Positions 1 to 44,668 of a stretch of DNA of 44,668 nucleotides are shown here, in pieces. Numbering within the stretch: position 1 is the stretch's first letter; each line of letters begins with the position of its first letter. The DNA comes from Verrucomicrobiia bacterium (GTDB taxonomy: Bacteria; Verrucomicrobiota; Verrucomicrobiia; Limisphaerales; UBA8199). The DNA is taken from NCBI GenBank assembly GCA_035946615.1, contig DASYZB010000152.1, positions 1 to 44,668 on the forward strand, read 5' to 3'. The position numbers and the translations under genes are program-made. The notes beneath the pieces are model-generated. The model was not told where the DNA came from. It searched no databases and saw only the letters and a list, made by a program, of their open reading frames with translations.

Positions 1-310
1 CATAGACTGAGTCGTCTATTTTTGCCAACACCGCTCCTTGCTCGACTACCGAGCCGTAATCAACCGGTTTGCCTTCCGTGTCGGTTCCGAAGGACTGGAT
101 GCGGCCAGCCACCTGCGCTCCGACGTCCACTACTTCCATCGGTTCGACAGTGCCGCTGGCGTTGATGGTAGTCTCGATGCTGCCGAGCTTCACTGCAGCC
201 GTGTGGAAGGACACTTGGGAATTGCTTCGCGAGCGCCACCACCAGAACCCAGCACCCAAAACAGCGCTAACGATGAGCGCCCTGATAAAAAGTTTCAAAA
301 TGCGTTGCAT
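1..310 (-). CDS. Efflux periplasmic adaptor (MacA/HlyD-type), N-terminal part
   Basis: The gene runs off the left edge; about 103 residues are visible, starting at the ATG at 310. They show a basic N-terminus, one membrane anchor (about residues 8-24, ending in WWW) and then the beta-barrel/lipoyl entry typical of membrane fusion proteins: GSIETTINASGTVEP, then VDVGAQVAGRIQ and GSVVEQGAVLAKID. Family members bridge an inner-membrane pump (a MacB-type ABC or an RND pump) to an outer-membrane channel. The gene follows the histidine kinase on the same strand after a 104-base gap, so the two-component system probably controls it. Which pump it serves cannot be told, because the partner genes lie outside the window. 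Confidence 0.85.
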   Translation of the reverse strand, partial: MQRILKLFIRALIVSAVLGAGFWWWRSRSNSQVSFHTAAVKLGSIETTINASGTVEPMEVVDVGAQVAGRIQSFGTDTEGKPVDYGSVVEQGAVLAKIDDSVY

Positions 311-414
311 GAATAGCGCTTCGCGCTGCTGCCGTTAAAAACCGGACATACTTCGAGCAAAACCGATTTTAGTTGAACGCTCGCCGGATCGCAAAGATTT
401 CAGAGGCTCAATCC

Positions 415-1467
415 TTAAACCTTCGGCGCATCCAGCGGAAGGCGAACGGTCACAGTTGTCATTTGGGACGGCGCAGAATCAATGGCAATCGTCCCCTGAT
501 GCGCTAAAACGATCCATTGTGCGATGCTCAAGCCCAGCCCGCACCCTTCCGCATCTGCAGTATGGGCAAAATCAGCGCGAAAAAATCGATCAAAGACGCG
601 GTGGAGCGATTCAGAGGGTATGCCAGGGCCCGTGTTGGCGATGGTAAACTCGGCCCAGTCATCCGCTTGTCGCAGGGCCATGCAAATCGAGCCACCCGGT
701 TGATTGTGTTTGACGGCATTGTCCGCCAGGTTCAGCAGCAACTGCCTGAGCCTGTGCGCCTCGCCGCGCACCCTCAGTTCTTCGCAGGCGAGCAGCTCCA
801 CAGACAATCCAGAGGCTCGGGCGAGCATCTGGGCGTCTGCGAAGCAATCTCGAACCAAATCGGCCAACGACACAGGGACAAGGACCAAAGGAACAAGACC
901 GGCGTCGGCTTTTGCCAGAAGGGTCAGCCCATCGACAATCCGTGCCAGGCGGCTCAGCTCATCCAACCGGCTGATGGCGCGTTCGCGGGCAACCGGACCC
1001 AATGAATCGTCACGCAACTCGGTTTCGGTCTCGCCGCAAAGGACTGTTAACGGGGTCTTCAACTCATGGGAGGCATGAAGCGTAAAATCCCGGATTCGCG
1101 TAAAAGAGTCATTCAAACGGGCGGTCATGGCATTGAGAACCTCGGCCAGACGGTCCAGTTCATCATGGTTGTGAGTGCGTGGAAGCTGAGCCATGTTGCG
1201 GGCGTGAACGCCTTCCGCCGCGCGGATCAGCTCAGCAATCGGCGCGAAGGCTCGCCGCATCAACCACCAACCGCCAACAATGCTTATGAGAATCGCTGGA
1301 ATTCCGATGCCAGATACCAAACCCACCACGTCATCCAGGCTATCACTCGGCTCTTCGGTAGCGTTGCGTTCTTCGTGCAGTTCTTTTAGAGAAAGGGCTG
1401 CAATGGCCAGCACCGAAAGAAGCAGAACCCCGGCATACCAAAGCGTCATGCGTGTGCGGATGGTCAT
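415..1467 (-). CDS. Sensor histidine kinase (HAMP-HisKA-HATPase)
   Basis: 350 residues. Two membrane segments (about 9-28 and 50-70) enclose only a short periplasmic loop of some 20 residues, so the sensor domain is minimal. A HAMP linker follows, then the H-box HASHELKTPL with phospho-acceptor His134, the N-box LLNLADNAVKHN (about 244-255), and G-boxes NTGPGIP and GCGLGLS. It should autophosphorylate and pass phosphate to the regulator encoded just upstream, whose last four bases overlap its ATG (ATGA), a sign of translational coupling. The layout resembles QseC/PmrB/CusS-like kinases. The ligand is unknown; the adjacent PepSY lipoprotein and efflux adaptor suggest sensing of the envelope or of metals or cationic compounds, which is inference. 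Confidence 0.93.
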   Translation of the reverse strand: MTIRTRMTLWYAGVLLLSVLAIAALSLKELHEERNATEEPSDSLDDVVGLVSGIGIPAILISIVGGWWLMRRAFAPIAELIRAAEGVHARNMAQLPRTHNHDELDRLAEVLNAMTARLNDSFTRIRDFTLHASHELKTPLTVLCGETETELRDDSLGPVARERAISRLDELSRLARIVDGLTLLAKADAGLVPLVLVPVSLADLVRDCFADAQMLARASGLSVELLACEELRVRGEAHRLRQLLLNLADNAVKHNQPGGSICMALRQADDWAEFTIANTGPGIPSESLHRVFDRFFRADFAHTADAEGCGLGLSIAQWIVLAHQGTIAIDSAPSQMTTVTVRLPLDAPKV

Positions 1468-2150
1468 GGGCTGTCGGGTTGTTGTTCCTTCAAGACGTAA
1501 CCGGTCCCACGCACGGTATGGATCAGTTTGCGCTCAAAAGCTGCGTCAATTTTTTCACGAAGGCGCATGACATACACATCAATCAGATTGGTGCCGGGAT
1601 CGAAGTGGTAATCCCAGACCTTCTCAAGGATCATCATTCGCCCGCACAGCCGGCCCGACGAGCGCATCAGAAACTCCAATAACCGATATTCCCGGCTGGT
1701 TAATTCGATTTCCGTTCCGCCGCGTTGCGCTCGGTGAGTCACCGTATCCAATGTCAGGTCGCCTACGCGCAGGACAGGGGATTTGGTTTCGCTGCCACGC
1801 CGAGTCAAAGCCCGAACACGCGCCGCCAACTCGACTAGCGCAAAAGGCTTGGGCAGATAATCGTCCGCTCCCGCATCGAGGCCCTCGACGCGTTCATTAA
1901 CCTCACCTCGCGCCGAGAGCAACAAAACCGGCGCCGGGTAGCGTTGTCTGCGCCACTGCCGCAGAACACTTAAACCGTCGCGTCCCGGCAGCATGATATC
2001 CAGCACAACGGCGTCGTACGGTATCGCGGCGCTCGCCGCTAAGGCCTCGTCCCCGCTGTGGCACACATCCACCGCGAACCCTTCGGCCTGGAGCGCCTTG
2101 CGTACGAAGGAAGCCGTCTTCTTTTCGTCTTCAACAACCAGGATGCGCAT
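1464..2150 (-). CDS. OmpR/PhoB-family response regulator
   Basis: 228 residues. The receiver domain (1-115) carries the acidic pair E7/D8, the phospho-acceptor Asp51 (VVLDIMLPGRDG), a Ser79 switch residue and Lys101 (YLPKPF). The C-terminal winged helix (about 128-222) has the typical LTSREYRLLEFLM and the DNA-recognition region ending in IHTVRGTGYVL. It is the cognate regulator of the histidine kinase, whose start overlaps its stop by 4 bases. The gene lies 153 bases downstream of the PepSY lipoprotein on the same strand. It probably controls this cassette and the efflux adaptor downstream. Confidence 0.95.
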   Translation of the reverse strand: MRILVVEDEKKTASFVRKALQAEGFAVDVCHSGDEALAASAAIPYDAVVLDIMLPGRDGLSVLRQWRRQRYPAPVLLLSARGEVNERVEGLDAGADDYLPKPFALVELAARVRALTRRGSETKSPVLRVGDLTLDTVTHRAQRGGTEIELTSREYRLLEFLMRSSGRLCGRMMILEKVWDYHFDPGTNLIDVYVMRLREKIDAAFERKLIHTVRGTGYVLKEQQPDSP

Positions 2151-2251
2151 ATCAGGTCACCCTCCCGCAGCGGCGGATTTTGAGACAAATCCCTTTCACT
2201 GGCGGTAAACATCGGGAAGAGCAGCTCTTTTGGAAAGGTCAAATGAGCCCA

Positions 2252-2277
2252 AAAGCACGGGACGCTGCCGGTGCTTT
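2252..2277 (-). terminator. Hairpin between the PepSY gene and the response regulator
   Basis: On the minus strand a 7-bp stem (AAAGCAC / GTGCTTT, perfect) closes a 12-base loop and is followed by TTTTGGG. It sits about 27 bases after the stop of the PepSY gene. The U-run is short, so it may be a weak terminator or attenuator, or an mRNA-stabilising hairpin that allows partial read-through into the two-component genes. Confidence 0.35.
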
Positions 2278-2303
2278 GGTCTTCGCTGCCGCAGATGGAA
2301 GTA

Positions 2304-2675
2304 CTATTTGCCTTCTTCCTTTTCGTCGTCGTCCTTTTCTTTCTTCTTCTCTTTGGCTTCCTGGGCAGCGGATTCTTTGTCCACGCCCACGACCTGGCCC
2401 GTGACGGCATCCACGTTCACTTCGGTGATGTCGCTCGCGCCGGGGGTGGCAATATCAAAGGACCAGATCAGTTTGCCCTTTTCGCGTTCGAGCTCGGCTT
2501 CCTTGATCGTGCCACTGGGCACCTGGGCCAAAGCGATTTTCTGCGCATCCGCTTTGGTTATTTTTGCTTGAGACTGAAGGGCGGCCTGGCTTTCGTGGCC
2601 TTCATGTTTTTCTGACACGCAGGCCGCCAGCAGCCCGGCGGCCAGTGTGGAACAGACGATGGTTTTGATTTTCAT
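2304..2675 (-). CDS. PepSY-domain lipoprotein
   Basis: 123 residues from the ATG at 2675. That start is preferred over an upstream in-frame start at 2771 because it gives a clean lipoprotein signal: MKIKTIVCST, a hydrophobic core, and the lipobox LLAAC with Cys19. The mature part has a His-rich beginning (EKHEGHES) and one PepSY unit: KITKADAQKIALAQVPSG..., then WSFDI and VNVDAVTGQVVGVD. The tail is a highly charged Lys/Glu/Asp run. PepSY proteins are often encoded beside OmpR-type two-component systems and are thought to modulate envelope proteins; no enzymatic role is known. It is the first gene of a likely PepSY-regulator-kinase-adaptor cassette. Confidence 0.85.
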   Translation of the reverse strand: MKIKTIVCSTLAAGLLAACVSEKHEGHESQAALQSQAKITKADAQKIALAQVPSGTIKEAELEREKGKLIWSFDIATPGASDITEVNVDAVTGQVVGVDKESAAQEAKEKKKEKDDDEKEEGK

Positions 2676-2684
2676 GATCTCATT

Positions 2685-2698
2685 CGGTTTGCAAACCG
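2685..2698. promoter_or_regulatory. 14-bp perfect palindrome upstream of PepSY gene
   Basis: CGGTTTGCAAACCG is a perfect 14-base palindrome located 9 bases before the PepSY lipoprotein ATG. It could be a dimeric regulator's half-site pair. Winged-helix OmpR proteins usually bind direct repeats, so it need not be the site of the neighbouring regulator. Confidence 0.3.
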
Positions 2699-2819
2699 TT
2701 TTGGTTCGCGCGCCTGAATGAAACCCGATTGACATGAATCCTTGATGAACCGCAGATGACGGTTTTGTCATTTACGCCAGAGCAGGACCTTGCCGAGTAT
2801 CGAGTTTTACAGACTCGGT

Positions 2820-4481
2820 TCACTCGCCGGCGCTCTTCGCCCCGCGCTGCGCCTTCTCAATGGCCGCCTTCAGGTAGCTGTCGTCGTGCTGCTTCTTCCA
2901 ACCATCGGTTGGTGGCGTACCGGGCGCCACGCGGTAGGCGGCCCACATCTCGTTGACAAAAGCTTCCCAGGTTTTCCCTTCCTGCGCCCAGTCGGGTTCG
3001 TCCATTGCCGCATCCCTTTTCAACCGCTTGAGGACCTGGGTTTCGTCCTCAAACATCCAGCGGTCGCAATAGTCGAAGAAGGCATCGTGGTCCCAGGCCT
3101 TCTCGGCCTTCATCAGGCGCAAAGCCAGTGCCTCAGCGATCCAGGCAGCGCTGGTGCAACAGCGCCGGTACGATTCACTCATCTTTTCGCGCCCCTCCTT
3201 CCAGGTGGAGGGCGGGGTGTGTTCATAAGGCCCCGTGTCTGCTCGCGCAATTCCGGTTGCTTCGTCGATGCCCCGATGTCCGGTGAAGACCACCTTGGCC
3301 CCTGTCCAAGAGTCGCCATAGGCGGTTTGTTCATCTTCGCCAAAATGCGCAGCGGGAAAGGATTTATTGATGTGGGCCAACTGGTCGTCGCCCAGGAGCA
3401 GGCCCGCGAAAACAATGGGCAGTTTGCGTCCGCTGCCGTGCCCGCCGAATCCTTCCCAACCGGGGTGCCCTGAGCGAATCATGCCGCCCAGGTCAATACC
3501 CACCTGCACGAAATCTACCAGGAGCGCTTCCTTCTTTTCCGGCTTGAGGTCGGTGCAGAGCAGCAGCGCGTCCTGCCCGACGACCCGGGCGTAATCGCGG
3601 CCATATTGCGGCATGTTTTCCACCGGACTCTCGAAGCCGAAGAAGCCCGTCCCAACCCAGGGCCGTTGAGTGAACCGGACATACAATCCGAGGTCCGGCA
3701 GGGCCTTGCCGGCAGCGGCAGGGAGGAGGTCTCGTTTCAAGTTGCGAGACAGATAGATTCTCGCCTGGCGATCGCAAAAGGCGGGGCGGAAGGCGTCAGG
3801 AGGCAGCGGTTCTGCCACGCAACTCAGCACTGCAGCGGTCCGGATTGGACTGCTGTCATCCACACCGCGCTCGACGGTCTCCCACAACTGCGGTTTGAGG
3901 ACTAGACCCTTGGGCATGCTGATGGTCGAGACGAGCGAATCGCCGGGCTTCATTGCCACAGGCAACCTCTGGATGAGGGAAGGATCGAACCAGTTGCGCA
4001 CGCCGCTGTCGTAAGAGACTTTCATTGCCGCCGGTGGATTGAGCATGAAACCGTTGCGGACGCGCTGGGCCATCGGGCGCTCGAGGTCCATGTGGTCCAG
4101 TTCGATTTCGGGAATCTCCGCCCCGTAGAGCGGGGCAGGGGTGATTACTTTGATTGTTACCGGACCAACCACATACCAGTCACCATTGATGAATTGGCCG
4201 GCGCGCGTGGGTTTGTCGAAGGTCCATGTGATGCCGTATTGCGAAACACTGTTCTTCAAGGGCAGTTCCTCAAGGTTGGGCGTGGTGGGAGGATGCTCTC
4301 GGGTGTAAACCGGGACTGCTTGGGTCGAAGGGACCCACAGGTTCGGCCCTATAACCCGCGGCGCGGTTGGCCGAGGGGCCGGTAGGGTGGCAAGGGATTT
4401 CTGCTGGCTCAGAACTTGAGCCGGCTGGCCTGCCAAGGCTGCCGCCAAGACAAGACTCAGTGCGTAATGGCGGGACTGCAT
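2820..4481 (-). CDS. Large secreted protein of unknown function
   Basis: 553 residues from the ATG at 4481; the open frame extends further upstream, but only through the MFS gene. A signal peptide is clear (MQSRHYALSLVLAAALAG..., cleavage near residue 25). The mature protein is soluble, aromatic-rich and Cys-poor, without a family motif I can name. Landmarks are RPTAPRVIGPNLWVPST near the start, GFGGHGSGRKLPIVFAGLLLG in the middle and a Trp-rich C-terminus. The gene overlaps the upstream MFS gene by 25 bases, so it is probably co-translated with the transporter and the SDR gene. A role in extracellular or periplasmic processing of the compound imported by the MFS protein is a guess from context. 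Confidence 0.75.
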   Translation of the reverse strand: MQSRHYALSLVLAAALAGQPAQVLSQQKSLATLPAPRPTAPRVIGPNLWVPSTQAVPVYTREHPPTTPNLEELPLKNSVSQYGITWTFDKPTRAGQFINGDWYVVGPVTIKVITPAPLYGAEIPEIELDHMDLERPMAQRVRNGFMLNPPAAMKVSYDSGVRNWFDPSLIQRLPVAMKPGDSLVSTISMPKGLVLKPQLWETVERGVDDSSPIRTAAVLSCVAEPLPPDAFRPAFCDRQARIYLSRNLKRDLLPAAAGKALPDLGLYVRFTQRPWVGTGFFGFESPVENMPQYGRDYARVVGQDALLLCTDLKPEKKEALLVDFVQVGIDLGGMIRSGHPGWEGFGGHGSGRKLPIVFAGLLLGDDQLAHINKSFPAAHFGEDEQTAYGDSWTGAKVVFTGHRGIDEATGIARADTGPYEHTPPSTWKEGREKMSESYRRCCTSAAWIAEALALRLMKAEKAWDHDAFFDYCDRWMFEDETQVLKRLKRDAAMDEPDWAQEGKTWEAFVNEMWAAYRVAPGTPPTDGWKKQHDDSYLKAAIEKAQRGAKSAGE

Positions 4482-5716
4482 GGTATTGATCGAGTTTGGA
4501 AGCGCGGGTCCGGGCGCAACGGCCCGATAAGGAACAACACAATGGCGACGGCCAACACCGGCAGGATGCCATACCCAATAAAGACCGGGTAATATCCAAA
4601 CCGGTCCACCATGCGGCCAGAGAGCCATTGAAAGAGCATGCCGCCCAAACCCGAGCCCATGCTGGCCAGGCCCCAAATCGAGCCGAGCGCATTTTTTGGG
4701 AAGACCTCTGCCGGAAAGGCTAGCGTGTTGGCCACGTAGCCGGTATAGCCGAACATCGCGATGGAAACAAACGCAATCGATAGATATGGATCATGAGTGA
4801 TGATGGCCGGAATCGCCGAAACCATGAGCATCCCGAAGAGGGCGGCGCCGGTTTTGTAAGCGCGCCCAATGGAGACGCCGCGCGAGATCAAGAGCTGTGT
4901 GAGACCTCCGCCGGCCAGATTCCCAATATCCGCAATGATGAATGGAATGGGCGCCAGCCAGACGATCTGTTTGAGATTGAAGTGGTGGACGTCGGTCAGG
5001 AATTTGGGCAGCCAGAATACGTAGAAATACCAGACCGGGTCCATGAACACTTTCGATAGCGCAAAAAGCAACAGGAAACGGGTCTTGAGCAAGCGCCAGG
5101 GCGAGGGCGGGCATGCGGTCACTTCGGCGACGAGGGCCTCTGGGGTGTGGTAAATCACCGCGAAGCCGATCAGCCACAGGCAGCCGATGAGCCCGACGAT
5201 GACGAATGCGGGACGCCAGCCCACGTGAATCAGCAGCAAACCCACCGCCGTGGGGCCGACCAGGGCGCCGATGCCGGCGCCGCTGTTGAAAATCCCTGAG
5301 GCGAGTGAACGCTCCCGCGGTGGGAACCATTCCCCCACCACCTTAACGGCGGCGGGCCAGTTGCCGGCCTCACCCAGCCCCAGCAGCATCAGAAAGCCGG
5401 CGAGCATCCAGACATTTTGAGCCGCGCCGATCAGCCCAACGGCGGAACTCCACAGGAACATGCAGAGGAGGTAACCACGCTTGGCGCCCAGCCGGTCGAT
5501 AATCGGCCCGGATACCCCGTTGCTGATGGCGTATGCGAAGAAAAAGGCGGAGGTGAGCAGGCCATAATCTTCATTGGAAAGGGAAAAGACCTTTTGGAGG
5601 GTTGTGGCAGAGACTGAATAGGCCTGGCGGCAAAGGTAGTTGATAACCGTGGCCAGGAAGATCAGACCCACCATCACCCAGCGCAAACGAGAGGGCTCTG
5701 CCTGAGGAGCTGACAT
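4457..5716 (-). CDS. MFS transporter, ACS (anion:cation symporter) family
   Basis: 419 residues with about 12 hydrophobic segments. The first helix ends in NYLCRQAYS, the loop 2-3 signature is DRLGAKRGY, and the stretch GEAGNWPAAVKVVGEWFPPRERS followed by GIFNSGAG is characteristic of ACS-family carriers (hexuronate, glucarate and galactonate transporters such as ExuT/GudP/DgoT). It should import an organic anion, probably a sugar acid, by proton or cation symport in the inner membrane. It lies 17 bases after the SDR gene and overlaps the next gene by 25 bases, forming an operon with them. The substrate cannot be read from the sequence. Confidence 0.9.
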   Translation of the reverse strand: MSAPQAEPSRLRWVMVGLIFLATVINYLCRQAYSVSATTLQKVFSLSNEDYGLLTSAFFFAYAISNGVSGPIIDRLGAKRGYLLCMFLWSSAVGLIGAAQNVWMLAGFLMLLGLGEAGNWPAAVKVVGEWFPPRERSLASGIFNSGAGIGALVGPTAVGLLLIHVGWRPAFVIVGLIGCLWLIGFAVIYHTPEALVAEVTACPPSPWRLLKTRFLLLFALSKVFMDPVWYFYVFWLPKFLTDVHHFNLKQIVWLAPIPFIIADIGNLAGGGLTQLLISRGVSIGRAYKTGAALFGMLMVSAIPAIITHDPYLSIAFVSIAMFGYTGYVANTLAFPAEVFPKNALGSIWGLASMGSGLGGMLFQWLSGRMVDRFGYYPVFIGYGILPVLAVAIVLFLIGPLRPDPRFQTRSIPCSPAITH

Positions 5717-5733
5717 GGCTTTGGCCGCGACAC

Positions 5734-6549
5734 CTAGCAGATACGCATCGTCATCCCGCCGTCCACCGAGACCGTTTCGCCCGTGATGAATTCGTTGGTC
5801 ACCAATTCAAGGATCAGGCTGGCGACCTGCTCGGGCGTTCCCTCCCGATGCAACGGGATGCGGTTGTCCAGGTTGTTCTGTTTGACCTGCGCCGGCATGG
5901 TGGCGTGAAAGGCCGTGCGGATAATGCCAGGCGCTACGCAATTCACACGGATGTTATTGTCCGCAAACTCGAAAGCCAAAGCACGGGTCAGTTGCGGCAA
6001 AGCGCCCTTGACGGCCTGGTAAGCCACGTTGCTCTTGACCCCGCGAATCCCGGCCGCCGAAGAAATCAGGATGATGACGCCCCGTCCTTTTTGCTTCATG
6101 GCTGGAATGGCAGCGCGGCAAAGATGAAAAATGGCGTGCACATGCACATCGAAGGCGGCATGCCACGCCTCCACCGTCAATTCTAATAGTCCGCCATTGA
6201 CCGGCCCGCCGGCTGCGTGGACCAACACATCGACCGGCCCAAGCTCCCGGGTCGTCTCCTCCACACATCTCGCGGCCTCGCGGGCCACAGCAACGTCCGC
6301 GCCGATGAGCAAGCATTTGCGGCCCAGGGCCACGATGCGCCGGTGTGTCTCTTTGGCCTCAGAACTTAACCGGCGTCCCACGAGGGCTACATCGGCGCCC
6401 TCTTGCGCCATCGCAATTGCCGTGGCGGCGCCAATGCCCTGAGTGCCGCCGGTCACCAGTGCAACGGAACCTGGCAGGAGCTTGCTTTGAGCGGCGCGTC
6501 GATTCATAGAAGTGGTTCGAGGGGTGGTGGTCGTCATATTCAGAAACAT
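5734..6549 (-). CDS. SDR-family NAD(P)-dependent oxidoreductase
   Basis: 271 residues. Classical short-chain dehydrogenase: the nucleotide-binding TGGTQGIGAA (about 34-43), an NxAG-type strand present as HAAGG, the catalytic serine region ISSAAG, the YQAVK (YxxxK) pair, and the PGIIRTAF strand. The C-terminal EQVASLILELVTNEFITGETVSVDGG matches FabG/gluconate 5-dehydrogenase-like members. The start could be the ATG at 6549, 6537 or 6507; none has a good ribosome site. With the sugar-acid-type transporter next to it, oxidation or reduction of a sugar derivative is the likeliest role, but FabG-like activity is not excluded. Confidence 0.9.
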   Translation of the reverse strand: MFLNMTTTTPRTTSMNRRAAQSKLLPGSVALVTGGTQGIGAATAIAMAQEGADVALVGRRLSSEAKETHRRIVALGRKCLLIGADVAVAREAARCVEETTRELGPVDVLVHAAGGPVNGGLLELTVEAWHAAFDVHVHAIFHLCRAAIPAMKQKGRGVIILISSAAGIRGVKSNVAYQAVKGALPQLTRALAFEFADNNIRVNCVAPGIIRTAFHATMPAQVKQNNLDNRIPLHREGTPEQVASLILELVTNEFITGETVSVDGGMTMRIC

Positions 6550-6731
6550 TCTAACGCGGTGACCAGCACCGCTCCAGCCATTTGAGGCGGGCAGAATTCA
6601 GGGGGATTCACGCTGCGGCGGCACAGCGAATGGCCTTGATCTCAGTTCAATTTCATTGTATGCACTGCTTCTACCAGCAGGACTTAAACCTGCTGGGACA
6701 ACCAAACTCAATCCATTGGAGTTCTTTCTTT

Positions 6732-7790
6732 ATGAGCATAAGCCAACTAGCGCGGGGTGTTTTTCCATTCTCACTGGCAGTCCTGATGAGCGCGTCGGCT
6801 CAGGGCAAGTCTGCAGTATCCACAACGGGCGACACGGGCCCTTATCATGTTTCCCATCTCTTCCATGTGGGGGGCGAGGGCGGGTGGGATTACCTGACCG
6901 TGGATTCCGAGCACAAGCTGCTCTACGTTCCGCGCTCGACGCACACCATGGTTCTGGACGCCAACACAGGCAAGACTGTTGCGGACATCCCCGGACAAAA
7001 ACGCAACCATGGCGTGGCCATCGTCCCCAGCGCCGGTCGGGGCTTCATCACCGATGGCGCAGATGCCTCCGTCACTGTCTTCGATTTGAAGACTTACGCC
7101 GTGCTGGGAAAGGTCAAAACTGCTGATGACTCCGACGGGGTTATCTACGACCCGGCGAGTGGGAAGGTCTTGGTCGTCTGCGGCGATGCCGGTGTAATGA
7201 TTCCCATTTCGCCGGATTTGGACCTCTCAACGGGCAAGGCCGACACGGCGGTGGAGCTTGGAGGCAAGCCTGAATTTCTGGCCGCCGATGGACAGGGGAA
7301 GGCCTACATCAACCTGGTGGATAAAGACCAGGTAGCGGTGGTGGACACCAAGACGATGAAGGTCCTAAATAAATGGTCAACCCTGCCGGGCGGCTCGCCG
7401 GTCGGCATGTCGATGGACGTTGTGAATCGCCGTTTGTTCATCGGTTGCCGGCGGCCACAGCGCCTGGTTGTCATGGGCGCGGATGATGGCAAGGTCCTTG
7501 CCGCTCTGGAAATCGGGGCTGGGGTCGATGCCACGAAATTCGACGGTGACGCCTTTGCCAGTTGCGGGGACGGCACGCTCGCCGCCGCCCGCGAGACCGC
7601 TCCGGGCAAATTCCAGCTCGTCCAAACTGTCCAGACTCCACGCGGTGCGCGGACCATGGGCATCGATGCCGCAACTCACACGCTCTATCTTCCCACGGCC
7701 GAGTTTGGGCCTGCGACGGAGGGCCGATCTCGGCCACGCCCAAAACCCGGCTCATTCATGGTCGTCGTGGTAAGTCCCTCTGGCAAATAG
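6732..7790 (+). CDS. YncE-like exported beta-propeller protein
   Basis: 352 residues from the ATG at 6732. This start was chosen over an in-frame codon at 6582 because a GGAG lies 10 bases upstream and the resulting N-terminus is a good signal peptide (cleavage near SASAQG). The body repeats blade-like units such as LLYVPRSTHTMVLDANTGKT, RGFITDGADASVTVFDLKTY, GKAYINLVDKDQVAVVDTKT and RRLFIGCRRPQRLVVMGADDGK, about 45 residues each, as in YncE / cytochrome d1-like propellers. Such proteins bind ligands or DNA or serve as scaffolds; no catalytic residues can be assigned. It is divergent from the SDR operon and probably a single transcription unit. Confidence 0.88.
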   Translation: MSISQLARGVFPFSLAVLMSASAQGKSAVSTTGDTGPYHVSHLFHVGGEGGWDYLTVDSEHKLLYVPRSTHTMVLDANTGKTVADIPGQKRNHGVAIVPSAGRGFITDGADASVTVFDLKTYAVLGKVKTADDSDGVIYDPASGKVLVVCGDAGVMIPISPDLDLSTGKADTAVELGGKPEFLAADGQGKAYINLVDKDQVAVVDTKTMKVLNKWSTLPGGSPVGMSMDVVNRRLFIGCRRPQRLVVMGADDGKVLAALEIGAGVDATKFDGDAFASCGDGTLAAARETAPGKFQLVQTVQTPRGARTMGIDAATHTLYLPTAEFGPATEGRSRPRPKPGSFMVVVVSPSGK

Positions 7791-7850
7791 GTGGTGACCA
7801 AACTACGAGACCTCCAACAACACCTCAGGATGCGTCGCGGCAATCTTCAG

Positions 7851-8696
7851 TCAGATTCCCTTTGCCCGGCTTGGTAAAGCCGTCACCACTTCGGTGTCGG
7901 CGTTGAGTAAGCGCACTTCGCGTTGTGGGAAGGGCATGTCGATATTTTTAAGCCTGAACTGCTCAACCACCGCCTGGTAGATTTCGCTCCCGGCGAACAC
8001 AAAATCGTCCAATCCCACCCATGGTTTAACCGCAATATCGACTGACGAATCGCCCAGCAGCGTCACACCGACTATCGGGGCGGGTTGTTTGAGTACCCGT
8101 GGATTGGCCGCCAGGACTTGCCGCACGACGGCCAGGGCTTCACTGATGTCGGTGCCATAAGCCACTCCCACCGAGAGGTCCAACTGCCGGTTCATTCCGT
8201 AATTGTGCAGGATTTCACCAACAATCTTGCGGTTTGGAATCACCACGCGCGATTGGTCGGCATGGATGAGTGTGGTGCTAAAAAGTTGCACGCTGACCAC
8301 CTGGCCATTGACATCAAGCAACTCCACGTATTCACCCACCCGGAATGGCTTGGTGAAAATGATCGTCAGGCCCGCCACCAGATTCGACAGGACGTGTTGC
8401 GTGGCCAAACCGATGCCTACTCCCGCTACCCCTATGCCGGCAACCATCGGCGCAATGGGGACGCCGCATTTATCCAGGGCCAGAACCACAGCGAGGCCAA
8501 AGACGAGCAACCGGACCACCCGCACGGTCAGCATCCGGATCGGCGGTTCGATTTGCTTTTTGATCAGCCACCCGTCAACAGCCCTGCCAACCCATCGCGC
8601 CACCAGCACCCCTGCCGTCAGGATGATCAGGGCGCCGATGATCTGAATGCCGTAAACCGCCAGGAAAGTGAACACCGTTTTTTGAATCTCTTGCAT
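7851..8696 (-). CDS. MscS-family mechanosensitive ion channel
   Basis: 281 residues, close to the length of E. coli MscS. Three N-terminal membrane helices (about 14-33, 57-76, 82-112) end in the Gly/Ala-rich pore helix VAGIGVAGVGIGLATQHVLSNLVAG, followed by the beta domain with FRVGEYVELLDVNGQV, the VVIPNRKIV motif and the C-terminal alpha/beta domain with MPFPQREVRLL. It should release small solutes under hypo-osmotic shock. Convergent with the propeller gene and divergent from the mer operon. Confidence 0.95.
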   Translation of the reverse strand: MQEIQKTVFTFLAVYGIQIIGALIILTAGVLVARWVGRAVDGWLIKKQIEPPIRMLTVRVVRLLVFGLAVVLALDKCGVPIAPMVAGIGVAGVGIGLATQHVLSNLVAGLTIIFTKPFRVGEYVELLDVNGQVVSVQLFSTTLIHADQSRVVIPNRKIVGEILHNYGMNRQLDLSVGVAYGTDISEALAVVRQVLAANPRVLKQPAPIVGVTLLGDSSVDIAVKPWVGLDDFVFAGSEIYQAVVEQFRLKNIDMPFPQREVRLLNADTEVVTALPSRAKGI

Positions 8697-8909
8697 AGAT
8701 TAGCAACTTCGAGGCTCTATTGCCTCCAGCTTTTGTGCCACCACGCAATTGGCTGCCGTCCGTGATGGAGGCCTTCGCGACATGTCCCCATTATGCCCAC
8801 CGGCCAGCCAGGAAGCAAACTCTAAAGCAGGCGCCGGGGACATCGAAGGTGGCGAAAAGGCAGCCTCGGCTTATGGTAAAGCGGCCCTGCAATTTCTCTG
8901 CTTCTGGGC

Positions 8910-8941
8910 TTGACCCTGCACTTAGGTGCAGGGTTTAGCAT
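8910..8941 (+). promoter_or_regulatory. MerR-type operator/promoter of the mer operon
   Basis: A TTGACC -35 box (8910-8915) and a TAGCAT -10 box (8936-8941) are separated by 20 bases, the over-long spacer that MerR-family activators correct. Inside the spacer is a perfect inverted repeat, ACCCTGCAC (8913-8921) TTAG GTGCAGGGT (8926-8934). The -10 ends only 9 bases before the merR ATG, so transcription should begin near 8948 and the merR message would be almost leaderless. The promoter reads into merR itself and everything downstream, so the operon is autoregulated. Confidence 0.85.
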
Positions 8942-8950
8942 CCTTTTAAG

Positions 8951-9376
8951 ATGCAAAGTCAGCCATCGAACGTGGATTTATTGACGATTGGCCGTCTGGC
9001 GCGGCTTGCCGAGGTCGGCGTTCCTACGCTGCGTTTTTACGAGCGCGCAGGCTTGTTGCCAAAAGCAGCGCGCACGGCGTCGAATTATCGCCTGTATCCC
9101 GATGAGGGAGTCGTCCGAATACGGTTTATTCGCCGCGCGCAGCAGCTTGGTTTCACGCTTAATGAGATCAGGGACCTGTTAGCATTGCGGACGAATCGCA
9201 GAACGTCCTGTGCAGAGGTCCGTTCCCGGGCGCACGCGAAAATCACTGATATTAAGGCGCGCATCCGTTCGTTGCGCCGGATGAGCCGAGCGCTGGCGAA
9301 GCTCGCCCGGGAATGCGACGCGCGCTCCAACGGAATCGAGTGTCCGATGCTGAAACATTTGGAAGGCAGGTTCTAG
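8951..9376 (+). CDS. merR: MerR mercury-responsive transcriptional regulator
   Basis: 141 residues. The N-terminal winged helix-turn-helix reads LTIGRLARLAEVGVPTLRFYERAGLL, with YRLYPDEGVVRIRFIRRAQQLGFTLNEI after it, followed by a long dimerisation helix. Three cysteines, Cys87, Cys122 and Cys131, have spacings of 35 and 9 residues, identical to the Hg(II)-binding triad of Tn501 MerR (82, 117, 126). This argues for mercury rather than copper, zinc or lead sensing. Unlike in Tn21-type operons the gene is not divergent but is the first gene of the operon it controls, as in many Gram-positive mer loci. Its TAG stop overlaps the GTG start of the next gene by one base. Confidence 0.93.
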   Translation: MQSQPSNVDLLTIGRLARLAEVGVPTLRFYERAGLLPKAARTASNYRLYPDEGVVRIRFIRRAQQLGFTLNEIRDLLALRTNRRTSCAEVRSRAHAKITDIKARIRSLRRMSRALAKLARECDARSNGIECPMLKHLEGRF

Positions 9377-9990
9377 TGTCAAAAAAAGCGAAGAGACAAG
9401 GCGTTCTCGTGGGAGGCAGCGCGGTTTCCGCAGTAGCCGCATCCCTTTGCTGCCTTGGGCCACTGGCGACGTTGGCGTTCGGGTGGGCAGGATTTGCGGG
9501 CGCGTCGTTCTTGACGAAGTGGCGGCCGGCCTTTCTGGGAGTCACGTTCGCACTGCTCGCTCTCGCCTGGTATCAGACCTACCGCAAGCCAACGAATGCA
9601 GCTTGTGAAAGCTGGCGCTGCGCGATAAAACCAACCGTGAAATGGACCAGGATCATTCTTTGGTTCACAACGGTGTTCGTTCTTGCTACTGCGACTTTTC
9701 CGAACTGGTTCGGAGCCGTTGCCCAGCACCTTGAATCTCGAACGCAAATTTCTTCCGGAATGCCCGTTTCGCAACTCGCCACCCTTCGCGTCAGAGTCCC
9801 ATTGATGGACTGCGATGCCTGTGCGATACTGATTCAAAACAAACTGCGCCAAACGGGCATTCAGAACGCAATCGTGACATTCCGCACCAAGGCAGCCGTG
9901 GTGCGCTATAATCCCGCCGAAGTTACCGCCAGGAATATAATGAACCTAATCGATGAAACCGGGTTCAAAGCTGAGCCCACAACCCCGTAA
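9376..9990 (+). CDS. merT: MerT-MerP fusion, mercuric ion transporter
   Basis: 204 residues from the GTG at 9376, which overlaps the merR stop (TAGTG); the frame is open further upstream but only inside merR. Residues 10-110 are MerT-like with three membrane helices; the first carries the adjacent Cys25-Cys26 pair in SLCCLGPL that receives Hg(II), and Cys77 and Cys82 lie in the loop after helix 2. Residues about 135-200 form an HMA domain with C146-D-A-C149 (CxxC) in VPLMDCDACA, ending in DETGFKAE, equivalent to MerP. The fusion therefore combines the periplasmic Hg scavenger and the membrane uptake protein in one chain. Four bases separate its stop from the next ATG. Confidence 0.9.
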   Translation: MSKKAKRQGVLVGGSAVSAVAASLCCLGPLATLAFGWAGFAGASFLTKWRPAFLGVTFALLALAWYQTYRKPTNAACESWRCAIKPTVKWTRIILWFTTVFVLATATFPNWFGAVAQHLESRTQISSGMPVSQLATLRVRVPLMDCDACAILIQNKLRQTGIQNAIVTFRTKAAVVRYNPAEVTARNIMNLIDETGFKAEPTTP

Positions 9991-9994
9991 TAAA

Positions 9995-10729
9995 ATGAAA
10001 GACAAATATCGAACAGCCGTCATGCGTGCGGTGCTCGTTGCCGCATCAACTTATCTCGCTTGCTTTCAGACAGCCCTCTGCGCGGACATAGCCCAAAGTT
10101 CCGCCCCAGCCACAAGCTCCGAACATGAAAGAGGAATGCTCAACCCCGATCGGGTTAGCTTTTACGAGGTGCCTCTGGTGTGTCCTGCAGCGCCACAAAT
10201 TGGCTGCGGCAGCGCCTCCAAGCCGCTCCTGCTCAGCCTCGAGCACAGCGGTGTCGTGTCGGAAGCATGGCTAAACCGCGCGGGAACCATTTTGGCTGTT
10301 GTCTGGAACGAGCAATCGAAAGCCCGAGAGCGGGCCAAAACGCTCAAGGCGATTCTTGAGCAAAAAGAGATGACGGCGAAGAAACTTACCGGGGATGCTG
10401 AAAAACAGGCACTCAAAGATTTTCAGTCCGGAAATGCCTGGTATCGCGGCGCCGGCGTGGACCGCCTTAGCGAGGAAGAAGCCGGAATTATGGCGGGCAG
10501 ATTGATTCGAAAGATTCGCACCGTGGTCACGTTAACCGGTCCAAACAGCAAAGCCATGCAGCAGCAATTCACCGAGATTCTCACACGCCGGCTGACGGGT
10601 GGGTTGCCGGACCGGGATTCGACTGAGAAAGAAATCCTGAAGATATGCCGGCAGTACCTCAATGAACAAGAGGTGAGTCAATTGCAGGAGGCTTTGAAGG
10701 GCTTTCGCCCGAATAGGGACGAGCCTTGA
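9995..10729 (+). CDS. Exported protein of the mer operon, possible divergent HMA fold
   Basis: 244 residues from the ATG at 9995 (an in-frame ATG at 9953 lies inside merTP). A signal peptide ends near LCA-D (residue 30). I do not recognise a named family. Residues 55-125 can be drawn as strand (SFYEVPLV), Cys63, seven residues, Cys71, helix (SKPLLLSLEHSG), strand (VSEAWLNRAG), strand (TILAVVWNE), helix (ERAKTLKAILEQ). This is the order of an HMA-type ferredoxin-like domain, with the two cysteines at the metal-site position but spaced C-x7-C instead of CxxC. The remainder (130-244) is helical and charged, with one further cysteine (218). Position between merTP and an Fe-S metallochaperone, with 4-base and 1-base junctions, supports a role in mercury or soft-metal binding at the envelope. 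That function is inference. Confidence 0.8.
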   Translation: MKDKYRTAVMRAVLVAASTYLACFQTALCADIAQSSAPATSSEHERGMLNPDRVSFYEVPLVCPAAPQIGCGSASKPLLLSLEHSGVVSEAWLNRAGTILAVVWNEQSKARERAKTLKAILEQKEMTAKKLTGDAEKQALKDFQSGNAWYRGAGVDRLSEEEAGIMAGRLIRKIRTVVTLTGPNSKAMQQQFTEILTRRLTGGLPDRDSTEKEILKICRQYLNEQEVSQLQEALKGFRPNRDEP

Positions 10730-11331
10730 TGGGTCTGTATGGGTTTATGTCGAATTGCTGCATAAATAATCCAGAGACCCCGGCAGCCAGCAGGGCCGGC
10801 AAATGCCCTGAATGCAGCGACCTGGGGACCCGAGTCGCAACAATCACTCTCAAGCACATCGTGAAACCGAGCTTTCTCGACGTTGCCAGTAGGCCCGGCT
10901 TCCTCTTCTGCCCTTCACCAAACTGTGGAACGGTTTACTTCCATCCGGATGGCGAACGATTCAGTAAAGGCGACTTGCGGGTGCGGGTTGGGCTCAAGGA
11001 GACGGAGGACCCCGTTATGCTCTGCTATTGTTTTGGCTTTACCGAAGCGATGGTGATTGAGGAAATCGATGCAACCGGCGATTGCGATATCGCGCAACGC
11101 ATCGCGTCGAGAGTCAGGGCAGGGGACTGCGCTTGCGAAGTGCGCAATCCACAGGGCTCATGCTGCCTGGGAACTGTTAGGGCAGCGGTGAAGCGATTGA
11201 AGGCCGCCAGGCTTCCTTTTGAAGCCAGGCCTGCAGCCGTTTCGGATCAAACTCTCAACAGCGGAACCGCAGCTAAGCTTCAGCTTCTGGCATTTGTGGC
11301 TATCCTGGGAGCAGGAGTTTTCGCTGCGTGA
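10729..11331 (+). CDS. CopZ N-domain-like Fe-S/Zn metallochaperone
   Basis: 200 residues from the ATG at 10729, which overlaps the preceding TGA by one base; the ATG at 10747 is an alternative and would give an MSNCC start. Thirteen cysteines are visible: C10-C11, C26-x2-C29, C61-x4-C66, C99-x-C101, C119, C134-x-C136 and C145-C146. The first sets resemble the Zn site and the later ones (CYCFGFT ... GDCACEVRNPQGSCCLG) the BFD-like [2Fe-2S] site of the N-terminal domain of Archaeoglobus CopZ, here without the C-terminal HMA domain. A hydrophobic tail (about 184-200) may anchor it in the membrane. Similar proteins occur in mer operons. It could pass electrons to or exchange metal with the Mer transporter. 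Confidence 0.8.
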   Translation: MGLYGFMSNCCINNPETPAASRAGKCPECSDLGTRVATITLKHIVKPSFLDVASRPGFLFCPSPNCGTVYFHPDGERFSKGDLRVRVGLKETEDPVMLCYCFGFTEAMVIEEIDATGDCDIAQRIASRVRAGDCACEVRNPQGSCCLGTVRAAVKRLKAARLPFEARPAAVSDQTLNSGTAAKLQLLAFVAILGAGVFAA

Positions 11332-11422
11332 GGGCATCCGGCCTGCAAAGGAGGCAGGTCGAGAATGGATTTTTTTTCGGGGGCACCCGGTTCGGGTCGG
11401 CGAGAGAGGGGAGGCGATTTGT

Positions 11423-11462
11423 GGTGACCATTGGTGACCATTGGTGACAACAGGTGACGTCT
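11423..11462. repeat. Four-copy 10-bp GGTGAC repeat
   Basis: GGTGAC recurs at 11423, 11433, 11443 and 11453, exactly 10 bases apart. The first two units are GGTGACCATT, the third GGTGACAACA and the fourth GGTGACGTCT. It lies about 90 bases downstream of the last mer-operon gene. No protein or hairpin explains it. Confidence 0.75.
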
Positions 11463-11545
11463 GGCTACAGGAAGGCTGAGAGTGTCCAAAAAGTGGATAG
11501 CCAGGGAAGGGAGAGGGGAGGGGGGAGTGTTTAGGTGCTACAGGG

Positions 11546-11645
11546 CGTTACACCGTTACAACCCGCATAAAACCGAGGCATTATGAAGATCAAACCGTTA
11601 CAAGGGCGTTACAAAGGCGTTACAAGACGTTCCAAGGCGTTACAA
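11546..11645. repeat. CGTTACAA repeats with 10-11 base phasing
   Basis: CGTTACA(A) starts at 11546, 11554, 11596, 11607, 11618 and 11638, with a CGTTCCAA variant at 11628. The last five are spaced 11, 11, 10 and 10 bases apart, so they lie on one face of the helix. The array looks like protein-binding iterons or a decayed tandem repeat; no replication gene is near. Confidence 0.7.
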
Positions 11646-12010
11646 GATATCCCCGAGCGCTGAAAGCGCGATTCATCCGGGCGATTTCAGTCCCAGAGAT
11701 ATCTCTCGTCGAATTCGAGGTGGTATCAAACCACAGAGGCGCGCAGATACAGAGGTTTGGAAAAGAGCCGCAAGCGGGGCCCAAAATACAGAGGCAGAGG
11801 CCAACACCGCCAACACCGCAGGTCCTTGCGCGGTCAGGCCTTAAGGTTTAGGCTGCCGGCAGGCAATCCGGCTGATGCATGGTGCCCGCGATCTAGACCA
11901 TCGATTAATTCAACCGCCGGGAGCAGAGGCAGCAGAGGCTCGGTCAGAGGATAAGCATCGTCCCACCTATCGACTCGACACTCGTTCAAGGCGCCCGTTC
12001 GCCGCAAAGG

Positions 12011-12429
12011 TCACTTTGTGGATTCGGCGCGATAAGCCTGCAGCTCCTTGGCCGTAGCCGGGGCGGGCCAAACCGCATCGTTGCGGTCCCAAATCATTCG
12101 TGAGTTGGTTTTGCCCGGACGCAAGCTGGCATCGCCACCATCGTCCTTGCCGTCTTCACCCACTGAATAGAGCACAAAACCGCCTGTGGGGAGCGGACGA
12201 AACTTGATTGGCTTGCCATCCATGTAGTCCACCGGGATGGAGCGAAGGAATTCAGGCGCGAGAGCATCGAGCGACTGGGGCGGTCCACCGTGGCGGAGCG
12301 CAAAGCGCTTTAACGCACGTGCTCCATCGTTGTAAACAAGGGCACCAGCAGGGTGATCAGCACCACCGCCAACAGCAGTCGATGCCGCCCGAGCCAGGCG
12401 CCAAGCTTCTGGAGCGAGTTGCGGTTCAT
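12011..12429 (-). pseudogene. Frameshifted remnant of a membrane-anchored protein
   Basis: Two pieces in different frames. From the ATG at 12429, MNRNSLQKLGAWLGRHR and a membrane helix (LLLAVVLITLLVPLF) run to a stop at 12310. In another frame, ending at 12011, is ALKRFALRHGGPPQSLDALAPEFL, then IPVDYMDGKPIKFRPL and LYSVGEDGKDDGGDA. The second piece matches the C-terminal pattern of planctomycete/verrucomicrobial proteins (a residue run on 'sloping' lists of DxxDGxPLxY and YSVGxDGxDDGG), which normally sit several hundred residues after the membrane anchor. The likely history is a large internal deletion plus a frameshift. It could instead be two independent short genes, but that is less likely. 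Confidence 0.55.
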
Positions 12430-13032
12430 TCGAGGGCATCGTGTCCTGCCGGGAAATCCAATGGAGGGCGTGAGCAGAAGCGCGGTTACGCATTGATGGA
12501 GCAGGCTAAACCAGTGTACTGGGAAAAGCAATCGGCGCAGGGCCACAGAGGCCACAGACCAGAGACACGAGAATCCGAACCTGCTGACGGGAGGGCGGAT
12601 AAATCTACGTCTGCGATTCGATGGTGTGGAACCTGGCGTTGACTGCGCTGAAAAAGATGGCCGTGCAAACGGGATTTGTTGCTGAGCTCGGGTTGGAGCG
12701 TTCGCGCGGGAGATGCTAGGCATCCGTCGTCAGATTGGGCTCAGTCAGTGGCGTCCATGGGGCATTGCAGATAATCTCACTCGTTGACGAACGCGAGACT
12801 TTGTTCAATTGGGTGATGCGTCTGGAACGACCTACGGTTTGACCCCGACGCTTAGCGCAACGAACTGCGCCCGCACGGAATGGTCCCGAAAACTGGTTTA
12901 CTTCCGCAACACAACCCCGCCATACTGTCATCCGTGAAGATTCTCTTGACGGCAAAAGTAAATCCTCCTCGACTTCGCCAGAGACACAGGGTCACCTACG
13001 GCGCCAGGCACGACTGTCCTGCATGGCTTCCT
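12430..13032. other. Gene-free stretch
   Basis: No supportable gene in about 600 bases. An open frame on the minus strand at 12716-12955 has no recognisable features. A CCACAGAGGCCACAGA word occurs at 12543, related to the purine-rich repeats elsewhere in the window. Together with the remnant at 12011-12429 this looks like decaying DNA. Confidence 0.55.
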
Positions 13033-14046
13033 TCAATGCCCTTGGCCACTTTCAACCTGCGACACAGGGCGGAAGAAGCGTTTGACCCAAAACAGATAAC
13101 CCAGAACCGGGAGCATCCAAAGCACAGAGTTCCACAACATGAACTTGCTCGAAATCCATCCCTGGCGGCGGATAAGGTCAATTTGCGCCTCGGGGTAGCC
13201 CATCCTTCGATACAGCTCCAGGATGTCCAGGTGCAGGAAGGAAATAACATTTGAGAGGCCGAAGACGATCAGAACGGCCACCAGCGCCCACAATCCGGCG
13301 ATTTTGAGCCGATACCACAGCAGGCCAAGCCAAAACCAAAGGCCCGCCAGGACGAGTGCTAGCAGTGTTCCCGGCAGACGTGAAACGATTGTTCCGAAAA
13401 CCGGCAGCACACCGCCGTAGGCTAACGGGAACAACAGCATTGAGACAGAACCCAGCCACAGAAAGCACGCAACCCCCAGCACAGGCAGCGGGCAGGCATC
13501 GGTCCAGCGGCGCAACGGATCGCGCGCCTCGCACGTGGCCTTCACGTGGCAACTTTGGTAAAAGAATACGAGTACCCCTGGCAGCGCCAACATGAACACC
13601 GTGAGGAACACCATCTGGACAACGACAATGACGACGAGCGCTACAGGGGGCAATGCAGGGCCAGTGGCGGCTGAGGCACGGAGGATGCGGGGCATGAGAA
13701 AGGCCATCAACGGAACGGCTATCACACCGACGCATAACCAGCCCCAGGCAAGTATCAGCAGCAGTGCCCGCGCCCAGCGGCGGCATTGGATGGAGCCAAC
13801 GCCGAGCCACACAAAGACGGCAGCCATCCCTACGTAAACAAGTATGCCGGGAAGCAGTATTCTGCTGTTGAGCGCGCCCGATGTTCGAGAAAGCATCAAT
13901 TGTCCGAGAACCATAAAACCGACCATCAGCAAGCACAGGGCTCCCAGCACGATTTCGAGGATGCCAAAGACTACAAGACCGGTGTGGCGATCTTTATATT
14001 GCGGCGGAACGGGAGGAATATCCTGGAAGGGAGCGTTCTGATTCAC
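13033..14046 (-). CDS. Multispanning membrane protein of unknown function
   Basis: 337 residues with seven or so hydrophobic segments: about 23-47, 62-82, 90-118, 132-160, 185-215, 222-245 and 250-270, with a last one near 305-325. The N-terminus is a short Pro-rich cytosolic tail (IPPVPPQYKDRHTG), which is common in bacterial membrane proteins of this kind. Two cysteines flank a loop (SCHVKATCEARDPLRRWTDACPLP). I recognise no transporter or enzyme signature. It stands alone on the minus strand, separated from its neighbours by about 300 and 600 bases. Confidence 0.75.
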   Translation of the reverse strand: MNQNAPFQDIPPVPPQYKDRHTGLVVFGILEIVLGALCLLMVGFMVLGQLMLSRTSGALNSRILLPGILVYVGMAAVFVWLGVGSIQCRRWARALLLILAWGWLCVGVIAVPLMAFLMPRILRASAATGPALPPVALVVIVVVQMVFLTVFMLALPGVLVFFYQSCHVKATCEARDPLRRWTDACPLPVLGVACFLWLGSVSMLLFPLAYGGVLPVFGTIVSRLPGTLLALVLAGLWFWLGLLWYRLKIAGLWALVAVLIVFGLSNVISFLHLDILELYRRMGYPEAQIDLIRRQGWISSKFMLWNSVLWMLPVLGYLFWVKRFFRPVSQVESGQGH

Positions 14047-14336
14047 GTGCCCAGCCTACGAAGTCAACCCGGATGGTCAAGGTTGAATCGAGCCTATCAC
14101 TCGCCAGGTTCTTCGCCGGCCGGCCCGCGGCAGGAGCAACATGACACCCCCCAATCGGAGGTGCAGCGGATCGGAGCCTTCCAGTTGTCCATTAGACACC
14201 GCTCGGGAGCCATCGAACAAATCAACAGCGGAAGAACACCGCAAGGTCGGCTGTCATGCCATTGTCTGGCTCCTGGTCACAACATCGGCTTAACCAGAGC
14301 GTGGCTGCCCCTCGGATGCCAGTCTCCACGGAGGGG

Positions 14337-15170
14337 CTACCATTCGATATAATCAAGCCTGTCCCGCTCCGCCGCCCATGCCTTTGCCTTCATCTGCTCT
14401 GTCAGGAGCTTCGTGGGCTCATGGTTAGGTCGAAACAAGTATTGAACCCAGATAGGAGGATGATGCTCATCCAAACGCATCGAACCATTTTCCCACTCAA
14501 AAAACCGATGCACCCAAAACGCGTGATAGCGACCCTCTTTACCCTTCGCAGGACAAAACGTCGTGTGCATGAATCGGAATGTTTTGGTGGTCGGGTCTAT
14601 CACCAAAGAATGACGCCCCAACCCCCAACCATGAACTCTCGTAAACCGATACCCGTTTGTTCCTTCTGAGAAGGCGAACACGCCTAGAGCCTGCTCTCCA
14701 CCAATGCCGCAGGCTGTTGTCGGCTTTATCGCAAAGAAGTCTGGGACGCCATCACCGTTGAAATCGCCCGAATACACCGCAGCCAAGTAAGGGCCAAGAA
14801 CAAAATCGTTGTAAGTTTTGTAAACCTCGCCGTTCGGTAACCGCACGACCACGGTAGCAAAATCTGCATCTGGGTCATGGACTTCCTGCATTGTGGGGAA
14901 TTTCTTTGGGAATGCGGGATGGCCCCAAATGTTCAAGTTGGTGTCTATCTCGACGTAGCGAACAGTCGGCAGGGAAGGCCAAGGCTGACCGTGCAGAGAT
15001 GGGACGTAATCCGCCACCAAAGTTGGCCAAGGTTCAACGCCGTTCGTGCCACCGGGCGAAAGCGACTTGTTAACCGTGGCTTGGCCCCATGCCCCGACAG
15101 GCGACAGCAGAAAACCCAACAGGCAGGTCACCGTGTAGGACCGAGACCAGAACGAAGATGGCTGGCTCAT
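14337..15170 (-). CDS. Secreted protein with one FG-GAP-like Ca-binding loop
   Basis: 277 residues. A signal peptide spans residues 1-30 (hydrophobic core YTVTCLLGFLLSPVGAWG, cleavage after GQA or nearby). Residues about 138-150 contain YSGDFNGDGVPDFFAI, a single DxNxDGxxD Ca-binding loop of the FG-GAP/VCBS type; the rest (GWGLGRHSLVIDPTTKTFRFM, HHPPIWVQYLFRPNHEPTKLL) is not familiar. It lies 16 bases after the small protein gene of the adjacent recombinase remnant and may be cargo of that element. Function unknown. Confidence 0.65.
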   Translation of the reverse strand: MSQPSSFWSRSYTVTCLLGFLLSPVGAWGQATVNKSLSPGGTNGVEPWPTLVADYVPSLHGQPWPSLPTVRYVEIDTNLNIWGHPAFPKKFPTMQEVHDPDADFATVVVRLPNGEVYKTYNDFVLGPYLAAVYSGDFNGDGVPDFFAIKPTTACGIGGEQALGVFAFSEGTNGYRFTRVHGWGLGRHSLVIDPTTKTFRFMHTTFCPAKGKEGRYHAFWVHRFFEWENGSMRLDEHHPPIWVQYLFRPNHEPTKLLTEQMKAKAWAAERDRLDYIEW

Positions 15171-15186
15171 TTCTCGCCTCTCGGAA

Positions 15187-15372
15187 TCAGGGAGGCCCGA
15201 ACGTCCCCGCTGTTGCTGATGACCCTGCCGCTGCGTGTGTGCGTTCTTCGGGGGGGGCGTACCAGCCCAACAACGAACCTGAGGGGTCCGTGATGGTCTC
15301 TCGATAGTCGTTTACCTGCTGCTGATAGGCAATCGTCTTGCCGCTGGCGTCTCTGATTATCTCGGTCTTCAT
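15187..15372 (-). CDS. Small mobile-element-associated protein
   Basis: 61 residues beginning MKTEIIRDASGKTIAYQQQV and containing DPSGSLLGWYAPPEERTH. The pattern of a short 'MKTxIIRDxxGKxIGY ... GxxLGWY' protein is one I associate with small genes next to resolvases in environmental bacteria; the C-terminus here diverges into low-complexity TAGTFGPP, suggesting truncation or frame change. Its ATG overlaps the stop of the resolvase fragment by 4 bases (ATGA). Function unknown. Confidence 0.5.
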   Translation of the reverse strand: MKTEIIRDASGKTIAYQQQVNDYRETITDPSGSLLGWYAPPEERTHAAAGSSATAGTFGPP

Positions 15373-15605
15373 TTCCGTATCCTTTTTACCACGGCCTTCG
15401 CCTTGAGCAACTTGAATACGCTGGAGACGGGCATTCTTAACTCCCGAGAGATTTCACGGATGCCCTTGCCTTGCTCCCGTAGTTCCAATACGTCGGCGCG
15501 CCGACGCTGAAGGGTAGCGGGTCGGCCCAGCGTCACGCCCTTGGCTTTCGCCGCCGCAAGGCCCGAGTTGACCCGCTCACGGATGGCCCCTCTTCTGGAT
15601 TCCAC
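15369..15605 (-). pseudogene. Serine resolvase/invertase, C-terminal remnant
   Basis: 78 residues from a GTG. Residues 8-30 (IRERVNSGLAAAKAKGVTLGRPA) are the end of the E-helix region of resolvase/invertase proteins, and the rest (ELREQGKGIREISRELRMPVSSVFKLL) is the Hin/gamma-delta-type helix-turn-helix. The catalytic N-terminal domain with its serine is missing; in a second frame just upstream one can read CEFERW, which resembles the normal 'AEFER' lead-in, so a frameshift or truncation removed the first 100 or so residues. It cannot be an active recombinase. Confidence 0.8.
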
Positions 15606-15916
15606 CGCTCGAACTCGCAGCGGGTGATGCCGTCAGCCGTAACTCCAATTGCGTGAGAGTGTTCCTTGGCTACAGGAATAAATACAACGCCGCCGCCGAA
15701 GGATGCAGAAATATTTTCGGCTGGTTGCCGAGCCGACTCGGAATGGGGCTATCGAACTGCCACGGTTGCTCCCCATACGTATGCAAATGTCGCCGCCTAT
15801 GAGAATCTGGCCCCGCCTGTTAAACGGCTATGGGCACCCCGAGCGGGAAGGTGACCTTCGATTGTTCAGACACACTCCCAGCCGCCCAGGGTAGTGGGGA
15901 AGATAGGCAAACTGGG
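15606..15916. other. Gap between resolvase remnant and serine recombinase
   Basis: About 310 bases with no gene I can support. Short open frames on the plus strand (15666-15854, 15703-15894) show no domain or start signal. The left part may contain residual resolvase coding sequence in broken frames. Confidence 0.5.
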
Positions 15917-17467
15917 TTACAGACCTGCTTCCTCCGCCTGTTCATCGGTCATATAGTCGCCGAGCCAAGCGCCATTCAGGAGTTGAACCCTAACCGTATC
16001 GGTTTCCAACTCGATTTCAACCCGCTTCAAGAAAGTGGGGACCAATGCCTTGATTTGCTGGCGTATGGTCTGGTCTCTCAAGTCCCTTGCGATAAGTTGA
16101 AGAAAGACAGCCAAGTTCTTCGGGGCTGTCTTCCGTTCGGAGTGCTTTACTCTGGCTTCCCGCAAAGCCTTTTCCGTATCTCTCTCCCGTGTCTTCAAGT
16201 CGGCAAGTATGGGCTTCAAGTCATCCGTGTTAGTTGTGTCATCCTCCAGCAATATGAGGGTGTTCTTTCGCTTTTTTCGGATGGACGCCAGTTCCGTTTC
16301 CAAGCGGTCTATCTCTCGGGCTGTCTTTGTATCCTTTTCCGCACGCAGGATGCTCGGGGCTTTCTTCAACAACACCCCGAACACCCATTGCTCTACGTCA
16401 TCGGCTTTCACATACTTTTTGTCCTGGCACCCGTAATCACGAGCGTTGAAGCAATGGTAGTAGTTCGCTGAACTTGACTTGTGGACACCTAACGGCTTGC
16501 GGCACGATTTGCAGAAGATATGCCCATTGAACAGGTTGTTTATCCGTGCATCGTGCTTGCCGTGCCTGGTGGTGTTCTTGTCCAGCATCATTTGAACTTT
16601 GTTGAAGTCGGCTTCGGGGACAATGGGCTTTAGATAGTTCGGATATTCAACCCCGCCAAGGGTCAACGTGCCTATGACTTGTTTGTTGCGGAGCATTGAG
16701 CGAACACCGCCAGCACGCCAAGGGGCGTGTCTGTCTTTAGTGTCATTCCACTTTGGGACTTTATACCCTACCAAGTCCTTTACAATGGCAGTAGTGCCCT
16801 TGCCGTTCAGATAAGCATCAAAAACCCTCTTGACAATTGCAGCTTTAGCGTCATCCCGAACGAAACGGTTCTTTTCTTTGTCGAACCTGTACCAGGGCGG
16901 GAGGTATCCACCAAGTTGACACGGCTTGCCTTGCTTCACGGTTGCAATCATTCGCTTTACAGCATCGCTGGTGCGTCTGAACTTCATTCGGCTTTCGTCA
17001 TATCCCCGTATCAAGTAGGTAGTCGCAACAATCAGTTCAACGGGGCTATTCTTGACGGCAGCGTGAGTAAGGATTTTGTCATCCGACACCAGTCCGATTT
17101 CCACCCCGAGCAACAGAAGTTCTGTAAGCAAATGCACGGCTTCGGTTGTCTCTTGTCTGGTGATGCGGTCAAGGGCTTCCACGCAAAGCACAATCGGGAC
17201 TTCAATCCTTCCAGCCTTGACTGCCCTTATGAACGTTCCAAGATTGCCTTGCGCCGTGTTGGCTCCACGGAATGCGGACAGGCCCGGGTCCATTATTGAG
17301 CGGCTTTCGTCCAGGTTCAACTTGTGCTCCTGGCAGAATGCCCGTGTTTCATCAAGCTGGCGTTCAACCGACTTGCCAAACCGCTGTTTTCTGCTACTGA
17401 ACCGAACGTATGATATGGCGACTTTCGCCTCAGCTTTATTGGGGTTTTCAAGGTGTTCCGTATTCAT
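15917..17467 (-). CDS. Large serine recombinase (integrase)
   Basis: 516 residues. N-terminal resolvase domain (about 15-165) with YVRFSSRKQ carrying the catalytic Ser24, and the helper arginine region LDRITRQE. A recombinase domain (about 185-290) contains LGGYLPPWYRFD and the YxxG-like DAYLNGKGTTAIVKDL. A zinc ribbon (about 335-375) has FCKSCRKPLG and YYHCFNARDYGC, followed by a coiled-coil (about 395-475) full of Lys/Glu, then the C-terminal tail. This is the plan of phiC31-like integrases and conjugative-element recombinases. A ribosome-like AGGGTGA precedes the ATG. Length and motifs suggest it is intact. No att sites could be located by eye. Confidence 0.93.
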   Translation of the reverse strand: MNTEHLENPNKAEAKVAISYVRFSSRKQRFGKSVERQLDETRAFCQEHKLNLDESRSIMDPGLSAFRGANTAQGNLGTFIRAVKAGRIEVPIVLCVEALDRITRQETTEAVHLLTELLLLGVEIGLVSDDKILTHAAVKNSPVELIVATTYLIRGYDESRMKFRRTSDAVKRMIATVKQGKPCQLGGYLPPWYRFDKEKNRFVRDDAKAAIVKRVFDAYLNGKGTTAIVKDLVGYKVPKWNDTKDRHAPWRAGGVRSMLRNKQVIGTLTLGGVEYPNYLKPIVPEADFNKVQMMLDKNTTRHGKHDARINNLFNGHIFCKSCRKPLGVHKSSSANYYHCFNARDYGCQDKKYVKADDVEQWVFGVLLKKAPSILRAEKDTKTAREIDRLETELASIRKKRKNTLILLEDDTTNTDDLKPILADLKTRERDTEKALREARVKHSERKTAPKNLAVFLQLIARDLRDQTIRQQIKALVPTFLKRVEIELETDTVRVQLLNGAWLGDYMTDEQAEEAGL

Positions 17468-17569
17468 TCACCCTGAGAATGCCAGAGCGGTGTCTAAATA
17501 TCAACGGGTTTCAGCCGGTTTGCTCAGAGACAAATCGAATGTCAGCGGCCGCTATCCGATCCTGTGTTG

Positions 17570-18250
17570 TCAGTTCGTGTCCCTCAGCAGGACCGGCTTG
17601 AGCACTTTCCAAACGTTCTCGGCAACGATCTTGTGGCCTTCGACCGTGGGATGGATATGGTCCGGCTGGTTCAAGGCGGGCTTGCCGCCCACGCCTTGCA
17701 GCAAGAACGGTATCAAAGCGGCGCCATTCTCTTTGGCGAGTTCCGGGAATATATTCCTGAACGGCGTCGTGTAGTCCTGGCCCATGTTGGGCGGGGCCTG
17801 CAATCCGGCCAGGATGACTTTGGCTTGCGGATATTTTTCCTTCAATCGGTCGATAATGGATTGCAGATTGGTTTTTGTTGACGAAACCGGAATACCGCGC
17901 AAGCCGTCGTTGCCGCCCAGTTCGAGGATGAGCACGTCTATTTTTCGTTTGAGCAGCCAGTTGATTCGGCTCAGGCCATCGGCGGTGGTGTCGCCGCTGA
18001 CGCCGGCGTTAATAACGGTATCGTTCCAACCCGCGGCGTCAATTTTGTCCTGCAACAGCGCGGGAAAGGCTTGCGAAGGGTCCACTCCAAGCCCGGCGGC
18101 AAGACTGTCGCCGAGCACAACGATTGTTTTGTGTTCGGGCAGATTTTGAGGAATGCCGCCCCAAGCCGGGGTGGAAGGCGGCGGAGATGCGGCCAACAGC
18201 GCTGCCCAAAAAAGCATTGGCCCGAACCGCCGCGTCATTAATGCTCGCAT
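17570..18250 (-). CDS. tesA: TesA-like arylesterase/lysophospholipase (SGNH hydrolase)
   Basis: 226 residues from the ATG at 18250; in-frame starts at 18286 or further in are possible. A signal peptide (RRFGPMLFWAALLAASPP) precedes block I VVLGDSLAAGLGV (nucleophile Ser in GDS), block II with the oxyanion Gly (INAGVSGDTT), block III LELGGNDGLRG (GxND) and block V PDHIHPTVEGHKI (Asp and His). That is the complete SGNH set of periplasmic multifunctional TesA enzymes. It is divergent from the ybbA-like and ybbP-like genes, the same arrangement as in E. coli, with about 280 bases between. Confidence 0.93.
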   Translation of the reverse strand: MRALMTRRFGPMLFWAALLAASPPPSTPAWGGIPQNLPEHKTIVVLGDSLAAGLGVDPSQAFPALLQDKIDAAGWNDTVINAGVSGDTTADGLSRINWLLKRKIDVLILELGGNDGLRGIPVSSTKTNLQSIIDRLKEKYPQAKVILAGLQAPPNMGQDYTTPFRNIFPELAKENGAALIPFLLQGVGGKPALNQPDHIHPTVEGHKIVAENVWKVLKPVLLRDTN

Positions 18251-18324
18251 GTCAGTCGATGTACGGTTGATAAAAGCCAAAATCAAGATGAAGAAAAAGT
18301 ATTAGCGCCGGACCCTTATTTTTT

Positions 18325-18419
18325 TGAACCGCGGAATACGGAAATTGCCCGCGAAGGAACACAGAGAGGACATTATTAGCCGCAAAAGAGCGCAAGGAAC
18401 GCAAGGAATGCGGGATGAA
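18325..18419. repeat. Verrucomicrobia-style intergenic repeat
   Basis: A purine-rich block between tesA and the ABC gene reads GAACCGCGGAATACGG, then GAACACAGAGAGGAC, TTAGCCGCAAAAG and CGCAAGGAACGCAAGGAATG. The 9-base CGCAAGGAA is tandemly repeated. Words related to its CACAGAG part recur at 11732 and 12543. Such blocks are frequent between genes in this kind of genome (from memory), but what they do is unknown. Confidence 0.55.
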
Positions 18420-18528
18420 GTCGTGACGCCAAAAGGGGCGCGTTTCTGGAAATACGTTTCAACCAGCAGACGAGTCAGGATACACAATGCTATTTGACGC
18501 GCCAAAGGGCTAATGTATTGAGGAGACA

Positions 18529-19209
18529 GTGAATCCAAAACCGATTCTTGAGGTGTCCGGGCTGACCAAGAGCTATCCCAGCGGGGGACGCACGCTCACA
18601 GTCCTGAAGGGCATTAGCTTTTCCCTCGGCGAGGGCTCGTCGTGCGCCATCCTCGGTCCTTCGGGCAGCGGCAAAACCACCCTTATCGGCCTGTGCGCCG
18701 GTCTCGACCAGCCCACTTCGGGCAGGGTGGAATTGGATGGCATTCGCCTTGCGGCGCTGGATGAAGATGGGCGCGCCCGCGTGCGCAACGAACTTGTCGG
18801 GTTTGTTTTTCAAACCTTTCAGCTTATTCCGACGCTAACGGCGCTCGAAAACGTGATGGTGCCCCTGGAATTGCGCGGGGGCAGCCACGTGGGCGCCCAG
18901 GCGGTGGACCTGCTCAAGCGCGTGGGTCTGGGCGAACGGCTTGGCCATTATCCGGCGCAACTTTCCGGCGGGGAACAACAACGGGTGGCATTGGCGCGCG
19001 CATTCATCAACCGCCCCAAGATTCTGTTTGCCGACGAACCAACGGGCAATCTCGATGCCGAAACCGGAAAGCTCGTGATCGAGAATTTATTTGCGCTCAA
19101 TACCGGTTCGGGCACAGCGCTGGTGCTCGTGACGCATGATCTCGAACTGGCCAAACGGGCCCAGCGGGTTATTCGGCTCAAGGGCGGTGTGATGGTGAAC
19201 GGAGACTGA
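18529..19209 (+). CDS. ybbA: ABC transporter ATP-binding protein (YbbA/LolD-like)
   Basis: 226 residues from a GTG, with AGGAG 3 bases upstream. Walker A GPSGSGKTT (about 42-50), Q-loop in FVFQTFQLIPTL, signature LSGGEQQRVALARA and Walker B ILFADEPTGNLD, with the H-loop at VTHD. This is the MacB/LolD/FtsE-type subfamily. It is followed after one base by the permease, with which it should form a complex acting in envelope lipid or lipoprotein handling, and is divergent from tesA. Confidence 0.93.
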   Translation: MNPKPILEVSGLTKSYPSGGRTLTVLKGISFSLGEGSSCAILGPSGSGKTTLIGLCAGLDQPTSGRVELDGIRLAALDEDGRARVRNELVGFVFQTFQLIPTLTALENVMVPLELRGGSHVGAQAVDLLKRVGLGERLGHYPAQLSGGEQQRVALARAFINRPKILFADEPTGNLDAETGKLVIENLFALNTGSGTALVLVTHDLELAKRAQRVIRLKGGVMVNGD

Positions 19210-19210
19210 T

Positions 19211-21775
19211 TTGAATACCTCCTCACGCAATCTCTTCAGCCACTTGTTTTCGCGCTGGACCTGGCAGATGGCCTGGCGCGACAGCCGGACCAGCCGCAAA
19301 AAGCTCCTGCTTTTTTCCTGCTCGATCATTCTGGGCATCGCGGCCCTGGCGGCCATTGGGTCGCTGGGAGTCAACCTCAACCGCGCCATCGAAGAGCAGG
19401 CCAAAACGCTGCTCGGGGCCGACCTTGTGATCAGTTCGCGCGACCCATTCACCCAGGAGGACGACGAGTTATTCCAAAAGATCGCCGGAGAACAATCACG
19501 CGAGATTTCATTCACTACGATGATTTATTTTCCGCGCACCGGCGGGACGCGCCTGGTGGAGGCGTGCGCGTTAAGAGGCGGTTTTCCATTTTATGGGCAA
19601 TTCGAGGCGGAACCTCCGGAAGCGGCCATGGCATTCCGCCAGCGAAACAGAGGCGCGCTGGTTGAACAAACCCTGTTGACCCAATTCGACGCTCACCTCG
19701 GCGATGAATTGCGTATTGGGAACCTTGTTTCCCATGTCGTTGGCAGGCTGGAAAAAATCCCCGGAGAAGCTGTTGCGCTCTCAGCCATCGCGCCACGGGT
19801 GTATTTTTCGATGGATGACCTGCCGAAGACCGGGTTGCTGCGCGAAGGCAGTCTGGCGCAGTATCGGCTCTATTTCAAACTTCCTCCTGCCACCGATGTG
19901 TCTGAACTGGTGAGCCAAATCCGCCCGCAGCTCGAAAGGCTTCGTCTCCGGCCTGATACGGTCGAGGAACGCAAGCGCCAATTGGGCCGGGCGATGGACA
20001 ACCTCTATCATTTTCTAAATCTCGTTGGATTTGTGGCGCTGCTGCTTGGAGGGGTAGGCGTCGCCAGTGCGATACATGCGCACGTCAGGCAAAAGCTCGG
20101 CACGGTGGCGGTCCTGCGCTGCCTGGGCGGGTCTATCGCGCAGACGTTTGCGATTTATCTCGCGCAAGGCATGGCGTTGGGCGCTTTCGGGGCGGTGGCG
20201 GGCGCGGGGCTTGGCATTTCTATTCAAGCCTTGCTGCCCAGAGTGCTGGCGGACTTCATCCCATTTGCCTTCCAGTTTCATACGTCATGGCTTGCCGTCG
20301 GGCGCGCCATGGCCGTGGGATTCGGCATCTGCGTCATTTTTGCCCTGCTACCGCTTCTGAGTGTGCGGCGCGTCTCACCGCTTGCGGCAATCCGAGTTTC
20401 ATTCGAACCACAGCGTCCGCGACCAGACCTGTTGCAATGGTTGGCGGGCGCCTGTCTGGCAGCAGCCATTATTGCCTTTGCCCTTTCGCAAACCCGCAAT
20501 TGGCGCATCGGACTTGGATTCGCCGCCGGTCTTGGGGGGGCGTTCCTGGCTCTGACGGTTGTGGCAAGGGTTCTAATTTTTGGGGCGCGAAGGTTCGTCC
20601 CTGGCGCGCTACCGTTTTCCGTGCGGCAAGGTATTGCCAATTTGCACCGCCCAAACAACCGCACGCTGCTGCTATTGCTTTCGCTTGGCCTGGGAACGTT
20701 CCTGCTGGTGAGCCTGTACCTGGTTCAACGAAACGTGCTGGCACAGTTGGTTTCTTCCACCGGAAAGCTACAGCCCAACGCCGTTTTGTTCGACATCCAG
20801 CCGTCCCAGAAGGAAGCGGTGATGCGCATGGTCCACTCGCTGAATCTGCCGGTTTTGGATGAACTGCCCATCATCACAATGCGCCTGAGCGCGATCAACG
20901 GACAGTCCATTCAATCCATCATGGGGGACAAACATCGAGAGCGGAATCGTTGGGCATTTCGCCGCGAATATCGCAGCACCAGCAGCGATCACTTGCGCGA
21001 CGGCGAAAGGATCATCGCCGGGAGATTTATTCCCAGCGTGATGAATGGCACGCCCATCATCCCGGTTTCGCTGGCGGACGGCATTGCCAAGGACCTCGGC
21101 GTCGGGCTGGGGGACGAACTGGAGTTCGACGTGCAAGGCGTCCCGGTCACTACTCGAGTCGCCAGTTTGCGCACGGTGGAATGGCGGCGCATTCAGCCAA
21201 ACTTCTTCGTAGTCTTTCCGCGTGGCGCCCTTGAAGACGCGCCGGCCATGCATGTGCTCGTCACGCGCGTTCCCTCGAGCGATGCCTCCGCCAAAATGCA
21301 GCGCGAAGTGGTGAAGGCATTTCCAAATGTGTCGATCATTGATTTGACGCTGGTGCTGCGGACCATCGATTCCATTCTGGGGAAGATTTCATTTGTGGTG
21401 CGGTTCATGGCAATGTTCACCGTGCTGACCGGTTTGCTGGTGCTTGTCAGCGCCTTGGTTACTGGCCGCTACCAGCGCATTCAGGAAAGCGTGCTGCTGC
21501 GCACGCTCGGCGCCCCGCGAAGGCAGATTTTAAACATTCTGCTGGTGGAGTATCTGTCGCTCGGTTTGTTGGCAGCCCTGACCGGCATTCTGCTGGCCGT
21601 TCTGGCCGCGTGGGCGCTGGCCCTGTTTGTTTTCAAAACGCCCTTTGCCATAGCGGTATTGCCGCTGGCAATTGCGCTGGTGCTCGTCCCGGCAATCACA
21701 GTCACTACGGGTTTGCTCGTCAGCCGCGGTATATTGAATCATCCTCCGCTGGCGATATTACGGGCAGAGGTCTAA
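19211..21775 (+). CDS. ybbP: ABC transporter permease, FtsX-like (YbbP-like)
   Basis: 854 residues from a TTG start at 19211, with GGAG 6 bases upstream; a later ATG at 19268 is possible but would cut the N-terminal region. The N-terminus has a basic stretch (RDSRTSRKK) and membrane helix 1 (LLLFSCSIILGIAALA), followed by a large periplasmic loop. An FtsX membrane core lies at about 265-400, a central pair of helices at 410-460, a second N-terminal-type helix near 480, another periplasmic loop, and a final FtsX core at 725-850. The predicted-duplicated FtsX plan fits YbbP of E. coli (about 804 residues). It pairs with the ATPase one base upstream. Confidence 0.92.
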   Translation: MNTSSRNLFSHLFSRWTWQMAWRDSRTSRKKLLLFSCSIILGIAALAAIGSLGVNLNRAIEEQAKTLLGADLVISSRDPFTQEDDELFQKIAGEQSREISFTTMIYFPRTGGTRLVEACALRGGFPFYGQFEAEPPEAAMAFRQRNRGALVEQTLLTQFDAHLGDELRIGNLVSHVVGRLEKIPGEAVALSAIAPRVYFSMDDLPKTGLLREGSLAQYRLYFKLPPATDVSELVSQIRPQLERLRLRPDTVEERKRQLGRAMDNLYHFLNLVGFVALLLGGVGVASAIHAHVRQKLGTVAVLRCLGGSIAQTFAIYLAQGMALGAFGAVAGAGLGISIQALLPRVLADFIPFAFQFHTSWLAVGRAMAVGFGICVIFALLPLLSVRRVSPLAAIRVSFEPQRPRPDLLQWLAGACLAAAIIAFALSQTRNWRIGLGFAAGLGGAFLALTVVARVLIFGARRFVPGALPFSVRQGIANLHRPNNRTLLLLLSLGLGTFLLVSLYLVQRNVLAQLVSSTGKLQPNAVLFDIQPSQKEAVMRMVHSLNLPVLDELPIITMRLSAINGQSIQSIMGDKHRERNRWAFRREYRSTSSDHLRDGERIIAGRFIPSVMNGTPIIPVSLADGIAKDLGVGLGDELEFDVQGVPVTTRVASLRTVEWRRIQPNFFVVFPRGALEDAPAMHVLVTRVPSSDASAKMQREVVKAFPNVSIIDLTLVLRTIDSILGKISFVVRFMAMFTVLTGLLVLVSALVTGRYQRIQESVLLRTLGAPRRQILNILLVEYLSLGLLAALTGILLAVLAAWALALFVFKTPFAIAVLPLAIALVLVPAITVTTGLLVSRGILNHPPLAILRAEV

Positions 21776-21836
21776 AACGGTGGGGGCGTATGGAAGTCTC
21801 ACTAGTCCAGCAATGCAGAGCTGTCCCAGTAACGCC

Positions 21837-22097
21837 TCATCTGGCGTCCCGGTCGGCCCGGATAGCGGCCGCAACCGTCTGGGGGGATGGCTTGAAGCCC
21901 GGAGGCGGCCTCAGTCGGCCCTTTAGCCGTAGCGGCTTGAGGATCGGAGCGGGCTTGACCGGCTCGAGCTTCCGTCCTCGTATCTCCCCGTCCTGAAACC
22001 GCCAGTCCACCTGGTCATTTGGCTTGAGTCCCGCTGCCTCAACCACTTCAAGAGGCAAGGTGGTCTGCCGTTTTTCGCGTAGAACTGTTGCGCTCAC
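21837..22097 (-). CDS. AbrB/SpoVT-type DNA-binding protein, orphan antitoxin-like
   Basis: 86 residues. Residues 1-48 (TVLREKRQTTLPLEVVEAAGLKPNDQVDWRFQDGEI) are the swapped-hairpin AbrB/MazE fold, with the typical 'R-x-T-LP-xxV--A-GL--GD-V' pattern. The basic, Pro-rich tail (KPAPILKPLRLKGRLRPPPGFKPSP) is unusual. No toxin gene follows: only 60 bases separate its stop from the convergent permease. It could be an orphan antitoxin, a remnant of a toxin-antitoxin pair, or a stand-alone regulator. Confidence 0.72.
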   Translation of the reverse strand: MSATVLREKRQTTLPLEVVEAAGLKPNDQVDWRFQDGEIRGRKLEPVKPAPILKPLRLKGRLRPPPGFKPSPQTVAAAIRADRDAR

Positions 22098-22321
22098 GGT
22101 GCACCTTCCCTGCCAGGAAGAGGCTTTTTCAAGACTTCTTGGCTATCCTTGAGCGGACGCCAAACTCGCCCACAGCAAAACACGGTGCAGGATTCATTCG
22201 CACCTCCCGCAATTCGCATTTTATGCGGCGGCGGCTCCAAAATGAGAATTGCTGCGCCCCGCCGAGCGCACTTGACTTCTCCGCGCGTCCAGCCACATGC
22301 TAAGGACTTATGGAATCAATC

Positions 22322-22660
22322 ATGAACTTATCGGCACAACAACTTCGCCGGGCAGCGGACCTTCAAGAGCGCATTGAATCGCTCCGAACCCAGCTCAGCG
22401 AAATTCTTGGCGCTCCAACACACGATGGGACGACAGCTATCACTGCGGCTCCGAAAAAGCGCAGAATGAGCGCTGCCGGCCGCGCGCGGATAGCAGCCGC
22501 TGCGACGGCTAGATGGGCCAAACTGAGGGCTGAACGCGGATTAGCAGCACCGGCCCGGAAGGCCAAAAGAAGAATGAGCCCAGCGGTTAGGGCAAGACTT
22601 GCCGCAATGGCCAGGGCGCGCTGGCGCAGAGCAAAAGCTGCGGGCAGAAGCGCCTTGTAA
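22322..22660 (+). CDS. Small basic protein with repeated Arg/Ala-rich motif
   Basis: 112 residues from the ATG at 22322 (another ATG at 22310). The first 30 residues form an amphipathic coiled-coil-like helix (LSAQQLRRAADLQERIESLRTQL). Then comes RRMSAAGRARIAAAATARW, a short spacer, and RRMSPAVRARLAAMARARW: two copies of one motif, about 35 residues apart. The 'RRxSxxxRxRIAAxxxARW' motif is seen in basic, probably DNA- or RNA-binding proteins of several bacteria and plants. A nucleoid-associated or nucleic-acid-binding role is likely but not proven. No operon partner is evident. Confidence 0.65.
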   Translation: MNLSAQQLRRAADLQERIESLRTQLSEILGAPTHDGTTAITAAPKKRRMSAAGRARIAAAATARWAKLRAERGLAAPARKAKRRMSPAVRARLAAMARARWRRAKAAGRSAL

Positions 22661-22743
22661 GGCGAGCCGACCTGCTCTCAGGGCTGGGCATTCAGCGTGA
22701 GCCGGGATGCAGGGCTTTCTGCTGCCCCGTTGGTCCTCCCCTT

Positions 22744-24060
22744 ATGACCACAGTTGCTCAAATCCAGCCTGCCTCGGAAAAGCCCGCCGAAGGCGCGCCG
22801 AAGCGGGAGCGCTTGATGTCAGTCGATGCGCTGCGCGGCTTTGACATGTTTTGGATTATTGGCGCCGACTCGCTGGTCTATGCGCTGAACCGGATGACCG
22901 GCAGCAAACCAGCCGCTTTTCTGGCGGGCCAACTGGAACATGCGGAATGGCGCGGATTCCATTTTTACGACCTAATCTTTCCGCTGTTCGTTTTCATTGC
23001 CGGCGTCTCACTTGTTTTTTCTCTCACTAACATTATCGAACGGGCCGGGAGCGCCGAGGCGCTCAAGCGGGTCTTTCGCCGTGGTATTCTGCTGTTTCTG
23101 ATTGGATTATTCTACTCAGGCGGATTTTCACGGCCTTGGCCGGACATGCGCTTAATGGGTGTGCTCAACCGAATTGCGCTGGCGTATTTCTTTGCAGGCT
23201 TGCTGTTTTGCTTTTTTAAACCGCGCGTGCTGGCGGGCATCTGCGCCGGGCTGCTGTTGGGTTACTGGGCGCTGATGACCTTCGTGCCGATTCGCGATAT
23301 TCAACTCACAAAAGAGAACCTGGCAAACCTGGCAGAACGCGCAGGTCATACCAATACCGCGGCGCTGTTCCTTGAAGACACCAACCCGTCAGCGGTGAAG
23401 AACAGTCCAGCCTATGCTGCGGCCGAAAAGATGTTTTATGGCACAACCCGGCGGGTCACAGGGAAGTTCGACAAGGGTTTGGACCTGTCGGACCATATTG
23501 ATTTCCAGTACCTCCCAGGGCGCAAGTACGACACGTTCTTCGATCCAGAGGGTCTGCTGAGCACGATCCCGGCGATAGGGACCTGCCTGCTGGGTATGTT
23601 TGGCGGATTGCTTCTAAGAAGTCAGAACGTCTCGGATAATCGCAAGGTCCTGTTACTGCTCGGCTTTGGCATTGCGAGCGCGGCTTTGGGATGGCTGTGG
23701 GGTCTGCAATTCCCCGTGATTAAAAAGATTTGGACTTCTTCCTACGTGCTGGTTGCGGGCGGCTATAGCGCGGTACTGCTTGGCTTATTCTATCTGGCGG
23801 TGGATGTCTGGCGGGCGCGTGGCTGGTGTCAGCCCTTTGTTTGGATGGGAATGAACTCGATTACAGTTTATCTTGCCAGCAATATGCTGGGCGGCTTCCG
23901 CAGGCTGGCAGAGCGGTTGACTGGAGGCGATGTAAGGTCCTTGTTAGACGCGCATCTCGCGAAAGGGATGGGAGACTTGATGATTTCAGTTGTTGGGCTA
24001 TTTCTTGCCTTTTGGTTTGTGCGGGTGCTTTATCGCCGCAAGGTTTTCCTGAGGCTCTAA
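22744..24060 (+). CDS. HGSNAT/DUF5009-like membrane acyltransferase
   Basis: 438 residues with about 10-11 membrane segments. The opening RLMSVDALRGFDMFWIIGADSL with a following LEHAEWRGFHFYDLIFPLFVFIAGVS is the pattern of heparan-alpha-glucosaminide N-acetyltransferase-like proteins (DUF5009/DUF1624), in which a conserved His in the H-x-x-W-x-G-x-x-x-x-D motif takes part in acetyl transfer across the membrane. Here His and Asp are kept (EHAEWRGFHFYD). A long periplasmic insertion lies at about 185-260. The product could acetylate periplasmic glycans with cytosolic acetyl-CoA; this is inferred from the eukaryotic enzyme. Confidence 0.87.
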   Translation: MTTVAQIQPASEKPAEGAPKRERLMSVDALRGFDMFWIIGADSLVYALNRMTGSKPAAFLAGQLEHAEWRGFHFYDLIFPLFVFIAGVSLVFSLTNIIERAGSAEALKRVFRRGILLFLIGLFYSGGFSRPWPDMRLMGVLNRIALAYFFAGLLFCFFKPRVLAGICAGLLLGYWALMTFVPIRDIQLTKENLANLAERAGHTNTAALFLEDTNPSAVKNSPAYAAAEKMFYGTTRRVTGKFDKGLDLSDHIDFQYLPGRKYDTFFDPEGLLSTIPAIGTCLLGMFGGLLLRSQNVSDNRKVLLLLGFGIASAALGWLWGLQFPVIKKIWTSSYVLVAGGYSAVLLGLFYLAVDVWRARGWCQPFVWMGMNSITVYLASNMLGGFRRLAERLTGGDVRSLLDAHLAKGMGDLMISVVGLFLAFWFVRVLYRRKVFLRL

Positions 24061-24082
24061 GCCGCAACATGAAGTTGAAATG

Positions 24083-24105
24083 GGGAGCGCTCCCGCCACG
24101 GGAGC
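24083..24105. terminator. GC-rich hairpin between convergent genes
   Basis: GGGAGCGCTCCC (24083-24094) is a perfect palindrome, and GCTCCC (24089-24094) also pairs with GGGAGC (24100-24105) across a 5-base loop. It lies 22 bases after the acyltransferase stop, between two convergent genes. There is no T-run on either side, so intrinsic termination would be atypical. Confidence 0.3.
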
Positions 24106-24176
24106 TGCCACGCCTCGGGCCGGCCGAGAATCCTCGCCGCAGGCCCCCACAAATTTCAAAAACAGGCGCTTAGCGG

Positions 24177-26798
24177 CTATTGGCCTTGAATCCGGTAGAA
24201 ACGCGCCGCCCCTCCAGCCGAGGTATCCGTGAACGAGCTGGTAGTCCCGGTTGCGACAATCGGCGCGCCCAAAGCGGTCCAGGATGGGTCCGTGAGCGCG
24301 TTTTTATACATTACCTGATAAGAGCGCCCCGAATAGCTTGGCCACGTTAAGGTCACACTAACCCCTTTGATGATTCCGCTGATACTGAAGGGCGGCAGGG
24401 GCGGGGGGGGCGGCACGCCATAACTCAGGGCTAGGACTCCATTGTTGACGTCGAGGGCATAAATTCGGGGAAATCGGATGACCGTAACCCCGTTCTCCTG
24501 AACGTTTCCGTTCAGGGACGGGAAAAAGTCCTGATCAAAGAGATACGGTGGAATGCCGTTTGTGCTGATCTGGTACAAGGCCAGATCATTGGGAACGTCA
24601 TTGAAAGTAATGCCGCCCAGGATTCCGTGCATGGCGTCCAAACCGATGGAAGACATCGACGAGAAGCTCGAAATACCGCTGGTCGCCGCCGGGTAATCCG
24701 CCACAACGGTCCCTGTCCCCGCAACTTGGTCGAAGGCGATCTGCCGCAGGTCATAGCCGGGGCTCTTCGCCCAGAATGTGTTTCCGGCCCCAAAGGCAAT
24801 CCCCAGGCTCGAGAATCCTGCGGGGACATTAGAAATGGCCAGAGTCGTGGCGCTGAAGTTCTGCCCATCGCTCGTCGTCAACAAGGCGACATTCGTCGCG
24901 GGTCCCCCGCCAAACCCCGAATAAGAACCCAAAAGAATCTCCGTGCTCGCCCCCGCTCCGCGAACAGCCATGGTATCGCCCCACCGATCTTCTGAACCGT
25001 TGCCCGGGTCGCCCGCGTAGGCCTGATAAGGAGCCGCACTGGCGCTCACCGAAGGCCAACTGACCAGGCCAAAATTTGCGCCACTGCCGGCGAGGGTCAG
25101 ATTGCCGGCGTATGCCACGCCGTCATCGGCTACGCCAACCTGGTCTAAATCAAATTGGTTGCCTGGCTGGCCTATGCCCAGAGTATTCAACGCGAATAAG
25201 TCGGCTCCCGTATCCCCGTCCAGAACAAAGACGCCAAAGTTGGCGATGTTTTTGTCGGCCACAAGGACAGTGTTGCTGGCGCCGTCATAGGCAAGCCCGC
25301 GAGTATCATACGTATCCGCCCCACCCAGGTAGGGCCTGAACCCCGGCGCCAAACTCCATAATTGGGTTACTACGCCGCTGGAAGCCGGAGGTACGACTAT
25401 CAATTGGGCCGGGATGCTCGAGGTTGCCCCCGCCAGGTTGGTGACCACGACGTCATACCAGCCGGAGGCACTGGTCGGCGGATACGTTAGTGTGTAAGAG
25501 GTATTTGTGGCGCCATTGATATTTGCTGCACTCGCCACGTTGCTGACAGTATTGAACTGCCATTGATAAGCGAGCGGCGCCGAGCCGCTGGCGGCAACGG
25601 TAAACGTGAACGAGGGGGCGTTGGTGTAAACCGTTCCGCCCACCGGCTCGGTCGTAATCGCCGGGGCGACAGCGGCCGCTGTGAAATTGACGCGAGAAGC
25701 CACCAAGCCGTTATTCGTATCCAGTGCATAGATAAAGTTGGTCTTCCCCTGTCCTCCAAGCGCTGCGCCTCCGGTGAGATTGCCATTTGCGTTGGGAGAA
25801 GCAAAATTGGTCGAGGCCACAGAATTGAGCCCCTGCACGAAATCCTGCAAGGTGTAAAGGTTGACCAGGGTGGTCCCGCTGCTGGCCGGGGTGACTGCTC
25901 CCAGAAACCTCGACACGCTATCGAACGATAAAATCAAATTGTTTCCGCTGAAGGCATTGGTCGCCACAACGGTTGCCGTCACCGGGCTGGATTGGCTTGC
26001 GAAATCCACTGGGAACTGGACCAGGTAAATTGCGGCGCCATTTGGTTTGAAGAGAAAGGTGTTGTTTGTAAAAAATGCAATACCGAAGACCGGCCCTCCG
26101 GTGGCGGGAGGCAATCCTGATATGTTCACCAGGGTCGGATTAAAATTGGTACCATCCAGGGTGCTGAACAAGACGACGTTGGTAGTCGGGACAGTGCCAC
26201 TTTCCACTGGAGCCAGGATGAGGGTGGCGGTTCCGGCACCCGTGACAGCCAGGTTATCGCCAATGCGTTTGCCTATCGTAGCGCCCCCTGTCGGGTCCCC
26301 TGCAAAGACATTGGCAGGCACGGTCATCCAACTCGGCCACCTATAAAGCCGGTAAGCGGTCGATCCGACCGCCGTCGTGAGGTTGGCGCCATAAAACACC
26401 CCGTCGTCGGCGACCGCGACCTGGTCCAGCCAAAAAGTTCCGCCAGAAATACCGGTCGTATCCGCGTTGCCCACCAAACTTCCCGTGGCTCCATCGAACA
26501 CATCAATGGCTGGGGTCGTTCCCGAGCCGGTCACTCCTTTGTTGGCGACAAACACCTGGTTGGAGAGCACACTGAAAGCCAGCCCTCTGTTGACGTCACC
26601 CGTGGCCAGGTGCGCTCCAGGCGTGCCGTTGGTCGCTTGCCAGGTAGTGGTTAGGCTGTAAGTTTGTGCCCCAGCTTCCAGCTTGCCTGCAAGGAGCAAT
26701 AGAATGGCCAACGCCACGCCGCGCCAGTGTCGCGCGGCGGTTGTGGCTTCAAAGCAAAAGGAATTCAACCATTGCAAATGAGGGATATGATTTTTCAT
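24177..26798 (-). CDS. Large secreted protein, duplicated module around an Ig-like domain
   Basis: 873 residues from the ATG at 26798 (an in-frame ATG at 26834 has a poorer signal). A signal peptide ends near LEAGAQ (about residue 45). Residues about 50-370 and 470-790 are two copies of one module: compare LDQVAVADDGVFYGANLT with LDQVGVADDGVAYAGNLT, and VFAGDPTGG...IGDNLAV with AYAGDPGNG...WGDTMAV. Between them is an Ig-like domain (PAITTEPVGGTVYTNAPSFTF ... YQW). A C-terminal module (VTLTWPSYSGRSYQV ... RFYRIQGQ) resembles the region found at the end of many secreted verrucomicrobial proteins. The modules look like propeller-type blades, possibly of the DUF4623 type. Function unknown, likely surface or carbohydrate related. 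The pseudopilin gene lies just upstream on the same strand. Confidence 0.78.
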   Translation of the reverse strand: MKNHIPHLQWLNSFCFEATTAARHWRGVALAILLLLAGKLEAGAQTYSLTTTWQATNGTPGAHLATGDVNRGLAFSVLSNQVFVANKGVTGSGTTPAIDVFDGATGSLVGNADTTGISGGTFWLDQVAVADDGVFYGANLTTAVGSTAYRLYRWPSWMTVPANVFAGDPTGGATIGKRIGDNLAVTGAGTATLILAPVESGTVPTTNVVLFSTLDGTNFNPTLVNISGLPPATGGPVFGIAFFTNNTFLFKPNGAAIYLVQFPVDFASQSSPVTATVVATNAFSGNNLILSFDSVSRFLGAVTPASSGTTLVNLYTLQDFVQGLNSVASTNFASPNANGNLTGGAALGGQGKTNFIYALDTNNGLVASRVNFTAAAVAPAITTEPVGGTVYTNAPSFTFTVAASGSAPLAYQWQFNTVSNVASAANINGATNTSYTLTYPPTSASGWYDVVVTNLAGATSSIPAQLIVVPPASSGVVTQLWSLAPGFRPYLGGADTYDTRGLAYDGASNTVLVADKNIANFGVFVLDGDTGADLFALNTLGIGQPGNQFDLDQVGVADDGVAYAGNLTLAGSGANFGLVSWPSVSASAAPYQAYAGDPGNGSEDRWGDTMAVRGAGASTEILLGSYSGFGGGPATNVALLTTSDGQNFSATTLAISNVPAGFSSLGIAFGAGNTFWAKSPGYDLRQIAFDQVAGTGTVVADYPAATSGISSFSSMSSIGLDAMHGILGGITFNDVPNDLALYQISTNGIPPYLFDQDFFPSLNGNVQENGVTVIRFPRIYALDVNNGVLALSYGVPPPPPLPPFSISGIIKGVSVTLTWPSYSGRSYQVMYKNALTDPSWTALGAPIVATGTTSSFTDTSAGGAARFYRIQGQ

Positions 26799-26858
26799 AG
26801 GTGTTGTGGTTAATGGTGCAGATTGGCCGCGCATCAGTCAGATTTCAAGCAATCGTTC

Positions 26859-27776
26859 TCACTGCATGATGGGCACTGTTCGTTTGAGCCGTTTGAGGTC
26901 CGGGTCGGCGGCATCGCTGGGAGCACCCCAACCCGGGCCAATGCTGCCGGCGCCGGAATCAGCGATGGCATTGTCATTAAGAATCCAGGGCCCGCGCCAT
27001 TTCCAGTACTCAGCGTGCCCATCGCCAAAGGAAAGAACACAGCCGTTATTATGGCGGCTGGCGGGTAAATTCCAGTAGCCAATTACTCCCCCCAGTGGGT
27101 CCAATGTTGTGCCAGAGTAGATGCCGAGTGCGTTGTTATCGATGCTATTAGCCGCTTCGTCCAAGAACACGGAGGCCAGACTCGGTCCTGGATTCAAAAT
27201 CTGCGTCAGGCGAAAAAAACTGCCATTGGTCGGGTTGTAATTATTCTCGTCCACCCAATTCATGCCGGTGCTCATCGAGACACTCCGCGACCGGCGAACC
27301 GCTGGGTTCCCGTTCACGGCCGAATTGTCCGCCGGGCAGTGGTAAATACCGGGGCTTCCATTATAAGGATAAAGCAAACCAAACACGATCGCCCAGTTGG
27401 TCGGGTCCGTGCGCGCATTTCCGGTCCAATTGCCCAAGCCCAGCTTTTGGCCTGAAGAAATCCAAGCATAAGGGCCGCAGCCCGCATTGCCCATGGTATG
27501 GTTGTTAACCAGCTTGTCCTGGTTGTCGCCTGCATACATCATCCAGGCCAGAGTCAGTTGCTTTTCATCGTTCAGGCAACTAGAGGTCTGGGCCCGCACT
27601 TTGGCTTTGGATAATGCAGGCAGAAGCATCGCCGCCAGAATCGCGATAATAGCGATAACGACCAGCAGCTCGATCAGCGTGAATCCGAAGGGGGCCTCCA
27701 CGGGCGCCTCATGGGTGCCTCGTTTCAATGAACCAGGCGCCGATACATCTGCTGGTTTCATAAGAAGCGCATACAT
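26859..27776 (-). CDS. Type II secretion/type IV pseudopilin-like protein, PVC-type
   Basis: 305 residues. The prepilin signal lies unusually deep: the cleavage is expected between Gly31 and Phe32 in [26 protein letters not shown], with Glu36 as the conserved position-5 acid. The long globular part ([12 protein letters not shown]..., YHCPADN..., [20 protein letters not shown]) has the SxxFxDGHxExxxW ending typical of the expanded pseudopilin family of Verrucomicrobiota and Planctomycetota. A start at the ATG of residue 6 (27761) would shorten the leader slightly. It is upstream of the secreted protein gene with a gap of 60 bases, and the two may be co-expressed. Confidence 0.9.
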
Positions 27777-27842
27777 TCAATCCCGCTTATTGTCAATAAT
27801 TGCGCTCGGCGACATAATTGCGCTCGGCGCATGCACCTCAAA

Positions 27843-29393
27843 TCACCCTGCAGCCTTATTCCTCAACCGCATCACCCGCGTGATGGAAGGCGGGATTTCC
27901 TCGGGGCGGTGGGTCACGTAGATGGCGGTAACCAAACGACCGCGGATGAGGCCATCGATAGTGCGGATGAAGAGCCCCCGGTGGGCTGAATCCAATCCCT
28001 GGCACGGCTCATCAAGGATCAACAAACGCGGCTGTTTCACCAAAGCTCGGGCCAGGAGCGTCATCCGCTGCAAGCCGGCAGAGAGGGCAAAAAGCGGCTC
28101 ACGTCCCAGGTCGATCAGTTGAAAACGCTTCAGCCAACGAAGCGCGGCAGCGCGTTGAATCCTGTTCGGCTCTTGGAAAAGACCGGCGGTCTCGTGAAAG
28201 CCGGAGACCACCACGTCCATGCAAGTCGCATCGGTGGGATAGTGCAGGTGCAGTTCCGGTGAGACCCAGCCGAGGTGGCGTTTGAGGTCCCATATTGATT
28301 CGCCGCTGCCGCGTTGGCGTCCGAAGACAGAGATGTCGTTGACGTAAGACTGGGGGTGATCGCCCAGAATCAGGCTCAACAAGGTCGTCTTGCCGGAGCC
28401 GTTCGGCCCGAGCAACGCCCAGCTCTCTCCTTCCCAAACGGTCCAGTTGATGCCGCGTAAGATAATCGTTTCGCCGTAACCCACTGTGACGTCTCGCAAA
28501 CGGAACAATTGCTCTGGATGGTTTAACCGTCGCTTTCCCAAAGCCGATGTCCGGGCCGGCGCTGACCGCGGACGTATTCGCAATTTCAACGGCTGCCTCA
28601 TTTGTGCGGAAAGCTCACCGGGAAGCATCGACAGCCGTGGACCGGATGTAATGACCCGGCAATCATCCAGCCTGAGCACGTGGGTAATGTGCCTTGGCAA
28701 ATCTTCCGGGCGCGTGCTGAGGAGGAGGATACGCAGAGGCGACGCCATTAAATTCTCGAGGACCTCGCCAAAATGCCGGCGCGTTGCGCCGTCCAGGCCG
28801 ACGAAGGGTTCATCCAGTATCAGCAGGCGCAAAGGCCGGCAAAGGGCGCGGGCTAGTTGCGCGCGCTGCCTCTCGCCGTTGGATAAGGACAGGAGGGAGT
28901 GGTTGAGCAGGGATTCGAGCTGCAAGAGGGCTATCGCCTGGCGGCGCCGGGGCGCAAAACCGGCCCGCGCCTGGTTGCGCTGCGGCATGACCTCGAATGG
29001 GTTTATCTCCATCACGCGCTCGTACGAGAGAAAATCGCCAACGCTCAGCGCGCCTTGTTGCTCGATGCTGTTCCAGCGCGATTGAACGATAGTTTCATGA
29101 ACATCAGCCTGGCGATCTTCAAACGAGACATGCCCTATGGCCTCCTCATGGCTCAGCCCGGGCGGAGGATGGAAGTAATAGTCCAACTCGCCACGAACCA
29201 GCGGCAGGCGGCCACGAAGGCCATCGGCCAGCAACGATTTGCCTGAGCCGTTCGGGCCGAGAACGGCCCAGTGCTCGTGGCGCTGAAAGCTCCATGAGGT
29301 GTTTTCAAAAATGAGGCGGTCTCCCAGACGGAAGCTCGCGTTGCGCAGCTCGAGGAAGGGTGGGGAAGGGCGGGCTGGAGACGTTGCGCCCAT
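27843..29393 (-). CDS. Tandem ABC ATPase (ModF/PhrA-like), no membrane partner
   Basis: 516 residues with two ABC domains. First: Walker A LGPNGSGKS (about 44-52), signature LSNGERQRAQLARAL, Walker B LLILDEPFVGLD. Second: Walker A LGPNGSGKT (about 322-330), signature LSAGLQRMTLLARAL, Walker B LLILDEPCQGLD. There are no membrane segments. The second signature lacks the usual G-G-Q pattern. The two-domain soluble architecture with WVSPELHLHYP and HRPEEIPPSITRVMRL resembles E. coli ModF (PhrA), of unclear role in molybdate handling. It overlaps or abuts the membrane TPR gene, and together they may form a unit, but no mod genes are near. Confidence 0.88.
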   Translation of the reverse strand: MGATSPARPSPPFLELRNASFRLGDRLIFENTSWSFQRHEHWAVLGPNGSGKSLLADGLRGRLPLVRGELDYYFHPPPGLSHEEAIGHVSFEDRQADVHETIVQSRWNSIEQQGALSVGDFLSYERVMEINPFEVMPQRNQARAGFAPRRRQAIALLQLESLLNHSLLSLSNGERQRAQLARALCRPLRLLILDEPFVGLDGATRRHFGEVLENLMASPLRILLLSTRPEDLPRHITHVLRLDDCRVITSGPRLSMLPGELSAQMRQPLKLRIRPRSAPARTSALGKRRLNHPEQLFRLRDVTVGYGETIILRGINWTVWEGESWALLGPNGSGKTTLLSLILGDHPQSYVNDISVFGRQRGSGESIWDLKRHLGWVSPELHLHYPTDATCMDVVVSGFHETAGLFQEPNRIQRAAALRWLKRFQLIDLGREPLFALSAGLQRMTLLARALVKQPRLLILDEPCQGLDSAHRGLFIRTIDGLIRGRLVTAIYVTHRPEEIPPSITRVMRLRNKAAG

Positions 29394-30779
29394 TCAACTC
29401 GCGCTCTGCCGCCGCTCGTCGGTTGCCGCATTGAGTCGGCGCCGCGCCGTATAAGCCTGTGGGCTGCCGGGGAACTCTTGAATCAGGCGCTCGAGGAACT
29501 TGCGCCCTGTATCAAAATCCTTCTGGTAGCGCAGGTGCCAGGAGGCCACCAAACCCAGCCATTCCGCTCGCCGTTCGTCCGGCTGCCCGGGCATATTCAG
29601 CAGTAGCATGACCTGTTCAATCCCGAGATCGGCGCGCTCAAGTTGTTCGGTGAAAATCCGGGCCAGCTTTTCTCTGGCGGGGACATTGTCCGGGTCCTCC
29701 TTAAGACGCTGGACACACTCGTTGGCCGCGCGGGCTGCCTGGCGGCGTTCCAAGGGAGTTTCGGCCAGCCTCGGAGGCTGGTCCGTTTCACTGAGCGCCG
29801 GCAGCGGGATGGGTTTGGCAGTTCGTTGCTCGCGCAGTTCCTCGACGGTTTTGGGCAATTGATTGATTCGTAATTGAGCCATATGGGCCAGATGCGTGCC
29901 TGGAAAGCGATTGCAAATCACTTCGAGCGCCCGCCGGGCCGCCAGCGGCTGCTGGGCGAGTCTCAACTGCCAATCTGCCAGCCGATGAAGGGCAACGGAA
30001 ACCTGGGAGGCAGTGACCCCCGGCTGGTCACAGAGTTCCAGCACCGTCCGCTCTGCTTCGGCGACATCACCGAAATGATTGGCGTATAGCTCCGCCAGCA
30101 TCATCCAGCCCTCGAAATCCTCTTCGCATTTTTCGAGCTCGCGCAGGATTTCCAGCTCGGCTTCGTTGTATTTGCCGAACTTCATTCGGGCAACGGCTCG
30201 CGCGTACATCGGCGGCATTCTTTTCCGGTGCAGGACAGATGGGGCATACCCGGCCATGGGAATGAGCACCACTCCTGCTGCCAGGCCGAAGCTCGCCCAG
30301 CCGCCGATCAGCAACACCAACAGGGCGGGGAAAAACAATCCCAGCACACACGTCCAACATAAGCCCTTAAAGTCCTTGCGCGGCTCTTCTGGCGCAGCCA
30401 ATCCAGCCCTCACTAATACCCATCCCAACGTAATCGCGACCCAATACGAACTGATGATGAACAGGCCGGCGCCAGCCACCCGTAAATATTCCGGAAACCA
30501 TGGACCTCCGCTGTTGCGGGCGGCCTGGACCTGCGGCATAAAAGGCTGCAAGCTCCACGACAAACCCACGTTCATCAGCATCCAAATGAGAAAAGGAACT
30601 GCCCCGCCTTTAACCGCCCAAGCGCCCAACCAGCGCCACATCCCCGCCTGGTTCGGCTCTGGTACAAGCCGCAAAATCACATAGAGCGCCGCCGCGGCAA
30701 AACAGCCGCTGAAGATCAAAAACCAAACAAAAATGGCCAGCCCAGCGCTCATGCGTGTTTTGCCTTCGTCATTCAGCAT
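29394..30779 (-). CDS. Membrane protein with TPR-like C-terminal half
   Basis: 461 residues; a start at the ATG at 30752 (residue 10) is an alternative. N-terminal half: about five membrane segments (residues 10-35, 52-72, 100-125, 145-165, 168-185). C-terminal half (190-461): helical hairpins with TPR-like spacing, e.g. ARMKFGKYNEAELEILRELEKCEEDFEGWMMLAELY, ARRALEVICNRFPGTHLAHMAQLRINQLP and GRKFLERLIQEFPGSPQAYTARRRL. A cytoplasmic solenoid attached to a membrane module suggests a scaffold or regulator. Its stop abuts the start codon of the tandem ABC ATPase, so the pair is probably co-translated. No enzymatic motif seen. Confidence 0.75.
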   Translation of the reverse strand: MLNDEGKTRMSAGLAIFVWFLIFSGCFAAAALYVILRLVPEPNQAGMWRWLGAWAVKGGAVPFLIWMLMNVGLSWSLQPFMPQVQAARNSGGPWFPEYLRVAGAGLFIISSYWVAITLGWVLVRAGLAAPEEPRKDFKGLCWTCVLGLFFPALLVLLIGGWASFGLAAGVVLIPMAGYAPSVLHRKRMPPMYARAVARMKFGKYNEAELEILRELEKCEEDFEGWMMLAELYANHFGDVAEAERTVLELCDQPGVTASQVSVALHRLADWQLRLAQQPLAARRALEVICNRFPGTHLAHMAQLRINQLPKTVEELREQRTAKPIPLPALSETDQPPRLAETPLERRQAARAANECVQRLKEDPDNVPAREKLARIFTEQLERADLGIEQVMLLLNMPGQPDERRAEWLGLVASWHLRYQKDFDTGRKFLERLIQEFPGSPQAYTARRRLNAATDERRQSAS

Positions 30780-30885
30780 CTAACAGAAATCAGGAAAAAG
30801 AAAGCCCGTGTTCTGCCACGCAGGCGCCGTTTTGCCCTTCGCTCTCTTCTGTTCAAAAGCAATTCCAGCAGTAAGATGCACCGCG

Positions 30886-32400
30886 ATGAAACCACAACTC
30901 GTCGTCCGTTCACTGCGCCGTTCATGTTCCCGATTTGTTTGTAAGCTGTTTCCAGTTTTTGTGCTCTGGAGCTTTTGTTCCTCCAGTTTGCCGGCTGGGC
31001 AGCCCCTCTTGTTGCATCCAGAAAACGGCCACTATTTCCTGTTTCGCGGCAAACCAGCGCTCTTCATTACTTCCGGCGAACATTACGGAGCGGTGTTGAA
31101 TCGGGATTTTAATTATGTGAGCTACCTCGATACGCTGGCGAGAGCGGGTTTGAACGGCACACGCACCTGGACGGGAGTCTATTGCGAGTCGCCCGCAGCT
31201 TTCAACATCACCAGCAACACCCTGGCGCCGGCGCCTGGGCGCCTGATCTGTCCCTGGGCGCGGAGCGAGCAACCGGGCTGCGGCTGCGGCGGCAATAAGT
31301 TTGATTTGAATAGGTGGGACCCTGCTTATGTTGCACGTCTGAAGGACTTCCTGTCGAAGGCAAGCCGCAAAGGCATCATTGTCGAGCTAAACCTTTTCTG
31401 CCCGTTTTACGACGAGAGCATGTGGTTGCTCAGCCCGATGAACGGGGCCAACAACATCAACGGCCTGGGAAAGCTGGCCCGCACGAATGTTTATACGCTC
31501 GATAGAAACGGCGGTCTGCTGGCGGTTCAGGAGGCATTGGCACGCAAGCTCGTGACTGAGCTGAAGAACTTCGACAATCTCTATTATGAAATCTGCAATG
31601 AACCCTATTTCGGCGGGGTCACCATCGAGTGGCAACGCCATATCGCGGATGTAATCTTTGCAACCGAGACTCCTTTCGGCGCGCATCACCTCATCTCCCA
31701 AAATATCGCCAATGAAAAGGCCCCAGTGCAAGACCCGCATCCGGCGGTTTCCATTTTCAATTTTCACTATGCCACTCCGCCGGACACGGTTGCGATGAAC
31801 TTTGGTTTGAATCGGGTAATTGGCGACAACGAAACCGGCTTTCGCGGGACCAACGACGCCCCTTATCGAATGGAGGCATGGGATTTCATCATCGCCGGCG
31901 GGGGTCTGTTCAATAACCTGGACTATTCGTTCACTGTCGGGCACGAAGACGGCACGTTTGGTGTTCCAGCCGGACAACCCGGCGGCGGAAACCCTGGACT
32001 GCGCCGCCAGATTGGATTTCTTAGAGAATTCATCAATGGGTTCGATTTTGTGCATATGCGGCCAGGGGACGAGGGTGTCAATGGGAACTTGCCGCCGGGC
32101 ACAACCGTTCGGGCGCTCGTCAAACCCGGGGAGGAGTACATTCTATACGTGCGCAGTGGTATTGGCGGGAAAAGCGATCAAAGGCAGGCGAAATTCCGGG
32201 AAGGCGAACTCGCGCTGCAGCTCAAACTGCCCTCGGGCAAGTTCACCGCGCAGTGGTTTAATACCCGAATGGCTAAGTTGGTGTCGCGCGAGCGGTTCGA
32301 GCACCAAGGTGGAGTCCGTACGATTAAGGTCCCTGCTTTTGACCAGGACATCGTCCTTGCGGTGCGCAGAGCGGCACTACCAATGGAAAAACACAAGTGA
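30886..32400 (+). CDS. Putative secreted glycoside hydrolase, clan GH-A type
   Basis: 504 residues from the ATG at 30886 (the open frame begins earlier but its first 26 residues have no signal features). A signal peptide (hydrophobic LFPVFVLWSFCSSSLPAG) is followed by a (beta/alpha)8-like fold. HPENGHYFLFRGKPALFITSGEHYGAVLNRDFN is the DUF4038-like opening. The acid/base is Glu239 in YYEICNEP (the strand-4 NEP motif) and the nucleophile is likely Glu316 in VIGDNETGF. A C-terminal beta domain follows (residues 405-495). The substrate is not deducible; family relatives act on plant and host polysaccharides. It stands divergent from the TPR gene, and convergent with the restriction gene. Confidence 0.82.
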   Translation: MKPQLVVRSLRRSCSRFVCKLFPVFVLWSFCSSSLPAGQPLLLHPENGHYFLFRGKPALFITSGEHYGAVLNRDFNYVSYLDTLARAGLNGTRTWTGVYCESPAAFNITSNTLAPAPGRLICPWARSEQPGCGCGGNKFDLNRWDPAYVARLKDFLSKASRKGIIVELNLFCPFYDESMWLLSPMNGANNINGLGKLARTNVYTLDRNGGLLAVQEALARKLVTELKNFDNLYYEICNEPYFGGVTIEWQRHIADVIFATETPFGAHHLISQNIANEKAPVQDPHPAVSIFNFHYATPPDTVAMNFGLNRVIGDNETGFRGTNDAPYRMEAWDFIIAGGGLFNNLDYSFTVGHEDGTFGVPAGQPGGGNPGLRRQIGFLREFINGFDFVHMRPGDEGVNGNLPPGTTVRALVKPGEEYILYVRSGIGGKSDQRQAKFREGELALQLKLPSGKFTAQWFNTRMAKLVSRERFEHQGGVRTIKVPAFDQDIVLAVRRAALPMEKHK

Positions 32401-32505
32401 CCCGCTAAACTGGGGCGCGCTCGGCGGCCAATCCTCAGGCCTACCCACCAGACCCACCATATTTATTGTGTAACTTGTTCAATCCAAACAGGCATCTCGT
32501 TCTTA

Positions 32506-34767
32506 TCACCCGCCGCCCAACCGGTCACGATAACCCTGCAAATCAGCATCCGTGACCTCCTTGGGAGGGACGAGGAGATAGTGCTTCTCTGAAGCTATTG
32601 TGGCCCCATTCGCACCCGTCTCAAACTCGAAAAGCGCGATGACTCCGCCCTCGATGAACTGGGCGGCTATGGGCCGGCAAACCAAAAGAGGAAACTTCGT
32701 CGCACAAACCGCGAAGTCCTGCTCTATCTGCACAATATTGAGCTTATCTTTCCCGCCTTTGGCTTGGATTGGGAAGGCATAGTGCGCCCCTTTTTTATCC
32801 ACTCCCACATAGATCTCATCGGTCTCCACTTGGCCCATGTCCGGAACTGTTGTTCGAAGGTGGTTCTGTAGGGAGTAGCACGTAACCCCGGTGAAAATGT
32901 CCACCAGCCGATTGTATCTTAGCTTGGCGAGCAGCGCTTGTTCATCGTTAAAAGCATACTTCGCCACGATGCCAGGAGTGGCATCGGGAACCTTGGTAAC
33001 CGCCATGTGTTCATTCGGTGTTATTGGCGTGCTTTTCACCAGAGCGAAACTGTACCTGCTGCGACCCATTGGACGAATCACCCAAATCTCCTGTTCGCCG
33101 GCGAGCGAGGTAATCGAGTTCGGCAGAAGCGCCCGGTAACGAAAACTGTAAACTAAATCCCCCAGATTCTTCGGCAGCTTGACATTGAGCTTCGCCGCGA
33201 ATGTTTCCATCTCTTGCCGCTCGAAGGGAACCTCCCGCATTCCCTGCTTGTACCTTGAGAAAAAGACCTTCTCGATAATGGCTGAGTAGCGGTTGAGCTT
33301 CTTTGTTGATTGCTTAGCGGGTTGTTCTTTCATGGCACTTTTCAACGGCTTGTCATTGACGACCATGCCTGCATCCGGCGGGCGCGGCCACCCATTGATC
33401 CTCATCGGACCAGGCCAGCGCAGAATCACGACCTCCTCGCGTAATTGCTCCCGCGTGGCGGTGGCGAGGCGTGTTCTGAAAAGGTCTATGTTAACTACTT
33501 CATATCCGACTGACTTCGCCAGATCCGCAAGCAATTGGCCGGTGCGGATCATGACACGCAGGTAGGATGCTTGGTCTCCGACCACATAGGCCAGACGTGC
33601 GCCAGGGCGGAGAAGAGGGCGAATGTCCGTCAGGTGACGAAGCATCCCACCGAAGTAGAGTTTAGTGACCCGGGCATAAAGACGCTCAAAACCCGACGTC
33701 TTCCCGAGCGCTATCCGGCGATTCTCTATCGCTTCGGCAATCCGTTGAATCTCGTCATGGTTCTCGACAAATCGGTCGTCGGTGTCGCTCTTGTAAACGC
33801 TGCGCGTATTCGACCGAACAAGGTTTTGTTTGAGTTGGCGCAGGTCGTCCTTGCTCTTAATGAATCCCAAAACCACAGACTCAAGCCGCGTCGTCCGCGT
33901 GTAGTCTTTCTCGTTAGGGTAAGGGGGCGAGGTAATCACCGCATCGATAGACGCAGGTTGCAGGAGGGAAATCAAATCCCTGGCGTCTGCCCGATGTACC
34001 ACCGACGCCGCGGTGGCTTTGCCGCGTAGGTGGTCCAAGTCGCTCGCGATGGCCTTTACGGCGCGCAACCACGGCCCGACCACCGAAACGTCTGGCTTGG
34101 CTGGACCGACCCCTATTTCGGGTCCAAAATGCAGGTTGCTGATGTCATTCACCAGGGTCCTGGCCAGCGCAAGTCGCTCGTGCGCGTCCAAAACCTCTTC
34201 CTTGCAATCTTCGAGAGATTCCAATAGCAAGAGGGTCTTATGGAGTGGGAGTGGGCTGATTGAATCTCTAAGGAGCAGCTTCAGAAGCTCGGGACTGAGC
34301 GTTTTCAGATTTGCCGGCGCCTGGCGGTTCGCATCAAAGAGGGGCAGGCCGCCTTCGTCCGCCAAGCCCTGCCGATCGAACTTCTCAAGAGTAAGCTTGG
34401 CTACGCACGTGGCGTGCCTGAGCAGCGCCCGGGAGTCAACATCCCAGGAAACCTTCGTTTTGCTTGCAAAGGCTGCCATCGGGTTAGGCTCAACACCGCA
34501 ACTGGAAATGCCCAGTTTCTTGCATTCAACCAGAGTCGTGCCCGTGCCGCAAAACGGATCCAAAACCATGTGGCCAGGATGGATCTCGAACTTGGCGACG
34601 TACGCCCTCACAAGGTGCGCCGGAAAGGACAGGACGAACCGGTACCAATCATGGGCGGCGCGATCTTCGATTCGAAGCTTATTGTCTTCGCGCGGTGCCT
34701 CAATGGATACGCCCTCGCGTTCCCGCACACCCAACTCGCCTAGGTCCGTCATCGCAGACAGCATCAT
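32506..34767 (-). CDS. Single-chain DNA methyltransferase-endonuclease fusion
   Basis: 753 residues from the ATG at 34767; the ATG at 34752 or the TTG at 34821 are alternatives. Residues about 65-480 form a SAM-dependent methyltransferase: motif I DPFCGTGTTL at 70-79 and motif IV SPPY at 280-283 (N4-cytosine/N6-adenine type), with a 200-residue insert between them that probably includes the specificity region. Residues about 515-740 are a second domain with D650-E651, then Q668-A-K670 in FPIQAKGGKDK, i.e. a PD-(D/E)xK-like nuclease site (D, then QxK). The nuclease follows the methylase, unlike the usual type IIG order. A stand-alone restriction system carried in one gene is the likely reading; no partner gene is present. 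Confidence 0.82.
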   Translation of the reverse strand: MMLSAMTDLGELGVREREGVSIEAPREDNKLRIEDRAAHDWYRFVLSFPAHLVRAYVAKFEIHPGHMVLDPFCGTGTTLVECKKLGISSCGVEPNPMAAFASKTKVSWDVDSRALLRHATCVAKLTLEKFDRQGLADEGGLPLFDANRQAPANLKTLSPELLKLLLRDSISPLPLHKTLLLLESLEDCKEEVLDAHERLALARTLVNDISNLHFGPEIGVGPAKPDVSVVGPWLRAVKAIASDLDHLRGKATAASVVHRADARDLISLLQPASIDAVITSPPYPNEKDYTRTTRLESVVLGFIKSKDDLRQLKQNLVRSNTRSVYKSDTDDRFVENHDEIQRIAEAIENRRIALGKTSGFERLYARVTKLYFGGMLRHLTDIRPLLRPGARLAYVVGDQASYLRVMIRTGQLLADLAKSVGYEVVNIDLFRTRLATATREQLREEVVILRWPGPMRINGWPRPPDAGMVVNDKPLKSAMKEQPAKQSTKKLNRYSAIIEKVFFSRYKQGMREVPFERQEMETFAAKLNVKLPKNLGDLVYSFRYRALLPNSITSLAGEQEIWVIRPMGRSRYSFALVKSTPITPNEHMAVTKVPDATPGIVAKYAFNDEQALLAKLRYNRLVDIFTGVTCYSLQNHLRTTVPDMGQVETDEIYVGVDKKGAHYAFPIQAKGGKDKLNIVQIEQDFAVCATKFPLLVCRPIAAQFIEGGVIALFEFETGANGATIASEKHYLLVPPKEVTDADLQGYRDRLGGG

Positions 34768-34893
34768 AGATGAGATTGCAACGCGTATCCAGTCAATTGA
34801 GGCATCATGTGGTTCTTCCAATTGCCAATTCCGTTGAAAAACTCTTGAAGAATTGCTTTTACGCCCGGCTCATACCCGGCTAAAACATTTAAT

Positions 34894-36231
34894 ATGAAAA
34901 AGCCAGCAACTGCCAATGCGCTTCGGATGATCTCGCGACGCAATTTTCTCAAAGCAACCAGTGCCGCCACCGCAGCGCTCGCCACACCATTGTTGCTCCC
35001 AGCTTCTGCGCTGGGTCGCGACGGCGCGGTCGCGCCCAATGACCGCATTACCATGGGTTTTATTGGCTTGGGGGGCCAGGGCACCGGGCATCTATTGGGC
35101 GGCGGCTGGACTTACGTGCCCGGCGGCTACGTCGCTCGTACAGACGTGCAAGTGCTCGCGGTTTGTGATGTCGATCAGAGGCATCGCGAAAGCGCGCGCG
35201 AGCGTTGCAATCAGATGTACGCCCAACGGTTCGGGCAAGCAAACTACGATGGCGTCGAAGCCTACCACGATTTTCGCGAGGTCCTGGCCCGCCCTGATAT
35301 TGACGCTGTCCTTATTGCTGTGCCGTATCATTGGGCGGCCATCCTGGCCACAATGGCCATGCGCGCCGGCAAGGATGTCTATTGCGAGAAACCCGTTGCC
35401 ATCACCGTCCGCGAGGGGCGCACGATGGTCGAGACCAGCAAACGCTTTGGACGCATCTATCAGGCCGGCACCCAGCAGCGTTCCGAATATGGCGGCAGGT
35501 TCCGCATCGCCTGCGAATTGGTTCGCAATGGCCGGATCGGCCAGCTCAAAGAAGTCTATGCCTACTGCCTGCCCGGCGCGCTGTTCCCATCGGCCTGGAT
35601 TTCGGACCGCTCGGTGGCGCAGCCGCCGGAGTTGGATTGGGACATGTGGATGGGGCCGCTGCCTTATCGGCCCTACGCAGGTGAGGTCCATCAAACCGTG
35701 CCCGGCCTGTTCGTAGGAGATGTCAATTGGGGCCCGCATCATTACGACATCGTCCAGTGGACTGTAAACCCGGACCTCACCGCGCCTATCGAGGCGCATT
35801 ATGAGAATGGCCAGATTCGTTACCATTACACCAACGGCGTGGTAGTCCGCTCCGAAGGCTACCCCGGCGAACGCATCGGCCCCGATGGTGGGGCGTGCTT
35901 CGTCGGGACCGAGGGCCGGATTGCCGTCGATCGCGGCAATCTGGTCTCCTATCCAGCGCGCATTCTTAAAGAGCCGTTGCGCCCCGACGACAGCCGGGTC
36001 TATCAAGCCAACAGCCATTCCGGCAATTTCCTCGAATGCATTCGCACCCGGCGGTTAACTATTTGTGACCCGGACACTGCCCTTTATTCGATGAACGCCC
36101 TGCTCACGGGCGGCATCGCCCTCGGGCTGCGCCGCGCCGTCAAATGGGACCCGGTGCGCCTTGACTTCCCTGGCGATGAGGAGGCGAACCGGCTGCTTTC
36201 GTACGCGGCCCGGCCACCGTGGAGGGTATGA
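34894..36231 (+). CDS. Gfo/Idh/MocA family oxidoreductase, Tat-exported
   Basis: 445 residues; the ATG at 34927 would start at MISRRNFLK and is possible. A Tat signal (SRRNFLK, then ATSAATAALATPLLL) leads into the Rossmann nucleotide site MGFIGLGGQGTGHLL (about residues 53-67). The CEKPVAIT motif, with the conserved Lys of the EKP signature, lies near 165-172. The C-terminal beta/alpha domain carries the substrate loop and the conserved WTVNPDLT region. Members of this exported subfamily are abundant in Verrucomicrobiota and Planctomycetota and act on sugars or inositol-type compounds. It precedes the HEAT/FG-GAP gene, which overlaps or touches it, in the same operon. Confidence 0.92.
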   Translation: MKKPATANALRMISRRNFLKATSAATAALATPLLLPASALGRDGAVAPNDRITMGFIGLGGQGTGHLLGGGWTYVPGGYVARTDVQVLAVCDVDQRHRESARERCNQMYAQRFGQANYDGVEAYHDFREVLARPDIDAVLIAVPYHWAAILATMAMRAGKDVYCEKPVAITVREGRTMVETSKRFGRIYQAGTQQRSEYGGRFRIACELVRNGRIGQLKEVYAYCLPGALFPSAWISDRSVAQPPELDWDMWMGPLPYRPYAGEVHQTVPGLFVGDVNWGPHHYDIVQWTVNPDLTAPIEAHYENGQIRYHYTNGVVVRSEGYPGERIGPDGGACFVGTEGRIAVDRGNLVSYPARILKEPLRPDDSRVYQANSHSGNFLECIRTRRLTICDPDTALYSMNALLTGGIALGLRRAVKWDPVRLDFPGDEEANRLLSYAARPPWRV

Positions 36232-36236
36232 TTCCT

Positions 36237-39200
36237 ATGAACCTTTGCTTAACACCCCGTGCAATGAAAACAATTCTGATAGTCCGAATCCTGCTGGCCT
36301 GCCTGCTCGCCGGGGCTGCCACAAACCTGCGCGCCGCTGAAGAACAGGACCTGATTGCTACGCTCCAATCTGCAGCAGCCCCGTCACAGAAATGGCAGGC
36401 GTGCCAGCAACTGCGAGTAATGGGAACCGCCAAAGCCGTGCCCGCGTTGTCGGCTCTGCTCACAGATGAGAAGTTGTCCCAGGCCGCGCGCTTCGTTCTG
36501 GAAGCTTTGCCGAGCCCGGAAGCAGATGCCGCGCTCCGCGATGCGCTGGGCCGAACTTCTGGCCGGCTCAAAGCCGGTGTCGTCGATTCAATCGGTTGGC
36601 GCGGTCAATCGGCATCGGTGCCGTTGCTCACGCCGCTTCTGTCGGATTCCAATCCGGACATTGCGTCGGCTGCCGCAGAAGCGCTGGGCCGGATTGGCGG
36701 CCCGGACGCGCTGGCCGCACTCTCTACCGCGCGCGAACACGCGTCTCCCGCTGCGCTGCCTGCGCTGCTCGAGAGCCTCCTCAAGTCCGCCGAACGCCTG
36801 GCAGCCGCGAACGACACCGCCAACGCGCTCGCGGTTTATCAGGAATTGTTCAACTCAAAATACCCGGTGCAAGTCCGCACCTCAGCTTGGCGTGGCGTGG
36901 TGTTAGCGGATGCACAGCACCGAACCGAACTCGTCCTCAAGGCACTCGGAGGCGCAGACCGCCCGGTGCAGATGGTTGCCCTCAAGCTGCTGCGCCAATC
37001 GCGCGACAGGCAGCTCATCGAAGCGTGCGCGGCTCAATGGGCCTCCTTCTCACCGGAATCGCAGTTGGCCGTCCTGGATGCCCAAATGAAACTCGGCGCC
37101 GCGGCCCTCCCCCTCGCGCGCCTTGCCAGCCAAAGCAGCGACCTTCGCCTCCGGATAGCTGGACTGCAGGGGCTTGGTGAATTGAGTGATCTCCCGTCCA
37201 TCCCTTCACTTGCCAAGGCGGCAGCCCAGGGCGAGCCCTCCGAACGCGACGCCGCCCGGGATGGCCTCGAACGCCTGCGCGGTCCGGGCGCGAGCCAGGC
37301 ATTGCTCGCCCGGGTTGAGGACGCAGCCACGCCCGAGAAAACCGAGTTGCTCCGCGCCTTGGGTCAACGCGGCGATCCCTCGGCGGTCGGTGTCCTGCTA
37401 CAAAACGCCTCCTCTGCTGAGCAGCCGGTGCGCCTGGCGGCCCTGGATGCCCTGAGCACGCTGGCGCCGCCCGAGGCTGCCCCGCGCCTGCTCGAAATGG
37501 CCGCCAAATCTAAATCCGACGATGACCGCGGTCCCGTCCTCAAGGCGCTCTATGCTATTTGTGAGGCCAGTCCCAACAAGGAGGAGTCAAGCGATAAAAT
37601 CGTCGAGGCGCTTGGACGTTTCCCGCTCGCAGAGAGGGGTCCACTGCTGCCGATCCTGGCCGAGCTTGGCACGCCTGAGGCCCTCGCCGCCGCACAGGCC
37701 GCCAGTCGCGATGCGGACCCCGAGCTGGCCAGGGAGGGCCTCCGCGTGCTTGCCCAATGGCCCAATGCCGCCCCTGCAGGTTTGCTCCTCGAAATCTCCC
37801 GCGCGAGCACTGATCCCACGTTGCAAACGCTGGCCCTGCGAGGGGCCATCCAGGTCGCCGGCCAGGAACCCGACCCGGCGAAGCGCCTTGCCTTGCTCGA
37901 ACAAGCCATGGCAAGCGCGAGCCGGTTGGACGAAAAAAAGCAGGCCCTTGGTGAGCTTGGCCAGATACCAACACCCGAAGCTCTCGATATAGCCCTCAAG
38001 AGCCTCACCATTCCGGGCCTCACGGACGAAGCGGCCCTCGCCTCATTGGGCATTGCCGAGAAATTGGCTCGCGCCAATCCTACCCTCGCCCAGGAAGCAG
38101 CAACCCAAGTGCTCGCTCGGGTGAAGGAGGGCGATATCGCCCGGCGTGCCTGGGCGTTGCGCCGAAAGCCCAGGGCCCGCGCGCCTTTCATTCGGGACTG
38201 GCTGGTTTCCGGTCCTTACCGTCAGGCGGGAGTTGTCGGCGCGACGGCCATTTTCGACATTGCATTTCCTCCAGAGAACCCTGGTTCCAAAGTTGAGTGG
38301 AAGACCGTGCCTCCCGAGGATCACGTGAGCCTTGCGACCCTTTTCCCCGAGCAGCAAAACTGCGCTGCCTATTTGCGGACGCGCCTCATCGCCCCGCAGG
38401 ATTGCCAGGGCCTGCTGCTGGTTGGCAGCGACGACGGCGTGAAGGCTTGGTTGAACGGAAAAGTGGTGCACAGCAATAATGTGGACCGTGGCGAAGTCAC
38501 CGACCAGGACACTGCGCCCATCAGCCTCAAAAAGGGCGCCAATGAACTCATGCTCAAAATCACCCAGGGCGGCGGCGGTTGGTCGGCCGTTGCCAGAATC
38601 GTCGGCACTGATTTCAAACCAATCCGCGGTCTGCGTGTCGAATGCCCACAAGGCGACGGCCCGGCCGGGCAAGCTGCAATTGTGCCCAAGCCCGCCGAGC
38701 TGCCCGGGCGCAGTCCCTTCAGAAGGGTGTGCCTCTCAAACCAGTTTTATGCGGAAGGCGCATCTTATGGCGATTTTAATCGCGACGGCCATATAGATAT
38801 TGTGGCCGGCCCATTCTGGTTTGAAGGGCCGGATTTCAAAAAGCGCCACGAATATCGCCCGGCGAAAGCTTTCGATCCAAAAGGGTATTCGGACAACTTC
38901 CTGACTTTCACAGGTGACTTCAACGGGGACGGCTGGCCTGACATCCTCTGCATCCCATTCCCGGGCGCAGAAGGCTTTTGGTATGAGAACCCCGCCGGAA
39001 AAGAGGGGGCATGGAAGAAGCATCTGGCCTATCCCAAAATCGGCGACGAATCGCCGACCTGGGGTGACATCAATGGAGATGGCCACCCTGAATTGATTTT
39101 CTGCATCGACGGCTATCTCGGCTATGCCGGCCCTGACCGGACCAACCCGGATGCGCCTTGGGTGTTTCATCCCATCTCAACCAAAGAAAACCGCTATCAG

Positions 39201-39857
39201 AAGTTCACACACGGCCTTGGGTTCGGTGACATCAATGGCGACAAGCGCGTGGACATTATCGAAGCCGCCGGCTGGTGGGAGCAACCTGCTAAGCTGGCGC
39301 CCGACCAGCCTTGGATTTTTCATCCCTTCCACTTTGCCGATGCCGGCGCGCAGATGATGGTCTATGACGTGAATGGCGACGGCCTGGCCGACATTATCAC
39401 CGCCTGGCATTGCCATCATTACGGGCTTGTCTGGTGGCAGCAGATCAAGGGCGCCGACGGCCAGCCCGACTGGAAGGAACATATCATCCTCCCGCCTAAC
39501 CCGGATGTGACCACAACCGATTTTCGCGTCAGCCAAATGCACGCCATGGCCCTGGCGGATATGAACGGCGACGGTCTCATGGACATTGTGACCGGCAAAC
39601 GTTTCTGGGCTCACGGGCCCAACGGCGACAAAGAACCCGCCGCACCCGCAGTGCTCTTCTGGATGGAACTGCGGCGCGATGGCAAAGGCGGCGCCAGCTT
39701 CATTCCCCACCTGATTGACGACGACAGCGGCGTGGGAACTCAGGTAATTGCCGCCGACCTCAACGGCGATGGCCGGCCCGATGTGCTCGTCGCCAATAAG
39801 AAAGGCATCTTCATCCATTTCAACGAGATGACCGCCGGGCCGCGCCGCGCCTTTTAA
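36237..39857 (+). CDS. Giant secreted protein: HEAT repeats, ligand-binding module, FG-GAP repeats
   Basis: 1206 residues from the ATG at 36237; a GGAGGG lies about 11 bases upstream. A later ATG at 36264 gives the neatest signal peptide (MKTILIVRILLACLLAG). Residues about 35-640 are tandem HEAT-like helical pairs (e.g. AVPALSALLTDEKLSQAARFVLEALPSPEADAALRDAL). Residues about 645-800 form a beta-rich module (FIRDWLVSGPYRQAGVVG..., LLLVGSDDGVKAWLNGKVVHSNN) like carbohydrate-binding domains. Residues about 830-1200 contain seven DxNxDGxxD calcium loops of the FG-GAP/VCBS type, including DFNRDGHIDIV and DLNGDGRPDVLV. Probably an outer-surface or periplasmic adhesion protein. It lies between an oxidoreductase and a prolyl oligopeptidase on one strand, so co-expression is likely. 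Confidence 0.87.
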   Translation: MNLCLTPRAMKTILIVRILLACLLAGAATNLRAAEEQDLIATLQSAAAPSQKWQACQQLRVMGTAKAVPALSALLTDEKLSQAARFVLEALPSPEADAALRDALGRTSGRLKAGVVDSIGWRGQSASVPLLTPLLSDSNPDIASAAAEALGRIGGPDALAALSTAREHASPAALPALLESLLKSAERLAAANDTANALAVYQELFNSKYPVQVRTSAWRGVVLADAQHRTELVLKALGGADRPVQMVALKLLRQSRDRQLIEACAAQWASFSPESQLAVLDAQMKLGAAALPLARLASQSSDLRLRIAGLQGLGELSDLPSIPSLAKAAAQGEPSERDAARDGLERLRGPGASQALLARVEDAATPEKTELLRALGQRGDPSAVGVLLQNASSAEQPVRLAALDALSTLAPPEAAPRLLEMAAKSKSDDDRGPVLKALYAICEASPNKEESSDKIVEALGRFPLAERGPLLPILAELGTPEALAAAQAASRDADPELAREGLRVLAQWPNAAPAGLLLEISRASTDPTLQTLALRGAIQVAGQEPDPAKRLALLEQAMASASRLDEKKQALGELGQIPTPEALDIALKSLTIPGLTDEAALASLGIAEKLARANPTLAQEAATQVLARVKEGDIARRAWALRRKPRARAPFIRDWLVSGPYRQAGVVGATAIFDIAFPPENPGSKVEWKTVPPEDHVSLATLFPEQQNCAAYLRTRLIAPQDCQGLLLVGSDDGVKAWLNGKVVHSNNVDRGEVTDQDTAPISLKKGANELMLKITQGGGGWSAVARIVGTDFKPIRGLRVECPQGDGPAGQAAIVPKPAELPGRSPFRRVCLSNQFYAEGASYGDFNRDGHIDIVAGPFWFEGPDFKKRHEYRPAKAFDPKGYSDNFLTFTGDFNGDGWPDILCIPFPGAEGFWYENPAGKEGAWKKHLAYPKIGDESPTWGDINGDGHPELIFCIDGYLGYAGPDRTNPDAPWVFHPISTKENRYQKFTHGLGFGDINGDKRVDIIEAAGWWEQPAKLAPDQPWIFHPFHFADAGAQMMVYDVNGDGLADIITAWHCHHYGLVWWQQIKGADGQPDWKEHIILPPNPDVTTTDFRVSQMHAMALADMNGDGLMDIVTGKRFWAHGPNGDKEPAAPAVLFWMELRRDGKGGASFIPHLIDDDSGVGTQVIAADLNGDGRPDVLVANKKGIFIHFNEMTAGPRRAF

Positions 39858-39863
39858 CACTGT

Positions 39864-42032
39864 ATGCGACATCTTCACACCCTCGCAATGCTCCTGGCAG
39901 CGTTGGCGGCTGCGGTACCTCTGGCTGGCGCGCAATCCACCGATGCGCGGCCATCGCCGTTGACATATCCGCCGGCCCAGCGCGACTCGACCATCGATAA
40001 CTATTTCGGCATCCAGGTGCCTGCCCCCTACCAGTGGATGGAGAACCTCGACAGCCCGGCTGTGCAGCAATGGGTCCAGGCCGAGAACGCCCTCACGTTT
40101 TCTTACCTGGAAAAAATCCCGGTCCGGGGCTGGATTAAAGATAGGCTGACGGCCCTGTGGAATTATCCGAGGGAGAGCACCCCCGAGCTGGTGGAAGGCG
40201 GGCGTATTTTCTTCGGCAAGAACTCCGGCCTGCAAAACCAATCTGTGGTTTACGTTCAGGACTCGCCCACAGGCACAGCCCGCGAATTGCTCGACCCCAA
40301 CAGCCTCTCTCCCGATGGCTCAGTTGCGCTTCTTGGCTACGAACCCTCGCCGCATGGATTGTATCTGGCCTACAACCTTTCCCAAGGCGGCTCGGACTGG
40401 CTCACCGTCCATGTCCGCGACGTGGCCACCGGCAAGGACCTTTCCGACACCGTCCGCTGGGTGAAGTTCTCAGGCATTGCCTGGACGGAGGATGGCAAGG
40501 GCTTTTTCTATTCACGCTACCCCGAGCCGCCCTCGGGCAAGGCCATCAGCCAGCAGGTCATCAACCAGAAGCTTTATTACCACCGCCTTGGAACTGAGCA
40601 GAGCGCCGACGCGCTTATCTATGCTCGACCGGACCTGCCGGCGTGGATCATCAACGGCAGCGTGACCGAGGATGGCCGTTACCTCTTCGTCTATCTTCAA
40701 AACGGCACAGCGCCCCAGAATGAACTCTTCTACCTTGACCTGGGCGACCCGCTGAAACCCTCGATCGCCGGCGTGCCCCAGCCGCTCTATACCAGGAACG
40801 ACGCCGAATATATCGTGGCGGGGCATGCCGGCAAAACACTGTTCATCCAGACCACGCTCGACGCACCCCGGCGCCGCATTGTAGCGGCAAACCTCGATCA
40901 GCCCGACCCGGCGCACTGGCGCGTTTTGGTGCCGGAGGGCGAAGGTGTCATCCAGGGCTCAATGATGGCCGGCGGCCGGCTCCTGGTGGATTACCAGGTC
41001 GTCGCCAAAAGCCGGCTCGCCCTCTTCTCGACGGATGGACAACCGCAGGGGGAACTCGGCCTGCCGGCGCTTGGCTCGGTCAGCGGGATGTCCTCCCGCA
41101 ATGATTCTGAAACCGTTTATTACGGCTTCACCTCGTTCCTGTATCCCGAATCGGTGTACCGTCACGACCTCAAGGAGGCCACGACGCGCGTGTTCTTCAA
41201 ACCCGATGTCCACTTCGACCCGGCTCCATACGACCTTCAGCAGGTCTTCTATCCGTCCAAGGACGGCACGAAGATTCCGATGTTTATCGTCGCCAGGCAC
41301 AACGTGAAGCTTGATGGCAGCAACCCAACCATCCTGTATGGCTATGGCGGTTTCGACATTACCATCACCCCTCGGTTCAACCCGATGCTGCCGGTTTGGC
41401 TCGAACTGGGGGGCGTCTATGCCGTCGCCAATCTGCGCGGGGGCGGCACCTATGGCGAAACGTGGCATGAGGCCGGCATGCTGGGCCGCAAACAAAATGT
41501 GTTTGATGATTTTGCCTGGGGAGCTAAATACCTGATCGCCCAAAAATTCACCTCCTCCCGGCGACTGGGCATCCAGGGCTACTCGAATGGCGGCTTATTG
41601 GTAGGCGCCAGCATCACCGAACACCCGGACCTGTTCGGGTCCGCCTACGCCGGAGCGGGCGTCCTGGATATGCTGCGCTATCAAAGGTTCTCCGGTGGGG
41701 CGCTCTGGGCTCCGGAATACGGGACCTCCGACCAGGAACAGGCCTTTCACTGGCTGAATGCCTACTCGCCCCTGGCGAACCTCAAGAAAGGCGCCTGCTA
41801 CCCACCAACCATCATCACGACGGCAGACCACGATGATCGTGTTGTGCCGAGCCATTCCTATAAATTTGCCGCCGCGCTCCAGCGCGACCAGGGCTGCCCC
41901 AACCCGGTGCTTATCCGGGTTGAAACCAAAACCAGCCACGGCTACATGCCCACAGATAAACGCATCGCCCAGACCGCTGACATTTGGGCTTTCCAGGCAT
42001 ACAACCTTGGCATCCAAAGGCCGCCTAAGTAA
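39864..42032 (+). CDS. Prolyl oligopeptidase family serine peptidase (S9A)
   Basis: 722 residues, full length for POP. A signal peptide (LHTLAMLLAALAAAVPLAGA) suggests export. The N-terminal region (PLTYPPAQRDSTIDNYFGIQVPAPYQWMENLDS) and the seven-bladed propeller (about 70-430) precede the alpha/beta hydrolase domain. The catalytic triad reads Ser574 (GYSNGG), Asp657 (ADHDDRVVPSHS) and His692 (SHGYMP), with Arg659 equivalent to the substrate-binding Arg643 of the porcine enzyme. It cleaves proline-containing peptides up to about 30 residues. It starts 6 bases after the HEAT/FG-GAP gene, so is probably co-transcribed, and is convergent with the aminotransferase gene 8 bases away. Confidence 0.95.
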   Translation: MRHLHTLAMLLAALAAAVPLAGAQSTDARPSPLTYPPAQRDSTIDNYFGIQVPAPYQWMENLDSPAVQQWVQAENALTFSYLEKIPVRGWIKDRLTALWNYPRESTPELVEGGRIFFGKNSGLQNQSVVYVQDSPTGTARELLDPNSLSPDGSVALLGYEPSPHGLYLAYNLSQGGSDWLTVHVRDVATGKDLSDTVRWVKFSGIAWTEDGKGFFYSRYPEPPSGKAISQQVINQKLYYHRLGTEQSADALIYARPDLPAWIINGSVTEDGRYLFVYLQNGTAPQNELFYLDLGDPLKPSIAGVPQPLYTRNDAEYIVAGHAGKTLFIQTTLDAPRRRIVAANLDQPDPAHWRVLVPEGEGVIQGSMMAGGRLLVDYQVVAKSRLALFSTDGQPQGELGLPALGSVSGMSSRNDSETVYYGFTSFLYPESVYRHDLKEATTRVFFKPDVHFDPAPYDLQQVFYPSKDGTKIPMFIVARHNVKLDGSNPTILYGYGGFDITITPRFNPMLPVWLELGGVYAVANLRGGGTYGETWHEAGMLGRKQNVFDDFAWGAKYLIAQKFTSSRRLGIQGYSNGGLLVGASITEHPDLFGSAYAGAGVLDMLRYQRFSGGALWAPEYGTSDQEQAFHWLNAYSPLANLKKGACYPPTIITTADHDDRVVPSHSYKFAAALQRDQGCPNPVLIRVETKTSHGYMPTDKRIAQTADIWAFQAYNLGIQRPPK

Positions 42033-42040
42033 TCCTGCTC

Positions 42041-43216
42041 CTACTTCGTTTCCATGAAGCGCTTTATCCGCTTCATGGCTTCTTTGATGTTATCCATGCT
42101 GGTGGCATAGGCGCACCGGACAAAGCCCTCGCCGCATGCTCCAAAAGCCGTGCCGGGGACCACCGCAACGCGTTCCTGGTGGAGCAGATTCAACGCGAAT
42201 TCGCGCGAGGAAAGCCCGAACCGGGCCACGCTCGGGAAGGCATAAAAGGCCCCTAGCGGACGGTGGCATTCCAACCCAAGCTCGGAAAACGCACTGACGA
42301 TAAAGTTTCGGCGCCGCCGGTATTCATTTAACATTTCGGCGACATCGGTTTCCGGGCGCGCGAGGGCCTCGATGGCGGCCTTTTGGCTTAAGGACGAGGC
42401 GCAGAGCATGGTGTATTGGTGAATTTTCATCATGGCCTCGATCAGCTCGGCGGGCCCGCATGCATAACCAAGCCGAAAGCCGGTCATGGCCCATGCTTTC
42501 GAAAAGCCGTGAAGAAGAATCGTGCGCTCGCGCAGGCCAGGAAGGCTCACGAGACTGGTATGAGGGCTATCATAGGTCAGTTCGCCATAAATCTCATCGC
42601 TGATGACAATCAAATCCCGCTCACGCGCAAAGGCGGCGATTGCCCCGAGATCGCTTCGCTCCATGACCGCCCCAGTAGGGTTATTTGGGAAATTGAGCAT
42701 GAGCACCTTGGTGCGCGGGGTTGCCGCCGCTTCGAGCATCGCGCGAGTGAGGCGGAAGGCGTCCTGTGGCCGTGTTTCCACGGCGATGGGCACGCCTTGA
42801 GCCAGCAGGATCGTCGCCCGATACGAGACGTAACAGGGCTCATGATAAAGGACTTCATCCCCTGGATTGAGCAGGGCGCGCAAGGCCAGGTCCAGCGCCT
42901 CGCTGACCCCGACGGTAATGAGCACTTCGACTTGAGGGTCATACTCGGCGTTAAAGACCTTGGCGACATATCGAGCCAGGGCGCGGCGCAGTTCGAGATA
43001 GCCGAGGTTGCTGGTGTAATGCGTCGCTCCGCGTTCGAGGGCGAATACGGTGGACTCACGGACATGCCAGGGGGTGTCAAAATCAGGTTCGCCGATGCCC
43101 AGGCTGATGACGTCTTTCATCGAGGTGACGATGTCGAAGAAATCGCGAATACCCGAGCGCGGGAGATCGCGCACGGTGACGTTGAGGCGATTACGGAGAG
43201 ACGCTGAGGCGTTCAT
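42041..43216 (-). CDS. Class I/II (fold type I) aminotransferase
   Basis: 391 residues. PLP-binding Lys240 in LHGFSKAWAMTGFRLGYACG, Asn179 in LNFPNNPTGAVM, Asp207 and Tyr210 in VISDEIYGELTY, and the carboxylate-binding arginine in EGFVRCAYATS. The N-terminus lies in the overlap with the Lrp gene: 26 bases are shared, so translation is likely coupled. Members of this subgroup are aspartate or alanine aminotransferases or MalY-like; the substrate cannot be deduced. It is the second gene of an Lrp-aminotransferase operon, and may be regulated by that Lrp. Confidence 0.92.
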   Translation of the reverse strand: MNASASLRNRLNVTVRDLPRSGIRDFFDIVTSMKDVISLGIGEPDFDTPWHVRESTVFALERGATHYTSNLGYLELRRALARYVAKVFNAEYDPQVEVLITVGVSEALDLALRALLNPGDEVLYHEPCYVSYRATILLAQGVPIAVETRPQDAFRLTRAMLEAAATPRTKVLMLNFPNNPTGAVMERSDLGAIAAFARERDLIVISDEIYGELTYDSPHTSLVSLPGLRERTILLHGFSKAWAMTGFRLGYACGPAELIEAMMKIHQYTMLCASSLSQKAAIEALARPETDVAEMLNEYRRRRNFIVSAFSELGLECHRPLGAFYAFPSVARFGLSSREFALNLLHQERVAVVPGTAFGACGEGFVRCAYATSMDNIKEAMKRIKRFMETK

Positions 43217-43670
43217 CGAGGTTTTCGTGCTGCATTAACACGCCCAGACGTTTGTAGGTCTTGAGCATGAAATGGGTTGAGGTGGACAAAACGCCCTCCA
43301 GCGGTGAAAGCCGTTCGCTGACGAACGCCGCCACCTCGCGCAATGTGCGGCCTTCGACGAACAACAGGAGATCATAGGTTCCGCTCATCAAGTAGGCCGA
43401 CCTGACCTCCGGGAACCGGCCGATTCGCTGCGCGATGGTGTCAAAACCCCCTTCGCGCTGGGGGGTCACTTTGACTTCGATGACGGCAGTAACCTTGTCC
43501 AGGTCCAGGCGGTCTTCGTTCAGAACGGCCTGGTAACCGCGGATGACGCCGCGCTTTTCGTAATCGGCAATGCGCTTCTCGATTTCGGCCACTGGCACCC
43601 CGAGCATGCGCGCGATATTCTCGCGCGATTCCAGGGCGTTGGTCTGTAAGATTCGTAACAGTTCATCCAT
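43191..43670 (-). CDS. Lrp/AsnC family transcriptional regulator
   Basis: 159 residues. The N-terminal helix-turn-helix covers about residues 1-50 (ILQTNALESRENIARMLGVPVAEIEKRIADYEKRGVIRGY), followed by the RAM ligand domain (about 60-145: TAVIEVKVTP, FPEVRSAYLMSGTYDLLLFVEGRTLREVAAFV). The pattern 'MSGTYD' is a typical RAM feature. The usual first residues of family members differ here. The downstream aminotransferase overlaps by 26 bases, so amino-acid-dependent control of that enzyme is likely. The operon's promoter should lie upstream in 43671-43837, in the same intergenic gap as the divergent cupin gene. Confidence 0.93.
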   Translation of the reverse strand: MDELLRILQTNALESRENIARMLGVPVAEIEKRIADYEKRGVIRGYQAVLNEDRLDLDKVTAVIEVKVTPQREGGFDTIAQRIGRFPEVRSAYLMSGTYDLLLFVEGRTLREVAAFVSERLSPLEGVLSTSTHFMLKTYKRLGVLMQHENLDERLSVSP

Positions 43671-43837
43671 AGGCCACCTCGCGTAAAGTGGCGGGAAGAT
43701 AATGAACGGGCGATTAGGGGTCGAGCCGAAAAGAGGCGGAAAGTTGCACCTAGAAAAATGCAGGCAGAAAGATTGCGGCAGAAAGATGAGATTCTTTGAC
43801 GTGCATCAAGGCCGGCCCGATCTTCAGCGGGTAATTT

Positions 43838-44215
43838 ATGCCCATGAACGAGCAACCATTGATTGATGCAAGTCGGGAGAAAATTCTCTCTCTTGCCGCC
43901 GAAACCCAGTTTGCGCCCAACGGCATTGTGAGCCGGACCTTGCTGCGCGCGGCCAATTGCCGTCTTGTGCTGTTTGGGTTCGCCGAAGGACAGGAACTGA
44001 CCGAGCACACCTCAACCCAACATGCGGTAATCCAGATTCTATCCGGAGAATGCGAATTCTCCCTCGCTGGAAAAACCATTCAGGTGAAAGCCGGTGACGT
44101 GATATATATGCCGCCGAACCTTCCTCACGCTGTCAGGGCCACCAAACAGTTCTCGATGCTGTTGACCCTTTCCAAACCTGAGAAAACATTAGCCGGAATC
44201 CCTGAAATCAAATAA
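43838..44215 (+). CDS. Cupin-domain protein
   Basis: 125 residues; the ATG at 43844 is another start. The cupin core runs from LLRAANCRLVLFGFAEGQELTEHTSTQHAVIQILSGECEF (motif 1, containing the H-x-S-x-x-H-A variant of the metal-binding histidines) to VKAGDVIYMPPNLPHAVRAT (motif 2, with GDVxxxPxxxPH). The conserved residues suggest a metal-binding single-domain cupin. The gene is divergent from lrp. Its activity cannot be deduced. Confidence 0.9.
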   Translation: MPMNEQPLIDASREKILSLAAETQFAPNGIVSRTLLRAANCRLVLFGFAEGQELTEHTSTQHAVIQILSGECEFSLAGKTIQVKAGDVIYMPPNLPHAVRATKQFSMLLTLSKPEKTLAGIPEIK

Positions 44216-44260
44216 TGGTGGGCCCAGAGGGATTTGAACCCCCGACCAAGCGATTGTGAG
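44216..44260 (-). tRNA. 3' fragment of a tRNA gene (possible att site)
   Basis: On the minus strand: CGCTTGGTCGGGGG, the T loop TTCAAAT, CCCTC, the acceptor strand TGGGCCC, A and CCA. The T stem (GGGGG/CCCTC, one G-T pair) and the acceptor 3' strand are complete, but no 5' half (acceptor 5' strand, D arm, anticodon stem) follows beyond 44260. Reading the loop as CTCACAA would give a CAC anticodon, but the truncation makes the identity unsafe; the 3' half also resembles Met/Ile2 tRNAs. Fragments like this are left at the junction of elements that integrate into tRNA genes. The cupin gene stops one base before it. Confidence 0.75.
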
Positions 44261-44350
44261 GTTTAATCCGTCGTGTTAGCAACTATTCACAACTCTTCAC
44301 ATTAGTCCTCTGAACACCCTGCTTTTACTGGGGTATTTTGATTTCGCCGT

Positions 44351-44533
44351 ATGAACAGTAGCGATCAGGATGGGAGCCTTCAGAACCCAAAAAAGGGTAC
44401 AGAAAGGGTACAGACAAAACTGGGGAAAACCCACGTCGACTATTGGCGTTCAAAGCTGCGCAAGCGGTCTTTTGTCGGACGTGATGGCAATCCCGCTGAA
44501 GTTCCGGACTGGCAGGTTCGGATTAAACACTAG
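44351..44533 (+). pseudogene. Truncated N-terminus of an integrase-like protein
   Basis: 60 residues: MNSSDQDGSLQNPKKGTERVQTKL, then VDYWRSKLRKRSFVGRDG, then PAEVPDWQVRIKH and a stop. The DYWRSKLRKR...VPDWQVRI part matches from memory the arm-binding N-terminus of tyrosine recombinases found in Verrucomicrobia-like genomes. The gene stops after 60 codons, so the catalytic domain is missing or moved out of frame beyond it. It begins 90 bases from the tRNA fragment. I have no direct evidence of the catalytic residues (R-H-R-Y). Confidence 0.45.
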
Positions 44534-44668
44534 CGAGGCAGAGCCTCAGACCGACGAGATGTAGTTAAAGTTCGAATGGTTCCGGTCGGTGCAGGCGCGA
44601 CACCCGGAGGTGCCGGCATTTTAGCCTCAACAAGGAGGCGGTTTCTCCGTATAGGAGTAACAAACGCC

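Follow-up and report, generated by a model that had tools for sequence, protein, structure and literature searches.

A putatively exported C-x7-C protein of mer-type operons as a likely additional metal-binding partner of MerTP

Protein X, encoded by the third gene of a merR-merTP-X-copZN operon in the window (the whole stretch of 44,668 nucleotides analysed here), appears on balance to be an exported thiol protein that serves as an additional metal-binding partner of MerTP, for a metal that we infer. On the best reading of the data, X would bind Hg(II) in the periplasm at a remodelled metal site and act there as a partner of MerTP, both the metal and the direction of its transfer being presumptive; it would thus probably represent a new type of protein that handles mercury. 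Few bacterial detoxification systems have been studied as well as mer operons, and X is a conserved component of mer-type loci in several phyla without an accepted match in the four family libraries Pfam, NCBIfam, PHROG and PADLOC.

Gene X, its operon and its linkage to mer genes

The four genes of the operon all lie on the forward strand with gaps of at most 4 bases (Table 1). X follows the end of merTP at 9990 after a 4-base gap, and its TGA stop codon (10727-10729) shares one base with the ATG of copZN. These junctions are as claimed in the initial annotation, and the X gene that it had placed between merTP and copZN proved real as judged by the open reading frame and the profile matches of the neighbours, among them the Pfam matches of the merTP product to MerT (E 1.1e-15) and HMA (E 1.5e-6). 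The operon is presumably transcribed as a single unit. A perfect 9+4+9 dyad, ACCCTGCAC-TTAG-GTGCAGGGT, lies ahead of merR at 8913-8934; with up to 3 mismatches allowed, its pattern occurred once in the window as compared to 0.04 expected occurrences, a count that is no independent test because the pattern was derived from the site itself. Just downstream of the operon, at 11420-11650, short GGTGAC and GTTACAA-type repeats were seen by eye. A hydrophobic N-terminus, likewise judged by eye, precedes the first domain of X, and X is probably exported. The order merR-merTP-X-copZN was also found in genome G1048 (locus L067), and merTP-X-copZN in G088 (L014), with MerR-like genes nearby, and in G050 (L017), where additional DNA separates X from copZN.

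Table 1. Positions in the window of the operon's features and of the parts of gene X.
Feature	Position	Strand	Basis
MerR-type promoter/operator, -35 TTGACC, -10 TTAGCA/TAGCAT, 19-20 base spacer	8910..8941	+	boxes assigned by eye
merR-like regulator gene (P0004)	8951..9376	+	best NCBIfam model MerR TIGR02051, 125.3 bits against a cut-off of 150.85
merTP, joining the MerT membrane part to a CDAC-bearing HMA (MerP) domain	9376..9990	+	profiles
Gene X, 244 residues, probably exported, C-x7-C ferredoxin-like plus helical domain	9995..10729	+	open reading frame and translation, alignment, model
X residues 50-131, predicted ferredoxin-like/HMA-like domain	10142..10387	+	model and structural matches
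Cys63 codon TGT	10181..10183	+	TGA in three G976 copies and L027; Ser in L067
Cys71 codon TGC	10205..10207	+	TGA in three G976 copies; Tyr in own-genome paralogue L002
X residues 133-236, predicted helical domain, W149...V155-D156-x-L158-S159-x-x-E162-A163 motif	10391..10702	+	alignment, model
Gene for CopZ N-terminal-like iron-sulfur/zinc metallochaperone (copZN)	10729..11331	+	zf_CopZ 4.6e-16; NCBIfam NF047645 5e-41

X (P0001) had no accepted match in Pfam, NCBIfam, PHROG or PADLOC and nothing at E ≤ 1 in the last three; of its two sub-threshold Pfam matches the better one, RRM_3 (E 0.0028), is below the Pfam cut-off and was dropped as chance. The HMA profile PF00403 did not match X at E ≤ 1, nor did any of 32 X members match it at E ≤ 0.01. 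A PDB sequence search gave a best E of 0.48, while phages and viral contigs as well as a single-protein homologue scan yielded no relatives. Finding relatives on genome contigs required an alignment as query, which led to 36 loci assigned by record title to Verrucomicrobiota, Bacteroidota, Kapabacteria, Ignavibacteria and Proteobacteria (Pseudomonadota), with near-duplicates among them (L022-L024; L046 and L048). Kapabacteria and Ignavibacteria are classed with Bacteroidota in GTDB. The family is rare: it was present in 4 of 97 relatives (own genome counted) and in 6 of 320 genomes of the order, and the only real match in a phylum sample of 387 genomes was the own genome. A further match in G446 falls by eye into the gap between hemB-like and cysS-like genes and was rejected as chance. 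Among 395 genomes from the phylum of a Chitinophaga genome X was found in three, including the centre and one weak match (G683, E 9.2e-4), and among 398 from the phylum of a betaproteobacterial genome only in the centre itself. The window's own genome (G000) carries on contig C125 (1462-1794, minus strand) a shortened paralogue of 110 residues, L002, in which most of the helical domain is missing and whose neighbours by eye resemble radical SAM and TVP38-type genes.

The initial annotation had expected homologues of X to adjoin mer genes, and most of them do. A MerT match (PF02411) was present within 5 kb of X in 28 of the 36 carrier genomes, in G483 via a sub-cut-off match, and was lacking within that distance in the other 8; none of 14 control genomes gave a PF02411 signal. 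Counted by place (42 minus three fragments, with two split pairs merged to give 37, plus G000 and G009), 23 of 39 X genes lie within 1 kb of MerT, seven at 1-5 kb and one farther away on the same contig, and eight have no MerT on their contig. The carriers had been collected via X rather than MerT, and many of the contigs are short, which works against seeing linkage. With phmmer, 33 of the 36 loci showed one or more mer-type neighbours, although some of the MerR, ArsR and MerA-like matches may be generic; the stretches examined at L038, L040 and L043 contained none. MerR or ArsR neighbours occur at many loci, MerA- and MerB-like ones at several. Thus, X shows a trait of mer components, i.e., regular linkage to merT, merP and merA together with a mer-type regulator.

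Furthermore, a tblastn search of 72,556 plasmid records returned four X matches, all four in mer loci: X follows merT-merP (merT2-merP2) on pMR68 of Pseudomonas K-62, lies beside an ArsR gene and merTP on a Fibrella plasmid, and on two Rhodanobacter denitrificans plasmids is divergent from merR, about 2.5 kb before merT-P-C-A-D. In the available part of the pMR68 paper the cluster is described as merT2-merP2 and no third mer gene is named there (PMC3737084). The mer parts given in the portion of PMC3466566 at hand are merR, T, P, C, E, F, G, H, A, B, D, arsR and TRASH, and nothing on the X family appears in the accessible sections of PMC12195606 and of PMC8261052, the latter lacking the words 'hypothetical' and 'merTP' altogether; text searches of an open-access library gave no recognisable account of it.

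Several loci join X to mer proteins in one polypeptide. A one-frame MerT-HMA-X fusion was found at L025, L026 and L042, an HMA-X fusion at L062, and in a Methylococcaceae genome (L018, 4551-5678) MerT is fused to X without an HMA match, as if X had replaced MerP. At L047 the open frame of MerT continues into an X that is itself split. The C-terminus of MerT faces the periplasm, where a signal peptide would also deliver X. In a Kapabacteria genome (L040, 4917-5747) X is fused to a C-terminal GDCCVxC domain (E 5.2e-20) at a locus devoid of mer-type neighbours.

Predicted structure and the two cysteines

AlphaFold2 modelled X from 33 alignment rows with a mean pLDDT of 85.4 and block means of at least 90 over residues 51-230. 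The secondary structure of the model (strand 54-58, helix 72-83, strands 88-94 and 99-104, helix 110-123 and a two-residue strand 129-130) agrees from its first strand to helix 110-123 with the beta-alpha-beta-beta-alpha unit that had been drawn by hand in the initial annotation. The predicted fold is, as proposed there, ferredoxin-like, and HMA domains come first among its structural matches. The top Foldseek match was the HMA domain of yeast Ccc2a (E 0.029, probability 1.00), and none among the matches listed reached E 0.001. In VIA, ATP7B led with Z 7.8 (rmsd 1.9, 69 residues aligned), all structural Z values being below 8, and oxidised MerP (1osd) followed with Z 6.6 (rmsd 2.5, 71 aligned). 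By their titles, 31 of the best 50 VIA rows are HMA domains or HMA-type metallochaperones; RND pumps and ribosomal S6 permutants make up the remainder of 19 (Z 6.3-7.1). Nothing in a viral fold library matched at E ≤ 0.001. The structural matches of the model fit an HMA-like unit, common descent being unproven. Modelled alone, the C-terminal part of X is predicted to form a five-helix unit (pLDDT 89.2); its best PDB match had Z 7.2 (rmsd 3.4, 72 aligned) and its best Foldseek match E 0.47, and this lack of a clear PDB match is no evidence of a new fold.

Both cysteines of the C-x7-C motif are conserved with few exceptions, as had been anticipated. Among distinct rows with a letter at the position, i.e., excluding gaps and fragments, Cys63 was present in all 41 and Cys71 in all but one of 42 rows of the first family alignment, and both were invariant in two curated alignments (32/32 and 33/33). 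In the 32-row alignment (A2), from which near-duplicates and the sequences L027, L044, L047 and L049 with stops, frame breaks or partial length were excluded, G72, W92, G97, W149, L158, E162 and A163 are invariant as well, and many Bacteroidota rows carry an additional Cys-rich tail. Whether the homologues lack CxxC had been asked in the earlier work: all 32 have C-x7-C and none a CxxC at that place. The alignment-query set is biased because one of its two peptide patterns contained both cysteines. Exceptions in the pattern-free BLAST and profile sets are Tyr71 in L002, Ser63 in L067, a frame break between the two cysteines in G009 and TGA codons. The L067 gene (1501-2133, G1048) has its Ser for Cys63 within a complete merR-merTP-X-copZN operon. 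Since the cysteines are kept across phyla, the observation is more than chance.

The initial placement of the pair where HMA proteins carry CxxC holds in part. In a comparison with a profile of 40 MerP-type HMA domains, an alignment of low probability (3.2), only Cys71 aligns with the first cysteine of CxxC, Cys63 being contributed by the loop ahead of it. The earlier interpretation as a whole is partly supported: its fold, mer linkage and cysteines stood, and the helical domain, the fusions and the selenocysteine form described below were unforeseen.

An apparent selenocysteine form

One of the 320 genomes of the order, G976, contains three full-length X copies with two in-frame TGAs each: VPFQ*GSAPGFG*GSKAKPIL, VPFG*PAAAGLG*GSKARPIL and VPFG*PTAAGLG*GSKAKPIL. 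The only stops before the terminator (TAA in one copy, TGA in two) are TGAs exactly at both Cys positions. Two of the copies differ in 38 of 211 codons with a dN/dS of 0.34 and have kept both TGAs. All U-x7-U copies come from this single metagenome-assembled genome (10.1 Mb in 760 contigs, 93% complete, 5% contaminated). G976 encodes SelB (317.9 bits against a cut-off of 242.25), and SelB exceeded its cut-off in both TGA-form assemblies, G976 and G050, and in none of the five other carriers G000, G009, G088 (56% complete), G1048 and G545. Similarly, tRNA-Sec(tca) was detected in G976 and G050, while the best matches in G000, G1048 and G088 were tRNA-Ser. On the contigs of these copies, a gene for a MerA-like protein (with GTCVNVGC and a terminal-region CC) precedes one X copy by about 1.1 kb, and a MerR-like gene follows another; the genome also has a Cys-type copy containing an in-frame TAG (L068). 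On two contigs shared with U-x7-U copies, L077 (C198) and L078 (C321), both on the minus strand, encode MerP-like HMA domains reading GMT*AGC and GIT*AGC, in which TGA replaces the first metal-motif cysteine.

The copy L027/L006 of G050 has TGA at Cys63 only and was not counted as a working Sec gene because its frame is lost about 80 codons downstream. A hairpin was considered as proof of the L027 TGA and rejected: the z-score of -4.1 had been obtained for 71 hand-chosen bases and fell to -1.8 in a uniform comparison, weaker than in the Cys homologues L068 and L018 (-3.3 each). Rfam gave no match in 221 bases around this TGA. More generally, folding-energy z-scores of the TGA copies overlap those of the Cys homologues and single out no SECIS hairpin; the case for Sec insertion therefore rests on codon position, machinery and selection. 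Paired TGAs at the Cys positions together with SelB and tRNA-Sec thus indicate that the X family has an apparent U-x7-U selenoprotein form, in which the codons would be read as Sec. The available part of a selenoproteome review from 2026 (PMC13188914), which speaks of 119 families or subfamilies and gives no motif in some rows, does not list U-x7-U, its nearest motifs being UxxU and UxxxxU. The form would represent an additional selenoprotein family, one with a new spacing, and a paired change from Cys to Sec points to the two catalytic or ligand residues.

Possible roles of X and comparison with known systems

We propose that the N-terminal domain of X has an HMA/MerP fold in which the metal pair has been rebuilt as C-x7-C, with Cys71 where helix 1 begins, at the position of the first HMA cysteine, and Cys63 supplied by the loop before it. 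Within the periplasm, the two cysteines would most likely form a two-thiolate complex with Hg(II) or a different thiophilic ion, and X would exchange this ion with the MerP domain of MerTP, which is encoded by the adjacent gene and sometimes fused to X; the helical C-terminal domain probably docks on a partner or forms a dimer. The two-thiolate geometry, the transfer partner and its direction are what we infer. In the Sec-using relative both ligands are apparently Sec, and such a selenolate site should bind Hg(II) even tighter. Hg(II) is favoured because the partners are MerT, MerP and, at several loci, MerA- or MerB-like proteins, and because a joint change from Cys to Sec would suit a soft metal.

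The main rival sees X as a periplasmic redox protein of the thiol-disulfide (or selenol) type which keeps the cysteines of MerP and MerT reduced, Cys63 and Cys71 cycling between disulfide and dithiol; we consider this unlikely, yet worth serious attention. The strict pairing of the two cysteines and their joint replacement by TGA would be in line with such a cycle, and the part of PMC13188914 available to us deems most uncharacterised prokaryotic selenoproteins likely redox proteins. Against it stand the ferredoxin-like fold prediction, whose matches are headed by HMA domains, and the fusions of X, five to MerT and/or HMA parts and one to a GDCCVxC domain. No thioredoxin-type chain occurred among the best 50 Foldseek and 50 VIA rows, which does not in itself rule out that fold.

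It is less probable still that X binds a metal other than Hg(II), e.g., Cu(I), within an operon serving as a broader thiophilic-metal system. The last gene of the operon encodes a CopZ N-domain protein, and the MerR-like regulator stays below its equivalog cut-off, with ZntR (116.1 bits) and CueR (109.5 bits) as close next-best NCBIfam models. Moreover, the window's genome, 96% complete and equipped with the merR-merTP operon, has no MerA over the curated cut-off, and none of its four best MerA matches has a Cys pair in the last 25 residues; binding without reduction, or another metal, is therefore possible there, and for the same reason even the metal is deduced. Against this stand the MerT or MerTP neighbours in most carriers, the MerA- and MerB-like ones in several, and the presence of X on a known mercury-resistance plasmid, pMR68. 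That X is instead an assembly or docking subunit of MerTP, its Cys pair forming a structural disulfide and carrying no metal, seems very improbable: the large conserved helical domain with its own invariant W149, L158, E162 and A163 and the fusions to MerT or MerTP would suit such a role, but a structural disulfide would not be expected to become two Sec together, and the two cysteines are located roughly at the metal-binding position of HMA domains.

Returning to X as an Hg(II)-binding partner of MerTP, a more far-reaching proposal, which we put forward tentatively and regard as possible rather than probable, is that of a new mercury-handling family with an HMA-like C-x7-C fold, whose U-x7-U form would be a genetically encoded two-selenolate trap or chaperone for Hg(II) with a selenoprotein MerP alongside. 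If true, this would amount to a selenium-based mercury-trafficking chain in bacteria, and it opens the testable question of whether the strong mercury-selenium bond is used on purpose in periplasmic Hg(II) traffic.

Among known systems, the GDCCVxC (seleno)protein NF041374, a Cys-rich domain of which Sec forms exist, is joined to X in L040; it is a separate C-terminal domain, matched in this one of the 32 A2 members only. MerG is, like X, specified by an accessory mer gene from Pseudomonas K-62, albeit on another plasmid, pMR26; it is thought to reduce cell permeability to phenylmercury (PMC3737084) and is grouped with inner-membrane proteins (PMC3466566). As far as the available parts of these papers go, the two were compared by position only, merG lying between merA and merB1 on pMR26 and X beside merT2-merP2 on pMR68. 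The UxxU metal-binding (seleno)protein NF041115 and the MerT/CopZ selenoproteins NF045683 and NF045877 resemble X as mercury- or copper-type metal-binding families with Sec forms, and the UxxU family and CopZ-type Sec forms are included in the accessible part of PMC13188914; X differs from them in having no NCBIfam match at E ≤ 1 and in its Sec spacing of U-x7-U. The closest comparison is with MerP and other HMA proteins (PF00403, TIGR02052), with which X shares its position next to or fused with MerT, the predicted ferredoxin-like fold and two cysteines around strand 1 and helix 1. X differs from them in having C-x7-C in place of CxxC, no HMA profile match and an extra helical domain, and in the window and many relatives it accompanies a MerP domain, whereas L018 represents MerT-X without HMA.
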